Below are positions 1 to 64,000 of a DNA stretch of 64,000 nt, in pieces (position 1 is the first letter of the stretch; each line of letters starts with the position of its first letter). The position numbers and the translations under genes were made by a program. The notes beneath the pieces were generated by a model. That model was given only the letters and a program-made list of their open reading frames with translations. It did no database searches and was not told where the DNA came from. The stretch spans positions 2,790,001 to 2,854,000 of the forward strand of contig NZ_SHKK01000001.1 of the NCBI RefSeq assembly GCF_004217135.1. Direction: 5' to 3'. The stretch is from Micromonospora violae (GTDB lineage: Bacteria; Actinomycetota; Actinomycetes; Mycobacteriales; Micromonosporaceae).

Positions 1-587
1 GGAACCGACACCGAGATCGTGGCTCCGAGCAGCACACAGGCGAGCCCGGCGGCGGTCCCACCGCCCAGGCCGATCCGCTCCAGCCCGACGAAGAACAGCA
101 ACGCGCCCGGTGGATGGCCGGCGGTGTGGGTGGACCACGAATCGGGTTGGAAGTCGAGGATCCGGTCGGCGAAGCCGGACAGCATGATGCCGACATCCGT
201 CACCCGGGGCACCTCGTGCAGGTACTCGGCCTGCACGGTGAGCCGCTCGGTCAAGCCAGCGGACCAGCCGTCCACCAGGGCCAACGACAGCGTCCAGAGC
301 ACCGAGGCGAGGTAGCCGACGAGCAGCAGTCGTGGCCACGGCGCGTCGGCCCCCCACCGGGTGCCCCGCCAGACGACCACGGCCGCGACGAGAAGCGCGA
401 GAGGGGTGCCAGGCCCCACATGGGGTTGCCAGGAGGCGTAGAGCGGCGCCGCGTCGGCATGCAGCCGCACGCCCTGATGGTTGAGCAGTGCGCCGACGGC
501 GGCGGCGACGGCGAGCAGGGCCACCTCGGCCCCGAGGATGATCAGGTCGGCGGACCGGGGTCGTCCCGGCCGGGTCATCATGGTCAT
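1..587 (-). CDS. polytopic membrane protein, 3' end cut by window edge
   Basis: Reading leftward from the ATG at 587, an open frame runs off the left edge, giving about 195 residues. The N-terminus (MTMMTRPGRPRSAD) precedes a hydrophobic segment; a second hydrophobic stretch and a soluble segment follow, with the motif STHTAGHPPGALLFF. Long hydrophobic helices with charged loops of this kind resemble GT-C type mannosyl/arabinosyltransferases, but the catalytic core is not in view, so no function is assigned. It is transcribed divergently from the glycosyltransferase operon at 735, which makes a role in glycan or lipid-linked sugar metabolism plausible. The reading frame and hydrophobic pattern are clear; the family is inferred. 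Confidence 0.7.
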   Translation of the reverse strand, partial: MTMMTRPGRPRSADLIILGAEVALLAVAAAVGALLNHQGVRLHADAAPLYASWQPHVGPGTPLALLVAAVVVWRGTRWGADAPWPRLLLVGYLASVLWTLSLALVDGWSAGLTERLTVQAEYLHEVPRVTDVGIMLSGFADRILDFQPDSWSTHTAGHPPGALLFFVGLERIGLGGGTAAGLACVLLGATISVSV

Positions 588-628
588 GGTGACGGCCGAC
601 GATACGACCTCTGACCAGGCATCCCACC

Positions 629-687
629 GTCAGACGGTCAGACGTCAGGGAGTCGTAAGATCCGGTGCCGGGTAAGGGATTCGTAAG
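629..687. promoter_or_regulatory. direct-repeat cluster between divergent genes
   Basis: The 147-bp gap between the divergent membrane protein and the glycosyltransferase operon holds two head-to-tail copies of GTCAGACG (629-636, 637-644). Three copies of GTAAG follow at 655, 672 and 683; the last two are 11 bp apart, about one helical turn. Spaced direct repeats of this kind are typical of OmpR-type regulator binding. No regulator is identified, so the role is inferred. Confidence 0.3.
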
Positions 688-721
688 GAGACAGAGCGGT
701 CCGGACGGCCCGTGGCGGGCC

Positions 722-727
722 TAGCGT
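722..727 (+). promoter_or_regulatory. -10 hexamer of a leaderless transcript
   Basis: TAGCGT lies 7 bases before the ATG at 735, and no Shine-Dalgarno sequence is present. This fits a leaderless mRNA starting at or near the start codon. No good -35 is visible at 17 bp. Confidence 0.45.
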
Positions 728-734
728 CGCCGGT

Positions 735-1412
735 ATGCACACAACCATCGACGTGGTGCTGCCGTGTCTGGACGAGGCGGCCGCACTGCCTGCCGTACTG
801 AGCGCGCTGCCGCCCGGCTACCGCGCCATCGTTGTCGACAACGGCTCCACGGACGGTTCGCCGGTCGTCGCCGCCGAACACGGGGCCCGGGTCGTCCACG
901 AGCCTCGACGCGGGTACGGCGCGGCCGTACACGCCGGCCTGCTGGCGGCGGACGGGGATCTGGTCTGCGTGCTCGACGCGGACGGCTCGTTCGACCCCGC
1001 CGAGCTGCCCCGCCTCGTCGCGGCGGTGCTCGACGGTCGGGCTGATCTCGCCGTCGGGCGGCGTCGGCCGATCTCGACGGATGCCTGGCCGTGGCATGCC
1101 CGCAGCGGGAACGCGCTGGTCGCGGCGCTGCTGCGACGTCGTGGTGTGCCGGTGTACGACATCAGCCCGATCCGGGTGGCCCGCCGGGCGGCGCTCCTCG
1201 AGCTCGGTGTCAAGGACCGCGCGTTCGGCTACCCCCTGGAGTTGCTGCTGCGCGCGGCCGAGGCGGGCTGGCGGATTGTCGAGTTGGACGTCGCGTACGC
1301 GCCACGGGCGGCCGGCACCAGCTCGAAGGTCTCCGGGTCGGTCCGGGGCACGGCGCGCGCGACCCGGGATTTTGTCGGAGTGCTGCGTGCCGACGTCGGT
1401 GGTGCCCGGTGA
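735..1412 (+). CDS. family 2 glycosyltransferase
   Basis: A 225-residue GT-A fold transferase, first gene of a six-gene overlapping operon. The nucleotide-sugar binding start (VVLPCLDEAAALP), the DNGSTDGS loop at residues 35-42 and the DADGS metal-binding motif at 81-85 are intact, as in dolichyl-phosphate-mannose-synthase-like and TIGR04283-type enzymes. No membrane segment is present. It probably moves a sugar from an NDP-sugar to a lipid or small acceptor in the cytoplasm. The stop codon overlaps the GTG of the next gene by 4 bases, so translation is likely coupled. The acceptor is unknown. TIGR04283 enzymes sit in arsenosugar-type clusters, and the neighbours here resemble such a set. Confidence 0.88.
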   Translation: MHTTIDVVLPCLDEAAALPAVLSALPPGYRAIVVDNGSTDGSPVVAAEHGARVVHEPRRGYGAAVHAGLLAADGDLVCVLDADGSFDPAELPRLVAAVLDGRADLAVGRRRPISTDAWPWHARSGNALVAALLRRRGVPVYDISPIRVARRAALLELGVKDRAFGYPLELLLRAAEAGWRIVELDVAYAPRAAGTSSKVSGSVRGTARATRDFVGVLRADVGGAR

Positions 1413-2089
1413 ATGTCCTGCTCCTGGTCGCGAAGGCACCGGTGGCCGGGCTGGCCAAGACGCGCCTCTGCCCGCCCGCGGATCCCACCCAGGCGGCCCG
1501 GGTCGCCGCGGCGTCGCTGCTGGACACCCTCGCAGCGGTACGCGCCACCGCGTCGACGATTCCCGTGCTGGCCCACACCGGTCGATTCGCCGACGCCGAA
1601 CACAGCGTGGAGCTGACCGCCGCGCTGGCCGGCTGGCACCTGCTTCCGCAGCGCGGCGGCACGTTCGCCGACCGCCTCGCGAACGCCCACGCCGACACCG
1701 CTGCCGCATTCCCCGGCCGGCCGGTGTTGCAGATCGGCATGGACACCCCGCAGATCCGGCCGGCCCTGCTGACCACCGCGCTACGGCGGCTCACCGAACA
1801 CGAGGCGGTGCTCGGCCCGGCACTCGACGGCGGCTGGTGGGCACTGGGGTTACGCGACCCGGCGTACGCGACGGTGCTGCGCGAGGTGCCCATGTCGACC
1901 GGAGACACCGGTCGTCGTACCCTCGCCGCGCTGCGCGGGCGGGGCATACACCCGGCGATCCTGCCCGTTCAGCGGGATGTCGACGACTGGTCGACAGCGC
2001 TGGCGGTCGCCGCCGACCTGCCCGGCACCCGCTTCGCGGCTGCCGTGGAGTCGGTGGGCGGCCAGGTGGTGAGCGGACGCCGCCGGTGA
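1409..2089 (+). CDS. TIGR04282/DUF2064-type nucleotidyl/glycosyl transferase
   Basis: 226 residues. The GTG at 1409 overlaps the preceding stop in a GTGA junction. The N-terminus reads VLLLVAKAPVAGLAKTRL (residues 3-20), the nucleotide-binding signature of CofC/MobA-like folds, and IGMDTPQI is the conserved metal-site loop of the TIGR04282 family. Members were named for their place in arsenosugar biosynthesis clusters but occur widely with unknown acceptors. A role as a nucleotidyltransferase supplying an activated sugar to the neighbouring GT2, or as a second transferase, would fit. Identification to family is firm; the substrate is not known. Confidence 0.85.
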   Translation: MNVLLLVAKAPVAGLAKTRLCPPADPTQAARVAAASLLDTLAAVRATASTIPVLAHTGRFADAEHSVELTAALAGWHLLPQRGGTFADRLANAHADTAAAFPGRPVLQIGMDTPQIRPALLTTALRRLTEHEAVLGPALDGGWWALGLRDPAYATVLREVPMSTGDTGRRTLAALRGRGIHPAILPVQRDVDDWSTALAVAADLPGTRFAAAVESVGGQVVSGRRR

Positions 2090-2799
2090 ATTCGACGATC
2101 AGTCTCGACGGTTTCGACGTGGTGCTGGGCCGCCTCGCTGGCTGGCCCGCCGACCAAGACGCGTGCGGTACGCCGGTCGCCCCGTCGCCTCCGGCCCCGC
2201 CCGACCACTGGCTGGTGCACACCGACGGGCGACGTGACCTGTTGCCGGTGCGGCGCTGGCACGGCCCGCCCGAACCGGCGATCGAGTCCGTCGCCGCCCG
2301 CTGCACCGGACCCACCATCGATCTTGGCTGCGGCCCCGGCCGGCTGACCAGGGCACTCGCCCAGCGAGGCCTCGTCGCACTGGGGGTGGACATCTCCGCC
2401 GAGGCGGTACGCCTGACCCAGGGCCGGGGTGTGGTCGCGCTGCGACGCGACGTCTTCGCACCCCTTCCCGGCGAGGGGAGGTGGGCACATGCACTGCTCG
2501 TCGACGGCAACATCGGCATCGGTGGCGACCCGGTCCGGCTGCTGCGCCGCTGCGGCGCCCTGATCGCGGCCGACGGCACGCTGGTGATCGAGGTGGAGCC
2601 CCCGGGGGCCGGGCTGTGGCAGGGACAGGCGTACGTCCTGTCCGGATCGTCCGGCGAGCGGACATCGCAGGGACCACCGTTCGCCTGGGCGCGGGTCGGA
2701 GCGGAGGTGGTGGCCCGTACCGCCGCCGCTGCCGGCCTGCGGGTCGCCGACCGTTTCCGGTTCGGTCCACGCTGGTTCGTCGAGTTGGTGCGCTCATGA
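2086..2799 (+). CDS. class I SAM-dependent methyltransferase
   Basis: 237 residues from a GTG at 2086 that overlaps the previous stop by 4 bases. SAM motif I is TIDLGCGPGRLT near residues 77-88; LGVDIS supplies the acidic residue that contacts the ribose. The C-terminal half (DRFRFGPRWFVEL) is typical of small-molecule methyltransferases in actinobacterial operons with a neighbouring sulfite-oxidase-fold protein. No cysteine-rich metalloid-binding pattern like that of ArsM is obvious, so arsenic methylation is not supported by sequence alone. Substrate unknown. Confidence 0.85.
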   Translation: MNSTISLDGFDVVLGRLAGWPADQDACGTPVAPSPPAPPDHWLVHTDGRRDLLPVRRWHGPPEPAIESVAARCTGPTIDLGCGPGRLTRALAQRGLVALGVDISAEAVRLTQGRGVVALRRDVFAPLPGEGRWAHALLVDGNIGIGGDPVRLLRRCGALIAADGTLVIEVEPPGAGLWQGQAYVLSGSSGERTSQGPPFAWARVGAEVVARTAAAAGLRVADRFRFGPRWFVELVRS

Positions 2800-3956
2800 T
2801 CCGCCGGCCACGCATCCCCGCACCGGACGACTTCACCGCGCCCTCGCACTCACCGCTGGTCGCCGCCCGGCTCGGCCTCTGGCTCGCGGTGGCGTTCGGG
2901 TTGTGTTTCGGCACCGGACTGCTGAGCCACTACATCCAGCACCCGCCGGGCTGGTTCACCTGGCCGACCCGACCGGTCAACCTCTACCGGATCACCCAGG
3001 GCGTCCACGTGCTCTCCGGTGTCGCGGCGATCCCGTTGCTGCTGGCCAAACTGTGGAGCGTCTACCCCCGGCTGTTCGTCCGTCCGCCCCGGCGACAGCC
3101 GATCCGGTTGTCCACCCACGCCCTCGAACGGATCTCCGTCCTGGTGCTGGTCTGCGCCGCTTTCTTCGAGCTGGTCACGGGCCTGTTCAACGTCGCCCAG
3201 TCGTACCCGTGGGGGTTCTTCTTCCCGACCGCGCACTACGCCGTCGCCTGGCTGGTGGCGGGCGCGATGCTGCTGCACGTCGCGGTGAAGCTCCCGGTCG
3301 CCCGTACGGCGCTGAGCACCCCACTGCGGCGCAAGAGAGCGCTGGTCGAACCAGGTCGCGACGATCGCGACTCGTCCGAGCGACGGGCGTTCCTGCGGAC
3401 ATCGGCGGGTGTCGCCGGCCTCGCCGTGCTCGCCACCGCCGGGGTCACCGTGCCGTGGCTGCGTCGGGTGTCGCCGCTGGCGTGGCGTTCCGCGTCCGGA
3501 CCGCAGGGCATCCCGATCAACCGTACGGCGGCTGCCGCACACATCGTCGTGCCACCCGACTGGCGACTGGAGATCGTCTGGCCGGGCGGACGCAGCAGCC
3601 TGTCGCTGACCGAACTGGCGGCTCTGCCGCAACGTACGGCGCGGTTGCCGATCGCCTGCGTCGAGGGCTGGAGCGCCTCGGCCCGCTGGACCGGCGTGCC
3701 CGTCGTGGAGTTGCTCCGGTGGGCCGGCGCACCGACCGGCCGACCGGTTCGGATCACCTCACTGGAGACCGACGGCCTGTACGCGGCAAGCACCCTCCCG
3801 GCGGCCCACGCCAGCGACCCGCTGACCCTGCTCGCGCTGCGGATCAATGGTGAGCAGCTCTCCCCCGACCACGGTTACCCCTGCCGTCTCATCGCTCCGA
3901 GCCGACCCGGTGTGCTCCAGACGAAGTGGGTGGCCCGGTTGGAGGTACGACGGTGA
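2796..3956 (+). CDS. membrane-anchored molybdopterin oxidoreductase (sulfite-oxidase fold)
   Basis: 386 residues; the ATG at 2796 overlaps the previous stop (ATGA). The N-terminal third has four hydrophobic helices (about 22-44, 66-86, 112-134, 145-165) with several histidines, like a cytochrome-b-type anchor. A fifth helix (about 202-222) follows ERRAFLRTS, a twin-arginine-like motif in an internal position. The C-terminal domain is the SUOX/YedY-type Moco domain: ACVEGWSASARWTGVPV carries the molybdenum-ligand cysteine at residue 288, and the C-terminus has the usual GYPCRLIAP motif. It is probably an extracytoplasmic reductase or oxidase fed by the membrane domain. The electron donor and substrate are unknown. 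Confidence 0.87.
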   Translation: MIRRPRIPAPDDFTAPSHSPLVAARLGLWLAVAFGLCFGTGLLSHYIQHPPGWFTWPTRPVNLYRITQGVHVLSGVAAIPLLLAKLWSVYPRLFVRPPRRQPIRLSTHALERISVLVLVCAAFFELVTGLFNVAQSYPWGFFFPTAHYAVAWLVAGAMLLHVAVKLPVARTALSTPLRRKRALVEPGRDDRDSSERRAFLRTSAGVAGLAVLATAGVTVPWLRRVSPLAWRSASGPQGIPINRTAAAAHIVVPPDWRLEIVWPGGRSSLSLTELAALPQRTARLPIACVEGWSASARWTGVPVVELLRWAGAPTGRPVRITSLETDGLYAASTLPAAHASDPLTLLALRINGEQLSPDHGYPCRLIAPSRPGVLQTKWVARLEVRR

Positions 3957-4363
3957 GGGCTGTCCGGCTGCTCCTCCTGGTGGTCGGTGCCGCGGCCACG
4001 GCGTACGGCGGTTGGCTGCTTCTTCCCCAACTCGGCACCACCCTGCCGTGGCTGCTCGGCGGCCCGGTGCTGCACGACGTCCTGGTGGCACCGCTGGTCG
4101 GCCTGGTCGGGCTGGTGCTCGGCCGGCTGGTCACCGACCGGATACGCCGGGCCTGGATCGCCGCGGGTCTGCTGGCCAGCGCCACGTTGCTGCTGATCGC
4201 GGTGCCCCTGCTGTGGCGACCCCCGTCGGCGCCGCCGAACCCGGGTCTACCGGACCGCGACTACCCACTGGGGCTCGCTGTCGCGCTGGCCGTCGTCTGG
4301 GCCGCGATCGTGATCGTTCTGGTCTTCGCCAAGAAGGGGTACCCATGTCAGCAGGAGAAGTGA
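3953..4363 (+). CDS. small integral membrane protein
   Basis: 136 residues; the GTG at 3953 overlaps the stop of the Moco protein (GTGA). About four hydrophobic helices are visible (roughly 4-22, 36-58, 68-86, 107-127) with a short cytoplasmic-looking tail ending KKGYPCQQEK. No family motif is recognised. Its place directly behind the membrane Moco oxidoreductase suggests a small accessory subunit of that complex, for example a quinone-side or anchor component. That is inference from position only. Confidence 0.75.
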   Translation: MRAVRLLLLVVGAAATAYGGWLLLPQLGTTLPWLLGGPVLHDVLVAPLVGLVGLVLGRLVTDRIRRAWIAAGLLASATLLLIAVPLLWRPPSAPPNPGLPDRDYPLGLAVALAVVWAAIVIVLVFAKKGYPCQQEK

Positions 4364-5184
4364 GCACGACCGATGGCGCGCCGATCGGTGTGATCGGCGG
4401 ATCCGGTCTCTACGAGTTCCTCGACGACGTCACCGAAGTCACCGTCGACACACCGTACGGGCCGCCGAGCGACGCGCTGTCCGTCGGGAGTCTCGCCGCG
4501 CGGCCGGTGGTGTTCCTGCCGCGCCACGGACGCCGGCACACCCTCCCCCCACACCGCATCAACTACCGGGCCAACCTGTGGGCGCTGCGAGCACTCGGCG
4601 TCCGGCAGGTGCTCGCGCCGGGTGCCGTGGGCGGCCTGCGCCCGGAGCTGGGACCCGGGACCCTGGTCGTGCCGGACCAGCTGGTCGACCGGACCACTGG
4701 TCGCGAGCAGACCTACTACGACGGAGAGCCCGACAGGGACGGGCAACCATCCCCGGTCGTCCATGTGCCCTTCGCCGACCCCTACTGCCCGGTCGGGCGG
4801 GTCACGGTGCTCGACGCCGCCCGGTCCGCTGGTTGGCAACCGGTCGACGGCGGCACCATGGTCGTCATCGACGGTCCCCGGTTCTCCACCCGCGCCGAAT
4901 CACAGTGGTTCGGCCGGGAGGGCTGGTCAGTCGTCGGCATGACCGGTCACCCGGAAGCGGTGCTGGCTCGCGAACTGGCGCTGTGTTACACCGCGCTGTC
5001 ATTGGTGACCGACCTCGACTCGGGCGTCGAGGTCGGTCACGGCGTGACCCAGCAGGAGGTGTTCAGAGTCTTCGCCCAGAACGTCGAACGCCTGCGGATC
5101 CTGCTCGGCGACGCGGTGCGAACGTTGCCCGCGGACCGGGGCGCCTGCCCGTGCGGCCAGGCGCTGGCAGGTACGCCGTCGTAA
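4345..5184 (+). CDS. MTA phosphorylase-like purine nucleoside phosphorylase
   Basis: 279 residues. It matches the MTAP/PNP-II family: IGVIGGSGLYEF at the N-terminus, PRHGRRHTLPPHRINYRANL for phosphate binding, and GMTGHPEAVLARELALCY leading to TDLDSG for base recognition. The reaction would be phosphorolysis of 5'-methylthioadenosine or a related 5'-deoxynucleoside to adenine plus sugar-1-phosphate. The ATG at 4345 is preceded by GAAGGGG at good spacing and overlaps the previous gene by 19 bases. A GTG at 4360 would give the GTGA overlap used elsewhere in this operon and is the alternative start. Pairing with two small glycosyltransferases and a methyltransferase may mean a dedicated nucleoside substrate rather than general salvage. 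Confidence 0.88.
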   Translation: MSAGEVSTTDGAPIGVIGGSGLYEFLDDVTEVTVDTPYGPPSDALSVGSLAARPVVFLPRHGRRHTLPPHRINYRANLWALRALGVRQVLAPGAVGGLRPELGPGTLVVPDQLVDRTTGREQTYYDGEPDRDGQPSPVVHVPFADPYCPVGRVTVLDAARSAGWQPVDGGTMVVIDGPRFSTRAESQWFGREGWSVVGMTGHPEAVLARELALCYTALSLVTDLDSGVEVGHGVTQQEVFRVFAQNVERLRILLGDAVRTLPADRGACPCGQALAGTPS

Positions 5185-5229
5185 GAGTTCCGAAAGGGTT
5201 CGCGACGCGTTCGACAACAACCGCGCCCG

Positions 5230-5235
5230 TACGCT
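5230..5235 (+). promoter_or_regulatory. -10 hexamer, leaderless start of DM13 gene
   Basis: TACGCT is followed by six bases and then the GTG at 5242. No ribosome binding site fits, so a leaderless mRNA is likely. Confidence 0.45.
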
Positions 5236-5241
5236 GCGGGG

Positions 5242-5805
5242 GTGGGAAAACGGATGTTCCGGTCGCCGGTGGTCCGAGCTGGTCTCGCCGCCGCTGTCGT
5301 CGTGGTGATGCTGGCCCTCTACTGGTTCCAGCCGTGGAAGTTGTTCACCGACACCTACGTCGACGAGGCTGTCCCCCACGCAGTGACGACGTCGGCCGCT
5401 CCCGCCCCGGCGTCCGCGACCCCGGCCTCCGCGGCACCCACGCCCGAGGGGAACACCATCCTGACCGTCGGTGAGTTCATCACCCACGAGCATCGGACGA
5501 CCGGCAGTGCCGAGATTCACCGACTCGCCGATGGCCGCCACCAGCTGGTCATCCGAGACCTGAACACGTCGAACGGTCCGGATCTGCGGGTGTGGCTGAC
5601 CGACCAGCCCGTCACCCGAGGCGTGGCCGGCTGGCGGGTGTTCGACGACGGCGAGTGGGTCGAGCTGGCACGGCTCAAAGGCAACAAGGGCAACCAGGTG
5701 TACGACCTACCGGCGTCGGTCGACCCACGCGACTTCCGCAGCGTCTCCATCTGGTGCAAGCGATTCGCGGTCTCCTTCGGCGCGGCCGATCTCAAGGGCG
5801 TCTGA
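5242..5805 (+). CDS. DM13-domain protein, membrane anchored
   Basis: 187 residues. One N-terminal helix (about 12-28) is followed by an alanine/proline/threonine-rich spacer and a C-terminal DM13 domain (about 72-187) with the characteristic HRTTGSAEI, LNTSNGPDLRVWL and SVSIWCKRFAVSFG segments. DM13 domains are linked to DOMON/cytochrome-type electron transfer and carry one near-invariant cysteine, here in IWCKRF. The protein should sit outside the membrane. It follows the Moco operon by 57 bases but has its own -10, so a shared redox role is possible but not shown. Confidence 0.82.
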   Translation: MGKRMFRSPVVRAGLAAAVVVVMLALYWFQPWKLFTDTYVDEAVPHAVTTSAAPAPASATPASAAPTPEGNTILTVGEFITHEHRTTGSAEIHRLADGRHQLVIRDLNTSNGPDLRVWLTDQPVTRGVAGWRVFDDGEWVELARLKGNKGNQVYDLPASVDPRDFRSVSIWCKRFAVSFGAADLKGV

Positions 5806-5840
5806 CCGGGTCACCGGGCCGCAATCCGCCCGACACGACA

Positions 5841-5886
5841 TTGACATTCTTCACTGTCTGATCTAGCGTCGGGGCGAATCGATTCG
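5841..5886 (+). promoter_or_regulatory. strong SigA-type promoter with downstream palindrome
   Basis: TTGACA at 5841-5846 and TAGCGT at 5864-5869 are separated by exactly 17 bp. Just behind them is a perfect 12-bp palindrome, CGAATCGATTCG (5875-5886), at about the transcription start, a typical repressor position. It serves the esterase pair; the regulator is not in view. Confidence 0.65.
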
Positions 5887-5976
5887 ACGCCGCGCCAGGT
5901 GTTTCGGCACCGTCCGGCGAACGGTCGCGTGGTGTTCGGGCGCACGGTGTGATCACCAAGTGGCGGGAGCCCCTTC

Positions 5977-8696
<2,720 letters not shown>

Positions 8697-8717
8697 TACC
8701 GCACGCCGTGTCGCAGA

Positions 8718-8749
8718 CGCGCCGCTCGGGACCTGTCCCGGGCGGCGCG
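8718..8749 (+). terminator. rho-independent-type hairpin after esterase pair
   Basis: A 15-bp stem with one G-U type mismatch (CGCGCCGCTCGGGAC against GTCCCGGGCGGCGCG) and a 2-base loop starts 22 bases after the stop. No T-tract is present, as is usual in high-GC actinobacteria. Confidence 0.7.
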
Positions 8750-8832
8750 TAGCCGTCCGGCGGCCTAGCCGTCCAATGGCGAGAGCGGCCGAGACCGAGC
8801 GCGCGGACGGGCAGCACCACAGACACGGCCGT

Positions 8833-8903
8833 CCTTTGCTCTGCACCCGCCCGCGCACCACGCACGGTCCGTAACTGGCGCATGGGCGGGTGCAGAGCAA
8901 AGG
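8833..8903. repeat. 20-bp perfect inverted repeat, 31-bp loop
   Basis: CCTTTGCTCTGCACCCGCCC at 8833-8852 is the exact reverse complement of 8884-8903. It lies in the gene-free stretch 8697-9180. A perfect repeat of this length well beyond the terminator looks like a dispersed palindromic (REP/BIME-like) element rather than a second terminator. Whether it recurs elsewhere in the genome cannot be seen here. Confidence 0.65.
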
Positions 8904-8913
8904 GTGAGCCCCG

Positions 8914-9000
8914 GGCGGCACGCTCCGACCAGCGCCGCCCCAGGCGACACGCTCCGACCAGCGCCGCCCCAGGCGGCACGCTCCGACCAGCGCCGCCCCG
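8914..9000. repeat. three tandem 29-bp repeats, each a potential hairpin
   Basis: Copies start at 8914, 8943 and 8972 and differ at only two positions. Each unit begins GGCGGCA and ends GCCGCC plus a short tail, so every copy can fold on itself around CGCTCCGACCAG. There are no spacers, which excludes a CRISPR array. It sits 180 bp upstream of the molybdoenzyme start. Together with the 20-bp inverted repeat it accounts for most of the 484-bp gene-free interval. Confidence 0.7.
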
Positions 9001-9180
9001 GGCCACCGGAGCTACGCCGTCGAGCTGTCGACCAGTCGCTACCTGGCATGCTGATCGTCAGAATCCCCGAAAAGGTCCGGTCCGTCCGGTTCGGTCCGCC
9101 AGTCTGAGGGTAGGGCCACATGCTGGCAGGTGGTGCTGGTGTTGCTGAGGCGTCGCCCGCGCCGCCGAAAGGAGGACGTC

Positions 9181-11616
9181 ATGGTGGACCGGATCGCCAG
9201 CCCGTGGGGTGAACGGACCCCGTACGGACCGGGTCAGGAATGGCCGGTGCGGGTGGACCGGTACCTGGCCGACGGCCGGGCCGACGCCGACGTGGACCGG
9301 TGGGTGCAGTCGGCATCGGTGCTGCACTCCAACGGCGACGCGCTGGACATCGCGGTCGCCGACGGACAGATCATCGGAGTACGCGGTCGGGCCGTGGACC
9401 GGATCAACAGGGGTCGGGTCGACCCGAAGGACCTGTACGGCTGGCAGGCCAACCACAGCCCGGACCGGTTGACCCGACCGCTGGTCCGCGATGGCGATCG
9501 GCTGGTCGAGGCGGACTGGGACACCGCGATGGGCCGGATCGTGGCCCGGTCGAAGGAGCTCCTCGACGGGCCGGGTGGGTGGGGACGCTTCGGCTTCTAC
9601 ACGAGCGGGCAGCTGTTCCTGGAGGAGTACTACACGCTGGGCGTGATCGGTAAGGCCGGTCTGGGCACGCCGCACATGGACGGCAACACCCGGCTGTGCA
9701 CGGCCACCGCGGCGGCGGCGATGAAGGCGAGCTTCGGCACCGACGGGCAGCCCGGCTCGTACACCGACGTGGACCACTGCGACGCGATCGCGCTGTGGGG
9801 TCACAACGTCGCCGAGACGCAGACGGTGCTGTGGATGCGGATGCTGGACCGGCGCCGTGGCCCGAACCCGCCGGCGATGCTGGCGGTGGACCCGCGCGCC
9901 ACCCCGGTCGCCCGGGAGGCCGATCTGCACCTGGCGATACGTAACGGCACCAACGTGGCCCTGATGAACGGCCTGCTCCGGGAGATCATCCGACGAGGCT
10001 GGTACGACCACGACTACGTCAACGCGCACACCCTGGGTTTCGACGAGCTGTGCCGGATCGTCGACGGCTATCCGGCCCCCCGGGTTGCCGACGTCTGCGA
10101 CATACCGGCCAGCGAGGTGGAGCGCGCCGCCGAACTGCTCGGCACCTCGCAGCGGTTGCTGTCGACCGTGTTGCAGGGCTTCTACCAGTCGAACCAGGCC
10201 ACCGCCGCCGCCTGCGCGGTCAACAACCTGCACCTGGTTCGCGGCATGATCGGCCGGCCCGGCGCCGGGATCTACCAGATGAACGGCCAGCCCACGGCGC
10301 AGAACAACCGGGAGACCGGCGCCGACGGCGACCTGCCCGGCCTGCGCAACTGGGCCAACACCGCCCACATCGAGGAGTTGGCCCGGCTGTGGAACGTGGA
10401 CGTGGACGTCATCCCGCACTGGGCGCCGCCGACGCACGCCATGCAGATCTTCCGGTACGCCGAACAGGGCTCGATCAAACTGCTGTGGATCTCCGCCACC
10501 AACCCGGCCGTGTCGCTGCCCGAGCTGCACCGGATCCGGCAGATTTTGACCAGGCCGGAACTGTTCGTGGTGGTGCAGGATCTCTTCCTCACCGAGACCG
10601 CCGAACTGGCCGATGTCGTGCTGCCCGCCGCCACCTGGGGCGAGAAGACCGGCACCTTCACCAGCGTCGATCGGACCGTGCACATCTCCGACAAGGCCGT
10701 CGACCCGCCCGGAGAGGCCCGCCCGGACCTGGACATCTTCCTCGATTACGCCCGCCGGATGGACTTCCGCGACCGCGACGGCCAGCCACTGATCGACTGG
10801 AGCGGGCCGGAGGAGGTTTTCGAGGCGTGGAAGGAGTGTTCGCGGGGTCGGCCGTGCGACTACACCGGCATCACCTACGAGAAGCTGCGCGGCGGGTCCG
10901 GCATCCAGTGGCCCTGCACCGACGAGCATCCCGACGGCACCGAACGCCTCTACACCGACGGGCTCTTCCACACCGATCCCGACTACTGCGAGACGTACGG
11001 CCATGACCTGGCCACCGGCGCGGAGTTCACCGGGGCGGAGTACCGGGCCAAGGAACCGAACGGGCGGGCGTTCCTGCACACCGTCGACTACCAAGCCTCA
11101 CCCGAGGTGCCCGACGACGAGCATCCGCTGCTGCTCACCACCGGACGCACCGTCTACCAGTTCCACACCCGCACCAAGACCGGCCGCGCGCCGCAACTCG
11201 ACCAGGCGGCACCGGACGTGTGGGTGGAGCTCAACCCCGCCGACGCGGCCCGGCTCGGCATCATCGAGGGCGATCTGGTGGGCATCGCCTCCACGCGCGG
11301 CACCATTCAGGCCCGCGCCCGGCTCTGCGGCATCCGCCCCGGTGTCGTCTTCCTGCCCTTCCACTACGGCTACTTCGACCAGGACCGGGCCGACCGCACC
11401 CCTCGGGCAGCCAACGAGCTGACCATCACCGCCTGGGACCCGGTATCCAAGCAACCCCTGTTCAAAGTTGCCGCCGTCGCCGTGACGAAACTCGCCGACG
11501 GGCAGGGCGTACCGTCGCCGGCACCGACGGTCGGCGGTAGCGCACCACCAGCGGACGCTGACGTTCCGCCCACCATCGGCGGCCCCACGGCCGAGGCCAC
11601 CAGCGGGAAGGAGTGA
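9181..11616 (+). CDS. molybdopterin oxidoreductase lacking the N-terminal Fe-S cysteines
   Basis: 811 residues from the ATG at 9181, with a near-perfect AAAGGAGG five bases upstream; an in-frame GTG at 9130 is less likely. The protein follows the assimilatory nitrate reductase/FdhF plan. The molybdenum-ligand cysteine is kept in GNTRLCTATAAAAMK (Cys173), and the dinucleotide-binding C-terminal domain is present (LLLTTGRTVYQFHTRT, FLPFHYGYF, ANELTI). The [4Fe-4S] motif CxxCxxxC...C expected near residues 46-81 reads S46-VL-H49-SNG-D53 ... D81, so all four ligands are missing. The enzyme must pass electrons without that cluster or by another route. The last 30 residues are a Pro/Ala-rich tail. 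It is co-transcribed with the small gene at 11620. Substrate unknown. Confidence 0.85.
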   Translation: MVDRIASPWGERTPYGPGQEWPVRVDRYLADGRADADVDRWVQSASVLHSNGDALDIAVADGQIIGVRGRAVDRINRGRVDPKDLYGWQANHSPDRLTRPLVRDGDRLVEADWDTAMGRIVARSKELLDGPGGWGRFGFYTSGQLFLEEYYTLGVIGKAGLGTPHMDGNTRLCTATAAAAMKASFGTDGQPGSYTDVDHCDAIALWGHNVAETQTVLWMRMLDRRRGPNPPAMLAVDPRATPVAREADLHLAIRNGTNVALMNGLLREIIRRGWYDHDYVNAHTLGFDELCRIVDGYPAPRVADVCDIPASEVERAAELLGTSQRLLSTVLQGFYQSNQATAAACAVNNLHLVRGMIGRPGAGIYQMNGQPTAQNNRETGADGDLPGLRNWANTAHIEELARLWNVDVDVIPHWAPPTHAMQIFRYAEQGSIKLLWISATNPAVSLPELHRIRQILTRPELFVVVQDLFLTETAELADVVLPAATWGEKTGTFTSVDRTVHISDKAVDPPGEARPDLDIFLDYARRMDFRDRDGQPLIDWSGPEEVFEAWKECSRGRPCDYTGITYEKLRGGSGIQWPCTDEHPDGTERLYTDGLFHTDPDYCETYGHDLATGAEFTGAEYRAKEPNGRAFLHTVDYQASPEVPDDEHPLLLTTGRTVYQFHTRTKTGRAPQLDQAAPDVWVELNPADAARLGIIEGDLVGIASTRGTIQARARLCGIRPGVVFLPFHYGYFDQDRADRTPRAANELTITAWDPVSKQPLFKVAAVAVTKLADGQGVPSPAPTVGGSAPPADADVPPTIGGPTAEATSGKE

Positions 11617-11619
11617 GAC

Positions 11620-12078
11620 GTGCACCTCGCCCACTACCTCGGTCTCCTGCACCGCGCGCAGGTCAACCTGGCCGACGCGTTCCGGCAGGTCGCCGACGCG
11701 CACGCCGAGGAGCCTGACATCGAGCACCTCTGCCAGCAGCAGGCGAAACGCTGCGACGCACACGCCGAACAGTTGGACCCGTTTGTGACCCGCTACTCCG
11801 AGGACGCGCCCGACGAACCCGACCGGCTGCACTCGCAACTGTTCACCGGCACCCGCACCGGCGGTATCGGCCTCCTGCGGGACCTCCAGGACCTCTACCT
11901 GATGGCCGCGGAGTGCGACATCACCTGGACCGTCGTCGGGCAGGGCGCCTACGGTGCCCGCGACGACGAACTGCTCGCCGTTGTGCGGCAGTGCGAGGGC
12001 GAGACAGCTATTCAGCTCAAGTGGCTGCGTACCCGGATGAAGGCGGCCGCACCTCAGGCTCTCGTCGTCGCCGACTGA
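11620..12078 (+). CDS. conserved helical protein, partner of the molybdoenzyme
   Basis: 152 residues from a GTG 3 bases after the molybdoenzyme stop; GAAGGAG at 11607-11613 serves as ribosome site. It looks all-alpha (HLAHYLGLLHRAQVNLADAF..., QQQAKRCDAHAEQL, LQDLYLMAAECDITWTVVGQ) with His, Glu and Cys residues on helices, like a four-helix bundle. No catalytic motif is recognised. The tight spacing argues for a subunit, chaperone or electron-transfer partner of the Fe-S-less oxidoreductase; this is inferred. Confidence 0.78.
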   Translation: MHLAHYLGLLHRAQVNLADAFRQVADAHAEEPDIEHLCQQQAKRCDAHAEQLDPFVTRYSEDAPDEPDRLHSQLFTGTRTGGIGLLRDLQDLYLMAAECDITWTVVGQGAYGARDDELLAVVRQCEGETAIQLKWLRTRMKAAAPQALVVAD

Positions 12079-12126
12079 CAGCCCGGGTACCCGGCCGGCC
12101 GGTCCGACCGGTACGCCTGCGGACGG

Positions 12127-12309
12127 CTACTCCTCCGGGACGCGCGGCCCCACCTCGCCCCGCCTGAGGTGCTCCGCGTTGCGGTCGGCCTCGCTGTCGG
12201 CGTGCGCCGCACCGGCGCCTGGATCCGTCGTACGGCGCCCCTCGGCGTCCTGGTACACCGCGCCGGTTTCGAGGGCTCTCTCCTGCTGGCTCTGCTCAGG
12301 CGATGTCAT
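12127..12309 (-). CDS. small acidic hypothetical protein
   Basis: 60 residues from an ATG at 12309. It is very hydrophilic, rich in Glu, Asp, Arg and Gln (SPEQSQQERALETGAVYQDA...), with no membrane segment or cysteine, and probably largely disordered. A longer in-frame start at 12399 is possible but lacks a better ribosome site. It is convergent with the preceding gene and lies downstream of the ThDP enzyme. Function unknown; reality rests on composition and position. Confidence 0.5.
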   Translation of the reverse strand: MTSPEQSQQERALETGAVYQDAEGRRTTDPGAGAAHADSEADRNAEHLRRGEVGPRVPEE

Positions 12310-12403
12310 GAATTCCCACCTACCCTGCGGCTCCACCAACAAACGGCCCCCGGCGAGCTGCCGGGCTCGCGCGGCGCGGGTCGCGCCTTGCGCGGACAAC
12401 GGG

Positions 12404-14041
12404 TCAGTGGCCGCGGAACGCCTCCTCCAACCACCAGGAGCCGTGCCCGGAGCAGATCTTGGCGTCGATCACCAACGGTCGGGTACGGGGACCGGCGAGC
12501 CAGTGGCGTACCGGGCCGAGATCATCGACGGTCCGGACGGTCAACCCCTCGCAGCCGTAACCACGGGCGATCGCGGCCAGGTCGGTCTCGGGGAAGGTGA
12601 CCGTCTCCAACGGGTGCCCACCCGGGCCGAAGTGGTGCACCTCGGCCCCGTACGCCGCATCGTCGTAGATCACCACGAGCAGGGGTAGCGCCAACCGGAC
12701 GGCGGTGAGCAGTTCCGTCGCGGACATGACGAAGCCGCCGTCGCCGACCGTGGCGACGGTGAGCCGGTCCGGCCGGGCGACCGCCGCGCCGAGCGCACTG
12801 GCCAGACCGAGCCCGACCGACTGGAACGCCTGGGTGAAGCAGAATCCGGCCACGTCCGGCACGTCGAGCCACATCGACGGGTAGCCCATGAAGTTGCCCG
12901 AGTCGACCACCACCGTCCGGTCGGGCGGCAGCAGGTCGTCCAGGGCGGCCGAGAGCGTCCTCGGGTCGATCGTCGCCGGATCGCCGCCACTCTCGTCCCG
13001 GTACGGGACCGTCCGCCACCGGCCTTGGTCGCGAATTCGTTGGGCCAGCTCAGGGGTGCGCCAACTGCCCTCCACGGCCGCCGTCGGGCGGCCGGCCAGC
13101 CGGGCGAGCACCGCGTCGGCGACCGCCGCCACCTCGCCGGCCACCGCCAGGTCGACCCGACGGTTCACCCCGAACGCGGCCGGGTCGTGGTCGACCTGGG
13201 CGACGACGGCACCGGGTGGGATCAGTCCACCGTGCCGGGTGGTCCACATGTTCAGCGTGCTGCCCCACGCGACGACCAGGTCCGCCGCGCCGATCAGCTC
13301 GGCGGCGAGCGGGGTGGCGAAGCCGCCGGCCACGTCGATGTACCACGGGTTCCCGGCGAAGAGTCCCTTCGCCGCAGCCGAGACGGCGAGCAGCGCACCG
13401 CAGGCGTCGGCGAGCCGGATCAGCGGCTCCCGGGCCCCACGGGCGCCCCGGCCGGCGATGAAGACGGGTCGACGTGCGGCCTGAAGCGCGGCCAGCAACG
13501 GCTCGACCTGCGGGGCGGCGGTCGGGATCAGCGCGACCGAGGGGACCGGGCCGAACCACGGTTCGGTCACCGTGTCCTGCACGTCCAACGGCAGGCCCAG
13601 CACCACTGTCGCGCCCCGGGCGGCGGCCCGGTAGGCCGCGCCCGCGTCCTCGGCGGCGTGGGTCGCGCGTACCCGGTGAAAGTCGGCCCCGACCGCGGCG
13701 GCGAGCGCCGGCAGGTCGATGAAGAAGTTCGACCGCGGCGCGGTCGCCTCCGGTGCCAGGACCACCATCGGGGTACGGCTCTTCGCAGCCTCGGTGAGGC
13801 CGGTCAGCGCGTTGGTGACGCCCGGACCCTGGTGCACTGAGAGCAGGCCCACCTGCCCGCAGGTGCGGGCGTACCCGTCGGCCATGCTCGCCGCGCCGCC
13901 CTCGTGGGCCGCCGCCACGAACCGGGCGCCGGCCGCGACAAGGGCGTTCGTGACGTGGAAGTTGCCACTGCCGACCACCCCGAAGACGTGCCGTGCGCCG
14001 TGTCCGTGCAGAACCCGCCCGACCACCTCGGCTACCCGCAT
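12404..14041 (-). CDS. thiamine-diphosphate-dependent enzyme (acetolactate synthase/decarboxylase-like)
   Basis: 545 residues with the three-domain ThDP fold. The N-terminal PYR domain carries the activating glutamate in AAHEGGAASMADGYAR and the substrate/nucleotide loop GPGVTNALTGLTEA. The middle domain has FIAGRGARGA. The PP domain shows VGDGGFVMSATELLTAV, where the usual downstream Asn-Asn is Asp-Asp (IYDDAAYG). Likely chemistry is decarboxylation or carboligation of a 2-oxoacid in the cytoplasm. The gene starts 12 bases after the cyclase-family hydrolase, so the two should act in one catabolic route. The substrate cannot be read from sequence. Confidence 0.85.
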   Translation of the reverse strand: MRVAEVVGRVLHGHGARHVFGVVGSGNFHVTNALVAAGARFVAAAHEGGAASMADGYARTCGQVGLLSVHQGPGVTNALTGLTEAAKSRTPMVVLAPEATAPRSNFFIDLPALAAAVGADFHRVRATHAAEDAGAAYRAAARGATVVLGLPLDVQDTVTEPWFGPVPSVALIPTAAPQVEPLLAALQAARRPVFIAGRGARGAREPLIRLADACGALLAVSAAAKGLFAGNPWYIDVAGGFATPLAAELIGAADLVVAWGSTLNMWTTRHGGLIPPGAVVAQVDHDPAAFGVNRRVDLAVAGEVAAVADAVLARLAGRPTAAVEGSWRTPELAQRIRDQGRWRTVPYRDESGGDPATIDPRTLSAALDDLLPPDRTVVVDSGNFMGYPSMWLDVPDVAGFCFTQAFQSVGLGLASALGAAVARPDRLTVATVGDGGFVMSATELLTAVRLALPLLVVIYDDAAYGAEVHHFGPGGHPLETVTFPETDLAAIARGYGCEGLTVRTVDDLGPVRHWLAGPRTRPLVIDAKICSGHGSWWLEEAFRGH

Positions 14042-14053
14042 CGGCGACCCGAC

Positions 14054-14815
14054 CTACTGCTCGACGAGCGCGAGGACCCGGCACGGGCTGCCAGACCCGG
14101 AGACGATCGGCAACGGTCCGGCGATGACCACCGCGCCGGTCACCGGCAACTGCGCCAGGTTCCGGAGTTGGGTCAGCCCGTACTTGTCCTGGCCGAGCAG
14201 GAACGAGTGGCAGGGGAACGGCGGGTCGAACGAATGCGCGGCGCCCGCGTCGGTGCCGACCGTCTCCACCCCGACGCCCTGGATCGGCGACTCCTCGGCC
14301 AGCCAGCGGGCGCACTCGACGGAGATGCCCGGTGTGCGCCCGGCGTTGGCGTACCGCCGCGGGTCGTCGCCGTACGCGTCCCAGCCGGTGCGGTAGAGCA
14401 GCCAGCCACCGGCGGGCAGTGCGCCGTGTTCGGCCTCCCACGCCTTGATGTGCTCGATCTCGAGCAGGAAGTCAGGGTTGTCGGCGGCGTCGGCGGCGTG
14501 GTCGATCACCACAGCCGGGGCGATCAGCTGGTTCACCGGGACCTGCGACACGTCGGCGCCCTGCTGTCCGGTGACCCAGTGCACCGGGGCGTCGAAGTGG
14601 GTACCGGTGTGTTCGCCGGTGGAGAAGTTGTTCCAGTACCAGGCCGGGCCGCGGTCGTCGTACCGGCTGATCTCGCTGAGCCGGAACGGCCAGGTCTGGC
14701 CGAACTGCTCGGGCAGACCCAGGATCGGGGTCTGGTCCGAGAGCGGAGCGGTGAGGTCGACAACCTGGATCCGGCCGCTGGAGAGAGCGGCGACAAAGTC
14801 CTGCAGCACCGTCAT
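14054..14815 (-). CDS. cyclase-family (kynurenine formamidase-like) metal hydrolase
   Basis: 253 residues. The metal-binding signature HTGTHFDAPVHW of the cyclase/arylformamidase family is intact, and the C-terminal half has GAAHSFDPPFPCH with the second-shell histidines. Such enzymes hydrolyse amides, lactones or cyclic acyl groups. The ATG at 14815 was chosen over a longer frame because TACCGT stands 7 bases before it, a leaderless arrangement. It heads a two-gene unit with the ThDP enzyme: hydrolysis of a ring or amide followed by ThDP-dependent cleavage is a reasonable but unproven scheme. Confidence 0.83.
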   Translation of the reverse strand: MTVLQDFVAALSSGRIQVVDLTAPLSDQTPILGLPEQFGQTWPFRLSEISRYDDRGPAWYWNNFSTGEHTGTHFDAPVHWVTGQQGADVSQVPVNQLIAPAVVIDHAADAADNPDFLLEIEHIKAWEAEHGALPAGGWLLYRTGWDAYGDDPRRYANAGRTPGISVECARWLAEESPIQGVGVETVGTDAGAAHSFDPPFPCHSFLLGQDKYGLTQLRNLAQLPVTGAVVIAGPLPIVSGSGSPCRVLALVEQ

Positions 14816-14822
14816 GCGCTGG

Positions 14823-14828
14823 ACGGTA
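14823..14828 (-). promoter_or_regulatory. -10 hexamer of cyclase/ThDP operon
   Basis: On the minus strand TACCGT is followed by seven bases and the ATG at 14815; no Shine-Dalgarno sequence is present. Confidence 0.4.
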
Positions 14829-14905
14829 CACCCGCTCTCACTCCATGATGGACCATCGATCGACACCGCCCGGCGTGTTGCCGTCGAATGAGCGGCAGCA
14901 GCCAC

Positions 14906-14953
14906 CGGCAGACCGGTGGGGGCGGCCGGAGGTCTGCCCCCACCGGTCTGCCG
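14906..14953 (-). terminator. 18-bp perfect stem terminator of ABC operon
   Basis: CGGCAGACCGGTGGGGGC at 14906-14923 pairs perfectly with 14936-14953 around a 12-base loop. It starts one base beyond the permease stop and insulates the cyclase promoter. Confidence 0.8.
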
Positions 14954-14954
14954 T

Positions 14955-15971
14955 TCAGGCCAGTCTGCGGCGAACCCACCAGAGGGAGAACAGGGACAGC
15001 ACGACGGCCAACGCGATCAGCGCGCCGAATTCCCGCCATTGCAGTGTCCAGAACTTCGAGCCAGACACGTAGATCACCTTCAGGCTGAGGTTCTGCTTCT
15101 CCAACCACCTCGGGCACGTCTCGCGGGCGCGGAGAGCCTTCGGACCGCACTGGGTCAGGTCGGCCGGGCCATTGAACTCCGCGCCGGTCGAGGTGATCAC
15201 GGTGCTCGACAGGACCCAGTCGCCTCGGCGGTTGGGCTCGAATTGAAGCCTCATCTGTCCGGTGTCAAGGCTCATCGAGATCCCGTAGTCACCGTTCACC
15301 TGCAGGGGGCTGACCATGGTGACGGGCTGAGCCAGCCAGGGGCGCACCACGAACGGTGCGGCGATCTGGAGGCCGACCACGACCAGCAGGGTCACCGCCA
15401 TCGCGACGAGGGTTCGTCGCAGCAGCAGCCCGGTGGCCACACCCACCACGAAGGCCAGCGTCGCGTAGCCGATCGGCACGATCCCCCGGGCCGCGAACAC
15501 CAGTGGGTTCATCCGGTCTGCCGAGGCCCCGTCGATGGGTTGCGCCCACTGGGTTAGCACCAGGCTGAGCAGGCCGGCACCGAACGCGGCAGCACCGCCG
15601 CCGACCGCCAGCTTGACCAGCAGCCAGCGGCTCCGGCTGACGGATTGACTGAAGACCATGCGGTACGTGCCGGACTCCAACTCCCGGGCCACCAGCGGCG
15701 CGCCCCAGAAGATGCCCACCAGGGCGGGCAGCAGGTACAGGGCCCCGATGGCGGCGATGTGGAACTGGCTCGCCCACCCCGGCCGCAACGCCTGGAGGAA
15801 GGCCTCACCGGCGGTACGGCAGGCGTCGCCCTGACAGCCGGTGTAGCCGGTCTGCCTGGCCAACTCGGTCACCTCCGCCCAGGTCAGCGCCAGGCCGCCC
15901 AGCAGCGCCAGCACCAGGGCGGCGGTGGTCAGGGCCGGGGTCCGGAACTGCCGCCAGGTCATCCAGATCAT
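14955..15971 (-). CDS. ABC transporter permease
   Basis: 338 residues from the ATG at 15971, which overlaps the ATPase stop (ATGA). Six hydrophobic helices are visible: one near residues 13-32, one at about 80-100 (AAIGALYLLPALVGIFWGAP), a cluster through 120-230, and a last one before WWVRRRLA. A large extracellular loop lies between helices 5 and 6. The ELESGTYRMVFSQSVSRSRW segment is typical of ABC-2 permeases of the YtrC/BcrB type. It forms the membrane part of the transporter encoded with the preceding ATPase; substrate unknown. Confidence 0.85.
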   Translation of the reverse strand: MIWMTWRQFRTPALTTAALVLALLGGLALTWAEVTELARQTGYTGCQGDACRTAGEAFLQALRPGWASQFHIAAIGALYLLPALVGIFWGAPLVARELESGTYRMVFSQSVSRSRWLLVKLAVGGGAAAFGAGLLSLVLTQWAQPIDGASADRMNPLVFAARGIVPIGYATLAFVVGVATGLLLRRTLVAMAVTLLVVVGLQIAAPFVVRPWLAQPVTMVSPLQVNGDYGISMSLDTGQMRLQFEPNRRGDWVLSSTVITSTGAEFNGPADLTQCGPKALRARETCPRWLEKQNLSLKVIYVSGSKFWTLQWREFGALIALAVVLSLFSLWWVRRRLA

Positions 15972-16849
15972 CGCTGTCCCTCCAGGACCCGGTCCGGTCC
16001 GTCGCCGGTGGCTCCGCTCATGTACGCCAACACGATGTCCTCCAGGTCCAGCCGGTCGACCTGCCACGATGGGTCGACGATCGGCGCGGTGCTGCGCACC
16101 ACCAGGGTCGACTGCACCTCGGTGTGGCTCTGCTCGACCAAGGTCCGCCCGGCGCCCAGGTCAGCGGTGTCCCGCCGCTGCCCGACCAGGCGGTGGTGGG
16201 TGGCGAGCAGGTCGTCCACGTCGCCGGCCACCCGCACCTGCGAGGCGACCAGCACGATCAGGTGGTCGCAGATCCGTTCCAGGTCGGCGACGAGGTGTGA
16301 GGACATCACGATGCTCATGCCCTGCTCGGCGGCCAACTCCATCAGCCCTCGCAGGAAAGTGCGCCGGGCGAGCGGGTCGAGCGCCGCCACCGGCTCGTCG
16401 AGCAGCAGCAGATTGGGCCGCTTCGCCGCAGCGATGGTCAGGGCCAGTTGGGCGCGTTGGCCACCGGAGAGTTTGCCCGCCTTCTGCGCCGGGTCCACGC
16501 CGACCTGGGCGATCCGCCGCTGAGCGAGCGCACCGTCCCAGGACGGGTTGAGGTGCGCGCCCATCCGCAGGTGGTCCGCGACGGTCAGGCCGGCGTAGAC
16601 CGGGGTGTCCTGCGCGACGAAGCCGACGCGAGGAGAGCCGCTGACCGGCCGTACGCCGAGCACCTCGATCTGCCCGGCTGTCGGTCTGAGCAGCCCACAG
16701 GCCAGTTGTAGCAGCGTGGACTTACCGGCGCCGTTCGGGCCGACCAGGCCCACGACGTGGCCGGCCGGAATGTCCAGTGTGCAGTCCTTCAGTGCGGGAC
16801 GCCGCCCGTACCGCTTGGTCAGACCGTCCGTTATCAGTGCGCTAGTCAT
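15968..16849 (-). CDS. ABC transporter ATP-binding protein
   Basis: 293 residues. Walker A GPNGAGKST, Q-loop FVAQDTPVY, signature LSGGQRAQLAL, Walker B LLLLDEPVAALD and the switch histidine in SSHLVADLE are all intact. It is the energising subunit of an exporter of the YtrB/BcrA type. Both gene borders are 4-base ATGA overlaps (GntR regulator upstream, permease downstream), so the three genes form one translationally coupled operon. Confidence 0.9.
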   Translation of the reverse strand: MTSALITDGLTKRYGRRPALKDCTLDIPAGHVVGLVGPNGAGKSTLLQLACGLLRPTAGQIEVLGVRPVSGSPRVGFVAQDTPVYAGLTVADHLRMGAHLNPSWDGALAQRRIAQVGVDPAQKAGKLSGGQRAQLALTIAAAKRPNLLLLDEPVAALDPLARRTFLRGLMELAAEQGMSIVMSSHLVADLERICDHLIVLVASQVRVAGDVDDLLATHHRLVGQRRDTADLGAGRTLVEQSHTEVQSTLVVRSTAPIVDPSWQVDRLDLEDIVLAYMSGATGDGPDRVLEGQR

Positions 16850-17235
16850 GCTCGGGCCTCCGAAAAAGCCCGAAAGCTGCTGAGGAAGAGCGCCTCGATG
16901 CTCTCGTCGTCCAGGCCCGCCGCCCGCGCCTCGGCCAACCAGCGCGCCAGGTCCTGCCGTAACGGCTCGTGTTTGCTCAGTGAGTCGCCGCCCAGGGTGC
17001 GGGTGACGAACGTGCCGAGTCCTGGCCGGGCCGTGACCAGGCCCTCGTACTCCAGCTCGCGGTACGCCTTGGAGACCGTGTTCGGGTTGATCGCGACTTG
17101 GGCCACCACCTCCTTGACGGTGGGGAGCTTGTCACCTTCGTTCAGGACTCCGAGCCGGAGCGCGTGGCGTACCTGGCGGATGAGCTGCATGTACGGCGCG
17201 ACTCCGGACCGTGCGTCCAGGTGAAACTCGATCAC
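16846..17235 (-). CDS. GntR-family regulator, YtrA subfamily
   Basis: 129 residues from a GTG at 17235 with AGAGGT upstream. The winged helix-turn-helix (LIRQVRHALRLGVLNEGDKLPTVKEV...NPNTVSKAYRELEYEGLV) fills most of the protein, followed by a short helical C-terminus as in YtrA regulators, which lack a large effector domain. Such proteins repress their own operon with adjoining ABC transporters and respond to cell-wall-active compounds. The palindrome at 17243-17276 just upstream of its start is the likely operator. Confidence 0.9.
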   Translation of the reverse strand: MIEFHLDARSGVAPYMQLIRQVRHALRLGVLNEGDKLPTVKEVVAQVAINPNTVSKAYRELEYEGLVTARPGLGTFVTRTLGGDSLSKHEPLRQDLARWLAEARAAGLDDESIEALFLSSFRAFSEARA

Positions 17236-17242
17236 CTCTTTA

Positions 17243-17276
17243 CCTCTATTCTACTAGTTACCTAGCAGAATAGAGG
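17243..17276 (-). promoter_or_regulatory. GntR/YtrA operator over promoter
   Basis: CCTCTATTCTACTAG at 17243-17257 is repeated inverted at 17262-17276 with one mismatch and a 4-base centre. The minus-strand TAGAAT inside the gene-proximal arm can act as -10, so repressor binding would block RNA polymerase. It is an AT-rich island in GC-rich DNA. Confidence 0.75.
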
Positions 17277-17420
17277 CGCGGGTGGGTTGTTCGCTACCGA
17301 TTGACGTCACCTCGCTGGCCCACGTTGCCGAAGCGGGTACGCGCGCACATCATCGGATGCGGCCGGGTGAGCGCATCGCTACGATGGGTCAGCAATCCAG
17401 TGGAAGGTATCGATTCCCGC

Positions 17421-18566
17421 GTGCGAAGTCCCGTCATCGGAACCGCGCCGACGTCTGCGCCACGCCGATCCGCGCCGATCCTGGCCGACCGGCTGCGCGG
17501 GCTCGCCCGGCGGATGGTGCTGATCGCGGCCGCCGTCGGGGTCGGTTTCGTGGTGGCTGCACTGTTTCAGGGTCCTGCCGCCGCCGACGGGATACGTGGC
17601 GGGTCCGGTGATGAGCCTCGTCGGGACATCGCCGGCCTCATCGAGCGCGTCGCGCGGTTCACGGTCTCGGAGCGTCCCGGCCAGGACCATCAGCGAACCG
17701 CAGGCGCCGACGACCGCCACCGCGACCGGCGTCCTGCCCCGCCGGCCGGGTCGATCGGTGGCATCGTCGCCCTCGACGAGGACGCCCCCTCACCGACGCC
17801 TCCACGGCGGACGGGTACGTCGAGGGTGTCCGTGCCGCCGCCGCGCGTCGGCGCCTCCGACCCGTCCGGCGCGGCGGAGCGCGAGCCGCCCCGGCCGGCC
17901 CCCGTGGCCCGCGCAGCTCATCGGTCAGCGCACCGTGTCAACCTGCCGCGACCGCCGGCCGCCGTCGCGCCCGACGCACCTGCTCCGCATGGGCGGGCCG
18001 ATTCGCCCGTGGCGGGCCTGATCACCGCCGCCCTGCCGTCGGTCGTCGACATCGTGGCCACAGTGCCGGTCCGGCCTGTCGTCATGGCGCTGCTCCGTGT
18101 CGCCGACGCCGTTCTCCCACCGGCTCTCCTCCCGACGACGCCTCCGGCGGCGCCGCCACGGTCCGCTCCCCCAGCGTCCGGGCCGTCCACCGCGCCGGCG
18201 GCCGACCCGGCTCCGGCAGCGCCGACGCCACCGGCCGATCCAGTGCTGGCCCCCGTACCCGCCGCAGTGCCACCGGTCCCGGCCACGCCACCGCCGATGC
18301 CCGTCGTCGGCCCGGCACCGCCCACCACCTCGGCCGGGCACCACGCCGCGCGGGCGGGTCCGGTGGCTGCCGCGGCCGAGTTTTCCGGCCAGCCCGTCGC
18401 GCCTGTCGACCAGGACGCCGCTGGTGTCGGCGGTAAATCGACGCCCGGGCCGGGGCTGGTCTGGCCGCTCGACCGGCCGGCGCAGTTCGGCGCGGGGCAG
18501 CCCTGCGATCTCGTGCCGCTTCTGGTCGAGAGCCGAAACCTGTCCCCGATCACCCGCCCGGGCTGA
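17421..18566 (+). CDS. proline/alanine-rich exported hypothetical protein
   Basis: 381 residues from a GTG at 17421; upstream in-frame starts to 17301 exist, so the N-terminus is uncertain. One hydrophobic helix (MVLIAAAVGVGFVVAALF) is followed by GPAAADG, so the protein is exported or membrane-anchored. The rest is low complexity: long runs of Pro, Ala, Thr and Arg, with a short hydrophobic core (PVAGLITAALPSVVDIVATVPVRPVV) in the middle and a C-terminus ending CDLVPLLVESRNL. It resembles cell-wall-spanning spacer proteins of filamentous actinobacteria. It lies directly upstream of the two LuxR regulators and the lanthipeptide locus. Function unknown. Confidence 0.65.
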   Translation: MRSPVIGTAPTSAPRRSAPILADRLRGLARRMVLIAAAVGVGFVVAALFQGPAAADGIRGGSGDEPRRDIAGLIERVARFTVSERPGQDHQRTAGADDRHRDRRPAPPAGSIGGIVALDEDAPSPTPPRRTGTSRVSVPPPRVGASDPSGAAEREPPRPAPVARAAHRSAHRVNLPRPPAAVAPDAPAPHGRADSPVAGLITAALPSVVDIVATVPVRPVVMALLRVADAVLPPALLPTTPPAAPPRSAPPASGPSTAPAADPAPAAPTPPADPVLAPVPAAVPPVPATPPPMPVVGPAPPTTSAGHHAARAGPVAAAAEFSGQPVAPVDQDAAGVGGKSTPGPGLVWPLDRPAQFGAGQPCDLVPLLVESRNLSPITRPG

Positions 18567-18572
18567 GGTGGG

Positions 18573-18627
18573 TCGACCGACCCCGGTGGCTGGTCCGCGT
18601 GGCCTGTCCCACCCGCCGGTCGGTCGA
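18573..18627 (+). terminator. hairpin after proline-rich protein
   Basis: TCGACCGACC at 18573-18582 is inverted at 18618-18627 with a 35-base loop, just after the stop. Long-loop terminator, moderate support. Confidence 0.4.
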
Positions 18628-18764
18628 TCAGTGCCCGCACCCGTCCGTCACGACGGTGGCGCGGGCCGATGCCTACCCGTCTGTAGCGCACGACCGCCCC
18701 GAGCAACCCGTGGCTGTTCCGGGACCGGTGGTCGTCGTGACGCGTACCTGAGATCGGAGAAGAC

Positions 18765-19373
18765 GTGGTGATCCACGTTGTCGTCGCCGAGGACATGGGT
18801 TTACTGCGCGGGGCACTCTGCGCCGCGCTGTCGGGAGAGGAGGACATGGAGGTGGTCGCCGACGTGGAGGGAGTCGGCGAACTGTTGGCGGTGGTCCGGC
18901 GATGCCGACCACAGGTGGTGGTGCTGGCACTGACACCGGAGCTGCCCGACCCGGTGGAGGTGGTCGCCCGGATCGGCGTCGAGGCGCCGCACACCGCCGT
19001 GCTGGCGTTGAGCCCTCGGTGGAGCCCCGCCCTGGTGGAGGCGGCGTTGGCGGCCGGCGCGCGCGGCCTGGTCGGCAAGGACAGCTCACTGGGCGAGTTG
19101 GTGCGGGCGATCCGCGCGCTCGCGGCCGGGGAACGGGCGATCGACCCGGCCGCGGCGGTGGCGGTGCTGAGTCCTCCGGAGATGCCGCTGACGCCGCGGG
19201 AGATGGACGTGCTGCGGATGGCGGCCGAGGGTTTGCCGCTGAAGGAGATCGCCGTCCGCCTCTATCTGGCACATGGGACGGTGCGTAATCACCTGTCGGT
19301 GATTCTGCGCAAGACCAGGGCGCGCAACCGGTTGGAGGCGGTGTCGCGGGCACGGCGTAACGGCTGGCTGTAG
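18765..19373 (+). CDS. LuxR-type regulator with degenerate receiver domain
   Basis: 202 residues. The receiver-like N-terminus keeps the acidic pair (VVVAEDMGLLRGAL), but the strand that should end in the phosphorylated Asp reads PQVVVLALTPELP, with Ala at that position. The C-terminal HTH is intact: LTPREMDVLRMAAEGLPLKEIA...GTVRNHLSVI. It therefore probably acts without phosphotransfer, like ligand-controlled pseudo-receivers. RamR/AmfR regulators of SapB loci are of this LuxR type, and the lanthipeptide operon lies just beyond the next gene, so this is a candidate activator. The GTG at 18765 has GGAG nearby; GTG 18768 is an alternative. Confidence 0.85.
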   Translation: MVIHVVVAEDMGLLRGALCAALSGEEDMEVVADVEGVGELLAVVRRCRPQVVVLALTPELPDPVEVVARIGVEAPHTAVLALSPRWSPALVEAALAAGARGLVGKDSSLGELVRAIRALAAGERAIDPAAAVAVLSPPEMPLTPREMDVLRMAAEGLPLKEIAVRLYLAHGTVRNHLSVILRKTRARNRLEAVSRARRNGWL

Positions 19374-19377
19374 CCGT

Positions 19378-19417
19378 CGGGGGCGGGGTCCGGTGCAGAT
19401 GTCCGGGCCCGCCCCCG
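19378..19417 (+). terminator. hairpin between the two LuxR genes
   Basis: CGGGGGCGGG at 19378-19387 pairs with 19408-19417; the inner bases TCCGG/CCGGG extend the stem. It begins 4 bases after the stop. Confidence 0.65.
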
Positions 19418-19494
19418 TCGCCGTGCGGACCCAGTGAATGCGTGTTTGAATGTTGACGTTGTGTGATCATTATCGGAGTGCGGGAAGGCTCATC

Positions 19495-20079
19495 GTGATC
19501 CGTACCCTGCTCGCCCTGGACGGTGCCCTGGTGCTGGGCGCGCTGTCGTTCGTCCTCGCCGCCGAGGACGACATCCGCGTCGTGGCGGAGGTGGATCGCG
19601 GCGACGCGGTCTCCGCGGCGGTCCGCGCCCAGCGCCCCGACGTGCTGGTGGCCGACCTCGATGTCGTTGAGGGAGTCGATTCCGACCGCCTCGGTCCGTG
19701 CCCGGTGCTGGTGCTGGCCCGCCCGCAGCGGGCCTGGCGACTGCGCGGCATGATCTGCCCGAGCAGGACGGTCGGCATCCTGCGCAGCGACGCCGCCCCG
19801 CAGCGGGTCATCGACGGCATCCGCCGGCTCGCCCGCCGCGAGCCCGTGCTGGACGCGGATCTCGTCGTCGCGGCGCTGCGTTCGGACGGCCCGCTGACCA
19901 GCCGCGAGACGGAGGTGTTGCGGCTGACGGCGGCGGGGGCGCCGGTCGCGGAGGTGGCGGTGTCGCTCGGCCTCACCCGGGGCACCGTCCGCAACCATCT
20001 CGGTCGGATCGCGCGCAAGGTGGGTGCGCGGACCCGGGTGGAGGCGGTGCGGATGGCCGGCGAGGCGGGGTGGATCTGA
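19495..20079 (+). CDS. second LuxR-type regulator with atypical receiver
   Basis: 194 residues from a GTG at 19495 with GGAAGG six bases upstream. The C-terminal HTH is canonical (LTSRETEVLRLTAAGAPVAEVA...GTVRNHLGRIARK). The N-terminal domain keeps an Asp at the phosphorylation strand (DVLVADL), but the usual N-terminal acidic pair is reduced to a single Asp (LALDGALVLG), and the segment after it is shortened. It is a paralogue of the upstream regulator in the same orientation and converges on the lanthipeptide exporter genes with a 28-base gap. Target unknown; control of the ram-like operon is the natural hypothesis. Confidence 0.83.
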   Translation: MIRTLLALDGALVLGALSFVLAAEDDIRVVAEVDRGDAVSAAVRAQRPDVLVADLDVVEGVDSDRLGPCPVLVLARPQRAWRLRGMICPSRTVGILRSDAAPQRVIDGIRRLARREPVLDADLVVAALRSDGPLTSRETEVLRLTAAGAPVAEVAVSLGLTRGTVRNHLGRIARKVGARTRVEAVRMAGEAGWI

Positions 20080-20107
20080 CCGGCGCCGTCGGCGCGATGC
20101 GCGGGGC

Positions 20108-21886
20108 TCAGCCGGGCCGCGCCGCCGCCGTCTGGGACGGCAGCACCGAGTCGTCCCAGCAGCCGACGAGCACCCGGTAGGTGGCCGAACGGGTCAGCAA
20201 CTGTTCGTGCGTCCCGACCACGGGCTCGTCGCCGTCGAGGACCAGCACCCGGCCGGCCCGCAGCGCGGAGCTGATCCGGTGTGCGATCACCACGAGGCTG
20301 CCGGGGCGTCGGGCGAAGGCGGCCTCGACGGTCGCTTCCAGCGGCGGGTCCAGGTGACAGGTCGCCTCGTCGAGGATCACCAGCGGGGCGGGCGCCAGCC
20401 AGGCCCGGACCGCGGCGATGAGCTGGCGTTCACCGGCGGAGAGCAGGGCCGGCGCGACCGGTGCGCCCAGTCCGCCCAGGCGGGTCGCCAGGGGGCGCGC
20501 GCCGAGCGCGTCGAGGGCGCGCTCCAGCGTGTGGTCGTCGGCGTCCGGCCGCAGGTAGCGGAGGTTGTCGGCGAGACTGCCGGTGAAGACGTACGCCTCC
20601 TGGGGCACCAGCACCCGCATCCCGGCGAGAGCGGCCGGCTCGACGTCGGCGACCGTCGCTCCGGCCAGGTGGACCGTGCCTGCCTGCGGCGACACCAGCC
20701 CGGCGAGCAGGGCGGCCAGTGTGGACTTGCCGGCGCCGCTCGGGCCCACCACGGCGAGGTGGTCGCCGTCGGCCAGGGTCAGCGAGAAGTTCCGCAGGAC
20801 GGGCCGGGCGTGCGGGCCGTAGCCGAAGGTCAGGTCTCGGACCTCGACGGCTGGTGAACGGTCGGCAGGGCCGGTGGGCGGCCGGCGACGGGGCGTCCGG
20901 GCGACGGGCGGCGGCGGGCGCGGGTCGTCGGGGAGCGGGTAGGTACGCAGGATGTTCTCCAGGGTGACCGCGTAGCGCAGCCCGCCACCGCCGAGGCCCT
21001 GCACCAGGGTGTGCAGGGCGGGTTGCAGCCCGGTGGACACGTAGATCAACGCGCCCAGCACCGCGCCAGCGGTGAGACCACGCTCGATCAGCCACGGGGC
21101 GGCCACCATCAGCACCAGCAGTGGCAGCCAACCGCCGATGCCGAGGCTGAGGCTGCGGATCGCCGCCATCCGGGCGAGCCTGCGTTCGGCGGCGGCCTGC
21201 GCCGACACCCACCGTGCCACGTCGGCCGTCACGCGGGTCTGGGCACCGCAGGCCCGCACGTCACGGTGACCGGCCAGCGCCGCCGCCGCCGACTGGCCGA
21301 GCTGCTCACCGGCCCGGACGTAGGCGCGCTGGTGGGTGACCATCGCCGGCAACGCGGCGAGGAACACGACCAGACCCGCGACCAGCGGCGCGGCGGCCAG
21401 TCCCGCCGCCACCGGCGCCAGGGCGAGCAGGCCGAGCAGGGCCGCGCCGGCGGAGAAGAGGAAACCGCGGGTCACCATCAGCAGACCGGCGAAGGTGTCG
21501 CGGATGATCTCCATCTGGTGGGTCAGCCGGGTCACGGCGGCGCTGTCCGCCCGGCCACCCGACCGGATGGCCTCGCCCAACGCGCCCCGGACCACCTGAG
21601 CGGCCACCTCGTCGCGGAACGGCTCGACCACCGCGCCGAGGCTCCGGTACGTCCGACCGGTGGCCGCCGCGCCGACCAGCACGGCCACGGCGAGGACCCC
21701 CAACCAGGCCAGGCCGTTGAGGAGCCGTCCGGCCAGGAAACCCTCGTCGACGGCACGCGCGACCAGATAGCCGGCGAGCAGCGCGGGCAGCGCTTCGACA
21801 AGCGACCAGCCGCCGAGCCCGGCGAGCTCCCGTCGGCGGGCCCGCAACGCCCGCCAGGTCACCTGCCGTACGCCGGGACGGTTCAC
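20108..21886 (-). CDS. lanthipeptide ABC exporter, second half-transporter (RamB/AmfA-like)
   Basis: 592 residues, a fused membrane domain and ATPase. About six transmembrane helices occupy residues 1-300. The ATPase domain has Walker A VGPSGAGKST and Walker B LVILDEATCHLDP; the signature motif is LLSAGERQ instead of LSGGQ, and the switch His is VIAHR. Degenerate signatures are common in heterodimeric exporters, where one site hydrolyses ATP. Its GTG at 21886 overlaps the preceding transporter stop (GTGA), so the two halves should be made together and form the export pump for the SapB-like peptide. Confidence 0.85.
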   Translation of the reverse strand: MNRPGVRQVTWRALRARRRELAGLGGWSLVEALPALLAGYLVARAVDEGFLAGRLLNGLAWLGVLAVAVLVGAAATGRTYRSLGAVVEPFRDEVAAQVVRGALGEAIRSGGRADSAAVTRLTHQMEIIRDTFAGLLMVTRGFLFSAGAALLGLLALAPVAAGLAAAPLVAGLVVFLAALPAMVTHQRAYVRAGEQLGQSAAAALAGHRDVRACGAQTRVTADVARWVSAQAAAERRLARMAAIRSLSLGIGGWLPLLVLMVAAPWLIERGLTAGAVLGALIYVSTGLQPALHTLVQGLGGGGLRYAVTLENILRTYPLPDDPRPPPPVARTPRRRPPTGPADRSPAVEVRDLTFGYGPHARPVLRNFSLTLADGDHLAVVGPSGAGKSTLAALLAGLVSPQAGTVHLAGATVADVEPAALAGMRVLVPQEAYVFTGSLADNLRYLRPDADDHTLERALDALGARPLATRLGGLGAPVAPALLSAGERQLIAAVRAWLAPAPLVILDEATCHLDPPLEATVEAAFARRPGSLVVIAHRISSALRAGRVLVLDGDEPVVGTHEQLLTRSATYRVLVGCWDDSVLPSQTAAARPG

Positions 21887-23610
21887 GACCCACCGCCGGG
21901 CGGCTGGAAGACCGCACGGTAGTCGGGGTCGGCCCAGAGGTGCCGGTGCGGCGCCAGGCCGCGCAGCCGACCGCCGTCCAGCCAGGCGACGAGGTCGGCC
22001 GCCGCGGCCGCCGCGCTGCGATGGGTGACCACCAGTCGGGTACGCTCCCCGGCCCGACCCAGCACCGCCTCAGTGATCCGGTGTTCGGTCGCGGTGTCCA
22101 GGCTGGACGTCGCGTCGTCCAGGATGAGCAGCCGCTCGGCGGCGAACGCGCGCGCCAGGCCGAGGCGTTGGCTCTCGCCCCCGGAGAGCGGTGTGTCCAC
22201 CAGCGGGGTGCGGTAACCGCGGGGCAGACGGTCGATCACGTCGGCGACGGCCGCCATCCGGGCCGCCCGCAGCACCGCCGGGGTGGCCGGGCTCCGATCA
22301 ACCGGCGGCGTCGCCGCGTCGACCGGCAACGCCAACCCGATCGCGTCGTGAACTGTCGCGCCGATCAGCACCGGCCGGTCGAAGGCGTACCCGACGGCTC
22401 GACGCAGCGCCCCCTCGTCGAGGTCCCGCAGCGGCACACCGTCCAGTCGCACCTCACCGCCGTCGGGGTCGTACAGCCGTCCCGCCACGGCCGCCAGGGT
22501 CGACTTGCCGGCACCGGAGGCCCCGACGACGGCCACGGTGGCGCCGGCCGGCACGTCCAGGTCGATGCCGTCCAGGATGGGTCGGCCGTCGTCGCCGTAC
22601 ACGCGCACGCCGCGCAGTCGCAGGGTGCCGCCGCCGGGTGGCAGCGGCCGGTCGCCCGCCGGTGCGGCCGGCTGTGTCAGCAGCTCGGCGAGCCGGTGTG
22701 CGCCCGCGCGGCTGCGGACCAGGTGGTTCAGGGTGGCGAGCACGCCGCCGAGCCCGGCGCCGATGGCCGCGTACCGGACCGCGGCGACCAGTTCACCCGG
22801 CGTGAGCCAGCCCGCGCTCACGGCGTACCCGCCGACGGCGATGACGCTCAGGTTCAGCAGCGGCGCCACCGCCGAGGTGCGCGCACTCGCCCGGGCCAGC
22901 AGGTCCCAGCTGCGCCGGCCGTGCCGGTCCAGCTCCGGCAGGGCGGCCAGCACCCGTTCCTTTTCCCGGTGGGCGGTGCCGGCGGCGGCGATGGTCCGGG
23001 CGCCGGTCAGCGACTCCAGCAGTCGACCGGCGATGGTGCCGAGCACCCGTTGGTACCCGGCGCTCGCCGCCGAGGCGTCGGCCACGAAGACACGCATGAG
23101 GACGGTCAGCAGGCCGAGACCGGCGAGCAGGGTGACCCCGAGCAGCGGTTCCATGAGGGTGAGGGCGACGACACTGCCGAGCGGCGGAAGGACCGCCACG
23201 ACGGCCAGGACCACGGCGTTGCCGGCCTGGCCCGCGTCGGCGGCCTGCCCGGCCAGCCGGCCGACGAGATCACCCACCGGGTGCCGGCGGGTGGCGCGGA
23301 CGTCCACGGCGAACAGGTGACGCAGCAGACGCCGGCGCAGCCCGGCGGTGGCGCGTGCCGCACCGAACCCGCTGGCCAGGTCCGTCAGGGTGTCGACGCC
23401 GATGAGGACGACGACCAGGCCGCCGGCGGTCACCGCCCACCAGCCGGAACCGCCGGCGAGGGCGGCGTCGACGGCGCGGCCGAGGGCCGCGGGGAGCAAC
23501 AGTTCGGCGGCCGCGCCGAGCAGCGCGACCGCCGCGAGTCCGGCGGTCCAACCGCCGCCCGCCAGGACCGTCTGCCGCAGCAGCCTGTCCCCATTGGCGA
23601 ACGTCGGCAT
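21883..23610 (-). CDS. lanthipeptide ABC exporter, first half-transporter (RamA/AmfB-like)
   Basis: 575 residues. The ATG at 23610 is preceded by GGGAGG; a frame upstream to 23649 is less likely. An N-terminal six-helix domain is followed by an ATPase with Walker A VGASGAGKST, a canonical signature LSGGESQRLGLARA and Walker B LLILDDATSSLD, where Asp replaces the usual catalytic Glu of LLILDEA. Paired with the downstream half-transporter, whose signature is degenerate, the two make an asymmetric heterodimer. It lies 72 bases behind the precursor gene, beyond a hairpin that probably lowers its expression. Confidence 0.87.
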   Translation of the reverse strand: MPTFANGDRLLRQTVLAGGGWTAGLAAVALLGAAAELLLPAALGRAVDAALAGGSGWWAVTAGGLVVVLIGVDTLTDLASGFGAARATAGLRRRLLRHLFAVDVRATRRHPVGDLVGRLAGQAADAGQAGNAVVLAVVAVLPPLGSVVALTLMEPLLGVTLLAGLGLLTVLMRVFVADASAASAGYQRVLGTIAGRLLESLTGARTIAAAGTAHREKERVLAALPELDRHGRRSWDLLARASARTSAVAPLLNLSVIAVGGYAVSAGWLTPGELVAAVRYAAIGAGLGGVLATLNHLVRSRAGAHRLAELLTQPAAPAGDRPLPPGGGTLRLRGVRVYGDDGRPILDGIDLDVPAGATVAVVGASGAGKSTLAAVAGRLYDPDGGEVRLDGVPLRDLDEGALRRAVGYAFDRPVLIGATVHDAIGLALPVDAATPPVDRSPATPAVLRAARMAAVADVIDRLPRGYRTPLVDTPLSGGESQRLGLARAFAAERLLILDDATSSLDTATEHRITEAVLGRAGERTRLVVTHRSAAAAAADLVAWLDGGRLRGLAPHRHLWADPDYRAVFQPPGGGS

Positions 23611-23634
23611 CGGTCCTCCCGTGGGTACGCGGTT

Positions 23635-23666
23635 GCCCTGGGTGGGCACGTCTACCCACCCAGGGC
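23635..23666 (-). terminator. intercistronic hairpin behind precursor gene
   Basis: GCCCTGGGTGGG at 23635-23646 pairs perfectly with 23655-23666 around an 8-base loop. Placed between precursor and exporter genes, it fits a partial terminator or 3' stabiliser giving excess precursor mRNA, as known in other lanthipeptide operons. Confidence 0.65.
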
Positions 23667-23682
23667 CCCACGTGTGCGTGGA

Positions 23683-23802
23683 TCAGTTGCAGGTCGTGAC
23701 GGAGAGCGAGCTGTCGCCGCAGAGCAGCAGGCTCGCCCGGCTACCGCCACCGGTGCGGTCGGCCGGAGCCATCTCCAGGCCCTGGAGGTCCAGAAGTGCC
23801 AT
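23683..23802 (-). CDS. ramS: SapB/AmfS-like class III lanthipeptide precursor
   Basis: 39 residues, absent from typical ORF calls because of size. The leader is MALLDLQGLEMAPAD with the LLDLQ recognition motif of class III precursors. The core ends SRASLLLCGDSSLSVTTCN, holding two SxxSxxxC motifs (SRASLLLC and SSLSVTTC), each of which gives one lanthionine ring plus one dehydroalanine. It is nearly identical to the S. coelicolor SapB core as remembered, with Val for Ile and changes just before the ring. The mature peptide would be an amphiphilic surfactant aiding aerial hyphae. GGGAGGTG stands upstream of the ATG, which follows the synthetase stop by 5 bases. Confidence 0.95.
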   Translation of the reverse strand: MALLDLQGLEMAPADRTGGGSRASLLLCGDSSLSVTTCN

Positions 23803-23807
23803 GTCGT

Positions 23808-26405
23808 TCACCTCCCTTCCATCCGTTCGCTGGTCAGGTCGCCCCCGCTGTGACGGGGGAGTCTCGTCGCGCCCGGCAGGGGCGCGAGGAAGGGCAGCAC
23901 CGGCGGCTGGTCGTGCTGCGCGCTGGCCAGCGCGTACAGCACGCCGGCGGTGCCGGTGCCGAAGTCCATGGACAGCCGCAGCAACTGCTCACCGGGGAAC
24001 GCGGTCCCCTCCCGGTACGGCAGCGCGTGCCAGGTCAGCCGGTCCAGTTGCGCGTCGAGTTCGCGGCGGTCGGCATCGCCCGCCGAGGCGGCGAGGTAGG
24101 CGATGATGCCGGCCCGGCCGGCGAAGAGCCCGGACTGTGCGTAGAACGGTGAGCGGGCCGCCCGGCGGACCCCCGCGCTCGCCTCGGCGAACTGGTCGTC
24201 GGCACGGTGGCGTAGGTACTGGTCGAGGACCAGACCGATGCCGACGCTGCCGTGCGCCAGGTAGGGCATGGTGCGCCAGCCCTCGTTGACCTCCAGGGCA
24301 CCGTCCGGGCGCAGCACGCACCGGCGCAGGTCCTGACGCAGCGCCGTGGCGGCGTGCCCCAACAGCTCGTCGTCACCGCTGAGCTCGTAGAGCCGCACCA
24401 GCATCAGCGCCGCCCCGGTCCGGCCGCGCAGCAGCCCGGCGTACGGGTTGCGTCCGCCGCTGATGTCCGGGCCGGGGTCGTCAGCCAGCTGCCCGATCAC
24501 CCGCTCCGCGGCCCGCCATGCGGCGGTGTGCAACGATTCCTCCCCGGTACGCGCCGCGAGCTCGGCCAGGTTGAGCGCGATCCCGGACAGTCCGCTGGCC
24601 AGGCTGTGGTCCAGCCCGTCCAGGGGCTCTCGCAGGCAGATGTCGAGAACGTCCAGCGCGTCCTGCCGGCGTCCGAGGTGAACGAGCGCGTAGGCGACAC
24701 CGTGCAGCCCGTCGTAGAAGCCGCAGCGGGTGCCGGACGGGGGCGCTGTCGCGCGCCGGACCAGCCAGTCTTCGTGCTCGGGCCACCGCCCGGCGCCACT
24801 CTTGTCGAGCGCGTACAGCACCCCGGCCGCTCCGTGGGCGAGGTTGAGGCCGCCGCTGCGGAACTGTTCGATGTCACCGGGGAAGAGCCGGTCGTCGCGT
24901 TCGGGGGTGGCGCTGGCCACGATCGCCGTGGTCAGCCGTGCCCGCATCGCGTGCCAGTCGTCCGCGACCGGAGCCCCTGGGGGGTCGGCGCTGACCGGCG
25001 GAGCACCGGTGATCTCCGCGACCGCAGGGTCGAGGAAGGACCTCGGCACCGGGAAGTTCGCGGCGATGATGTCGGCCAGGTGCGCCACCTTCTCCGGGGC
25101 CAGCCGGACCAGCTGGGTCAGCGGCAGGAACAGCGCCAACCGCAGGCACGCCAGGGCGTACCGGTCGACTGCCGGCCCGCTTCGGTCCCTCGGTGCCGCG
25201 AAGCCCTGGTTGCGCAGCCCGGGTCGGCGGTGCCCGGCGATCGGGGCGGCCACTTCGAAGTCGACCAGGGCGACCCGGTCGTCCGGCCGGATCATGATGT
25301 TGAACAGGTGCAGGTCCCCGTAGACGAGGCCGCGCGCGTGGATCGCCGCCACCACGGATTCGACCTGCTCGTAGATCTGCCGGGCCCATCGGGCGTACGC
25401 CGCTCGGTCGTCGTCGGTCGCGTCGGCGTCGATCAGTGGGTACCGGTCGACCAGCACCTTGTTCAGTGGGCGGCCCTCGATGAACTCGAGTGCGAGGAAC
25501 CGGTGCTCGCCGAGCTCGAACTCGTCGTGTACCCGCGGCACCTGCGGCAGGTCGGCGAGTTGCCGCAGGGCCTGCGCCTCGCGGGCCAGCCGGGCGACGG
25601 CGTCGGTGCCGTCGGCGTCCAGGCCGGCGTGCGGTCGGGCCTCCTTCAGCACCACCTCGGTGTCGGTACGCAGGTCCCTGCCCACGTACAGTCCGCCGCC
25701 GTTGGAGAAGTGGATCACCCGCTCGATCCGGTACGGCACCTCGTTGGTGCTGGTGTCGTTGCGGGCGGCCAGGTGCGGGCCGAGGAAGTCGGGCAGGGTG
25801 ATCCAGGACGGTACGTGGAAGACGGGCTCGCGGCGGTCCGGCACCAGCGCGCCGGAGTCGTCCTCGATCGCCGGGACCACCTGGCCGTCGGCTGAGTGGC
25901 AGTAGCGGGCGGCGAAGCCGCCGTAGCGCACGTGGACCGGGCCGGTGCCGTAGCGGAGGTCACTGAGGATGTACGGTCCGGGTTCGCCGCTGAGCAGTTC
26001 GTCGAGCTCCTTGCAGGCCAGCTCCAGCTCCGCCTCGTCGTGGGGGTAGACGGTGATGAACTTTCCGCTGGCCGCCCGGGCGGCGTACTTGGAGTTGCGC
26101 AGGAGCAGCGTGCGCGGCCCGCGCAGGAACTTGAACGACAGGCCGCGGGGGACGCAGTAGGTCCAGACCGCGTCCAGCACCCGCTCGGCGTTGGGCAGTC
26201 CCGCTGACACGTGGATCTTCCAGCCCTGCTGCGGCAGCGAGCCGCCGTCGGGCGCGTAGATCAGCCAGTCGTCGAGCGGTTCGCGGCGCCAGCCGGCGGG
26301 CACCGGTCGTTCGGCGGCCGGGAAGACGGGCTGCGCGACGGCGCTGCCGAGCGAGTCGTAGAAGAGCCGATCTGCGGCGCAGTAGCTGTCGTAGCGTTCG
26401 TCCAC
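23808..26405 (-). CDS. ramC: class III lanthionine synthetase LanKC (RamC/AmfT-like)
   Basis: 865 residues from the GTG at 26405 (VDERYDSYCAADRLFYDS matches the start of RamC-type enzymes); an ATG at 26450 is the alternative. Order: N-terminal lyase-like domain to about 215, Ser/Thr kinase domain about 225-480 with VVLKE lysine at 254, YGDLHLFN catalytic loop at 362-369 and DFE metal site at 382-384, then a LanC-like cyclase from about 485 with GFYDGLHGVAYAL and LAHGSVGIGL. The LanC zinc Cys/His set is not obvious, as in other class III enzymes. It phosphorylates core Ser residues, eliminates phosphate and closes the rings of the precursor encoded 5 bases downstream. Confidence 0.93.
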   Translation of the reverse strand: MDERYDSYCAADRLFYDSLGSAVAQPVFPAAERPVPAGWRREPLDDWLIYAPDGGSLPQQGWKIHVSAGLPNAERVLDAVWTYCVPRGLSFKFLRGPRTLLLRNSKYAARAASGKFITVYPHDEAELELACKELDELLSGEPGPYILSDLRYGTGPVHVRYGGFAARYCHSADGQVVPAIEDDSGALVPDRREPVFHVPSWITLPDFLGPHLAARNDTSTNEVPYRIERVIHFSNGGGLYVGRDLRTDTEVVLKEARPHAGLDADGTDAVARLAREAQALRQLADLPQVPRVHDEFELGEHRFLALEFIEGRPLNKVLVDRYPLIDADATDDDRAAYARWARQIYEQVESVVAAIHARGLVYGDLHLFNIMIRPDDRVALVDFEVAAPIAGHRRPGLRNQGFAAPRDRSGPAVDRYALACLRLALFLPLTQLVRLAPEKVAHLADIIAANFPVPRSFLDPAVAEITGAPPVSADPPGAPVADDWHAMRARLTTAIVASATPERDDRLFPGDIEQFRSGGLNLAHGAAGVLYALDKSGAGRWPEHEDWLVRRATAPPSGTRCGFYDGLHGVAYALVHLGRRQDALDVLDICLREPLDGLDHSLASGLSGIALNLAELAARTGEESLHTAAWRAAERVIGQLADDPGPDISGGRNPYAGLLRGRTGAALMLVRLYELSGDDELLGHAATALRQDLRRCVLRPDGALEVNEGWRTMPYLAHGSVGIGLVLDQYLRHRADDQFAEASAGVRRAARSPFYAQSGLFAGRAGIIAYLAASAGDADRRELDAQLDRLTWHALPYREGTAFPGEQLLRLSMDFGTGTAGVLYALASAQHDQPPVLPFLAPLPGATRLPRHSGGDLTSERMEGR

Positions 26406-26937
26406 CGTCTCGCCGCCCCTCGCACTCGGCCGGCTGTTCCGGCGTTGCATCGAGTCTCATCGACGGGACGGGTCGGGCCCCAGTGCACTTAGTCATGACC
26501 TTCGATGCGTGGCGCACAGGTGGTCATGACAATAGTCAGGGCCAACCCGGGCACGGTCAGGTCGCGCCGACGTTCGGGTGTCGCGAAGGTGTGGTGACCA
26601 GGCCGAATCTGCGCTGATGCACGTCGATGTTGCCAGAACCAGCCAAGGCGTGTTGGAATGGCTCATATCGCCGCAGCACGGGGGCAACCGTGCTGGCAAC
26701 GGCAGCACGGGAGCATCGCAGTGCCGGCAGCGCGCCACCTTGGGCGGGCGCTCGCATGCCGCATCGCCGGGCCATCGGCATGACGACGGGCCTTCTGCCG
26801 GGCAGGCATCCTCGCCCGCCACAGGCACCCCCCGTCACCTGTCCCCCAACGACCGCCGCGCTCGACGTCTGACGCGTCCGCGGCGTCCGATTCGGCCTGC
26901 CAGCACACCAGAACCGGCGACGAGGTGAGAAGCGATC
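26406..26937. other. gene-free divergent control region
   Basis: 532 bases between the lanthionine synthetase and the divergent membrane protein. No convincing frame is present on either strand. It holds the paired GTCATGAC palindromes (26492-26530) and, at 26674-26695, an inverted repeat CAGCACGG/CCGTGCTG whose left arm recurs about 20 bases downstream. It is likely the regulated promoter region of the ram-like operon. Confidence 0.5.
26492..26530 (-). promoter_or_regulatory. paired palindromic sites upstream of lanKC
   Basis: The palindrome GTCATGAC occurs at 26492-26499 and again at 26523-26530, 31 bp apart centre to centre (three helical turns), about 90-125 bp before the synthetase start. 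Phased repeats like this suit a dimeric activator of the LuxR/RamR kind acting on this operon. Confidence 0.45.
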
Positions 26938-27513
26938 ATGATTTCCCGAGAGAGTCTGGCGGGGTGGTACCGACACCGCCTGGTGTGGGTGGCGGTCATC
27001 CTGCTGACGGTGTCAGCCGGCGCGGTCGTCCTGGTCAATCGGGCCGGCCCGGAGTCGAAGCCGGCGGATCTGCACGCGCAGATCATGGCCCGGATGCGCA
27101 CCACGCTCGAGCAGGCCGACCCCGGGGAGCACAACCACGCCGGACACAGTGTCCAGCAGGTGGCCACCGAGAAGCCGGCGGTGATCTGCGGGGTCCACGT
27201 CTACGGCTACGAGCCAACCGAGGTCACCGCGCTCGCCGACGTTCAGACGGTCTACGGCTTCCACCTCTGCGGGGTCGCCGAACAGAAGCGTCCCTGGGAT
27301 GTGGCGGTCAAGCTGGCCGGCCCCGTGATCATGGAAATGTCCACCGACCCACCGGGCATCCAGGTGGTCGAGGCGACCGCCGAGGTCATGTTCACCGACC
27401 GGGTACGGCAGATGTTCCCGGCCAAGTACGCGGAGTTGGCGCTCAAGGAGGCGCTGGCCGCCCCGGAGATGGCCGACCTGCGCCGCCGGTACGACGCCGC
27501 CGCCGGCCTGTGA
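26938..27513 (+). CDS. single-pass membrane protein of unknown function
   Basis: 191 residues. The ATG at 26938 has GAGGTGAG upstream. One N-terminal helix (WVAVILLTVSAGAVVLV, about 17-33) anchors an extracytoplasmic domain. This domain has two cysteines (VICGVHVYGYEPTE and YGFHLCGVAEQKRPWD) likely to form a disulfide, a His-rich patch (GEHNHAGHSVQQ) and a helical C-terminus. No family is recognised. It is divergent from the lanthipeptide operon and could share its control region. Confidence 0.75.
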   Translation: MISRESLAGWYRHRLVWVAVILLTVSAGAVVLVNRAGPESKPADLHAQIMARMRTTLEQADPGEHNHAGHSVQQVATEKPAVICGVHVYGYEPTEVTALADVQTVYGFHLCGVAEQKRPWDVAVKLAGPVIMEMSTDPPGIQVVEATAEVMFTDRVRQMFPAKYAELALKEALAAPEMADLRRRYDAAAGL

Positions 27514-27619
27514 CCATGTCGCACAGCCGGACGGGCCGGTCGTACCCGGACAGCTCGATCCACATCCGACTATAAATAGATCAGCATTGATATTTACGTT
27601 TATAGATGCGAGAGTTACT

Positions 27620-27633
27620 TGGGAGCGTTCCCA
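27620..27633 (+). promoter_or_regulatory. CebR-like operator upstream of LPMO
   Basis: TGGGAGCGTTCCCA differs by one base from the CebR consensus TGGGAGCGCTCCCA of streptomycetes. It lies 31 bases before the LPMO start in an AT-rich leader. A cellobiose-responsive LacI-family repressor would place the enzyme in the cellulose regulon. Confidence 0.75.
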
Positions 27634-27663
27634 TCGCTCGTACCGAAGAACGGAGGATGAACA

Positions 27664-28344
27664 GTGCTCACCCACAAGTCCGACCAATCCGGCGGGCGAT
27701 CCCGGTCAACCATCCGTCGGTCTCTCCAGGCGCTCGCCCTGCTGTTCGCCATGGTGATCGGCACGCTGCCCTGGACCGGCGCGGCCCAGGCCCACGGCAC
27801 CGTCATCAACCCGGCGAGTCGCGCCTACCAGTGCTGGCAATCCTGGGGAAACCAGCACATGAACCCCGCCATGCAGCAGCAGGACCCCATGTGTTGGCAG
27901 GCCTTCCAGGCCAACCCCGACACCATGTGGAACTGGATGAGCCAACTGCGTGACGGCCTCGCCGGCCAGTTCCAGGCCCGCACCCCGGACGGCCAGCTGT
28001 GCAGCAACGCCCTCTCCAGGAACAACTCGCTGAACCAGCCCGGCGCGTGGCGGGCCACCAACGTCAGCCGCAACTTGACGGTCCAGATGTACGACCAGGC
28101 CAGCCACGGCGCTGACTACTTCCGGGTCTACGTCACCAAGCAGGGATTCAACCCGGCCACCCAGCAGCTCGGGTGGGGCAACCTGGACCTGATCACGACG
28201 ACCGGACGTTACGCGCCAGCGCAGAACATCTCGTTCAACGTCTCGCTCCCGGACCGCAGCGGAAAGCACATCCTGTTCGTGGTCTGGAAGGCGTCGCACA
28301 TGGACCAGACCTACATGTGGTGCAGCGACATCAACGTCGGCTGA
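27664..28344 (+). CDS. secreted lytic polysaccharide monooxygenase, AA10
   Basis: 226 residues from a GTG with GGAGGA upstream. A signal peptide ends at AQA, so the mature protein begins with His44 (HGTVINPASRAYQCW), the N-terminal copper-brace histidine that AA10 enzymes require. ASHGADYFRVYVTKQG carries the second copper histidine, and cysteines form the usual disulfides. HILFVVWKASHMDQTYMWCSDINV is the conserved C-terminal strand. There is no carbohydrate-binding module; the protein is a single catalytic domain. Chitin- or cellulose-type substrate is not certain, but the CebR-like box upstream favours cellulose. A strong terminator follows. Confidence 0.93.
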   Translation: MLTHKSDQSGGRSRSTIRRSLQALALLFAMVIGTLPWTGAAQAHGTVINPASRAYQCWQSWGNQHMNPAMQQQDPMCWQAFQANPDTMWNWMSQLRDGLAGQFQARTPDGQLCSNALSRNNSLNQPGAWRATNVSRNLTVQMYDQASHGADYFRVYVTKQGFNPATQQLGWGNLDLITTTGRYAPAQNISFNVSLPDRSGKHILFVVWKASHMDQTYMWCSDINVG

Positions 28345-28368
28345 TCGGCAACACGGCAACCGCAACAC

Positions 28369-28406
28369 CACTCCGGCCCAGGGCGTCACCGCCCTGGGCC
28401 GGAGTG
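28369..28406 (+). terminator. 17-bp perfect stem terminator after LPMO
   Basis: CACTCCGGCCCAGGGCG at 28369-28385 pairs perfectly with 28390-28406 around a TCAC tetraloop, 25 bases after the stop. Confidence 0.85.
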
Positions 28407-28450
28407 CGCTTCCGGCATCGACCTCCTCCCGTAATCGGCATCGCCTATTG

Positions 28451-28474
28451 CATCAAATCAATTTGATGTAATCT
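28451..28474 (+). promoter_or_regulatory. ArsR operator and leaderless promoter
   Basis: CATCAAAT-CA-ATTTGATG (28451-28468) has the ATCAA-N6-TTGAT core of ArsR/SmtB sites. The -10 TAATCT (28469-28474) abuts it, followed by six bases and the GTG at 28481. Binding would block the promoter, giving autoregulation. Confidence 0.75.
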
Positions 28475-28480
28475 GCGGGC

Positions 28481-29236
28481 GTGGAGTCAGCGAAACCCGA
28501 CACCATCGCGCCACCCGGCTTCGTGCTCGCCGCCGGGCACCCGGTGCGGTGGCGCCTGCTCAGTGAACTGGCCCGCGGCGACCTCGCCGTGCACGAGCTG
28601 ACCGCGCTCCTCGGCCAACCACAGAATCTCGTCTCCTATCACCTGGCCAAGCTGCGCAAGGCCGAGCTGGTGGCCAGCCGACGCAGCAGCGCGGATGGCC
28701 GCGACACCTACTACTCACTCGACCTCGCCCGCTGCGGAGACCTGCTGTCCGGCACCGGCGCGGCCCTGCACCCCGGGTTACGACTCCACCGACCCGCGCC
28801 CGCCGCCTCGGTGACCGGGCGGGTGCTGTTCCTGTGCACCGGCAACAGCTCGCGATCACAGACGGCCGAAGCGCTGCTCCGCGACCGCACTGCCGGGGCC
28901 GTGCACGCGTTCAGCGCCGGCAGCCACCCGAAGCCGATCCATCCGCACGCGGTGAGCGTCATGGCCGCGCGCGGGATCGACCTGACCGGCGCCCGGCCCA
29001 AACACCTCGACGAGTTCACCGGTCAACGCTTCGACCTCGTGATCACTCTGTGCGACCGCGTCAAGGAAATCTGCCCCGAGTTCCCCGGCCATCCGCGACC
29101 GGTGCACTGGAGCATCCCCGACCCGGCCGCCGAGCCCGGCGAGCTACCCGCGTTCGAACGGGTCGCCGACGACCTCACCCCGCGCATCAATTTCCTGCTG
29201 CACACTCTCGCCCACCGCTTGGAGCAGACCTCATGA
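28481..29236 (+). CDS. ArsR regulator fused to ArsC/LMW-PTPase domain
   Basis: 251 residues. The N-terminal winged helix (about 1-90) has the ArsR pattern VRWRLLSELARGDLAVHELTALLG...LVSYHLAKLRKAELVASRR. The C-terminal domain (about 112-245) is a thioredoxin-type arsenate reductase of the low-molecular-weight phosphatase fold, with P-loop CTGNSSR (Cys119...Arg125) and the acidic loop SIPDPA. Such fusions sense arsenite and reduce arsenate in one polypeptide. No classic ArsR Cys pair is seen in the HTH part, so metalloid sensing may use other cysteines. No arsenite efflux pump is adjacent. A VOC protein overlaps it by 4 bases. Confidence 0.88.
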   Translation: MESAKPDTIAPPGFVLAAGHPVRWRLLSELARGDLAVHELTALLGQPQNLVSYHLAKLRKAELVASRRSSADGRDTYYSLDLARCGDLLSGTGAALHPGLRLHRPAPAASVTGRVLFLCTGNSSRSQTAEALLRDRTAGAVHAFSAGSHPKPIHPHAVSVMAARGIDLTGARPKHLDEFTGQRFDLVITLCDRVKEICPEFPGHPRPVHWSIPDPAAEPGELPAFERVADDLTPRINFLLHTLAHRLEQTS

Positions 29237-29628
29237 CCAACCGCACCGATGACAGCACCGTGAGCGTGCGCTACCTCGTCGACGACGTCGCCGCCGCACT
29301 CGACTTCTACACCACCCACCTCGGATTCACCCCGATCACCACGTTCCTACCCGCGTTCGCCGACGTGCAGCGCGGCAACCTGCGGCTGCTGCTGTCCGGC
29401 CCGGACAGCTCCGCGGCACGCGCCATGCCCGACGGACGCCGCCCACACCCCGGCGGCTGGAACCGCATCCACCTGATCGTCACCGACATCGACAGCGAGG
29501 TAGCCGACCTGCGCGCCGCGGGCGTCGGGTTCCGCAGCGACGTCATCACCGGACCCGGCGGCCGGCAGATCGTCCTGGACGACCCGGCCGGCAACCCCGT
29601 CGAACTCTTCGAGCCCGCCCGCGCGTGA
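29233..29628 (+). CDS. VOC-family (glyoxalase/dioxygenase-fold) protein
   Basis: 131 residues; the ATG at 29233 overlaps the ArsR-ArsC stop (ATGA). Two beta-alpha-beta-beta-beta units are readable (SVRYLVDDVAAALDFYTTHLGF and WNRIHLIVTDIDSEVADLRAAGV, ending DPAGNPVELFEP). The metal ligands are not the full glyoxalase I set. In ars operons some VOC proteins are ArsI C-As lyases, but the paired cysteines of ArsI are absent here, so that reading is not supported. It is probably co-expressed under the ArsR operator. Confidence 0.82.
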   Translation: MTNRTDDSTVSVRYLVDDVAAALDFYTTHLGFTPITTFLPAFADVQRGNLRLLLSGPDSSAARAMPDGRRPHPGGWNRIHLIVTDIDSEVADLRAAGVGFRSDVITGPGGRQIVLDDPAGNPVELFEPARA

Positions 29629-29719
29629 CCTGCCCCCACCACCCACCATTCGGGGTGGCCCGCGCGGGGCCGGTGTTCACGCCGCCGTGGGTTTCACTCC
29701 CCCGCACGAGCCACGCGCG

Positions 29720-30619
29720 CTACCCCGGTGCCGGACCGTCGTCCGCGGTGGCGGCGCGCATCTCCGTGAGCACGTACGTGGCGACCTTCTCGACGACACG
29801 GACGCCTGCCTCCTGGCTCACGTGATGGTCCGACAGCACGGCGATCAGCCAGTCATGACGGGCCTCGACGACCCGGCCGATGCTGTTGACGAGCCAACGG
29901 CCGCCGTCGGCATCAGAGTTGTCCCAGCCGTTCTTGACGTAGACGGAACGACTGCCCGGCTCCCGCGCGGCGGTGATTCCCCACCGTTGCTCGGGAATCA
30001 CGCTGCTCATCAGACCCATGATGAAAGTACGGTCCGACGGGGTCAACGGTCCCGTCGGCGACGTCAGCGCGGTGAGCAGACGGAGCTGATCCGCCGCCGT
30101 GGTCGTGGTGAGCCCCCAGTGCGAGTTGGGCTTGGTCTCCCGCAGACCGAGTGCCCGGTTCGCGGCGGTGAGACCACGCGAGCCCCCGATCCTCTGCCAC
30201 AGCGCCACCGCCGCCGCGTTGTCACTGGACACGATCATGGCCTCGGCCAACCGTCGGGTGTCCGAACCCAGGGCCTTGCCCGGTGGCTTCTGCCGCAGCA
30301 ACAACGCCGCAAGGATATTGACCTTGACGATGCTGGCGGTCTCGAACCGTTTCGCACCGACCGTCACCCCAGCCGTCCCTTGCCGATCGAGTGCCGCGAC
30401 CGCGACGTGGCCGTCGTACCGCTCCAGGTAGGCCTTGATGCGTGTTCGTGCCACAGCGATCCGGTCGATGGCCGGCGTCGTGGGGATCGGACTGGCCGGG
30501 GAGGAACCCCGCACCGGGCCGGCTCCGTCGCCGTGGTGACCGCGCGTCGCACCGAAGGCGGCCGTCGCGACGCCGGTGAGAGACAGGGCGACCGCGGAGA
30601 CGACCCAGCGGCGTGTCAC
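29720..30619 (-). CDS. exported class A beta-lactamase-like serine hydrolase
   Basis: 299 residues from a GTG at 30619 with GGGAAGG seven bases upstream; a longer TTG start at 30643 is less likely. A signal sequence (RRWVVSAVALSLTGVATAAFG) precedes a transpeptidase fold with Ser96-IVK99, SDN at 132-134 and KNGW in place of KTG. The first two boxes are intact; the third lacks the usual Thr. A beta-lactamase-related hydrolase or D-Ala-D-Ala peptidase is likely; true lactamase activity is doubtful. It is encoded 16 bases after a lipoprotein gene in the same direction. Confidence 0.83.
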   Translation of the reverse strand: MTRRWVVSAVALSLTGVATAAFGATRGHHGDGAGPVRGSSPASPIPTTPAIDRIAVARTRIKAYLERYDGHVAVAALDRQGTAGVTVGAKRFETASIVKVNILAALLLRQKPPGKALGSDTRRLAEAMIVSSDNAAAVALWQRIGGSRGLTAANRALGLRETKPNSHWGLTTTTAADQLRLLTALTSPTGPLTPSDRTFIMGLMSSVIPEQRWGITAAREPGSRSVYVKNGWDNSDADGGRWLVNSIGRVVEARHDWLIAVLSDHHVSQEAGVRVVEKVATYVLTEMRAATADDGPAPG

Positions 30620-30635
30620 CTGACGACCTTCCCGC

Positions 30636-31319
30636 TCAGCCAAGACGGACCACCGCCTGCGCCGCGATCGAGTCCACCGCAGCCCGGCTGCCCAGGTCGG
30701 GCAGCCGGACCGTCGAGACCGTCTCGCCTCGTTTCACCATCACGAAGTACGTGACGGTGTTCGGCTTGTCGGCGTGCCCGATACGGCCGCGGATGAGCAT
30801 GCCGACGCCCTCCAGATATTGGGAATCGACGACATCGAACGAGACCTGCGATCCGAGGACCGGGTAACTCGCGCAGCGCAGGAGGACCCGACGGACGTCA
30901 TCGACGTTCCGCTCGGCCCATCCCGGTTCGTACGTCTCCACGACGTGGTGGGCCTGCGACGAACCGTCCGAGGGCCGGTAGTAACGCTCCACGGCAGCGC
31001 GCCGATGCGACTTGGCCGAGTAATCGCTGCTCCGATAGTTGGGGCAGTCGTCCTGCTCCCACGGCCAGGGCGGCAGACCGGTTCGGCCATCGTCCGCACG
31101 CCAGCCCGAACCCAGATCGCCCGCCCGCAGCAGCATGCCGCGATCGCCCAGCTCCGCGTTGACGGTGTGTCGCTGGTCGGGGCCGACGCCGGGCTCCCAC
31201 CGATGACACCCCGTGGCCAGCACCACCAATGTCGACAGGACCAACGGCACGACAGCGACCGAGCCTCGGCCGCTGCCGCGAACCCGGCCTCGGCACGTCC
31301 TGCTGCTCGATACGGACAC
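30636..31319 (-). CDS. putative lipoprotein of unknown function
   Basis: 227 residues from a GTG at 31319, six bases after GGGGAGG. The N-terminus (SVAVVPLVLSTLVVLATGC) ends in a lipobox LATGC, so the mature protein would be lipid-anchored at Cys. The rest is soluble with a Cys pair (DDCPNYRSS, LLRCASYPVLG) and a C-terminal sheet-rich part (NTVTYFVMVKRGETVSTVRL). This resembles sensor/PknH-type extracellular domains of actinobacterial lipoproteins. It is followed by the serine hydrolase, probably in one transcript. Confidence 0.8.
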   Translation of the reverse strand: MSVSSSRTCRGRVRGSGRGSVAVVPLVLSTLVVLATGCHRWEPGVGPDQRHTVNAELGDRGMLLRAGDLGSGWRADDGRTGLPPWPWEQDDCPNYRSSDYSAKSHRRAAVERYYRPSDGSSQAHHVVETYEPGWAERNVDDVRRVLLRCASYPVLGSQVSFDVVDSQYLEGVGMLIRGRIGHADKPNTVTYFVMVKRGETVSTVRLPDLGSRAAVDSIAAQAVVRLG

Positions 31320-31469
31320 CAACAACCTCCCCAAAAGGTAAATATCTGCCACCGCAGGTCGCGCTTCAGGCGCCGATGCCTGCCGGCACGTTCCTCACCA
31401 CCGCACTACCGGCGCCACATTGCCGGCCGGTGGTCCGACGTCAACGGCCCCCGCCGCAACCGGGACCGG

Positions 31470-31970
31470 TCAATGGCGCTCCTCGGCGAACAGCTCGAAA
31501 CGGGTCTCGCCCAGCAACTCACGCAGGCGCTGGAGGGAGCGCATGCTCTGGCTCTTGACGACGGCGATGGAGACGCCCACCACCTCGGCAGTTGTCTCCA
31601 CACTCAGGTCGTCCCAGTAGCGCAGGACGATGATCGCCCGATCCCGCAACGGCAGGGTGGCGACCGCGTCCAGCAACGTCATGCGCAGCTCGGCCGGATG
31701 TTCCTCGCCCCGTTCCGGCGGCGTCGACATCGGCAACTCGCGGCGGGAGCGTCGCCGCTGCTGATCGATCATGCAGCGCAGCAGTATCTTGCGGGCGTAC
31801 GCGTGGGGGTCGTCGGCCCGGCGGACCCGCCTCCAGTTGGCGTACACCTTGGCCAGGGTTGTCTGGGTGAGGTCCTGGGCGAGATGCCAGTCGCGGCACA
31901 TCAGGAACGCGGCGTCGCGCAGGCGGCCGACGGTCGCCTGCGCGAACTCGACGAAGTCGTCGTCAGCCAT
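31470..31970 (-). CDS. ECF sigma factor, SigE-family
   Basis: 166 residues. Region 2 reads FAQATVGRLRDAAFLMCRDWHLAQDLTQTTLAKVYANWRRV and region 4 LPLRDRAIIVLRYWDDLSVETTAEVVGVSIAVVKSQSMRSLQRLRELL, the SigE-type small ECF pattern of actinobacteria. The ATG at 31970 overlaps the end of the preceding gene by 8 bases, so the two are translationally coupled. The unusual order, with the membrane protein first and the sigma factor second, still suggests a sigma/anti-sigma pair. Confidence 0.87.
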   Translation of the reverse strand: MADDDFVEFAQATVGRLRDAAFLMCRDWHLAQDLTQTTLAKVYANWRRVRRADDPHAYARKILLRCMIDQQRRRSRRELPMSTPPERGEEHPAELRMTLLDAVATLPLRDRAIIVLRYWDDLSVETTAEVVGVSIAVVKSQSMRSLQRLRELLGETRFELFAEERH

Positions 31971-32823
31971 TCGACCGGGCCACCGACGCGAAGTTCTTGG
32001 CACCGCTTTGGACGAACTCGGCTGGCATCGTCGTCCCCCAGCTCGGGTTGGCGGCGATCTCGGTCGCCTCCTTCACGGAGAGGACGGACGGTGCCGCCCA
32101 GTTGCCCTTGCCGTCCCAACTCCGACAGGTAGCGATCATCACGTCAACCTGGAGGCCACCGCGGTGGTGCACGGTGACCACCTTGTTCTGCACGCAGTTG
32201 TCGGGGATCTCGGTCAGCTCCACCGTCCCGGGGGCGAGGTCGCCGCCGAGGTTGTCCTGGTGAATGGAGAGCCGCACCATGCCGGGTCCGTTGCCGCGAT
32301 CCAGGTAGAGCTGGACGTACGGCATACCAGGTCCTGCCCCAGTGCTCGGCAGGATCACGTAACCACTGGTCTTCCCTCTGGGCAGGAGCCGGGTCAACAA
32401 CTCCAGAGCGCCCTGCGGCGTGGTGGTCAGCTGCTCGCCGCCCGGCGCCACCCCGATCCGCACGGTGTCGATAACCGTGGGAGAGGGGGTCGGCCCCACC
32501 AACTGCCCTTCTGGCTCCACGTCGTCGACGCCCTTTTCGAACCCGCCCGGGGACGGCGTGGCGGTGCCGACCGGGTCACCCGGCGAACCGCCGTTCCACC
32601 CGCCGCGCTGAGCGGATTCATCGGCACCGTCGCCGAGTGGCCCGACCGCCAGGCCGATCACGAGCAGCATCACCACCGCCGACCCGCTGGCGCCGACCTG
32701 CGCCAATCGACGCCGGCGACGCAGCCGGCGGCCCTGCACCACCGCCTGCTCGACCAGGTCACCCAACGGCGGGGCCGGATGTCGGGCCAGATCGTCCCTG
32801 AAGTGCCCACGGACGCCGCCCAT
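31963..32823 (-). CDS. membrane protein coupled to ECF sigma factor (putative anti-sigma)
   Basis: 286 residues from an ATG at 32823 with GAGGAGGGGG upstream. A short Arg-rich cytoplasmic part (GDLVEQAVVQGRRLRRRRRL) precedes one helix (SAVVMLLVIGLAVGPLG, about 47-63). A Gly/Pro linker then leads to an extracytoplasmic domain with two cysteines (PDNCVQNKVVTVHH, IATCRSWDG). This topology suits an anti-sigma sensor, although no zinc-binding HxxxCxxC motif is present. Overlap with the sigma gene supports a functional pair. Family not recognised. Confidence 0.75.
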   Translation of the reverse strand: MGGVRGHFRDDLARHPAPPLGDLVEQAVVQGRRLRRRRRLAQVGASGSAVVMLLVIGLAVGPLGDGADESAQRGGWNGGSPGDPVGTATPSPGGFEKGVDDVEPEGQLVGPTPSPTVIDTVRIGVAPGGEQLTTTPQGALELLTRLLPRGKTSGYVILPSTGAGPGMPYVQLYLDRGNGPGMVRLSIHQDNLGGDLAPGTVELTEIPDNCVQNKVVTVHHRGGLQVDVMIATCRSWDGKGNWAAPSVLSVKEATEIAANPSWGTTMPAEFVQSGAKNFASVARSNG

Positions 32824-33132
32824 GTCCGGTCCCCCTCCTCGGCTGATCGCCTGCCGTGGCGATCCGTCACCTACCTGACGGGTTGGCCAGCCGATTTGGT
32901 TACCGAATTTCGGCGCGAATTTTCCTGTCGCTCCGTCAGCGGACGCGGTGCTCTCAGCACGTGCGCGACCGCCTCCGCAGAGTCACGTTTCCGCTGGTGA
33001 GAGCGGCTCCGCGGAGGGTGGGTCCGGGCGGTGGTGGGAAACCGCACCGCGTGCAGGGCATCCTAGGAGGTTAGGTCGTTGCCATCTCCGGCCTGACGGC
33101 CAGGAGCCGGCGGCGCGCGTCCCCCCGACGGG
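32824..33132. other. 309-base gene-free stretch with ECF-like promoter
   Basis: No credible frame. It contains the ECF-type promoter listed at 32877-32904 and, at its left edge (33086-33106), a bulged hairpin CTCCGGCC/GGCCAGGAG that may end the galactanase transcript. Nothing else stands out. Confidence 0.4.
32877..32904 (-). promoter_or_regulatory. candidate ECF autoregulatory promoter
   Basis: On the minus strand GGTAACC, then 17 bases, then CGTC: the AAC/CGTC pairing of ECF promoters, 53-80 bases before the membrane-protein start. It would make the sigma operon self-activating. Confidence 0.35.
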
Positions 33133-34266
33133 TCAGGGCGTCCACCGCACGCCCGGGTTCACCCGCCCGGACCAGTCGAAGACGGCCATGTTGTCCCACT
33201 GGTTTCCGGTGCCGTTGATGTTGGCCGGATCCCAGCCGTTGCCCCTGACGGCGTACCAGGTCGGTTCCCAGTAGAAGACACCGATCGCACCCGCGTTGCG
33301 GGCGGTGTTCTGGACCCAGTCGAACTCCTGGGCCTGCCCGGACCACGTCGCGCTGATCCCGTCACAGGTCGCGTCGCCGATGGCGTTCGGCTCGCTGTCC
33401 GCGTTGTTGCGGGTGAACGGGTACGCGGTCTCCACGATCACCACCGGTCTGCCGTAGCGACCGCGCAGGTCGACGATGTTGTTGTAGAGGTTCGCCAGGC
33501 TGCCGTGCCACACGCAGTAGTACGACAGCGCGGTGATGTCCCACTGCACACCCTGGGCGCGGATGCCGTCGTAGAACCACCGGGCGTTGGCGTTGCTGTC
33601 GGCGTTGGCGGTGTGGATCATCACTGGAATGCCGCTGCCGCACGCCTTGGTCGCGGTGTAGCCCGCCTTCAACAGGCCGGCCAGCGGGGCGAAGTCGTTG
33701 TTGACGACCTTGCCCTCGTCCCACAGCATCCCGACGTTGATCTCGTTGCCGATCTGCACGCTGTCCGGTGGGGTGCCCTGCCCCCGCAGGCTGGAGCAGA
33801 CGTCATAGGTGAACGCGTACACGTCGGCACGCAGTTGGCTCAGGCTGTGGCCGGCCCACGCCACCGGCTTGTACTGCTTGCCGGGGTCGGCCCAGGTGTC
33901 GGAGTAGTGGAAGTCGATGAGCACCTTGAGGCCCTTCGCCCTGGCCGTCCTCGCCTGGGCCAACACGCTGCTCTTGTTGTTGTAGCCGCTGCTCGGGTTG
34001 TTCCAGACGCGTAGTCGGACGTAGTTGACGCCGACGGACTTCAGGATGTCCAGCGGGTCGCGGGCGGCACCCCCGGCGTCGTAGTACCTGGCGCCCAGGT
34101 CCAGACTGCGCTGCAACGAGGAGACGTCGGCGCCCCGCATGGTGAGCGTGTTCGCGGCTGAGGCGGGCGCGGGTACGCCGCCGACCGTCGTGGAGACGGC
34201 GAGAATGCCGGCCGCGACAGCCCCGATCAGGGCGCTGCGAGGGCGGGTCGTCGACTGGGTGCTCAC
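33133..34266 (-). CDS. secreted endo-beta-1,4-galactanase, GH53
   Basis: 377 residues from the GTG at 34266, five bases after GAGGAG; an in-frame GTG at 34281 is weaker. A signal peptide ends near PAPASA, then a single GH53 domain begins with MRGADVSSL and YYDAGG. The acid/base Glu175 lies in SVQIGNEINVGMLW and the nucleophile Glu279 in PVVIVETAYPF; LRVWNNP and FHYSDTWADPGKQ are also family hallmarks. The enzyme cuts beta-1,4-galactan side chains of pectin outside the cell. It follows the FN3-CBM2 gene by 61 bases and may share its transcript. Confidence 0.93.
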   Translation of the reverse strand: MSTQSTTRPRSALIGAVAAGILAVSTTVGGVPAPASAANTLTMRGADVSSLQRSLDLGARYYDAGGAARDPLDILKSVGVNYVRLRVWNNPSSGYNNKSSVLAQARTARAKGLKVLIDFHYSDTWADPGKQYKPVAWAGHSLSQLRADVYAFTYDVCSSLRGQGTPPDSVQIGNEINVGMLWDEGKVVNNDFAPLAGLLKAGYTATKACGSGIPVMIHTANADSNANARWFYDGIRAQGVQWDITALSYYCVWHGSLANLYNNIVDLRGRYGRPVVIVETAYPFTRNNADSEPNAIGDATCDGISATWSGQAQEFDWVQNTARNAGAIGVFYWEPTWYAVRGNGWDPANINGTGNQWDNMAVFDWSGRVNPGVRWTP

Positions 34267-34292
34267 GAGACTCCTCTTCACCAGGACGATGG

Positions 34293-34309
34293 GCGAGGTC
34301 CCACCTCGC
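34293..34309 (-). terminator. short hairpin between FN3-CBM2 and GH53 genes
   Basis: GCGAGGT, loop CCC, ACCTCGC: a perfect 7-bp stem just behind the FN3-CBM2 gene. It is possibly an attenuator rather than a full stop. Confidence 0.4.
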
Positions 34310-34327
34310 AGTGCGGTCGGGCCGTGC

Positions 34328-35503
34328 TCAGCCCACCGTGCAGGGGGCGCCGTTCAGTGCGAAATTGGTCGGCGGCGCGTCGCTGGCGCTCCACCGTCCC
34401 TGGACACCGAAGGTCGCCGAGCCGCCTGCCGCGAGGACGCGGTTCCAGTCGACGTTCCGGGCGGTCACGGTGGCACCGCTCTGGCTGACCGTGGCGTTCC
34501 ACGCCGAGGCGACCTGCTGGTCTCCCGGGAAGGTGAAGGTGACGGTCCAGCCGTCGATCGGGGCGGCCCCGGTGTTCTGGACCGTCACGGTGGCCACGAA
34601 ACCGCCCTGCCACTCGGACTGGTTGCGGTACGTCACCAGGCAGGCTGACGGCGGCGGGGTCGGCGGGATGGGAACGTCGACCGTGTTGGACGCGATCGAC
34701 ACGTTACCCACCGCGTCCCGGGCCCGTACGTAGTAGAGGTTACGCAGCGGCGTGGACGACGGCAGCGTCGCCGTGTACGTGGTACCCGGCACGGTGGCGA
34801 TCAGCCTCGAGACGAACCAGCCGTCGAACTGGTAGACGTTGTACCCGGACACACCGACGTCGTCCGTCGACGGCGACCAGGACAGCGCGGCGGTCGAGGC
34901 GGTCACCTCGCCGACGGTCAGGTTCTGCGGCGCGCTCGGCGGGGTGGTGTCCGGTCCGGTGTCCGTCACGGGGGTGACCACGGTCAGCGCGGGCGCCCAG
35001 CCCGAGCGGTGTCCGACGACGTCCCGGGCGGCCACCAGGAACGAGAACTGCTGGCCTGGCCCGATGGTGCTGGTGATCGTGGTGGTGGTGACATCACCGA
35101 CGCTGGCGCTGTAGATCACGTCGCTGAACGCCTGGTAATACGCGATGTCGTAACCGGCAATGGCACAACAGCCGGGCGTGGCGGCCGTCCAGGTGAGGGT
35201 GACCGACCTGGTCGTGACCGAACTGGCGGTCAGGTTCGTCGGCGCGCTCGGCGGGAACGGCGACGTGTTCGGCGTGCTGGGCGCCGCGGTCGGCGGCGCG
35301 GTGGCGGTCGGCTCCACGGTGGACGTCGCGGCCGCACCGGGCGCCGGGGCGACCCCCGGGTACGCGGCCGGCGCCGCGGTGCCGGCGTCAGCCGCCGGTG
35401 CGGCGCTCAGGGCGGTTGCGAACACCGCCGTCGACAGTACGACGGCGGCGAGCAGGCCCGGCCGCAGACGGCGCAACAGTGCGGACGACCAGACGCGTGT
35501 CAT
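34328..35503 (-). CDS. secreted protein with two FN3 domains and C-terminal CBM2, no catalytic domain
   Basis: 391 residues. A signal peptide (LRPGLLAAVVLSTAVFATALSAAPA) and a Pro/Ala/Thr spacer lead to two fibronectin type III domains (about 88-182, PSAPTNLTASSVTTRSVTLTW..., and about 190-282, PSAPQNLTVGEVTASTAALSW...). A family 2 carbohydrate-binding module follows (about 292-391), with boundary cysteines (ACLVTY, APCTV) and the ligand tryptophans in SEWQGGF, DGWTVTF and VDWNRV. No glycosidase or esterase domain is present, so it may be a polymer-tethering or scaffold-like factor. It is divergent from the xylanase and upstream of the GH53 gene. Confidence 0.85.
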   Translation of the reverse strand: MTRVWSSALLRRLRPGLLAAVVLSTAVFATALSAAPAADAGTAAPAAYPGVAPAPGAAATSTVEPTATAPPTAAPSTPNTSPFPPSAPTNLTASSVTTRSVTLTWTAATPGCCAIAGYDIAYYQAFSDVIYSASVGDVTTTTITSTIGPGQQFSFLVAARDVVGHRSGWAPALTVVTPVTDTGPDTTPPSAPQNLTVGEVTASTAALSWSPSTDDVGVSGYNVYQFDGWFVSRLIATVPGTTYTATLPSSTPLRNLYYVRARDAVGNVSIASNTVDVPIPPTPPPSACLVTYRNQSEWQGGFVATVTVQNTGAAPIDGWTVTFTFPGDQQVASAWNATVSQSGATVTARNVDWNRVLAAGGSATFGVQGRWSASDAPPTNFALNGAPCTVG

Positions 35504-38286
<2,783 letters not shown>

Positions 38287-38301
38287 CGATCGGACAACGC
38301 G

Positions 38302-38341
38302 GGGGCGGGCAGGCCGGCACATCACCGAGCTTGCCCGCCCC
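38302..38341 (+). terminator. hairpin between xylanase and cutinase genes
   Basis: GGGGCGGGCA at 38302-38311 pairs with TGCCCGCCCC at 38332-38341, 15 bases after the xylanase stop. The cutinase gene then has its own leader. Confidence 0.65.
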
Positions 38342-38371
38342 TGTCTCACCCACCACCAGGAGGTACCGACA

Positions 38372-39760
38372 GTGCGAGAACCCGCAGACCACCTTCCGCC
38401 GGCGGGGGCCACCCCTGCTGACCGAGCGTCCCCCGGTCTCCGCGGACGCCTGTTCAAGCTCGCCGCGGCCGGGATCGCCGCCGCGGTCGGACTGCTCAGC
38501 ATCACCCTGGCGACCGGGTCGGCGTCGGCCGCCGACAACCCGTACCAGCGGGGACCGGATCCCACCCCGACCAGCGTCACCGCCGTGAACGGCCCCTTCG
38601 CCAACACGTCGGTCGCCGTCCCGACCGGGTACGGCTTCAACGGCGGCCGGATCTACTACCCGACCGACACCAGCCAGGGCACCTTCGGGGCCATCGCGAT
38701 CTCACCGGGTTACACCGCGTTGTTCTCCGCCGAACTGGCCTGGATGGGACCGTGGCTGGCCTCGCACGGCTTCGTCGTGATCGGCATCGAGACCAACAGC
38801 CGCAACGACTTCGACACGGCCCGAGGCACCCAGTTGCTCGCCGCGCTGGACTACCTGACCCAGCAGAGCCCGGTCCGTGACCGGGTCGACCCGAACCGCC
38901 TGGCGGTCGCCGGTCACTCCATGGGCGGCGGCGGCGCACTGAGCGCGGCCACTCGGCGCTCCTCGCTGAAGGCGGCGGTCGGCATCGCGCCGTACTCGCC
39001 GTCGTCGAACCTGGCCAACGACCGGGTGCCCACGATGATCTTCGCGGGGCAGGCGGACACGGTCGTCACCCCGTCCTACGCCTCCGGCCTGTACAACAGC
39101 CTTCCGGCCACGACCGAGAGCGTGTACCTGGAGGTCGCGGGTGCAGATCATGGGTTCATGGTCGGACGGTCCAACCCGGTGATGGTCCGGACCATGCTGC
39201 CGTTCGTCAAGATGTTCATCGACAACGACACCCGGTACAGCCAGTTCCTCTGCCCGCTGATGGACTCCAGCGGTGTGGTCACCTCCCGCAGCACCTGCCC
39301 GTTGCTGCCCTCGGATCCGACCACGCCGACTCCCACGCCCACCACGCCGGATCCCACCCCCACCGTCCCGCCCGGCTCCGCCAGTGAGATCGTCGGCACG
39401 CAGTCCGGCCGGTGCATCGACGTGCCCAACGCGTCCCGCACCAACGGCACCCGCGTCCAGCTCTACAACTGCAACAGGCAGACCAACCAGGCATGGACCT
39501 ACACCTCGAACAAACAACTCCAGGTGTACGGCACCATGTGCCTCGACGCGGCCGGCTCCGGAAACGGCGCGGCCGTCCAGATCTACAGCTGCCACAGCGG
39601 AACCAACCAGCAGTGGAACGTCAACTCCAACGGCACCATCAGCGGCGTCCAATCCGGACGATGCCTGGACGTCTGGAGCACCTCCAACGGCGCCCAGGTC
39701 CAGCTCTACGACTGCCACGGACAAACCAACCAACAGTTCAGGCTCGCACCCCTCGGATGA
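38372..39760 (+). CDS. secreted cutinase/PET-hydrolase-like esterase with C-terminal CBM13
   Basis: 462 residues from a GTG with AGGAGG eight bases upstream. A long basic N-region and signal helix (AAAGIAAAVGLLSITLATG) end near ASAADN. The hydrolase domain matches actinobacterial polyester hydrolases: NPYQRGPDPTPTSV start, GHSMGGGG elbow with Ser183, Asp229 in GQADTVV, His260 in GADHGFM. It also has the C-terminal disulfide pair (FLCPLM...STCPLL). A Thr/Pro linker leads to a CBM13 module. These enzymes hydrolyse cutin and related polyesters, and homologues attack PET. Fusion to a carbohydrate module suggests action on plant surfaces. Confidence 0.92.
   Translation: MREPADHLPPAGATPADRASPGLRGRLFKLAAAGIAAAVGLLSITLATGSASAADNPYQRGPDPTPTSVTAVNGPFANTSVAVPTGYGFNGGRIYYPTDTSQGTFGAIAISPGYTALFSAELAWMGPWLASHGFVVIGIETNSRNDFDTARGTQLLAALDYLTQQSPVRDRVDPNRLAVAGHSMGGGGALSAATRRSSLKAAVGIAPYSPSSNLANDRVPTMIFAGQADTVVTPSYASGLYNSLPATTESVYLEVAGADHGFMVGRSNPVMVRTMLPFVKMFIDNDTRYSQFLCPLMDSSGVVTSRSTCPLLPSDPTTPTPTPTTPDPTPTVPPGSASEIVGTQSGRCIDVPNASRTNGTRVQLYNCNRQTNQAWTYTSNKQLQVYGTMCLDAAGSGNGAAVQIYSCHSGTNQQWNVNSNGTISGVQSGRCLDVWSTSNGAQVQLYDCHGQTNQQFRLAPLG
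39468..39732 (+). repeat. 265-bp identical repeat, copy 2 (in cutinase CBM13)
   Basis: Partner of 37037-37301. Identity stops abruptly on both sides inside the CBM13 coding region, as expected for gene conversion or recent module shuffling. Confidence 0.9.
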
Positions 39761-39795
39761 TCACAATCGCCGGTGACAGGCCGGTGTTGCCCCAT

Positions 39796-39826
39796 GGGCG
39801 GGCTCGGCGTATCGCCGGGCCCGCCC
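39796..39826. terminator. bidirectional terminator between convergent genes
   Basis: GGGCGGGCTCGGCG pairs with CGCCGGGCCCGCCC (one G-U type mismatch) around a TAT loop. It lies between the cutinase and SGNH genes, which converge. Confidence 0.75.
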
Positions 39827-39911
39827 CTGGCGTACGGCCGGAGCGTGTCTCAGACCGACCGGTTCCCGCAGCACCGGCGTACGGCCGCCGTGGTGTGCGT
39901 ACCCCGGATGG

Positions 39912-41087
39912 TCAGCCGGTCTTGGCGGCGAAGGGCCCACCGTCGCCGAACGCGAGCCGCGCGAAGTTCTCGGCGATGCGGCGATGGCCGGCGGGATCGG
40001 GGTGGACCTCGTCGGGTAGGGGAAACTCGGCGTAGTCCGCCTCGCCGTACAGGTCACGTCCGTCGAGGTAGTGCAGGTTCGGGTCGTCGGTCGCACGCTG
40101 GTGGACGATCCGGGCGAGTTCGTCACGGATGACGTTGAGCGTCAGCCGTCCGGCGGTGCGCTCGGCCGGATCGCCGGTGGCTGTGAACCGCAGGGTCCCA
40201 CCGTCGGAGGCCGGCACCAGCGGGCCGGGAGTGTCCTCCTGGACCGGGCACAGGATGGCGGACACGACCAGCAGTGGCGTGGTCGGATGCCCCTCCCGGA
40301 TGGTGTCGAGGAAACCGTGGACCGCAGGGGTGAAGGCGCGTAGACGCATCACATCGCTGTTGACGATGTTGATGCCGATCTTGAGGCTGATCAGGTCCGC
40401 GGTGATGTCGCGCATCGCGCGGGCGGTGAACGGGTCGAGCAGAGCGCTCCCGCCAAACCCCAGGTTGACCAACTCCACGTCGCCCTCAGCCGCGGCCAGG
40501 GCTGGCCAGGTGGCGCTGGGATGCGTGGCGTTCGAACCGTGGCTGATGGAACTGCCGTGGTGCAGCCACGTCCTGCGCCCGCTGCCCAGCGCCTGTTCGA
40601 CGGGCGCGTCGGTGCGCAGCGCGATCAGTTCGGTGATCTCCGTGTGCGGGAGCCAGATCTCGATGTCCTTCTCACCGGCCGGCAGATCCGCGAAGCGGGC
40701 GGTGCCGGGCGGCCCTTCGGCCAGCACCGCGGTTTTGGTGAACATGTCGGTCACCGTCCAGACGTTGCCCCCGCCCACCGTGGCCTGCGCGGTCAGACGG
40801 CCGTCGACCAGCAGGTCGTAGACGCCGTCCGGCGGGGGTGGGAAGCCCTGGTAGACCCGCTTGGTGGGCACCGTGTCCAGTTCGATCATGGTGGCCCGGG
40901 TACGGAAAGCCAGCCGTACGCCGGAAGGCTGGGCCTCGGCCATGGCCAGTTGGTTGTCCGGGATCTGTCGGCGTGCCTGGGCGGTCAGCCGGTGCGGCAG
41001 CAGGCCGCGCGCGGTCGCCTCCACATCGACGAAGCCACGCAGGAGGTCCGCCGTGACGGGGGTGACCCAGGGGTGTTCGGTGCTCAT
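39912..41087 (-). CDS. SGNH/GDSL-type hydrolase
   Basis: 391 residues from the ATG at 41087. An N-terminal beta-rich part (about 1-190) precedes an SGNH domain. The motif GSSISHGSNATHP supplies the Ser, LGFGGSALLDPF the Gly block, and PLPDEVHPDPAGH the Asp-x-x-His pair; the Asn block is less clear. No signal peptide is seen, so it is probably cytoplasmic, perhaps an esterase for small carbohydrate or lipid esters. It follows the TetR gene in the same direction (82-base gap), and both may be controlled by the palindrome at 41750. Confidence 0.83.
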   Translation of the reverse strand: MSTEHPWVTPVTADLLRGFVDVEATARGLLPHRLTAQARRQIPDNQLAMAEAQPSGVRLAFRTRATMIELDTVPTKRVYQGFPPPPDGVYDLLVDGRLTAQATVGGGNVWTVTDMFTKTAVLAEGPPGTARFADLPAGEKDIEIWLPHTEITELIALRTDAPVEQALGSGRRTWLHHGSSISHGSNATHPSATWPALAAAEGDVELVNLGFGGSALLDPFTARAMRDITADLISLKIGINIVNSDVMRLRAFTPAVHGFLDTIREGHPTTPLLVVSAILCPVQEDTPGPLVPASDGGTLRFTATGDPAERTAGRLTLNVIRDELARIVHQRATDDPNLHYLDGRDLYGEADYAEFPLPDEVHPDPAGHRRIAENFARLAFGDGGPFAAKTG

Positions 41088-41169
41088 TGCCTCACGCCTT
41101 TCGAGCGCGTTGTCGGTGTTGATCGACGCCCCGCGCGGTGACCCGCTGCGGCGGCGGCCGTCGTCGCGG

Positions 41170-41739
41170 TCAGGGGGTGCTGCGGTTGCGCAGCAGCGCG
41201 TCGAGTGCATCGACGATCCAGTCCCAGGATTCCTGTGCAGCGGGGGCGCTGTGTTCGAAACCACCGCTCAGCTCCAAGCTGACATAGCCGTGGAAGACGC
41301 TGCCCAGCATCCGGACCGCATGCGTCGCCGCCGGCTCGTCCATCTCGTATCCCCGCAGGATCGCCCGAGCCATCTGCGCGTGCCGCACGCCAGCGCTGGC
41401 GGCCGCCGTTTCCGGACCGAGCCGGAGCCGGGCGGCGGCATAACGGCCCGGGTGCTCCCGGGCGTAGTCGCGGTAGGCGTTGGCGAACGCGGCCAGGGCG
41501 TCCCTGCCGGCACGACCGGCGACGGCGTCGCCGACGCGATCGGCCAGTTCCTCCAGCGCGAACAGCGCGATACCGATCTTGAGATCCTGCGAGCTCTTCA
41601 GGTGCGAATACACGCTCGGGACCTTGACGCCAAACCGCCGGGCGAGCGCCGACACGGTGACCTCGTCGAAGCCGACCTCGTCGGCCAGCTCCGCCCCCGC
41701 TCGGATCAGACGCTCCGGCGTCAGTCCTGGTCTCTCCAT
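41170..41739 (-). CDS. TetR/AcrR-family regulator
   Basis: 189 residues. The N-terminal HTH (LTPERLIRAGAELADEVGFDEVTVSALARRFGVKVPSVYSHLKS) is typical, and the C-terminal part (ANAYRDYAREHPGRYAAARL...GSVFHGYVSLEL) is the WHG-type ligand domain. It would repress itself and the downstream SGNH hydrolase through the 17-bp inverted repeat directly before its start. The ligand is unknown, possibly a substrate of the hydrolase. Confidence 0.9.
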   Translation of the reverse strand: MERPGLTPERLIRAGAELADEVGFDEVTVSALARRFGVKVPSVYSHLKSSQDLKIGIALFALEELADRVGDAVAGRAGRDALAAFANAYRDYAREHPGRYAAARLRLGPETAAASAGVRHAQMARAILRGYEMDEPAATHAVRMLGSVFHGYVSLELSGGFEHSAPAAQESWDWIVDALDALLRNRSTP

Positions 41740-41749
41740 GACCCCTCCC

Positions 41750-41793
41750 CCTACCTATACCTATTATGCTACTGCCTAATAGGTATAGGTAGG
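41750..41793 (-). promoter_or_regulatory. TetR operator: 17-bp perfect inverted repeat
   Basis: CCTACCTATACCTATTA at 41750-41766 is perfectly inverted at 41777-41793 with a 10-base centre, 11 bases before the tetR start. Each arm also contains the sub-repeat CCTA, so two TetR dimers could bind. Confidence 0.8.
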
Positions 41794-41817
41794 GACGTGG
41801 GGTCGGCCAGCTCGCGC

Positions 41818-42567
41818 CTAACGCGCAGTGGCGCGGGCGGCGGTGTCGATGAGGTCCGCCACCGGGCCGGGTTGAGAGACCGCCACGGCATGGGACGCGT
41901 CGATCTCGACGGTGGTGGACTTGGCGCGATCGGCCATGAAGCGTTGCAGATCCGGCGGAATGGCCTGGTCCTGCGTGGTGACCAGGGTCCAGGACGGGAT
42001 CGTCTTCCAGGCGACCTTGGTCACGGACCCGGTCTGGGCGCTGTCGGCGGCCGGCCGCTGCGTGACCGCCATCAGCCCGGCGACGTCGGGGTCGACGTCG
42101 GCGGCGAACGCCGCCTGGAACTTGTCCGGCTTGATGTACTGGTCCATTTCCGTACCACCGTCGTCGCGACGGAACGGAATCGTCTTGATGGACGTGCCGA
42201 TCAGGCTTCCGGGATACTTCTTGACCAGGTCGATCACGCTCTCGCCGACCTCCGGGCTGATGCTGGCGACGTACACCAGGGCCTTCACGTTGGCCGCGCC
42301 GTCCGCAGCCTCGGTCATCACTGCTCCGCCGTACGAGTGAGCGGCCATCACGACCGGACCGTCTATGGAATCGAGAATCGAGCGGGCGTAAGCGGCGTCG
42401 TGCTGCACACTGCGCAGCGGGTTGGCGACGGCCATGACCAGATAGCCTCGCTGCTTGAGGTGAGCGATCACCCCGTTCCAGCTCGACGCGTCGGCGAACG
42501 CGCCGTGGATGAGCACAACAGTCGGCAGCCCCGCCTTCTGACCGGAGGTGTCAGGTGCAGCATTCAT
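41818..42567 (-). CDS. alpha/beta-hydrolase
   Basis: 249 residues from the ATG at 42567 with GGAAGGAG upstream. The oxyanion loop VVLIHGAFADASSWNGVI and nucleophile elbow AAHSYGGAVM (Ser in HSYGG) are typical of the EstA/salicylate-esterase-like group; the C-terminal His is in DASHAVAVSQP. No signal peptide. Cytoplasmic esterase or lactonase is likely. It is upstream of tetR in the same direction but separated from it by the operator, so co-regulation is uncertain. Confidence 0.87.
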   Translation of the reverse strand: MNAAPDTSGQKAGLPTVVLIHGAFADASSWNGVIAHLKQRGYLVMAVANPLRSVQHDAAYARSILDSIDGPVVMAAHSYGGAVMTEAADGAANVKALVYVASISPEVGESVIDLVKKYPGSLIGTSIKTIPFRRDDGGTEMDQYIKPDKFQAAFAADVDPDVAGLMAVTQRPAADSAQTGSVTKVAWKTIPSWTLVTTQDQAIPPDLQRFMADRAKSTTVEIDASHAVAVSQPGPVADLIDTAARATAR

Positions 42568-42690
42568 TCGGCACTCCTTCCGGGAGCCGCGGTCCATCAC
42601 CAAATATTCAGCACGGGTGAGACTTCTGTCAGCGAGATCCAGAAAGCCGGGCGGGGCGTCCGGGCACCCTCGCCTCGCCGCAGTGACCGG

Positions 42691-43128
42691 CTAACCGGCC
42701 GTGTCGCGGGTGCGTGCCGCGATGCGAATGGTGGTTCCGGCCGGACCGCTGTCGGCCCGCAGATAGTGGGCCATCTGCCCGACCACCCAGAGGCCCATCC
42801 CGCCGGCGCTGGACAGCGGCGGTCGCTCGGCGCTCGGAACGTACTGAGTGGTGTCGAAGCCCGTCCCCCGGTCGGTCACCTCACAGGTGAGCCGGCCGTC
42901 CAGACGCAGGCGTACGGCACCCGTCCCGCCCCCGTGCCGAATCGCGTTGATCATCAACTCGTTGACCGCGGTGAGCCAGTCCTCGATCTCGTCGTGGTCG
43001 AGGCCGCACCGGCGACTGACGACCTCGACCTCGGTGCGAACACGGCTGAGGTCGGTGAGGGTGAACGACGTCGAGAACAGCAGCTCGCCGGCGGTGGGGG
43101 CCGGCCGGTCGCGCGATGGGTTCGCCAC
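42691..43128 (-). CDS. RsbW-like anti-sigma/ATP-binding kinase
   Basis: 145 residues from a GTG with GAGGGGAG upstream. It is a HATPase_c fold: N-box ELMINAIRHGG, G1 box VTDRGTGFD, G2 box GGMGLWVVGQ. Such proteins bind anti-sigma antagonists or sigma factors of the SigB/SigF type and phosphorylate the antagonist. It is divergent, by 145 bp, from the GAF-SpoIIE phosphatase, a classic partner-switching pair. No antagonist (STAS) gene is adjacent. Confidence 0.87.
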   Translation of the reverse strand: MANPSRDRPAPTAGELLFSTSFTLTDLSRVRTEVEVVSRRCGLDHDEIEDWLTAVNELMINAIRHGGGTGAVRLRLDGRLTCEVTDRGTGFDTTQYVPSAERPPLSSAGGMGLWVVGQMAHYLRADSGPAGTTIRIAARTRDTAG

Positions 43129-43261
43129 TGCTCCCCTCTCTGTCGACGGATAGACCGGTGACCTTGCCGATGGCACGGCAGCGGATGGGAAGGTACCCCA
43201 CCGTGAAGACGCGACACTGTTGATCTCACTCCTGGCATGCCCTCGGTGGCCGGCGGGCGTC

Positions 43262-43267
43262 TAGGCT
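43262..43267 (+). promoter_or_regulatory. -10 hexamer of phosphatase gene
   Basis: TAGGCT, six bases, then GTG at 43274; no ribosome site, so likely leaderless. Confidence 0.45.
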
Positions 43268-43273
43268 TCCTGC

Positions 43274-44557
43274 GTGGCCGATGCGGAGCTGGTAACAAGC
43301 GAGGAGCGGCTGCGTCGTATCGAGGCGATCACCGACGCGGCCCTGTCGGGGCTGGACGTCACCGAGTTGCTCGACGAGTTACTCGAACGGGTCCGGGACC
43401 TGCTCAAGGTCGATACCGCCACCATCCTGCTGCTGGACAACCACAGCGGTGAACTCGTCGCGACGGCGACCAAGGGCCTGGAGGAGGAGGTCCGCCGCGG
43501 CTTCCGAATCGGGCTCGGACGTGGCTTCGCCGGCCGGGTGGCGGCGACCCGAGCCCCGGTCACGATCTATGACGTCACGCCTGACGACGTGGTCAATCCC
43601 CTCCTGATCACCACGGGCATCCGTGCGCTGCTGGGCGTGCCCATGCTCGCCAACGGCAACCTTGTCGGCGTGCTGCACGTCGGCTCGCTGGCACTGCGAC
43701 GCTTCGGTCCCGACGATGTGCAGCTCTTGCAACTCGTTGCCGATCGCGCCAGCTTCGCAGGTCAGGCCCGTACGCAGGTCCTCGGCCGGCAGGCCGCGCT
43801 GGCCCTGCAACGGAGCCTGCTGCCGAGCCGGCTGCCCGACATCGCCGGTCTGGACCTGGCCGCCCGCTACGTGCCCGGCCACGACCTGGGCATCGGCGGC
43901 GACTGGTACGACGTGTTCACCCTGCCCTCGGGCTGGCTGGGCGCCGTCATCGGTGACGTCTCCGGTCACGGGCTGCCATCCGCTGTGGTCATGGGACGCA
44001 TCCGCAGCGCGCTGCGCGCCTACGCACTCGATGCCGACGATCCCGCCGAGGCGCTGGCCTCCCTCGACCGCAAGATCCACCACTTCGAGGCGGGCACCCT
44101 GACCACCGCCCTCTACGCCCTCGTCGCACCCGACCGCGCGACGGTTCACCTCTCCTCCGCCGGCCATCTGCCACCGCTGCTGGCCGCCCCCGGCCGACCC
44201 ACCCAACTCGTCAGCCTGCCGGTGGACCGGCCACTCGGTGTGGGCCGACCATTGGCCAATCGCCGCACCACCGTTCTCGACCTGCCGCCGGGCGCGACGC
44301 TCGTCTTCTACACCGACGGACTGGTCGAACGCCGCAACGAGCTGATTGACACCGGCATCGAGCGCCTCGCCGACGCCGTACGGTCCGGGCCGGCCGAGGC
44401 GTTGTGCGACCACATCATGGCCTCCAACGCCGAGAAGCACCCCGACGACGACATCGCCCTCCTGGTCATCCGCCGTGAACCGGCGACTGACGCCGCCCTG
44501 GCCGCGGATCCGGGTGCTACTCAAGAACCAGATGTGGATCCTCCAGTTGCCGCGTAG
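43274..44557 (+). CDS. GAF domain - SpoIIE (PP2C-type) serine phosphatase
   Basis: 427 residues. An N-terminal helix and GAF domain (about 25-175; VDTATILLLDNHSGELVATATKG, IRALLGVPMLANGNLVGVLHVG) precede a SpoIIE/RsbU phosphatase (about 190-405). The phosphatase metal-binding motifs GGDWYDVF, VIGDVSGHGLPSA, YTDGLVE and DDDIALLVIR are intact. It should dephosphorylate an anti-sigma antagonist in response to a signal bound by GAF. The divergent RsbW-like kinase gives the opposing activity. Confidence 0.9.
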   Translation: MADAELVTSEERLRRIEAITDAALSGLDVTELLDELLERVRDLLKVDTATILLLDNHSGELVATATKGLEEEVRRGFRIGLGRGFAGRVAATRAPVTIYDVTPDDVVNPLLITTGIRALLGVPMLANGNLVGVLHVGSLALRRFGPDDVQLLQLVADRASFAGQARTQVLGRQAALALQRSLLPSRLPDIAGLDLAARYVPGHDLGIGGDWYDVFTLPSGWLGAVIGDVSGHGLPSAVVMGRIRSALRAYALDADDPAEALASLDRKIHHFEAGTLTTALYALVAPDRATVHLSSAGHLPPLLAAPGRPTQLVSLPVDRPLGVGRPLANRRTTVLDLPPGATLVFYTDGLVERRNELIDTGIERLADAVRSGPAEALCDHIMASNAEKHPDDDIALLVIRREPATDAALAADPGATQEPDVDPPVAA

Positions 44558-44582
44558 ATCACCTCTGGCGGCAGGCGACGCG

Positions 44583-45056
44583 CTATCCGAGGTAGGGGGT
44601 GTCGCGGTGCTCGGCGTGGTGCCGGAGGCGGAGGCGGACGGTGTCGTGGATGGGGAGATGGCCGAAATCGGTGGGGTGGATGAAGCGGACGTCAGTTGAT
44701 TCATCGCTGACAGTGATGGTGCCACCCACGACGCGGGCCAGGTAGGTGACGGTGAACTCCTGGCGGACTTCGCCGTCCGGGAAGGCGATGACGTGGTGGG
44801 GGTCGGTGTAGATGCCGAGCAGGCCGGTGATCTCGATGTCGAGGCCGGTCTCCTCTTTCACCTCGCGGACGGCGCACTGTTGGAGGGTTTCGCCGATGTC
44901 CATGGCGCCGCCGGGTAGCGACCAGTTGCCGGAGTCGGTGCGCCGTTGCAGCAGCACGCGGCCGTGCTGGTCGGTGACGATGGCGGCGGCGGCGGGGACG
45001 AGGCTGTTCGCGGTGGGGGCGTTCGGGTCGTGGTAGTAGTCGCGCCGGCGGGTCAC
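44583..45056 (-). CDS. NUDIX hydrolase
   Basis: 157 residues from a GTG at 45056 overlapping the XRE gene stop (GTGA). The Nudix box is complete: GGAMDIGETLQQCAVREVKEETGLDI. PGGA..., QRRTDSGNWSLPGG and the C-terminal FIHPTDFGHLPIHDTVRLRL fit ADP-ribose or (d)NTP pyrophosphatases. In many actinobacteria this gene is coupled to an XRE-DUF5919 regulator as here. Substrate unknown. Confidence 0.9.
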   Translation of the reverse strand: MTRRRDYYHDPNAPTANSLVPAAAAIVTDQHGRVLLQRRTDSGNWSLPGGAMDIGETLQQCAVREVKEETGLDIEITGLLGIYTDPHHVIAFPDGEVRQEFTVTYLARVVGGTITVSDESTDVRFIHPTDFGHLPIHDTVRLRLRHHAEHRDTPYLG

Positions 45057-45799
45057 CGGGTCTCCCCGGGGTAGGCGGTGGTGGTTTGCCAGATCTGTTC
45101 GAACTGGTCGGCGTGGGCGGCGAAGATGCCGTGCGGCGAGAGTTCGCGCAGGTGCAGGGCGGGGTGTTGGTAGCCGCGGGCGCGGTACAGGTGTGGGGTG
45201 ACGATCATCTGGTGGTCGAACCGGAACACCGAGTTGTACAGGTGCACGGTGTGCAGGCCGATCTCCACCCCAGGAACGCGGTGAAGCGGTTCGCAGAAGT
45301 TGAGGGCGTTGCGGATCCTCCCCGGGAGGGTGCCGCCGATCTGTTCGAGGGCGTCGCGTTCGGCGACGTGCGGGCAGTCGGGGTCGGCGAACGCGAGACG
45401 AACCCGGGCACCGTTGCTGGCCTTGTCGCTGATGAGCTGCATGGTGGTGGGCAGCAGTTCCAGCAGGAACGGGTAGGCGTAGCCGAGCAGGTCGATCCGC
45501 GTGGTGGCGCCGGTGAGCAGGGCCGCCCATACCTGGTGGGGAATGTCGGCGCGGTGGGCGTAGGCAGCGACAACCTCAGCGGTGGCTTCCGCGCCGGGTG
45601 CCTGGTCGGGACGGGTCTGCGGCCACAGGTCGGCTTCGGTTTCCCCGAGGGCGTCGGCGACGGCAAGCCGGGTGCGCTGGTGGGGGACGCGACCGGCGAG
45701 CCACCGGGTGACGGTCTTGACGTCGACATCGACGGCTGCGGCGAGCGCGGCCGGGTCGAGGTGGGCGCGGAGCATGGCCGCGCGGAGGCGGTGACTCAT
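45053..45799 (-). CDS. XRE-family regulator with C-terminal DUF5919-like domain
   Basis: 248 residues from the ATG at 45799; a longer frame to 45835 is rejected because TAACGT lies 8 bases before this ATG. N-terminal HTH: LRAAMLRAHLDPAALAAAVDVDVKTVTRWLAGRVPHQRTR. The C-terminal domain (DLLGYAYPFLLELLP, VRLAFADPDCP, YNSVFRFDHQMIVTPHLY, GIFAAHADQFEQIW) resembles a phospholipase-D-like fold without the full HKD motif. It may sense a nucleotide or phosphodiester signal and control the coupled NUDIX gene and itself. Confidence 0.83.
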   Translation of the reverse strand: MSHRLRAAMLRAHLDPAALAAAVDVDVKTVTRWLAGRVPHQRTRLAVADALGETEADLWPQTRPDQAPGAEATAEVVAAYAHRADIPHQVWAALLTGATTRIDLLGYAYPFLLELLPTTMQLISDKASNGARVRLAFADPDCPHVAERDALEQIGGTLPGRIRNALNFCEPLHRVPGVEIGLHTVHLYNSVFRFDHQMIVTPHLYRARGYQHPALHLRELSPHGIFAAHADQFEQIWQTTTAYPGETR

Positions 45800-45801
45800 A
45801 C

Positions 45802-45830
45802 CGTCCCACGTTAGTGGACACGGTGGGACG
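45802..45830 (-). promoter_or_regulatory. inverted-repeat operator and -10 of XRE-NUDIX operon
   Basis: CGTCCCAC at 45802-45809 is inverted at 45823-45830 (13-base spacer). The minus-strand -10 TAACGT (45808-45813) overlaps the left arm, so autoregulation by the XRE protein is likely. Confidence 0.55.
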
Positions 45831-46046
45831 CGCAACGGTCATGAAAGTGTCCAGCATGGTGTCCGTCGGACGTTGGTGTGCCCGGGGCTGGTTCGTAGGT
45901 TCTGCGGCAGGGCCTCGCCGGTTCGCTTGCGGCAGATTCGCCGGGCTGGTGGGTGTCAGGGGGAAGGGGTTGTCGCCGGCCCTGGGAGTGGTCGGGTCGG
46001 GTGTCGGCGGCAGTCCCTTCCCTCTTCCAACGGACCGGGAGGGGTG

Positions 46047-46295
46047 GTGGGGTTGTTGTCGGTGCATCAGCCGGTACGGCCGCAGTGGATCTGCGCCGGG
46101 TGCGGGGCGGCGTGGCCGTGCCGGACCCGTAAGCGGCAGCTCGTGGCGGAGTTCACCGGTGCGCGGATCTCGCTGATACTGCACCTGTCGGCGTATCTGG
46201 TGCAGGCGTGTGAGGACCTGCCACACACCCCGTCGGGGGTTCTGCACGCGCGGTTCCTCGCCTGGCCACGCTCGGCGGCACTGCGCAACGAGTAG
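46047..46295 (+). CDS. small conserved actinobacterial protein with CxxC
   Basis: 82 residues from a GTG near GGGAGGGG (46036-46043). The motif PQWICAGCGAAWPCRTRKRQLVAEF has three cysteines (CxxC plus C), followed by a helical segment (ISLILHLSAYLVQACEDLP) and a C-terminus GVLHARFLAWPRS. Proteins of this kind are often labelled flavin reductase in databases, without support in the sequence. It may bind zinc. The 250 bases between it and the divergent XRE gene hold no other gene. Confidence 0.65.
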   Translation: MGLLSVHQPVRPQWICAGCGAAWPCRTRKRQLVAEFTGARISLILHLSAYLVQACEDLPHTPSGVLHARFLAWPRSAALRNE

Positions 46296-46302
46296 CACGC
46301 GC

Positions 46303-46329
46303 CCCGACCAGATCATGGGTCTGGTCGGG
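46303..46329 (+). terminator. hairpin after small CxxC protein
   Basis: CCCGACCAGA at 46303-46312 pairs perfectly with 46320-46329 around TCATGGG, 8 bases after the stop. Confidence 0.75.
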
Positions 46330-46482
46330 ACGCCGCTGGTCGGGCGTCAGTCGTCGGTGGTCGGGGTGCACGGCTCGGTTCATGCGGCGTAGCCCCACAC
46401 AGCGCAGCCGGCACTAACCGCCCCTGAGCAGGCATTATTGACACATGGCCCATCCGATGAACCGACCCCTGGAGGTACCACG

Positions 46483-46716
46483 ATGTTCACCACGAAATTC
46501 TGGAAGGCCACCGCCGAGCGGGCGGTGAAGAGCGCCGCGCAGGGTCTGCTGCTCTACTGGGGCGCCGACGTCGTGTTCAACGCGTGGCAGGCGGACTGGG
46601 CGGCGGCCGGCGGCATCGCGTCCGGCGCGGCGGTGTTGTCGGTGCTCACCTCACTGGTGAGTGCGAAGGTGTCCGGAGAGGGCGACTCGCCCAGCCTCGT
46701 CGCTGCCGAGCAGTGA
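46483..46716 (+). CDS. phage-type holin (r1t family-like)
   Basis: 77 residues with GGAGGT six bases before the ATG. An amphipathic start (TTKFWKATAERAVKSAAQG) and two short hydrophobic stretches (LLLYWGADVVFNAW, GGIASGAAVLSVLTSLVSA) are the class II holin pattern. No endolysin, tail or capsid gene is nearby, so this is either a domesticated holin or a relic. Such orphan holins may aid protein export or cell lysis. Confidence 0.8.
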   Translation: MFTTKFWKATAERAVKSAAQGLLLYWGADVVFNAWQADWAAAGGIASGAAVLSVLTSLVSAKVSGEGDSPSLVAAEQ

Positions 46717-46738
46717 CGTCACGCGGTTGCCAAGGGTT

Positions 46739-46767
46739 GCGCCCCGGCTGCGGCCTGCACGGGGCGC
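46739..46767. terminator. hairpin between holin and convergent gene
   Basis: GCGCCCC at 46739-46745 and GGGGCGC at 46761-46767 lie between convergent genes. Confidence 0.55.
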
Positions 46768-46813
46768 TTCCCGGTCGAACATGTCGTTGACGGCCGGCAG
46801 AGTAAGCGGACCG

Positions 46814-47482
46814 CTAATCATTCGTGGGCCGACGGTCCACGCCTTCCGGGGTGAACGAGAACGAGCCAGCAAAGGCACCGGGCCTGTGACGTACGGCGAG
46901 TACCACCCGTTCGGGGTGGACGCCCCGAAGCGTCGTCTCCGGTGCGCCCTCCGCGAAGGCATTCCACAGGTGAAAGCAGAGCAAGCCGTGGTCGGGATGG
47001 GCTGTGCCGTACACAAGGGTCTTGGGATAGTTGGGGTTGGTCCCGCCGATCCACAGCGATGGCGGCCCGAAGGCAGCGATCACCGCGGACAGCGACCGGT
47101 CCTGGACCACCCAATCGCCAATGTCGGCGCTCATGTGGCGGAGTTCCTCCTCCGACAACCTCCGATCCAGCTCCAGCCAGCCGAAGCGATGGGCGATCTC
47201 GGCGTAGACCGAGGCCGTGGCATCTCGCACGGCGGCGGCCGGCAGGATATTGGAGTACGCACCCGCGACGCCCATGGGGGCGAACGCGCCACGATCGCGC
47301 AGTCCATCACACTCCGTCTGCCACCGAGCCAGCCTTCCATCCACGGCAGCCATCGCCTCCAGCAGAAGCAGCTCGGCACTCTCGCGGCTGCCATACATTC
47401 CAGGGCGGCGAAGCACATCGTTCACCTTCGCCAGGTGATGCTGACGGGCCTCGGCGAGTTCCGGCTCCACTCCACTGCTCAT
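46814..47482 (-). CDS. conserved hypothetical protein
   Basis: 222 residues. No signal peptide or membrane helix. Sequence is balanced and globular: VNDVLRRPGMYGSRESAELLLLEAMAAVDGRL, HRFGWLELDRRLSEEELRHMSADIGDWVVQD, HGLLCFHLWNAFAEG, ending FAGSFSFTPEGVDRRP. The RRPGMYG segment recalls a phrase common in GyrB-like ATPase N-termini, but no further HATPase box follows. Function unknown. It is divergent from trmO with a 30-base gap. Confidence 0.75.
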   Translation of the reverse strand: MSSGVEPELAEARQHHLAKVNDVLRRPGMYGSRESAELLLLEAMAAVDGRLARWQTECDGLRDRGAFAPMGVAGAYSNILPAAAVRDATASVYAEIAHRFGWLELDRRLSEEELRHMSADIGDWVVQDRSLSAVIAAFGPPSLWIGGTNPNYPKTLVYGTAHPDHGLLCFHLWNAFAEGAPETTLRGVHPERVVLAVRHRPGAFAGSFSFTPEGVDRRPTND

Positions 47483-47500
47483 GATTGTCGATCATGGCAC

Positions 47501-47506
47501 TAGTCT
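47501..47506 (+). promoter_or_regulatory. -10 hexamer of trmO
   Basis: TAGTCT, six bases, then ATG at 47513: a leaderless start. The neighbouring ATGAT/ATCAT inverted repeat (47481-47495) lies over the divergent start. Confidence 0.45.
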
Positions 47507-47512
47507 CGACCT

Positions 47513-47980
47513 ATGCCGAGCTTCGAGATCACTCCGATAGGTACGGTGCGCAACGACCGGACGGACGTGCAGGACACGGACAACTGGGGTGCGGTTCGCA
47601 GCACGATCACCATCGACGAGCGCTTCGGTGAGGCGTGCCTCCAGGGCCTGGAAGGGTTCTCCCACGTCGAGGTGCTGTTCATCTTCGACCAGTTTCCGGA
47701 TCACGGCGATTACCGCGAACCTCGCCCCTACCGTGGTCGCTCAGACCTTCCGCCGGTTGGCGTATTCGCCGGCCGTGGCCCTCGCCGACCGAACCGCATC
47801 GGGGTTACGTGCTGCGCGATCGAGTCCGTCCACGGCCGCGAACTGACGGTGGTGGGCCTCGATGCGGTCTCCGGCACTCCGGTCATCGACCTGAAGCCGA
47901 CGATGGTGGAGTTCCTGCCGGTCAACACCAGGCAGCCGGACTGGGTCAGCCGCATGATGTCGGAGTACTTCCAGCCGTAA
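47513..47980 (+). CDS. trmO: tRNA (N6-threonylcarbamoyladenosine(37)-N6)-methyltransferase TrmO
   Basis: 155 residues, the single-domain form. Family hallmarks are present: IGTVRNDR at the start, GVFAGRGPRRPNRIGVT for SAM binding, and VSGTPVIDLKP. It methylates t6A37 of threonine tRNAs using SAM. Some short actinobacterial members act on other substrates, so the specific tRNA assignment is from family. It stands alone with a leaderless promoter. Confidence 0.85.
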   Translation: MPSFEITPIGTVRNDRTDVQDTDNWGAVRSTITIDERFGEACLQGLEGFSHVEVLFIFDQFPDHGDYREPRPYRGRSDLPPVGVFAGRGPRRPNRIGVTCCAIESVHGRELTVVGLDAVSGTPVIDLKPTMVEFLPVNTRQPDWVSRMMSEYFQP

Positions 47981-48055
47981 GGTGTGCCAGTGCACGGTCG
48001 CCGGCCACGCTGGTCGTGGCTCTCATCTGGCCTGCGCGGTGCCACGGGCAGGGCC

Positions 48056-48175
48056 GTGGTCGGCGAAGAACACGGCCTGCCACTGCACCGCTTCCCGCTG
48101 CACCGCACCGCCGACGCTCACCGAGCGGTGGAGACCGGCGCGGTCGGCAAGGTCCTGGTCGACGTCACGCCCTGA
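48056..48175 (+). pseudogene. 3' remnant of a zinc-type quinone oxidoreductase
   Basis: About 39 codons ending VLVDVTP-stop read GLPLHRFPLHRTADAHRAVETGAVGKVLV without interruption, the usual C-terminus of NADPH:quinone reductase/alcohol dehydrogenase proteins (PL..AAEAHR..E.G..GKVLL). Upstream sequence does not continue the family in any frame, so the rest has been lost. No start codon or promoter is apparent. Confidence 0.55.
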
Positions 48176-48254
48176 CGTTCACGGCTGTCGCATTCACCGA
48201 AACCCCGGGATCCCGCGTTCCGGCCGAAGGTGCCTGTCGGGGGCCGCGCTGTCG

Positions 48255-48653
48255 TCAGCGAGCATATTTCTCGATGGCGGCCGGCGTCACCGGGGTGAAA
48301 AAGTTGACCAGGTTGCCGTCGGGGTCGCGGAACAGTAACGCCCGGTTGCCCCAGGGCATCGTGGTGGGCTCGTTGACGAAGTCCTCGACGAAGCCGGCCA
48401 GGTTCTGATGCACGCCGTCCACGTCGTCCACGAGGAACTCGATGATGACGGTGTGATTGTCGGCCGGACGGGCGGCGCCGGGCGCGAACAGCGGGACGGT
48501 GCGGGTGCTGCCGATCGCGAGGGTCGCGGAGGTGGTCCTGACCTCAGCGAAATCCTCGTTGGCCCAGCTCGCCTGCACTCCCGTGGCTCGCTCGTAGAAG
48601 TCGACGAGACGCGCGACGTCGTCCGTGATGATGCGGGTCGAGACAAAGTTCAT
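48255..48653 (-). CDS. VOC-family protein
   Basis: 132 residues from the ATG at 48653 with AAGGAG upstream. Two VOC units: RIITDDVARLVDFYERATGVQASW and HTVIIEFLVDDVDGVHQNLAGF, ending LFRDPDGNLVNFFTPVTP with the conserved metal-site Asn-Leu-Val. It is probably a small-molecule binding or lyase/dioxygenase-fold protein. It is divergent from a WYL regulator 92 bp away, the usual target arrangement. Confidence 0.87.
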   Translation of the reverse strand: MNFVSTRIITDDVARLVDFYERATGVQASWANEDFAEVRTTSATLAIGSTRTVPLFAPGAARPADNHTVIIEFLVDDVDGVHQNLAGFVEDFVNEPTTMPWGNRALLFRDPDGNLVNFFTPVTPAAIEKYAR

Positions 48654-48733
48654 CGTGATCTCCTTGTTCCGGTGGAGCCGTTCCACGTCGCATGCTAGGA
48701 CCAATACCGGACAGAAACGGTCCATATTTACGC

Positions 48734-48739
48734 TAAGTT
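48734..48739 (+). promoter_or_regulatory. -10 hexamer of WYL regulator
   Basis: TAAGTT, six bases, then ATG at 48746. GGACC...GGTCC half-sites (48698-48723) in the same gap may bind the regulator. Confidence 0.4.
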
Positions 48740-48745
48740 CCCTGC

Positions 48746-49759
48746 ATGGCTCGACCTACCGCTCGCGTGCTCACTCTGCTGGAGCTCCTACAGTCGGGCG
48801 GCATCCGGACGGTGGCCGAACTCGCCGACCGGCTCGGCGTCGACGGGCGCACCGTGCGGCGGTACGTGAACCACCTGATCGACCTCGACGTGCCCGTCGA
48901 GTCGGTGCGCGGCCGCTACGGCGGGTACCGACTCGCTTCCGGATACCGCATGCCTCCGCTCATGCTGGGCGACGACGAAGCGCTCGCCGTGCTGCTCGGC
49001 TTGGTCGCCGGTCGCCGAACGGGGTTGATGACGGCGATGGGCACGGCGAGTGAGACGGCGGCGGCGAAGATCCGGCGGGTACTGCCCGAGCGGCTCGCCC
49101 GCAGGCTCGACACTGTGCTCGAATCCCTCACCTTCACGGCTCCGCCCGGCGAGTTCGCCGTCCCGGAGACCGGGGTCCTGCTCTCTCTCGCCGATGCCGT
49201 GCACCATCGCCGGCCGGTCTCGATCAGGTACACCGCCGCCGACGGGCGGCACAGCGAACGCACGCTGCACCCGTACGGGCTCGTCGCCCATTCGGGCCGG
49301 TGGTACGTCACGGGCGCGGATCCCGAGATCGGCGAGGACCGGACGTTCCGGTTGGATCGCATCGCAGACGCGAGGACTCTGCCCGGCTCGTTCGAGCCGC
49401 CCGCCGGACTCGATCCGGCGCAGCGCGTCCTCTCCGGGCTCGCCAAGGCTCCGTACCGGCATCACGTGACACTGTGGATCCAGGGAACCGTCGAGCAGAT
49501 CCGCGCCCGACTTCCCGCCAGCGTCGCGAGCGTGGAGGAGTCCCCGTCCAGGGCAGATGCAGATCCAGAGACCGAGCGGTGGCTCCGCGTCGAGCTGTGG
49601 GCGGAGCGGCTCGACTGGTTGCCTCCGGTGCTCGCGTCGCTCGACCAGCCGTTCGTCATCGAGCGACCGGATGAGCTCCGCGGTCTCGTCATCGCGCTCG
49701 CCGACCGGCTCGCGACGTCCGCCCGCAGAGTCCACCTCACGCATAACGACGGCCCGTGA
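48746..49759 (+). CDS. YafY-type HTH-WYL transcriptional regulator
   Basis: 337 residues. N-terminal HTH (RVLTLLELLQSGGIRTVAELADRLGVDGRTVRRYVNHLIDL), central WYL-like domain (VSIRYTAADGRHSERTLHPYGLVAHSGRWYVTGAD) and the C-terminal WCX extension (HVTLWIQGTVEQIRARL...FVIERPDELRGLVIALADRL). It likely binds a nucleotide or small ligand and controls the divergent VOC gene and itself. Confidence 0.9.
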   Translation: MARPTARVLTLLELLQSGGIRTVAELADRLGVDGRTVRRYVNHLIDLDVPVESVRGRYGGYRLASGYRMPPLMLGDDEALAVLLGLVAGRRTGLMTAMGTASETAAAKIRRVLPERLARRLDTVLESLTFTAPPGEFAVPETGVLLSLADAVHHRRPVSIRYTAADGRHSERTLHPYGLVAHSGRWYVTGADPEIGEDRTFRLDRIADARTLPGSFEPPAGLDPAQRVLSGLAKAPYRHHVTLWIQGTVEQIRARLPASVASVEESPSRADADPETERWLRVELWAERLDWLPPVLASLDQPFVIERPDELRGLVIALADRLATSARRVHLTHNDGP

Positions 49760-49778
49760 CAGCCGTGCGCTGAACGCT

Positions 49779-50486
49779 TCAGCTCGCCACCGGCGTCGGC
49801 GGGTGAACGGTTGGCGGCGCTTCGTCCAGTGCCTGCCGGCGCACGCCGCGGATGAGCAGGTAGCCGATCATCCAGAACTCGCCGACGGAGGCGGGATACG
49901 CCAGGGCCTCGGCGACTACTTGTGCGTCAGGGGCGAGGTATCTGATGAACGCGCTGAGCACGTACCCGACACCGCCACCGACGAGGATCCAGCCCAGCAC
50001 GCGGGGCATCCAACCCGATCGCAGTACGCACCAGCCCATGGGGACGAGCCACAGGCCGAAGAACAGTGCTCCCACGCCCCACAGGCTGTCGCTGACCAGG
50101 TACAGAACCTGGACGTTGGCCGCCGCGTCGCCGACCGGGTCGACCGATACCGCGACCGTCGTGGCCAACAGTGCCGCGCTCACGAGGCCCACGATCGTGT
50201 TGACCAGACCGAATGCGGCGATCCCGCTCGCGGCGGAGCGGTCCACGGTGCGGAACAGGCGATAGAACCAGACGGCGGCGAGGGTCTGGGTGACGACCAT
50301 GCCCAGTTCCAAGGCAACGCCAGCGCGGGCGAGCGACTCGTGCGCAACCAGGTTGGCCAGCGTCGCATTGGCGTCGTCGGCTGCGAAGATCTGCGGGCGG
50401 ACAATAAGGAACCCGAGTACGCCGGTGATGGCATTACCGAGGTAGAACAGCCCGGCCGTGCGGGCGGTACGTGTCGACGCGTGCAT
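49779..50486 (-). CDS. DUF4386-family membrane protein
   Basis: 235 residues from the ATG at 50486 with GAGGGAG upstream. Six hydrophobic helices, including AGLFYLGNAITGVLGFLIV, LVNTIVGLVSAALLATTVAV, LWGVGALFFGLWLVPMGW and VLGWILVGGGVGYVLSAFI, make the DUF4386 pattern. Function is unknown for the family. A consensus promoter with a 20-bp palindrome over its -35 lies 136-177 bases upstream, so expression is regulated. Confidence 0.85.
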   Translation of the reverse strand: MHASTRTARTAGLFYLGNAITGVLGFLIVRPQIFAADDANATLANLVAHESLARAGVALELGMVVTQTLAAVWFYRLFRTVDRSAASGIAAFGLVNTIVGLVSAALLATTVAVSVDPVGDAAANVQVLYLVSDSLWGVGALFFGLWLVPMGWCVLRSGWMPRVLGWILVGGGVGYVLSAFIRYLAPDAQVVAEALAYPASVGEFWMIGYLLIRGVRRQALDEAPPTVHPPTPVAS

Positions 50487-50621
50487 CGTGGCTCCCTCTC
50501 GATCCGGGCGAGGCGTTGAGGGGTTCGCATGAGCTCCCCTCGACTTCGGGTGTGTGGAACCGGGCAGCTGTTTCTCCTCGGAGGAAACGCCCCTCCAATG
50601 TAAGAAAAACTTGACATGTCG

Positions 50622-50663
50622 AAGGTAAAGCAGCTCCGACACGGTGTCAAGAATTCTTAACAC
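50622..50663 (-). promoter_or_regulatory. promoter overlapped by a 20-bp palindrome
   Basis: On the minus strand TTGACA (50650-50645), 17 bases, TACCTT (50627-50622). The -35 lies inside a near-perfect palindrome 50644-50663 (AAGAATTCTT core, one symmetric mismatch). A second palindrome GACATGTC lies just downstream of the -10. Confidence 0.7.
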
Positions 50664-50727
50664 AGCCCGGGACCGCAATCGCTGCCGTAGCCACCACACC
50701 CGCCGATCGCTCGCGGCCGCAACGTCC

Positions 50728-52152
50728 TCAATTGACGATGTGCGCCCGAACCTCCGCGACCGCGTCGGCGAGGACGTCCACTCCTTCGGTGATGGCGCGT
50801 TCGGGAAGGGTGGCGTAACCGAAGATCAACCCGCCAGGTCCGGCGGGGCTGAGTCGGTACCGGGCGACGCCCTGCACGGCCAGCCCGCGGTGGGCGGCCG
50901 CGGCCACGACCGCGGCCTCGTCGAGGCCGGGCGGCAGCCAGGTGACGACGTGTTGGCCCGCTGCGACACCGACCGGTTCCAGGTCGGGCAACCGGGTACG
51001 CAGGGCGGCCAGCAGTGCGTCGCGGCGGCGGCGGTAGACCGGGCGCATGCGCCGCAGGTGCCTGTCGAACTCGCCGCGGGTGAGGAAGTCGGCGAAGGTC
51101 AGTTGGTCGATGACGGGAGAGCCACGGTCGGCCAGTACCTTGGCCGCGGTGATGTCGTCGACCAGGTGCGCCGGTGCCAGCAGCCAGCCGAGGCGCAGCC
51201 CTGGCGCCAGGGTCTTGCTCGCGGTGCCGCAGTACACGACGGTGTCGGGTGCCAACCCCTGCATGGCGCCGATGGGCGAACGGTCGTAGCGGTACTCCGC
51301 GTCGTAGTCGTCCTCGATCACCACGGCGCCCCGGCGCTGGGCCCAGTCGATCACTCGGGCCCGCGCGGGGGCCGACAGGACCCCGCCGGTGGGCCACTGG
51401 TGCGAGGGCGTCAACACGACTGCGTCCGCATCGCTCTGTTCGAGTGCCTCGACGAGAATGCCGTCGGGCCCGACCGGGACGCCGATCACGTCCAGGCCGG
51501 CGGCGGCCGCGACGGGGCGGGCGTCGTCGTCCGGGGACGGGTCCTCGACGGCCAGCCGGCGGGCGCCGCGCGCCGCGAGCACCTGGATCAGCAGCGCGAC
51601 CCCCTGCCCGTAGCCGTTGCAGATCACGACGTTCTCCGGGCGGGCCGACGTGCCGCGGACGCGGTTGAGGTAGTCGGCCAGAGCCGCGTGCAGTTCGGGC
51701 ACGCCCCGCCCGTCGAGGTAGGCGAAGTGGTCGTTCGGCGCGGTGGTGAGGACCGCGCGGATCGACCGCAGCCAGGCCGCCCGGGGGAACGACGACACGT
51801 CGGTGCGGCCGTACCCGAAGTCGATCCGGGCTGCCAGCCGATCGCCGGCGGGGCGATCCACGGGCGTCGGAGCCGGGTCGACCGCAACCTGGGTGTAGCC
51901 GCCCGCCCTACTGGTGAGGTAGCCCTCGGCGACGAGTTGCTGGTACGCCTCGACCACGACGCCGCGTGAGACGCCGAGATCGGCTGCGATGGTGCGGGTG
52001 GGTGGCAGGGACGTCCCGAGACGCAACCGGCCGGCCCGGATGCCGCCCCGGATCGAGGCGGCGATCTGCCGGTGCAGCGGTTCGGCCGCGGACCGGTCGA
52101 CAGCAATGAGCAGGTCCTGCGCCGTACTCGAATTGGTCCTCATACTGCCCAT
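50728..52152 (-). CDS. MocR/PdxR-type GntR regulator with aminotransferase domain
   Basis: 474 residues. GntR winged helix at the N-terminus (PLHRQIAASIRGGIRAGRLRLGTSLPPTRTIAADLGVSRGVVVEAYQQL), a linker, then a fold-type I aminotransferase domain with VICNGYGQGVALL, IEDDYDAEYRYDR and the PLP lysine in GTASKTLAPGLRLGW. It should bind PLP and activate or repress nearby genes. ATG 52152 and 52143 are both possible starts. It is divergent from an FAD oxidase with 47 bp between starts. Confidence 0.9.
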   Translation of the reverse strand: MGSMRTNSSTAQDLLIAVDRSAAEPLHRQIAASIRGGIRAGRLRLGTSLPPTRTIAADLGVSRGVVVEAYQQLVAEGYLTSRAGGYTQVAVDPAPTPVDRPAGDRLAARIDFGYGRTDVSSFPRAAWLRSIRAVLTTAPNDHFAYLDGRGVPELHAALADYLNRVRGTSARPENVVICNGYGQGVALLIQVLAARGARRLAVEDPSPDDDARPVAAAAGLDVIGVPVGPDGILVEALEQSDADAVVLTPSHQWPTGGVLSAPARARVIDWAQRRGAVVIEDDYDAEYRYDRSPIGAMQGLAPDTVVYCGTASKTLAPGLRLGWLLAPAHLVDDITAAKVLADRGSPVIDQLTFADFLTRGEFDRHLRRMRPVYRRRRDALLAALRTRLPDLEPVGVAAGQHVVTWLPPGLDEAAVVAAAAHRGLAVQGVARYRLSPAGPGGLIFGYATLPERAITEGVDVLADAVAEVRAHIVN

Positions 52153-52160
52153 GCGATCGG

Positions 52161-52189
52161 ACCTTACCGGGGGTACCGATTTCCGTCAG
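52161..52189 (-). promoter_or_regulatory. promoter of MocR gene
   Basis: CTGACG, 17 bases, TAAGGT, then 8 bases to the ATG at 52152: a leaderless regulator gene with a well-spaced promoter that overlaps the divergent start region. Confidence 0.5.
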
Positions 52190-52199
52190 GCTCCACGGC

Positions 52200-53552
52200 A
52201 TGACGACAGCGACAAGCCTCCGCCTCGCCGGCCGCCTCCTCACCCCGGACGACCCGGGTTACGACGCCGCCCGCACCGTCTGGAACACCATGATCGACCG
52301 ACGCCCGCGAATGATCGTGCGGGCCGCGAGCGTCACCGACGTGGTGACCGCCGTACGCCTGGCCCGGGAACTCGACCTGGAGATCGGGGTGCGCTGCGGC
52401 GGGCACAACGTGGCCGGCCTCGCTGTCCCCGCCAACGGGCTGATGATCGACCTGACCGCGCTGAACGCCGTCCGGGTCGACCCGATCCGGCGACGCGCCC
52501 GCGTCCAGGGCGGCGCGCTGCTGGGCGCACTCGACCGGGCATCGCAGACATACGGCCTGGCCACGACCGCCGGCAACGTCTCGCACACCGGCGTCGGCGG
52601 CCTGACCCTCGGTGGCGGCATGGGCTGGCTCGCCCGCCAACATGGTCTGGCCTGCGACAACGTCGCCTCGTACACGATGGTCACGGCCGACGGGGACGTG
52701 GTGACCGCGAGCCGAACCGAGAACCCCGACCTCTTCTGGGGCCTGCGCGGTGGGGGTGGCAACTTCGGCATCGTCACCGATTTCGACTTCCATCTGCACC
52801 ACATCGGAACGCAGACCCTGGTCGCCGAGTTCGACTTCCGCGCCGAGGACGCCGTACCGGTGCTCGAAGCCTGGCGGGACCTCAACGCCGTCGCCCCACG
52901 GCAGGCGACCTTCACCGCCGCTGTGCAGAGCACACCCGACGGCCCCATCGCCACCGTCGGCTTCGTCTGGGTCGGCGACCCCGCGCAGGGCCACCGGTTG
53001 GTGCCGGCGATGCGCGCACTCGGCCGCCCGGTCGCCGAGCGGGTCACCACCCCGTCCTACCTCGAACTTCAGCAACGCGACGACACCACCGGCGGCCACA
53101 CCTACCGCCGGTACTCCAGCGCGCACTACCTGCGGCAGTTCCCCACCGCCGCGATCGAGGCCTTCCTGCTGCGCGGCGCGGCAGACCTGCACGTCGGCAC
53201 CCACCTGCCCAGCGTCGGCCTGCAGGCGTACGGCGGCGCGATCGCCGACGTCCCGGACGCCGACGCCGCGTTCAGTCACCGCGAAACCACGTTCGAGTAC
53301 GGTGCCGGCTCGCGCTGGACCGAACCATCCGAAGACGACGACCGGATGGCAGCGGCCCGCAGTGCCGGAGCCGCGCTCGATCCGTACGCCCACGGCGTCT
53401 ACGTCAACTCGCTCGCCGCCGACGAGGGGCAACGCGGGGTACGCCGCGCATACCCGACCGCCAAGCTCGCCAGGCTGACCGCACTCAAGGACGTCTGGGA
53501 CCCGCAGAACGTCTTCCACCTCAACCACAACGTCCGGCCCAGCCACGCCTGA
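52200..53552 (+). CDS. FAD-linked oxidase, berberine-bridge-enzyme family
   Basis: 450 residues. PCMH FAD domain with the histidyl-flavin site GVRCGGHNVAG and GLTLGGGMGWLARQHG; the BBE C-terminal box DVWDPQNVFHLNHNV is intact. The second covalent-flavin cysteine usual in bicovalent BBEs is not in its normal place. No signal peptide, so probably a cytoplasmic oxidase of sugars or secondary metabolites. The divergent MocR regulator is its likely controller. Confidence 0.87.
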   Translation: MTTATSLRLAGRLLTPDDPGYDAARTVWNTMIDRRPRMIVRAASVTDVVTAVRLARELDLEIGVRCGGHNVAGLAVPANGLMIDLTALNAVRVDPIRRRARVQGGALLGALDRASQTYGLATTAGNVSHTGVGGLTLGGGMGWLARQHGLACDNVASYTMVTADGDVVTASRTENPDLFWGLRGGGGNFGIVTDFDFHLHHIGTQTLVAEFDFRAEDAVPVLEAWRDLNAVAPRQATFTAAVQSTPDGPIATVGFVWVGDPAQGHRLVPAMRALGRPVAERVTTPSYLELQQRDDTTGGHTYRRYSSAHYLRQFPTAAIEAFLLRGAADLHVGTHLPSVGLQAYGGAIADVPDADAAFSHRETTFEYGAGSRWTEPSEDDDRMAAARSAGAALDPYAHGVYVNSLAADEGQRGVRRAYPTAKLARLTALKDVWDPQNVFHLNHNVRPSHA

Positions 53553-53576
53553 GCAAGGCCGCGCAGCTGCTTCCGC

Positions 53577-54077
53577 TCAGGCAGACCGCTGCGCGGTGTC
53601 GCCGCTGCGTAGGCGGTCGAGCTCGGCAACGTACATCGCCTGCATGTGGTCATAGTGCCGGACCAGCAGCTTGACCTCCTCAGCGCTGTAGCCCTCGATG
53701 AGCCGCTCCGCCCGCTCGGCGAACCGCTCGTACGGTCGGCTCAGCTCGGCGGTCCGCTCCGGCCGCAGGGCGACGATCACCCGCCGCCGGTCCGCCGGGT
53801 CGCGCTCGGCCGTCACGTACCCCGCCTGTTGGAGCCGGCGCAGCATGCTGGTCACCGCCCCGGTGGTGAGGTTGGTCCGCTCGGCGACCTGCCCGGCGGT
53901 GGCGGATCCGACGTCCGCCAGGAAGTCCAGGCACTCCAGGTCGCTCACGGTGAGGCCCAGCCGCTCCGCGATGGCGTACCGGAACACCATGGACAGCCGC
54001 GACATCTCCCGCCCGGCGCGCATCAGGTCGGCCATCGCGGGCGCACGGGCCGGCTCGTGGGACATGCCCGCAATCAT
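53577..54077 (-). CDS. MarR-family regulator
   Basis: 166 residues; the ATG at 54077 overlaps the monooxygenase stop (ATGA), with an in-frame ATG at 54065 as alternative. The winged helix is clear: LTVSDLECLDFLADVGSATAGQVAERTNLTTGAVTSMLRRLQQAGYVTAERDPADRRRVIVAL. It is co-transcribed behind the flavin monooxygenase and probably represses that operon at the ATCTTA-N5-TAAGAT site. Confidence 0.9.
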   Translation of the reverse strand: MIAGMSHEPARAPAMADLMRAGREMSRLSMVFRYAIAERLGLTVSDLECLDFLADVGSATAGQVAERTNLTTGAVTSMLRRLQQAGYVTAERDPADRRRVIVALRPERTAELSRPYERFAERAERLIEGYSAEEVKLLVRHYDHMQAMYVAELDRLRSGDTAQRSA

Positions 54078-55318
54078 GCCTCCGGTACGGTGACCCGGTG
54101 CAGCCGAGGTAACACGCGGGTCAGTACCCAGTGCGGTGCGGCCGCGCCCCCGGTGAGGCGGCGCATCAGCCCGGCGGCGGTGTCGACGGCGCGGAAGGCG
54201 TAGGGCACCATCTCGTCCTGGTAGCCGGCGATCGCCTCCTCCACCGCTCCGGTGGCCCGAGCCTCGACCAGCCTGCGGCCGAGCAGGGCGGCGTCGCGGA
54301 GCGCCGTGTTGCCGCCGTGGGCGCCGAACGGCGGCATGACGTGCACGGCGTCGCCCATCATCGTCGCCCGGGGCACCGCCCACCGGCGCGGGCGCTGGCC
54401 GGTGGCGAAGAGGTTGAGCACCGTGGCGTCCAATTCGGCCGTGCCGACCAGCCGCCGGATGACCGGGTGGAAGTCCGTACTCAGCTGGGAGGCCAGTCTC
54501 CACAGCGCCAGAAGGTCCCCGCGGACGCCGACGGGCACCTCCTCCTGCCGGAGCAGCAGTCCCCACATGACGTAGTCGTAGCCGGGGGGCGCGTAGCTCT
54601 CCGGGGCCAGGCGCGCGAACGCCTCCTGTGGGTTCTCACTGAACCTCATGGAGGTGAAGAAGAAGGCGCGGCCTGGTCGGTCGGCGATGGCCAGGACCCC
54701 GCTGGTACGCAGCGCGTCGGGGATGACGCTCTCGCCGTTGCGGTGCAGGGGCGACCGGCCGTAGATGCCCGCCATCGGGGTGTTCGCCGGGTCCGCGTCC
54801 GGCATGATGTGCGCGCGCAGCGCTGAGCCGACGCCGTCCGCGCCCACGACGACGCTTGCCGAGGCCGCGCCGCCGTCGGCGAACCGCAGCCGCAGCCCTC
54901 CCGGGCCGCCGTCTTCCACCGCGACGGCGGCCTTGCCGTAGTGGATGCGCCCGTTCAGCCCGGATTGCAGGATCGACCGCAGTGTCAGTCGGTCGACCTG
55001 GCGGGTCGCGTGCGGCTCGTCCTTGAAGGTGATGGTGAATGCGTCCCGCAGCCGGCTGTCGGTGAAGCGCAGGTGCCCGCCGGGCTCGTCGCCGGTGATC
55101 AGCGCCAGGTTGTACAGGGCGCGGGGCAGGCTCTTGCGCAGCGCGTCCAGCCCGTGCCGGTCGAGGATGATCCGGTAGCCCTGCCGCCGGACGAAAGGCC
55201 CCGGATCCCGTTCGTAGACGTGCACGTCGATGCCTGCGCGCATGAGGTACTGGGCGAGGCAGAGGCCGGAGAGGCCGGCCCCGGCGATTGCCACTGAGAA
55301 GTTCGTCGATGTGCCCAT
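54074..55318 (-). CDS. FAD-dependent monooxygenase
   Basis: 414 residues. FAD-binding GxGxxG start (VAIAGAGLSGLCLAQYLMRAGIDVHVYERD), the GADGVGS motif and GDAVHVMPPFGAHGGNTALRDA are intact, as in class A aromatic hydroxylases such as TetX/rifampicin monooxygenase. It may inactivate an antibiotic or hydroxylate an aromatic compound. A MarR regulator follows in the same operon, and a MarR-type operator overlaps the promoter. Confidence 0.88.
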   Translation of the reverse strand: MGTSTNFSVAIAGAGLSGLCLAQYLMRAGIDVHVYERDPGPFVRRQGYRIILDRHGLDALRKSLPRALYNLALITGDEPGGHLRFTDSRLRDAFTITFKDEPHATRQVDRLTLRSILQSGLNGRIHYGKAAVAVEDGGPGGLRLRFADGGAASASVVVGADGVGSALRAHIMPDADPANTPMAGIYGRSPLHRNGESVIPDALRTSGVLAIADRPGRAFFFTSMRFSENPQEAFARLAPESYAPPGYDYVMWGLLLRQEEVPVGVRGDLLALWRLASQLSTDFHPVIRRLVGTAELDATVLNLFATGQRPRRWAVPRATMMGDAVHVMPPFGAHGGNTALRDAALLGRRLVEARATGAVEEAIAGYQDEMVPYAFRAVDTAAGLMRRLTGGAAAPHWVLTRVLPRLHRVTVPEA

Positions 55319-55324
55319 GCGGTT

Positions 55325-55341
55325 ATCTTAATGACTAAGAT
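55325..55341 (-). promoter_or_regulatory. MarR-type operator over leaderless promoter
   Basis: ATCTTA-N5-TAAGAT. On the minus strand the gene-proximal TAAGAT is also a -10, six bases before the ATG at 55318. Confidence 0.65.
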
Positions 55342-55401
55342 GATTTGAGCAAGGCCACCGACGGACCCGGTGCGTGACCGCAGCCACGGCGCTGCGCACG
55401 C

Positions 55402-55443
55402 CCCGCAGGGGCCGGCGGCGTGGTTCCCGCCGACCCCTGCGGG
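55402..55443 (-). terminator. 17-bp stem terminator after acylase
   Basis: CCCGCAGGGGCCGGCGG at 55402-55418 pairs with 55427-55443 (one G-U type mismatch), 5 bases beyond the acylase stop. Confidence 0.8.
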
Positions 55444-55448
55444 CGAGA

Positions 55449-58400
55449 TCACCGTCCGTACAGCTCGAACTCGTAGAGCGAGAACCCGTAGGAGGTGGCC
55501 CGCTTGACCCCGTACACCCGCACGTAGCGGGCGGTGACCGGGGCGAAGGTGGCGTTGTCGACGCCACCGTTGCCGGTGGTGGTGGTGAACACCGGCGTCC
55601 AGGCGCTGCCGTCGCCGGAGACCTCGATCCGGTACGAGGTGGCGTACGCGGCCTCCCAGCGCAGCACCGCCCGGTTGACGGTACGGGCCGCGCCGAGATC
55701 GACCCGGATCCACTGGTTGTCGTTGTAGCTGCTGGCCCACCGGCTGCCGAGATCGCCGTCGACCGCCTTGCCCGGGGTGTGGCTGGTCAGGAACTGGGTG
55801 CTCGACGCGGTGGCCGGACGGCCCCGGGCCAGGTTGGTGACGTCGTCGCCCCGGCGCGCCGGGAAGGAGACGACCTGCTGGTAGGTGGGGCGGTTCTGCC
55901 AGGCGATCAGCGGGTGGGCGATGCCGCCGAGCCCGGACTGCGCGATCGAGTCGGCGCACCACTGGTCACCGGCAGAGCAGGACGTGTCGCCCGGGTAGAC
56001 CGTGGTGGCCGGAATCGCGGCGGCCTGGCCGAGCGTGTCGAGCAGGGACTGCCGGCACGCGCCGAGGTTGCCGTTGCCGCAGTACGCGCGGCCCAGCCCG
56101 CCGGCGACGGGGTCGCCGAGCACGGTGCGCAGGTCCTTGTCGACGTAGCCCCACCAGCCGTACTGGAACGACGAGCCCTTGTGCGCCTGACCCTGCAACG
56201 CCCAGCTCGCGGTGCCGTCGCGCCCGCCGTTCTGGCCACCCGACGGCGCCTCGTTCACCTCGATGGCGTCGACCAGCGCGGCGTAGAGGTCCGGTCCGAG
56301 GCCGGGGCGGAACTGCGCCGAGGCCAGCAGCGGCCACCAGGCGTCGAAGATCCGGATGGCGTCGGCGTGCTGGTAGACCTTCGAGCCGGGGGACGTCTCC
56401 ACCCGCCGGGCGCCGGCCTGCTGCCAGGCCCGCAGCTTACCCACCGCGCCGGTCAGCGCCGGATCGGTGACCGGCGTGCTGTCCAGCACCCGCAGCAGGT
56501 CGCCGAGGACCTGTTGGCCGCGCAGGTCGGTCACCGCCGCGTCCGCCATGATCTTGACGACGTCGGCGCGACCCAGCTTGCGGTGCGCGATCGCGGCGCG
56601 CACCGGGCCGTCGAGCAGCTGACCCCGGTGTACGGAGCCGAAGCTGAAGTTGCCGTCCGCAGCCCCGAAGTCCCGCGCCTGCTTGTTGTTCCAGCTGATG
56701 TAGTAGTCCTGGTTGACCGACTGCGGATGCGCCGACGCCGGGGTGTAGGTGGCGTCGTTGGTGTCCGGGTTCCAGCCGACCCACTCATACGCCGGTTCGG
56801 CCTTTGTGGGCAGGTTCGGGTCGGCGGTGGCCGGGCGGACCGGGTTCGAGCCGGAGTTGACGTACGCCGCCTCGGTCGAGTTGACGTAGAACCAGTTGAA
56901 CGCGTACCCGACGTTGGCCGCGGCCGCCTGGAACGCCGCCGCGCTGCCCATCGCCGACGGGTCGTTGTAGGCCTGGAAGCCGATCGCCGAGTCGGCCTCG
57001 TGCCGGTAGGTGGAGCGCAGTTTGGTGAACGCGGTCGGCTGCCCGTTCACCAGGCCCCGGTAGGCGACCAGCCCGTACTTGGTGCGCAACGCGCGCAGCG
57101 TGTACGAGCCGGCCGGGGTGGAGTCGGCCAGCGTCGGGGACCAGGAGTTGCGCTGCTCCAGCGCCTCCATGGCGAGGCACTGCCCGTGGTAGAGGTAGCT
57201 GTTGGTGCGCAGCGTCGGCGCGCTGCCGTCGGTGGTGCACAGCGGCACCGCGTACGTGTCGGTGAGGTCCTGCGAGGCGGAGGTGGCGCTCCACGCGTAG
57301 TCCTGGCCACGGCCGAGCAGCACGTAGAGGTTCAGCCCGGCGAACGCGGCGCCGCGCGCGCTGATGCCTGGCCCCTGCAGCTCCTGGAGCATCAGCAGCT
57401 GCGGTGCGAAGTAGCCGGTCTGCGGCCCGAACACGGCGACGGGGTTGCCGGTGGTGGTGTGCTGTCCGGAGACCACGACCGCGTTGGACATGCCGTGCGC
57501 GCGCAGGTTCGTCAGGCCGCCGAGCAGCTCCTGGGTGGCGGTGCTGGCGCCGGTGCGGGCGGCGGCCCCGCCGGTGGCGTCGTACGCGAGGGGTTCGGCG
57601 ACCACCGAGCCGGCGTCGGGGAGCACCGCGCTGGTCGCGCCGGGCGGTGTCGCTCCGTACGGGAAGCTCTGCCCGTCGTGGAGGGTGAGGACGGTCTCCG
57701 GGTCGTTCTGTGAGCGGAACGCCGCCCACACCCGGTCGCCCTCGCCTGCGCCGTACTTGGCTCGGGCGGCCACCCGGACCAGGGCGGACTGGATCTCGCT
57801 GCCGCCTCCCCCGCCGAAGAGCCCGCCGACGACGCCGGCGGTGGCGATCAGGTCGGTCATGGTGAAGTGCTTGGGCTTGCCAGCGCCGGTGAGGACGTAC
57901 TCGCCCGGGTAGTTGTCGTCGGCGATCGACTTGTCGATGTAGGCGTTGATGCCGGCGATGTAGTCGACCACGTCGGTGTAGAGCTGCTGGCCCCGGGCGC
58001 CCTTGGTGCGCAGCGCGTCCACCTGGGCCTGAAGGTCCGCCTCGGTGTAGGGCGAGTTGGCCCAGACGCTCTGCTCCAGCTCACGGTTGCCGGGCGCGCC
58101 GCCGGCGAACGAGGTGACGTTGCCGCGGCCGACGTGGCGCAGCAGATCCATCACCCAGAGCCGGTCCTGGGCCCCGGCGTAGCCGGCGCCGAACATGGTG
58201 CCGGCGCGGGTGGTGCCGGTGATGTGCGGAACGCCGGTGGCCTTGTCCCGAACGATGGTGACGTCGGCGCGCGGCGAGATGGTGCTCTCGACCTGCGCGG
58301 CCGGCACGCCGAACGAGGCGTCGTTGTAGAAGTGGGCGATCTGCTCGTCGGTGAGCCCGGCGTAGTTGTAGACCAGGTTCGCGTACTCGTCGAGCTGGTC

Positions 58401-58634
58401 GCTGGAGTGCGCCGGTCGGGTGCCGAGCACCTGGTGCGCCAGGATGGCGACCAGCGTGGCGTTGCCGTTCTGCCCGGGAGGCAGGATGTCGGCGCACTGG
58501 CCGAGGCAGTAGTCGTTGGCGGCGAAGGTGCTGGCGGCCAGCGCCGGCGACGGCGGGGTCACCGTCAGGACGCTCGCGGTCAGGACGGCGGCGGTGAACG
58601 CCGCGAGCCGGGTACGGACAGCGGGACGGGGCAT
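55449..58634 (-). CDS. secreted penicillin-acylase-family Ntn hydrolase with F5/8 type C domain
   Basis: 1061 residues, ATG at 58634 with GGAGGA upstream. Signal peptide ends near SPALAAS. The alpha chain (to about 382) has DKATGVPHITGTTRAGTMFGAGYAGAQDRLW; the autocatalytic break precedes Ser383 in HGMSNAVVVSG. In the beta chain, GPQTGYFAPQLL and the QDYAWSATS region match the acylase fold. The extra C-terminal part is a discoidin/F5-8 type C module (NLARGRPATASSTQF...WIRVDLGAARTV...YVRVYGVK), which binds sugars. Family members deacylate penicillins, homoserine lactones or lipopeptides. A carbohydrate-binding tail is an uncommon addition. Confidence 0.9.
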   Translation of the reverse strand: MPRPAVRTRLAAFTAAVLTASVLTVTPPSPALAASTFAANDYCLGQCADILPPGQNGNATLVAILAHQVLGTRPAHSSDQLDEYANLVYNYAGLTDEQIAHFYNDASFGVPAAQVESTISPRADVTIVRDKATGVPHITGTTRAGTMFGAGYAGAQDRLWVMDLLRHVGRGNVTSFAGGAPGNRELEQSVWANSPYTEADLQAQVDALRTKGARGQQLYTDVVDYIAGINAYIDKSIADDNYPGEYVLTGAGKPKHFTMTDLIATAGVVGGLFGGGGGSEIQSALVRVAARAKYGAGEGDRVWAAFRSQNDPETVLTLHDGQSFPYGATPPGATSAVLPDAGSVVAEPLAYDATGGAAARTGASTATQELLGGLTNLRAHGMSNAVVVSGQHTTTGNPVAVFGPQTGYFAPQLLMLQELQGPGISARGAAFAGLNLYVLLGRGQDYAWSATSASQDLTDTYAVPLCTTDGSAPTLRTNSYLYHGQCLAMEALEQRNSWSPTLADSTPAGSYTLRALRTKYGLVAYRGLVNGQPTAFTKLRSTYRHEADSAIGFQAYNDPSAMGSAAAFQAAAANVGYAFNWFYVNSTEAAYVNSGSNPVRPATADPNLPTKAEPAYEWVGWNPDTNDATYTPASAHPQSVNQDYYISWNNKQARDFGAADGNFSFGSVHRGQLLDGPVRAAIAHRKLGRADVVKIMADAAVTDLRGQQVLGDLLRVLDSTPVTDPALTGAVGKLRAWQQAGARRVETSPGSKVYQHADAIRIFDAWWPLLASAQFRPGLGPDLYAALVDAIEVNEAPSGGQNGGRDGTASWALQGQAHKGSSFQYGWWGYVDKDLRTVLGDPVAGGLGRAYCGNGNLGACRQSLLDTLGQAAAIPATTVYPGDTSCSAGDQWCADSIAQSGLGGIAHPLIAWQNRPTYQQVVSFPARRGDDVTNLARGRPATASSTQFLTSHTPGKAVDGDLGSRWASSYNDNQWIRVDLGAARTVNRAVLRWEAAYATSYRIEVSGDGSAWTPVFTTTTGNGGVDNATFAPVTARYVRVYGVKRATSYGFSLYEFELYGR

Positions 58635-59054
58635 GGCGATCCTCCGGGGACGCGGAGTCGGGCCGTTCGGTCACGCCCGGCTTCCGGTGCCGACGTCTCG
58701 CCCTCCGCGCCCGGGCGATCCGCCGAGAGGTGAGAGTGACTCATATCTATCTCGGGCAATGATCGGCGCAGGACCGCCGTCCGGGATACCCGTCGTTCAC
58801 CACGCGCCAATGCCGACGTTTCGCCGTCTTTCGCCATCGGGACCAGGCCCGGCGGGCATGACGCGATCACGGTGTACGTTGCCAGTGAGCCACACACCTC
58901 CGCCTCCTCGAACGGACTGGAGTCACCCAACGCCGCCTTCCACAGATTCCGTCCCTGTCCAGTCGGGCGAAGACGCCTGCGGATCTGCGTCCCCGTTGGC
59001 AGCGATGAGCGTGCGGGCTCGTGTCATGACCGTTGGGTGTGCGTAGGAGTGGCG
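58635..59054. other. 420-base gene-free divergent region
   Basis: Between the acylase and the plus-strand hypothetical gene no frame shows gene-like composition. The only AT-rich patch (GACTCATATCTATCT near 58738) may hold the acylase promoter. No other repeats or hairpins of note were seen. Confidence 0.35.
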
Positions 59055-59912
59055 ATGCGGGAGTGGCTTGACGATTTCTGGTCTCGAACACGCGCCGTGC
59101 AGATTGTGGAGGGCGGTGAGGACGGAGGCCCTCTTCGCGACCGTGCGATTGTGACTGAGCTGATGGACGCGGTGACTGTCGAGGCGGCGCGGGAGTTGAC
59201 CACGACCGGTCGCTTCACCGGTGACATCTGTCGTTGTCACGGTGGGCCCACGATCGTGCTCCGCGACAGAGCGGGCGACGTGCTCGCCAGAGCTGGGCTG
59301 CACGGGCACGACTCGGTCAGTTGGGAACGATCGAGGTTCCGTAACGACCTCGTCGTGGCGGACCCTGCGACGCTCCGCCTGTTTTTGGCCGGGCACGGCG
59401 TACCGAATCAGCTGACGTCGTTCCTGGGGCCGTTGGCCGACCTGCTGCACCTGCACGAGGGCCGCCCGCAGTTCCGGCCAGCCGGGAAAAGAGGCAAGCG
59501 GTACCTGACCGAGCGCAGGGTCCCGGACGTGCTGCATCCTGTGTTGGTCGCCGCCAGCGGTCAACAGTGTGGCGAACTGTCCGATACACAGGTCGACGGC
59601 ATCCGTCGACGGCTCACCGCCGCCATGCCCTACCCCACCGCCAGGGCGGCGATCCTGCTGTCCTGGCTGGGCCGTCTGCCCATTCCCGCGGAGGCGCTGT
59701 GGGGAGAAGGCGTCCTGGTACGGCAGCTACTCGCCGATCTCAGCCCGCACGACGTCGCGACCGCGGCCGCCGAAACCCGCACCGGACATGTCGCGACCGG
59801 AGTGATCAACCTGATCATGCACTCCGGTGACGACGGCACGTTGACCACAGCCGTCGGCCCGACGCTGCGTCACCTGTTTCCACCGACACCGGTGGCCGAC
59901 ACCGTCCGGTAG
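59055..59912 (+). CDS. conserved hypothetical protein with CRC motif
   Basis: 285 residues from the ATG at 59055, preceded by TAGGAGT. The N-terminal domain (about 20-115: VTVEAARELTTTGRFTGDICRCHGGPTIVLRDRAGDVLARAGLHG) has a Cys-x-Cys-His cluster and looks sheet-rich. The C-terminal part is helical (DTQVDGIRRRLTAAMPYPTARAAILLSWLGRLPIPAEAL) and ends in a disordered tail. No signal peptide. No family recognised; the CRCH site could bind metal. Confidence 0.7.
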   Translation: MREWLDDFWSRTRAVQIVEGGEDGGPLRDRAIVTELMDAVTVEAARELTTTGRFTGDICRCHGGPTIVLRDRAGDVLARAGLHGHDSVSWERSRFRNDLVVADPATLRLFLAGHGVPNQLTSFLGPLADLLHLHEGRPQFRPAGKRGKRYLTERRVPDVLHPVLVAASGQQCGELSDTQVDGIRRRLTAAMPYPTARAAILLSWLGRLPIPAEALWGEGVLVRQLLADLSPHDVATAAAETRTGHVATGVINLIMHSGDDGTLTTAVGPTLRHLFPPTPVADTVR

Positions 59913-59944
59913 CCGTCGCAGGGTCGGTCGGCGACCGGCATCGG

Positions 59945-60412
59945 TTACGTGGCGAGGTGGCCGGTGGCCCGCAGCAGCGCCCGGGTGAACCGGTTGAGGT
60001 CCACACCGGGGAGTTGCGCCGGGGTGAACCAGTCCAGTTCGCTGATCTCTTCGCCGTCCGGCGCCGGTGCCCCCTCGGCGATACCGGCCTCGTAGACGGC
60101 GGTGACGTAGGCGACCCGGTCACCGTTGGGATAGGTCACCTCGTAGTCGGTGCCGCCGAGGACGTCCAGGAGCCGCGGCTGGCTGATCTGGACGCCGATC
60201 TCTTCCCGGATCTCACGCACGGCCGCCTCGGCTGGCGATTCGCCGATCTCCACGGCACCGCCGGGCACCGCCCACCCGTCCCTGCTCCCGGCGTGACGCA
60301 CCAGCAGGAGCCGCGCCTGCTCGTCGACGACGATGACCGACACCGACGGCAGGTGGACCAGCTCGTGGCCGATCACGGCCCGCAGCCGGGCCAGGTACGG
60401 GGAGATAGCCAT
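59945..60412 (-). CDS. NUDIX hydrolase
   Basis: 155 residues. Complete Nudix box: GGAVEIGESPAEAAVREIREEIGVQI, with SVIVVDEQARLLLVRH before it and ELDWFTPAQLPGVDLN after it. It cleaves nucleoside diphosphate-linked compounds, specific substrate unknown. Paralogous in type but not close to the NUDIX at 44583. Leaderless start (see 60419). Confidence 0.9.
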   Translation of the reverse strand: MAISPYLARLRAVIGHELVHLPSVSVIVVDEQARLLLVRHAGSRDGWAVPGGAVEIGESPAEAAVREIREEIGVQISQPRLLDVLGGTDYEVTYPNGDRVAYVTAVYEAGIAEGAPAPDGEEISELDWFTPAQLPGVDLNRFTRALLRATGHLAT

Positions 60413-60418
60413 CAGCGT

Positions 60419-60424
60419 ACGGTA
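60419..60424 (-). promoter_or_regulatory. -10 hexamer of NUDIX gene
   Basis: Minus-strand TACCGT, six bases, ATG at 60412. Confidence 0.4.
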
Positions 60425-60469
60425 GCCGCCCCTGCGGTACCGGCCCGCTCTGACGTTGCCCAGTGAGCG

Positions 60470-61126
60470 CTAGAGGTGACCGGTCCAGGGTCTGCCGACG
60501 CCCTCGCGTGTCGCGCTACGCCCGCGTGGCAGGTCGAGAACATCGATCAGGCTGGGGTCCTCGTCGGCGGCATGGTGCAGGTGCCCGACCTTGCCGTTGC
60601 TACCGCTCGCGTCGGAGGCTCCGATCAACTGCCAGACGCCGTCGTCCGCGTCGTGGCTGACGAACAGGACGGGCTCGTGGCGTTCGAAGACCTCAGGGGT
60701 CTGGATACAGACGGTGCCCAGCAGCCAGTGCCGCATCCACCAGGCTCGCCGATCATGCTGCATGACGTGGTCGGTGACCCACCAGACGAACGGCAGGTCC
60801 TCGTGGGCACGCGACTGCTCCGCGGTCAGGTCCGGACCGCCCTGCGGGACCCGCTCGAAAGGTTCGTCGACGAGGGAGAACGCGTGATCACCGTCGTTGG
60901 CGAAGATGATGGCGTGGAAGGTGCCACCCCCAGGGTTGCCGGCGCCGATCCCGACGGACAGACGGGCGACGTGCGGGTCCGAGCCGGTGGTCCAGCCGAA
61001 CGCATACGAAGCCAACTCACCGTGTGGCCCCACGAACTCGCCGAACGCCCGCCGGTCCATGCCGGTGGCGTCAGCCGTCGGTGCTTCAACGAGTACGCCT
61101 TCCCGCACCTGAATCTGCATCTTCAC
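60470..61126 (-). CDS. hypothetical cytoplasmic protein
   Basis: 218 residues from a GTG at 61126. It appears globular with a Trp/His-rich centre: ASYAFGWTTGSDPHVARLSVGIGAGNPGGGTFHAIIF, LPFVWWVTDHVMQHDRRAWWMRHWLLGT, PVLFVSHDADDGVWQLIGASDAS, KVGHLHHAADEDPSLIDVLDLPRG. No membrane helix or signal. The C-terminal phrase with HLHHAADEDPS recurs in some actinobacterial hypothetical proteins, but I cannot name a family. Leaderless (TAGGTT at 61133). Confidence 0.72.
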   Translation of the reverse strand: MKMQIQVREGVLVEAPTADATGMDRRAFGEFVGPHGELASYAFGWTTGSDPHVARLSVGIGAGNPGGGTFHAIIFANDGDHAFSLVDEPFERVPQGGPDLTAEQSRAHEDLPFVWWVTDHVMQHDRRAWWMRHWLLGTVCIQTPEVFERHEPVLFVSHDADDGVWQLIGASDASGSNGKVGHLHHAADEDPSLIDVLDLPRGRSATREGVGRPWTGHL

Positions 61127-61132
61127 GCCGGC

Positions 61133-61138
61133 AACCTA
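61133..61138 (-). promoter_or_regulatory. -10 hexamer of hypothetical gene
   Basis: Minus-strand TAGGTT, six bases, GTG at 61126. Confidence 0.4.
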
Positions 61139-61251
61139 GCTGATCGAGAACGTCGTCGCGCAGTCGCCCGCCATCCAGAATCCGCCGTTTGCGGATGAAT
61201 GAGTGGGCGTCTGCCGGGGCCAGGCCGCCATCGCCGACACCGGAAACATCC

Positions 61252-61264
61252 GTTATGCCATAAC
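61252..61264. promoter_or_regulatory. 13-bp palindrome upstream of IPT/TIG gene
   Basis: GTTATG-C-CATAAC, perfect arms, in an AT-rich patch 84 bases before the start; possible operator or promoter-proximal site. Confidence 0.4.
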
Positions 61265-61280
61265 TTGTCTGTTTCAATTT

Positions 61281-61337
61281 CGTTCAGTCGATGACGGGTG
61301 TCGCCGCATTGAGCTGACCCGTCAGTCGAACTGAACG
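61281..61337 (+). promoter_or_regulatory. large imperfect hairpin in 5' leader of IPT/TIG gene
   Basis: CGTTCAGTCGATGACGGGT (61281-61299) is inverted at 61317-61337 with two single-base bulges. The right arm ends at the Shine-Dalgarno stretch (61335-61343), so folding could affect translation; it could equally be two operator half-sites. Confidence 0.4.
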
Positions 61338-61347
61338 GGGGAAATTG

Positions 61348-63978
61348 GTGAGGCCTGTCCTGCGAAGAATCACGAGCGCGTCCACGGCGCTGCTCGTTGC
61401 CGGCGTGGCAACCCTGGGGTTGGGGACGCCGGCACTGGCGGCGCCGGGTGACGCGAGCGCCCGCGGTGTCGTCGTCGACCTGTCCGCCGAGGTGGCCGGG
61501 ATCGCCGTCATCACCGCCGACGCCGTCATCGGAACGGCCACCGCTCCGGCCGCCGGCGGCACCGACACCGAGACCCTGCTGGCCATCTCGATTCCCGGAG
61601 CGCTCGGAGTGACCGCCAGCGGCACCGTCGAGGAGGTCACCGCCACCCGAGCGGCGGCCTCGTCGTCCGCGTCCGCCAGCGTCAACGGCCTCAACCTGGC
61701 CGTGCTCGGTGTCGACGTGCTGGACGCTACCGAGGTCAGCGCCACCGCGACCTGCCCCCAGGTCGGCCCGACCAGCGCGGACACCACGCTCGTCGGACTG
61801 GAGTTGTTCGGCACGGCGGTGACGTTGACGGCGAACACGCCCGCCGTCGTCGGCAGCGCCGCTGTGGTGGTGCCGGGTCTGGTGGGCGCGAGCCTGAACG
61901 CCTCGTTGACCCGCGTCGAGACGACCACCGCCACCGGTGCCACCGCGATCACCGTGCGGGCCGTCCTCACCCTGTCGGGCACCCTGCTCGGCGTACCGAC
62001 GACCATTCCGGTCGGGACGGTGATCGTCGCCGAGGCCATCTGTGAGCGTCCGCCGGCGGCACCCGCAGCCGCGACGATCACCCCGGACGAGGGACCGCAG
62101 TCGGGTGGCCAGACGGTGACGATCACCGGTACGGGCTTCATTCCGGGCGGCACCACCGTCACCTTCGACGGCGCACCGGCCACCAATGTCACCGTCAACC
62201 CCGGCGGCACATCGCTGACCGCCGTCACCCCGCCTGGCGCGGTCGGCCCTGCGTCGGTCCTCGTCAGCACGGTGAACGGCACATCGCCGCCGCTCGCCTA
62301 CACGTACCTGGCCGACGGCAGCGGGGCCCTCGTCACCGGCCTCGCGCCCACGTCCGGGCCGACCGTCGGTGGCACGACGGTGACGATCACCGGCACCGGG
62401 TTCACCGGCGTGGCAGGTGTCGACTTCAACGGGCTGCCCGGCACCGGCTTCACGGTCAACCCGGCCGGCACCACGATCACCGTGGTGACCCCGCCGAACC
62501 CGGCGGGACCGGCCGCGGTCGAGCTGATCTTCCCGGCCGGTGAGGTGACCGCGCCGACGTTCACCTACATCGCGCCGACGATCACCTCGATCGTGCCGGA
62601 CACCGGACCGAATACCGGTGGCACGACGGTGACGATCACCGGCACCGGGTTCACCGGCGCGACCGGTGTGACCTTCGGCGACACGCCGGGCACCAACCTC
62701 GTCGTGGACCCGAGCGGCACCTCGCTGACCGTGGTCACACCGCCCGGGCCGGTTGGTCCGGTGGACGTGACAGTGCTCGTCCCGGGCGCGAACGCGACAG
62801 CACCGAACGGGTTCACCTACGTGGCCGCGCCTCCGAGCGCCGCCTCGATCACGCCGAACGCGGGTCCGCAGTCCGGCGGCCAGACGGTGACGATCACCGG
62901 CGCCGGCTTCATTCCCGGTGACACCACCGTCACCTTCGACGGGGTGCCCGCCACGAACGTCACGGTCAACGCGGGCGGCACCTCACTGACGGCGGTCACG
63001 CCGCCCGGTGCGGTCGGCCCGGCGGTGGTCGTGGTGAGCACCGGCGGCGGTACGGCTGCTCCGCTGGACTACACGTACCTCGCCGACGGCAGCGCCGCGA
63101 CCGTGACCGGGCTGAACCCGACGACCGGGCCGACCTCGGGTGGCACCACTGTGACGATCACCGGGACCGGGTTCACCGGGGCGACCGGGGTGAGCTTCGA
63201 CGGGGTACCCGGAACCGGATTCACGGTCAACCCGGGCGGCACCACGATCACCGTGGTGACTCCGCCGAACACGGCAGGACCCGCGGACGTGCGAGTGGTG
63301 TTCCCGGCGGGCACCGCCACCGCGCCACCGTTCACGTACGTCGCTCCGACGATCGCCTCCATCGTGCCGAACACCGGACCGACGACCGGCGGTACCACGG
63401 TGACGATCACCGGGACCGGCCTCACCGGCGCCACCGGCGTGAACTTCGGCAACACACCGGGGACCAACCTCGTCGTGAGTCCGGACGGCACGTCGCTGAC
63501 CGTCGTCACCCCACCGGGCCTGCCCGGCTCGGTGGACGTGACGGTGCTACTGCCCGGGGAGGATGTCACCGAGCCGGACGGGTTCACCTACGAGGTCGCC
63601 CCACCGCGCATCGACACGGTCACCCCGGGTCAGGGGCCGACCGGGGGCGGAACGACCGTGACGGTCGGCGGTTCCGGGTTCGTGCCGGGGGGAACAACTG
63701 TCACGATCTGCGGAAGGACCATCCCGGCCAGCCAGGTCAGCGTGGCAGCGGACGGTCGCTCGTTGACCTTCCGCACGCCACCCTGCGCGGCCGGGACCAC
63801 CACGGTCACCGTGAGCACCGACGGTGGAACCTCCAACGGGCTCACCTTCCGCTACTTCCCACGAATCCTGCCGGTGACCGGTGACAGCATCGCCTCGCCA
63901 CTGACCGCTGGCGCGATGCTGGCTCTGCTCGGCGTCGTCCTCATGCTGCTGACCCGCCGTCGGCAGCGCGCCAGCTGA
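61348..63978 (+). CDS. sortase-anchored surface protein with seven IPT/TIG domains
   Basis: 876 residues from the GTG at 61348 (GGGGGA five bases upstream; TTG 61345 rejected). Signal peptide ends near LAAPG. A unique N-terminal domain (about 30-235) of the choice-of-anchor type is followed by seven IPT/TIG Ig-like domains starting near residues 240, 328, 412, 499, 584, 669 and 754. Domains 1-3 and 4-6 form a duplicated block of about 256 residues. The C-terminus has LPVTG (841-845), a hydrophobic helix and TRRRQRAS, a full cell-wall sorting signal. It probably projects from the wall as an adhesin or spacer. Confidence 0.88.
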   Translation: MRPVLRRITSASTALLVAGVATLGLGTPALAAPGDASARGVVVDLSAEVAGIAVITADAVIGTATAPAAGGTDTETLLAISIPGALGVTASGTVEEVTATRAAASSSASASVNGLNLAVLGVDVLDATEVSATATCPQVGPTSADTTLVGLELFGTAVTLTANTPAVVGSAAVVVPGLVGASLNASLTRVETTTATGATAITVRAVLTLSGTLLGVPTTIPVGTVIVAEAICERPPAAPAAATITPDEGPQSGGQTVTITGTGFIPGGTTVTFDGAPATNVTVNPGGTSLTAVTPPGAVGPASVLVSTVNGTSPPLAYTYLADGSGALVTGLAPTSGPTVGGTTVTITGTGFTGVAGVDFNGLPGTGFTVNPAGTTITVVTPPNPAGPAAVELIFPAGEVTAPTFTYIAPTITSIVPDTGPNTGGTTVTITGTGFTGATGVTFGDTPGTNLVVDPSGTSLTVVTPPGPVGPVDVTVLVPGANATAPNGFTYVAAPPSAASITPNAGPQSGGQTVTITGAGFIPGDTTVTFDGVPATNVTVNAGGTSLTAVTPPGAVGPAVVVVSTGGGTAAPLDYTYLADGSAATVTGLNPTTGPTSGGTTVTITGTGFTGATGVSFDGVPGTGFTVNPGGTTITVVTPPNTAGPADVRVVFPAGTATAPPFTYVAPTIASIVPNTGPTTGGTTVTITGTGLTGATGVNFGNTPGTNLVVSPDGTSLTVVTPPGLPGSVDVTVLLPGEDVTEPDGFTYEVAPPRIDTVTPGQGPTGGGTTVTVGGSGFVPGGTTVTICGRTIPASQVSVAADGRSLTFRTPPCAAGTTTVTVSTDGGTSNGLTFRYFPRILPVTGDSIASPLTAGAMLALLGVVLMLLTRRRQRAS

Positions 63979-64000
63979 ATCAACTGATCGAACAGTCCCG

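Follow-up and report, generated by a model that had tools for sequence, protein, structure and literature searches.

The peptides SapB and AmfS are described as morphogens of aerial growth (PMC13380574, PMC4255298), and SapB is described as common in actinomycetes (PMC9967187). SapB is a surfactant that assists Streptomyces in its aerial growth. Within Micromonospora, Carro et al. 2018 (PMC5765111) report the sapB cluster from nearly half of the genomes while observing no aerial hyphae in their strains; they cite scattered reports of Micromonospora aerial hyphae and raise the possibility that aerial sporulation was lost in the genus. Another study, which reports SapB precursors from Micromonospora, disagrees with Carro et al. 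in classing the genus as a former of aerial hyphae (PMC9011353). The existence of a SapB locus in Micromonospora is already known and is not a discovery of the present study. The earlier note on this DNA had pointed to such a peptide outside Streptomyces; this is correct, the nearest named relatives being Micromonospora, but it is not new, having been published for the genus (PMC5765111, PMC9011353, PMC9967187). Among the literature matches listed, the titles and the opening parts of the abstracts hold no report of the peptide having been isolated from Micromonospora. What is added here is a pair of regulators, a single-copy promoter element, the absence of chaplin matches, and the presence of two LanKC lineages for nearly the same core. 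On balance, we favor the view that the locus is a Micromonospora version of the ram/amf locus, making a regulated, exported, SapB-like surface peptide without chaplins.

The operon, its synthetase and its precursor

Within the window, the 64,000-nt stretch of Micromonospora violae DNA that was analysed, family models and coordinates identify lanKC, ramS and the genes for two half-ABC exporters (ABC1 and ABC2) as a single minus-strand operon of the ram/amf class III lanthipeptide type, in which the synthetase, the precursor and two ABC half-transporters expected of such a locus stand together (Table 1). The four genes lie where the earlier note had placed them, and its description of a complete, SapB-like class III locus agrees with family-model scores over the cut-offs, with the gene order and with the intact LanKC motifs. 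The extent it gave, 20108–26405, covers the four genes, but the conserved unit reaches beyond it on both sides, to a promoter element upstream of lanKC and to the two genes for LuxR-type regulators.

Table 1. Features of the M. violae locus, in positions of the window
Feature	Position	Strand	Basis
lanKC (ramC/amfT type), 865 aa	23808–26405	−	NF038151, PF25816; GTG at 26405, stop ends at 23808
RamS/AmfS-type precursor, 39 aa	23683–23802	−	NF033212, PF19402
Half-ABC exporter 1 (ABC1, ramA/B-like)	21883–23649	−	PF00664 and PF00005 above cut-off; motifs
Half-ABC exporter 2 (ABC2)	20108–21886	−	PF00005 above cut-off; motifs; gene order in relatives
LuxR2, convergent LuxR/NarL-type regulator, RamR-like by position	19450–20079	+	GerE 55.5 bits
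LuxR1, second convergent LuxR-type regulator	18765–19373	+	GerE 56.0, Response_reg 34.8 bits
57-bp conserved promoter element, likely operator/promoter of the operon	26482–26538	−	Phylogenetic footprint

All reading frames of the operon are open in the M. violae genome. On direct reading, the ramS ATG lies 5 nt past the LanKC stop codon and is preceded by GGGAGG at a spacing of 8 nt, and the ABC1 and ABC2 genes share a 4-nt overlap, as in coupled translation. A simple scan of positions 20000–27000 gave no intrinsic terminators or sigma-70 promoters. The order LanKC–precursor–two ABC genes is common to most of the related loci fetched (L025 is one exception), which argues that the arrangement is not due to chance. 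The window spans positions 2790001–2854000 of a 7.14-Mb genome in a single contig, in which there is one full LanKC and three further matches to the kinase domain only.

LanKC combines lyase, kinase and LanC-like cyclase domains in a single chain. It scores 1123.2 bits against NCBIfam model NF038151 (cut-off 575; E = 0) and 382.3 bits against the class IV model, below the cut-off of 650, which places it in class III; RamC_N (PF25816) matches with 275.8 bits, and Pkinase and LANC_like also exceed their Pfam cut-offs. In an alignment of 113 LanKCs it retains the consensus at all 190 near-invariant columns, defined as those at least 97% conserved among the other LanKCs. The residues kept include K63, H65, K92, K106, K115, D149, D364 and D382-F383-E384, of which the lysines, the histidine and the DFE triad are counterparts, matched by motif and spacing rather than by superposition, of residues tested in ThurKC (PMC10604976). 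Its relatives of solved structure include 9wj0 (E 7.4e-87) as well as 8sao, 8sap and 8sam, which are LanKC entries (E ~7e-85). Among the best 80 of 195 loci on GTDB contigs, the closest LanKCs are those of Micromonospora species such as M. noduli, M. saelicesensis, M. trifolii and M. alfalfae, at 92–94% identity.

The precursor, MALLDLQGLEMAPADRTGGGSRASLLLCGDSSLSVTTCN, is placed in the SapB/AmfS family by two models, with scores well over their cut-offs (NF033212 SapB_AmfS, 64.1 bits, cut-off 25; Pfam RamS PF19402, 59.6 bits, cut-off 24.3). Its core, SRASLLLCGDSSLSVTTCN, contains the two SxxSxxxC motifs that had been noted in it, S21..S24...C28 and S31..S34...C38, and presumably differs from the SapB core in a single change of Ile to Val. 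The identical core is also encoded in a genome of the Streptomyces LanKC clade (L116/L149). Twenty other collected copies are identical to this precursor; the pattern used to collect the 111 Micromonospora copies itself fixed most core letters, and the use of two locus collections led to some species being counted twice. An estimate of purifying selection on the core from pN/pS was dropped, since the collecting pattern had fixed most of the letters in question.

When the search left the core free, a precursor was found in 37 of the 39 Micromonospora/Verrucosispora loci examined, and 36 of these 37 carry a SapB-type core; the core of L028 differs, no precursor was found in L025, and L011 ends at its contig. 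Such constancy is not the general expectation for antagonistic peptides, which often diversify, and we know of no antibacterial activity of SapB. Both points speak against the reading that the peptide is mainly antagonistic, or signals against other microbes, with surface activity secondary. We regard that reading as improbable, even though a class III member with antibacterial activity is known, the ThurKC pathway product being active against B. cereus (PMC10604976), and Micromonospora is said not to grow aerially (PMC5765111). Among 20 further Micromonospora genomes, one locus (L172) carries a core of another type and three (L173–L175) carry a diverged core (SGLSLLLCEGSSLSVTSCD and near variants); these three loci are of the same type and their LanKCs fall inside the SapB group.

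Two observations concern the nucleotide sequence of the core. Over the 21 loci, out of 44, that remained once near copies had been taken out, its synonymous sites vary less than those in invariant LanKC columns (P 0.006). Codons 3–13 can form a hairpin and fold more stably than synonymous versions in 12 of these 21 loci (z < −2.3), with z between +0.04 and −1.0 in the other nine. An RNA element in the core was considered and set aside: the stretch had been picked post hoc, the 191-nt precursor region does not fold unusually (z −1.6), and the codon bias that goes with high expression of a gene could explain the signal.

The promoter element and the convergent regulators

An alignment of 13 loci reveals a single conserved block in the region upstream of LanKC. 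This 57-bp element (TGACTATTGTCA ... GTGCGCCACGCA ... TGACTAAGTGCACT) begins 133 bp upstream of the LanKC GTG. A strict pattern derived for it occurs in exactly one copy, never two, in 51 of 151 Micromonospora genomes, and the same pattern read backwards has no copy in any of the 151. In 46 of the 51 element-bearing genomes a RamS match lies 2735–2965 bp downstream on the same strand; in two of the remaining five RamS is on another contig (G029, G031), and the other three (G001, G032, G104) are taken up below. The strict pattern is missing from 31 of the 79 RamS-positive genomes; of these, ten that were fetched belong to the second Micromonospora lineage compared below, and two (G036, G081) to the first. 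Second-lineage loci keep TGACnnAnnnCACT in 17 of 20 cases.

A shorter form, GTG-N5-[CG]-(N)-CA-N8-14-TGAC within 220 bp upstream of LanKC, is present in 55 of 113 loci. It was counted in four sets that cover 101 of the 113 and within which related rows are not independent: 34 of 38 first-lineage loci (expected 0.5), 8 of 20 second-lineage loci (expected 0.2), 2 of 6 loci of the Streptomyces clade (expected 0.1), which were already known when the pattern was made, and 7 of 37 loci from other genera outside the making of the pattern (expected 0.42). The reversed control gave no match in any of the four sets.

At least two convergent LuxR genes are found in all 34 Micromonospora/Verrucosispora loci that reach at least 6 kb past LanKC (39 loci, five of which were left out because they are cut by contig ends). 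Among the other genera, 33 of 41 loci reach far enough, and these have one convergent LuxR gene in 24 cases, two in four (Actinoplanes KI2, Catenuloplanes and two Plantactinospora) and none in five. The two M. violae regulators are ~34–46% identical to the gene at the same place in most other genera, and their kinship to RamR/AmfR is one of position. One study reports ramR only from streptomycetes (PMC4255298); a LuxR gene in that place is therefore more widespread, RamR-like by position. Both receiver domains look atypical. That of LuxR2 is degenerate, scoring 15.4 bits for Response_reg, about half the cut-off of 30.2, and in LuxR1 the usual phospho-Asp site reads, by eye, VVVLALTPE, with the Asp replaced, where relatives read VVLVDL; the loss appears to be a trait of the window clade.

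Control through bldA, as in the ram cluster with its conserved TTA codon, was also considered. LuxR1 contains the sole TTA codon of the locus, at codon 13; among relatives it recurs at the same codon only in L033 and at the next codon in L030 and L031, and it stands elsewhere in a regulator in L008, L038 and several loci from other genera. This candidate was dropped because the codon is not conserved.

Other features of the window were noted in passing. Two ORFs diverge from the operon at positions 26938–28344 (+), one of 191 aa that matches nothing in Pfam and one of 226 aa that, from reading, resembles a chitin-active LPMO; both accompany LanKC in just six of the closest loci (L006, L009, L011, L029, L032, L034). 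The ORF at 28481–29236 (+), likewise from reading, presumably encodes a fusion of an ArsR-type repressor with a low-molecular-weight phosphatase/arsenate reductase domain. An 877-aa ORF at 61345–63978 (+) contains repeated IPT/TIG-like units (GGTTVTITGTGFTG...), with a pair of 300-nt repeats 771 bp apart, and ends in LPVTGD, a hydrophobic stretch and RRRQR; we take it to be a sortase-anchored surface protein. Four of the window's six TGACNNNNGTCA palindromes lie within 1.3 kb (62216–63508) in its repeat units, and their clustering is probably a by-product of those repeats.

LanKC lineages and the predicted product

Mapped on a tree of 113 LanKCs, the SapB label requires seven changes, compared with 34.5 in shuffles; some of the seven reflect rows in which the precursor was overlooked. 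Of four rows labelled "none" in this tree, L155 and L158 carry RamS matches and L011 ends at its contig. A 44-row tree groups the SapB LanKCs of Micromonosporaceae with loci whose cores have three ring motifs (99 SH-aLRT, midpoint root) and those of the Streptomyces clade with Actinoallomurus. Uniting the two SapB groups is rejected (p_AU 0.00045) in a test that used a quick tree, 44 of the 113 rows and groups named after the first tree was known. Thus, nearly one core is carried by two LanKC lineages rather than by one clade, which could mean either that an old core has been kept by selection or that it was gained separately. At one serine of the core, the Micromonosporaceae rows shown use TCG, apart from L026 with Gly at this site, and the Streptomyces-clade rows use AGC. 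A recent transfer from Streptomyces was considered and is not supported, given the two separate LanKC groups and the TCG versus AGC codons.

For the four-fold dehydrated core, GGGSRASLLLCGDSSLSVTTCN minus 4 H2O, the computed monoisotopic mass is 2024.94 Da, and the series of N-terminal trims gives 2125.99, 2024.94, 1967.92, 1910.90 and 1853.88 Da. The pattern of two lanthionines and two dehydroalanines predicted in the earlier note is borrowed from SapB by analogy. Two labionins would have the same mass as two lanthionine and dehydroalanine pairs, so that the sequence cannot decide between them, and ring type is described as hard to predict from the synthetase sequence alone (PMC13380574). It is therefore possible, though we think it the less likely outcome, that the same locus makes a product with two labionins, a morphogen like durhapeptin or rochsin A. 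The two SxxSxxxC motifs are common to both kinds of core, rochsin A and a variant of durhapeptin, with two labionins, induce aerial hyphae (PMC13380574), and the M. violae LanKC does not share a clade with the SapB synthetases of Streptomyces; the core, however, almost matches that of SapB, which is reported to contain two Lan units (PMC13380574).

With respect to export, ABC1 has the Walker B motif LLILDDAT and the consensus signature LSGGE, and ABC2 has LVILDEAT and LSAGE; against PF00664 ABC2 scores 16.1 bits, under the cut-off of 28. The combination of LSGGE and DD in ABC1 with LSAGE and DE in ABC2 suits a predicted heterodimer with one degenerate ATP site. A Pfam search of the exporters listed no C39 peptidase domain, and the leader is therefore probably cut by a protease coded outside the locus. 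The genome contains six M1-peptidase matches, and AplP, an M1 enzyme, is reported to cleave several class III leaders (PMC10885120); an AplP-like M1 enzyme is our best guess.

Returning to the favored reading, of a regulated and exported SapB-like surface peptide, homology suggests the following mechanism. The two position-conserved LuxR-type regulators would act at the 57-bp element and switch on lanKC–ramS–ABC1–ABC2. LanKC would bind the MALLDLQGLE leader helix, phosphorylate and eliminate Ser21, Ser24, Ser31 and Ser34, and close the two SxxSxxxC rings; the ABC1/ABC2 heterodimer would export the peptide, with the leader removed by the protease coded elsewhere. The product would be an amphipathic, SapB-like peptide, probably coating spores or the colony surface and lowering surface tension, without chaplins.

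Occurrence, function and comparison with known systems

RamS (PF19402) is found in 79 of 151 Micromonospora genomes and has no match in the other 72, so the genus can do without it. Across the class it matches 48 of 394 genomes, 47 of them with scores above the cut-off, in 14 of 137 genera, and across the family NF033212 matches 82 of 200, 81 of them above the cut-off, in 25 of 44 genera; neither model has a match in the 14 standard control genomes. Three Micromonospora genomes carry incomplete loci. In G001 (L190) the element is followed by a LanKC piece (residues 526–714) and part of a LuxR1-like gene, and in G032 (L191) by a LanKC piece of 44 residues. Micromonospora sp. ATCC 39149 (L025; L192 in G104, presumably the same strain from its equal promoter letters) has LanKC, the element and both regulators, with the precursor and ABC genes not found between them. 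We read these as traces of locus loss, decaying in G001 and G032 and partial in G104.

Patchy occurrence, these decayed and partial copies and the possible loss of aerial sporulation in the genus raised by Carro et al. (PMC5765111) would suit a relic that came down from an ancestor with aerial growth and has since lost its function. We consider this quite unlikely for M. violae, where every frame is open and LanKC is intact at the near-invariant columns. Moreover, the strict promoter element persists in relatives at LanKC identity down to 68–73% (L027, L030, L031), and both regulators persist in loci whose LanKC is 64–66% identical.

Chaplins (PF03777) have no match in any of the 151 Micromonospora genomes, M. 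violae included, which departs from the Streptomyces aerial system. Because the 14 standard controls give no match, 14 genomes reached through the loci served as positive control. Twelve of them match, all six named Streptomyces with 5–12 matches each; the two misses are the Actinophytocola and Plantactinospora genomes. Weaker matches occur in Amorphoplanes, Catenuloplanes and Planosporangium, which belong to the Micromonosporaceae, and the absence in Micromonospora is therefore not family-wide. The earlier note called the product a morphogenetic surfactant. This fits the function of the family, but since the strains are described as without aerial hyphae (PMC5765111) and chaplins number 0 of 151, the SapB role cannot be transferred unchanged.

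The mismatch lies in the retention of a peptide known for aiding aerial growth, together with dedicated regulators and a promoter, by a genus that is described as free of aerial hyphae and in which chaplins have no match here. Tentatively, SapB may be used here outside the aerial-hypha/chaplin program, with an ancient and almost unaltered core, a separate LanKC lineage, a RamR-like pair at a single promoter and a surface function that predates or replaces the aerial role. If this is true, the surface function would be spore release, colony wetting, or submerged or plant-surface growth. Given the masses predicted for the product, a promoter element with one copy in the genome and the pair of regulators, the question of SapB without chaplins can be tested directly in one strain.

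With the ramCSAB/ramR locus and SapB of Streptomyces coelicolor, and with the amf locus and AmfS of S. griseus, the M. violae locus shares gene content and order and a nearby LuxR-type regulator. It differs from them in a shorter leader with GGG before the core, in having two convergent regulators instead of one, in a LanKC that is 47–54% identical to the SapB LanKCs of the Streptomyces clade and forms a separate clade, and in a genomic setting that lacks the chaplin matches of the Streptomyces system. The three-ring loci (Glycomyces, Actinophytocola, Dactylosporangium and others among L049–L077) have LanKCs that group with those of the Micromonosporaceae SapB loci, but their cores, with three ring motifs, are not SapB-like. 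The second Micromonospora lineage (e.g., L036, L041) has the same type of core, the same order and two regulators, and differs in a LanKC 64–66% identical, in two to three tandem precursors and in having the promoter element only in part. Finally, the other Micromonospora SapB clusters (PMC5765111, PMC9011353, PMC9967187) are of the same type as that of M. violae and differ from it in nothing essential.
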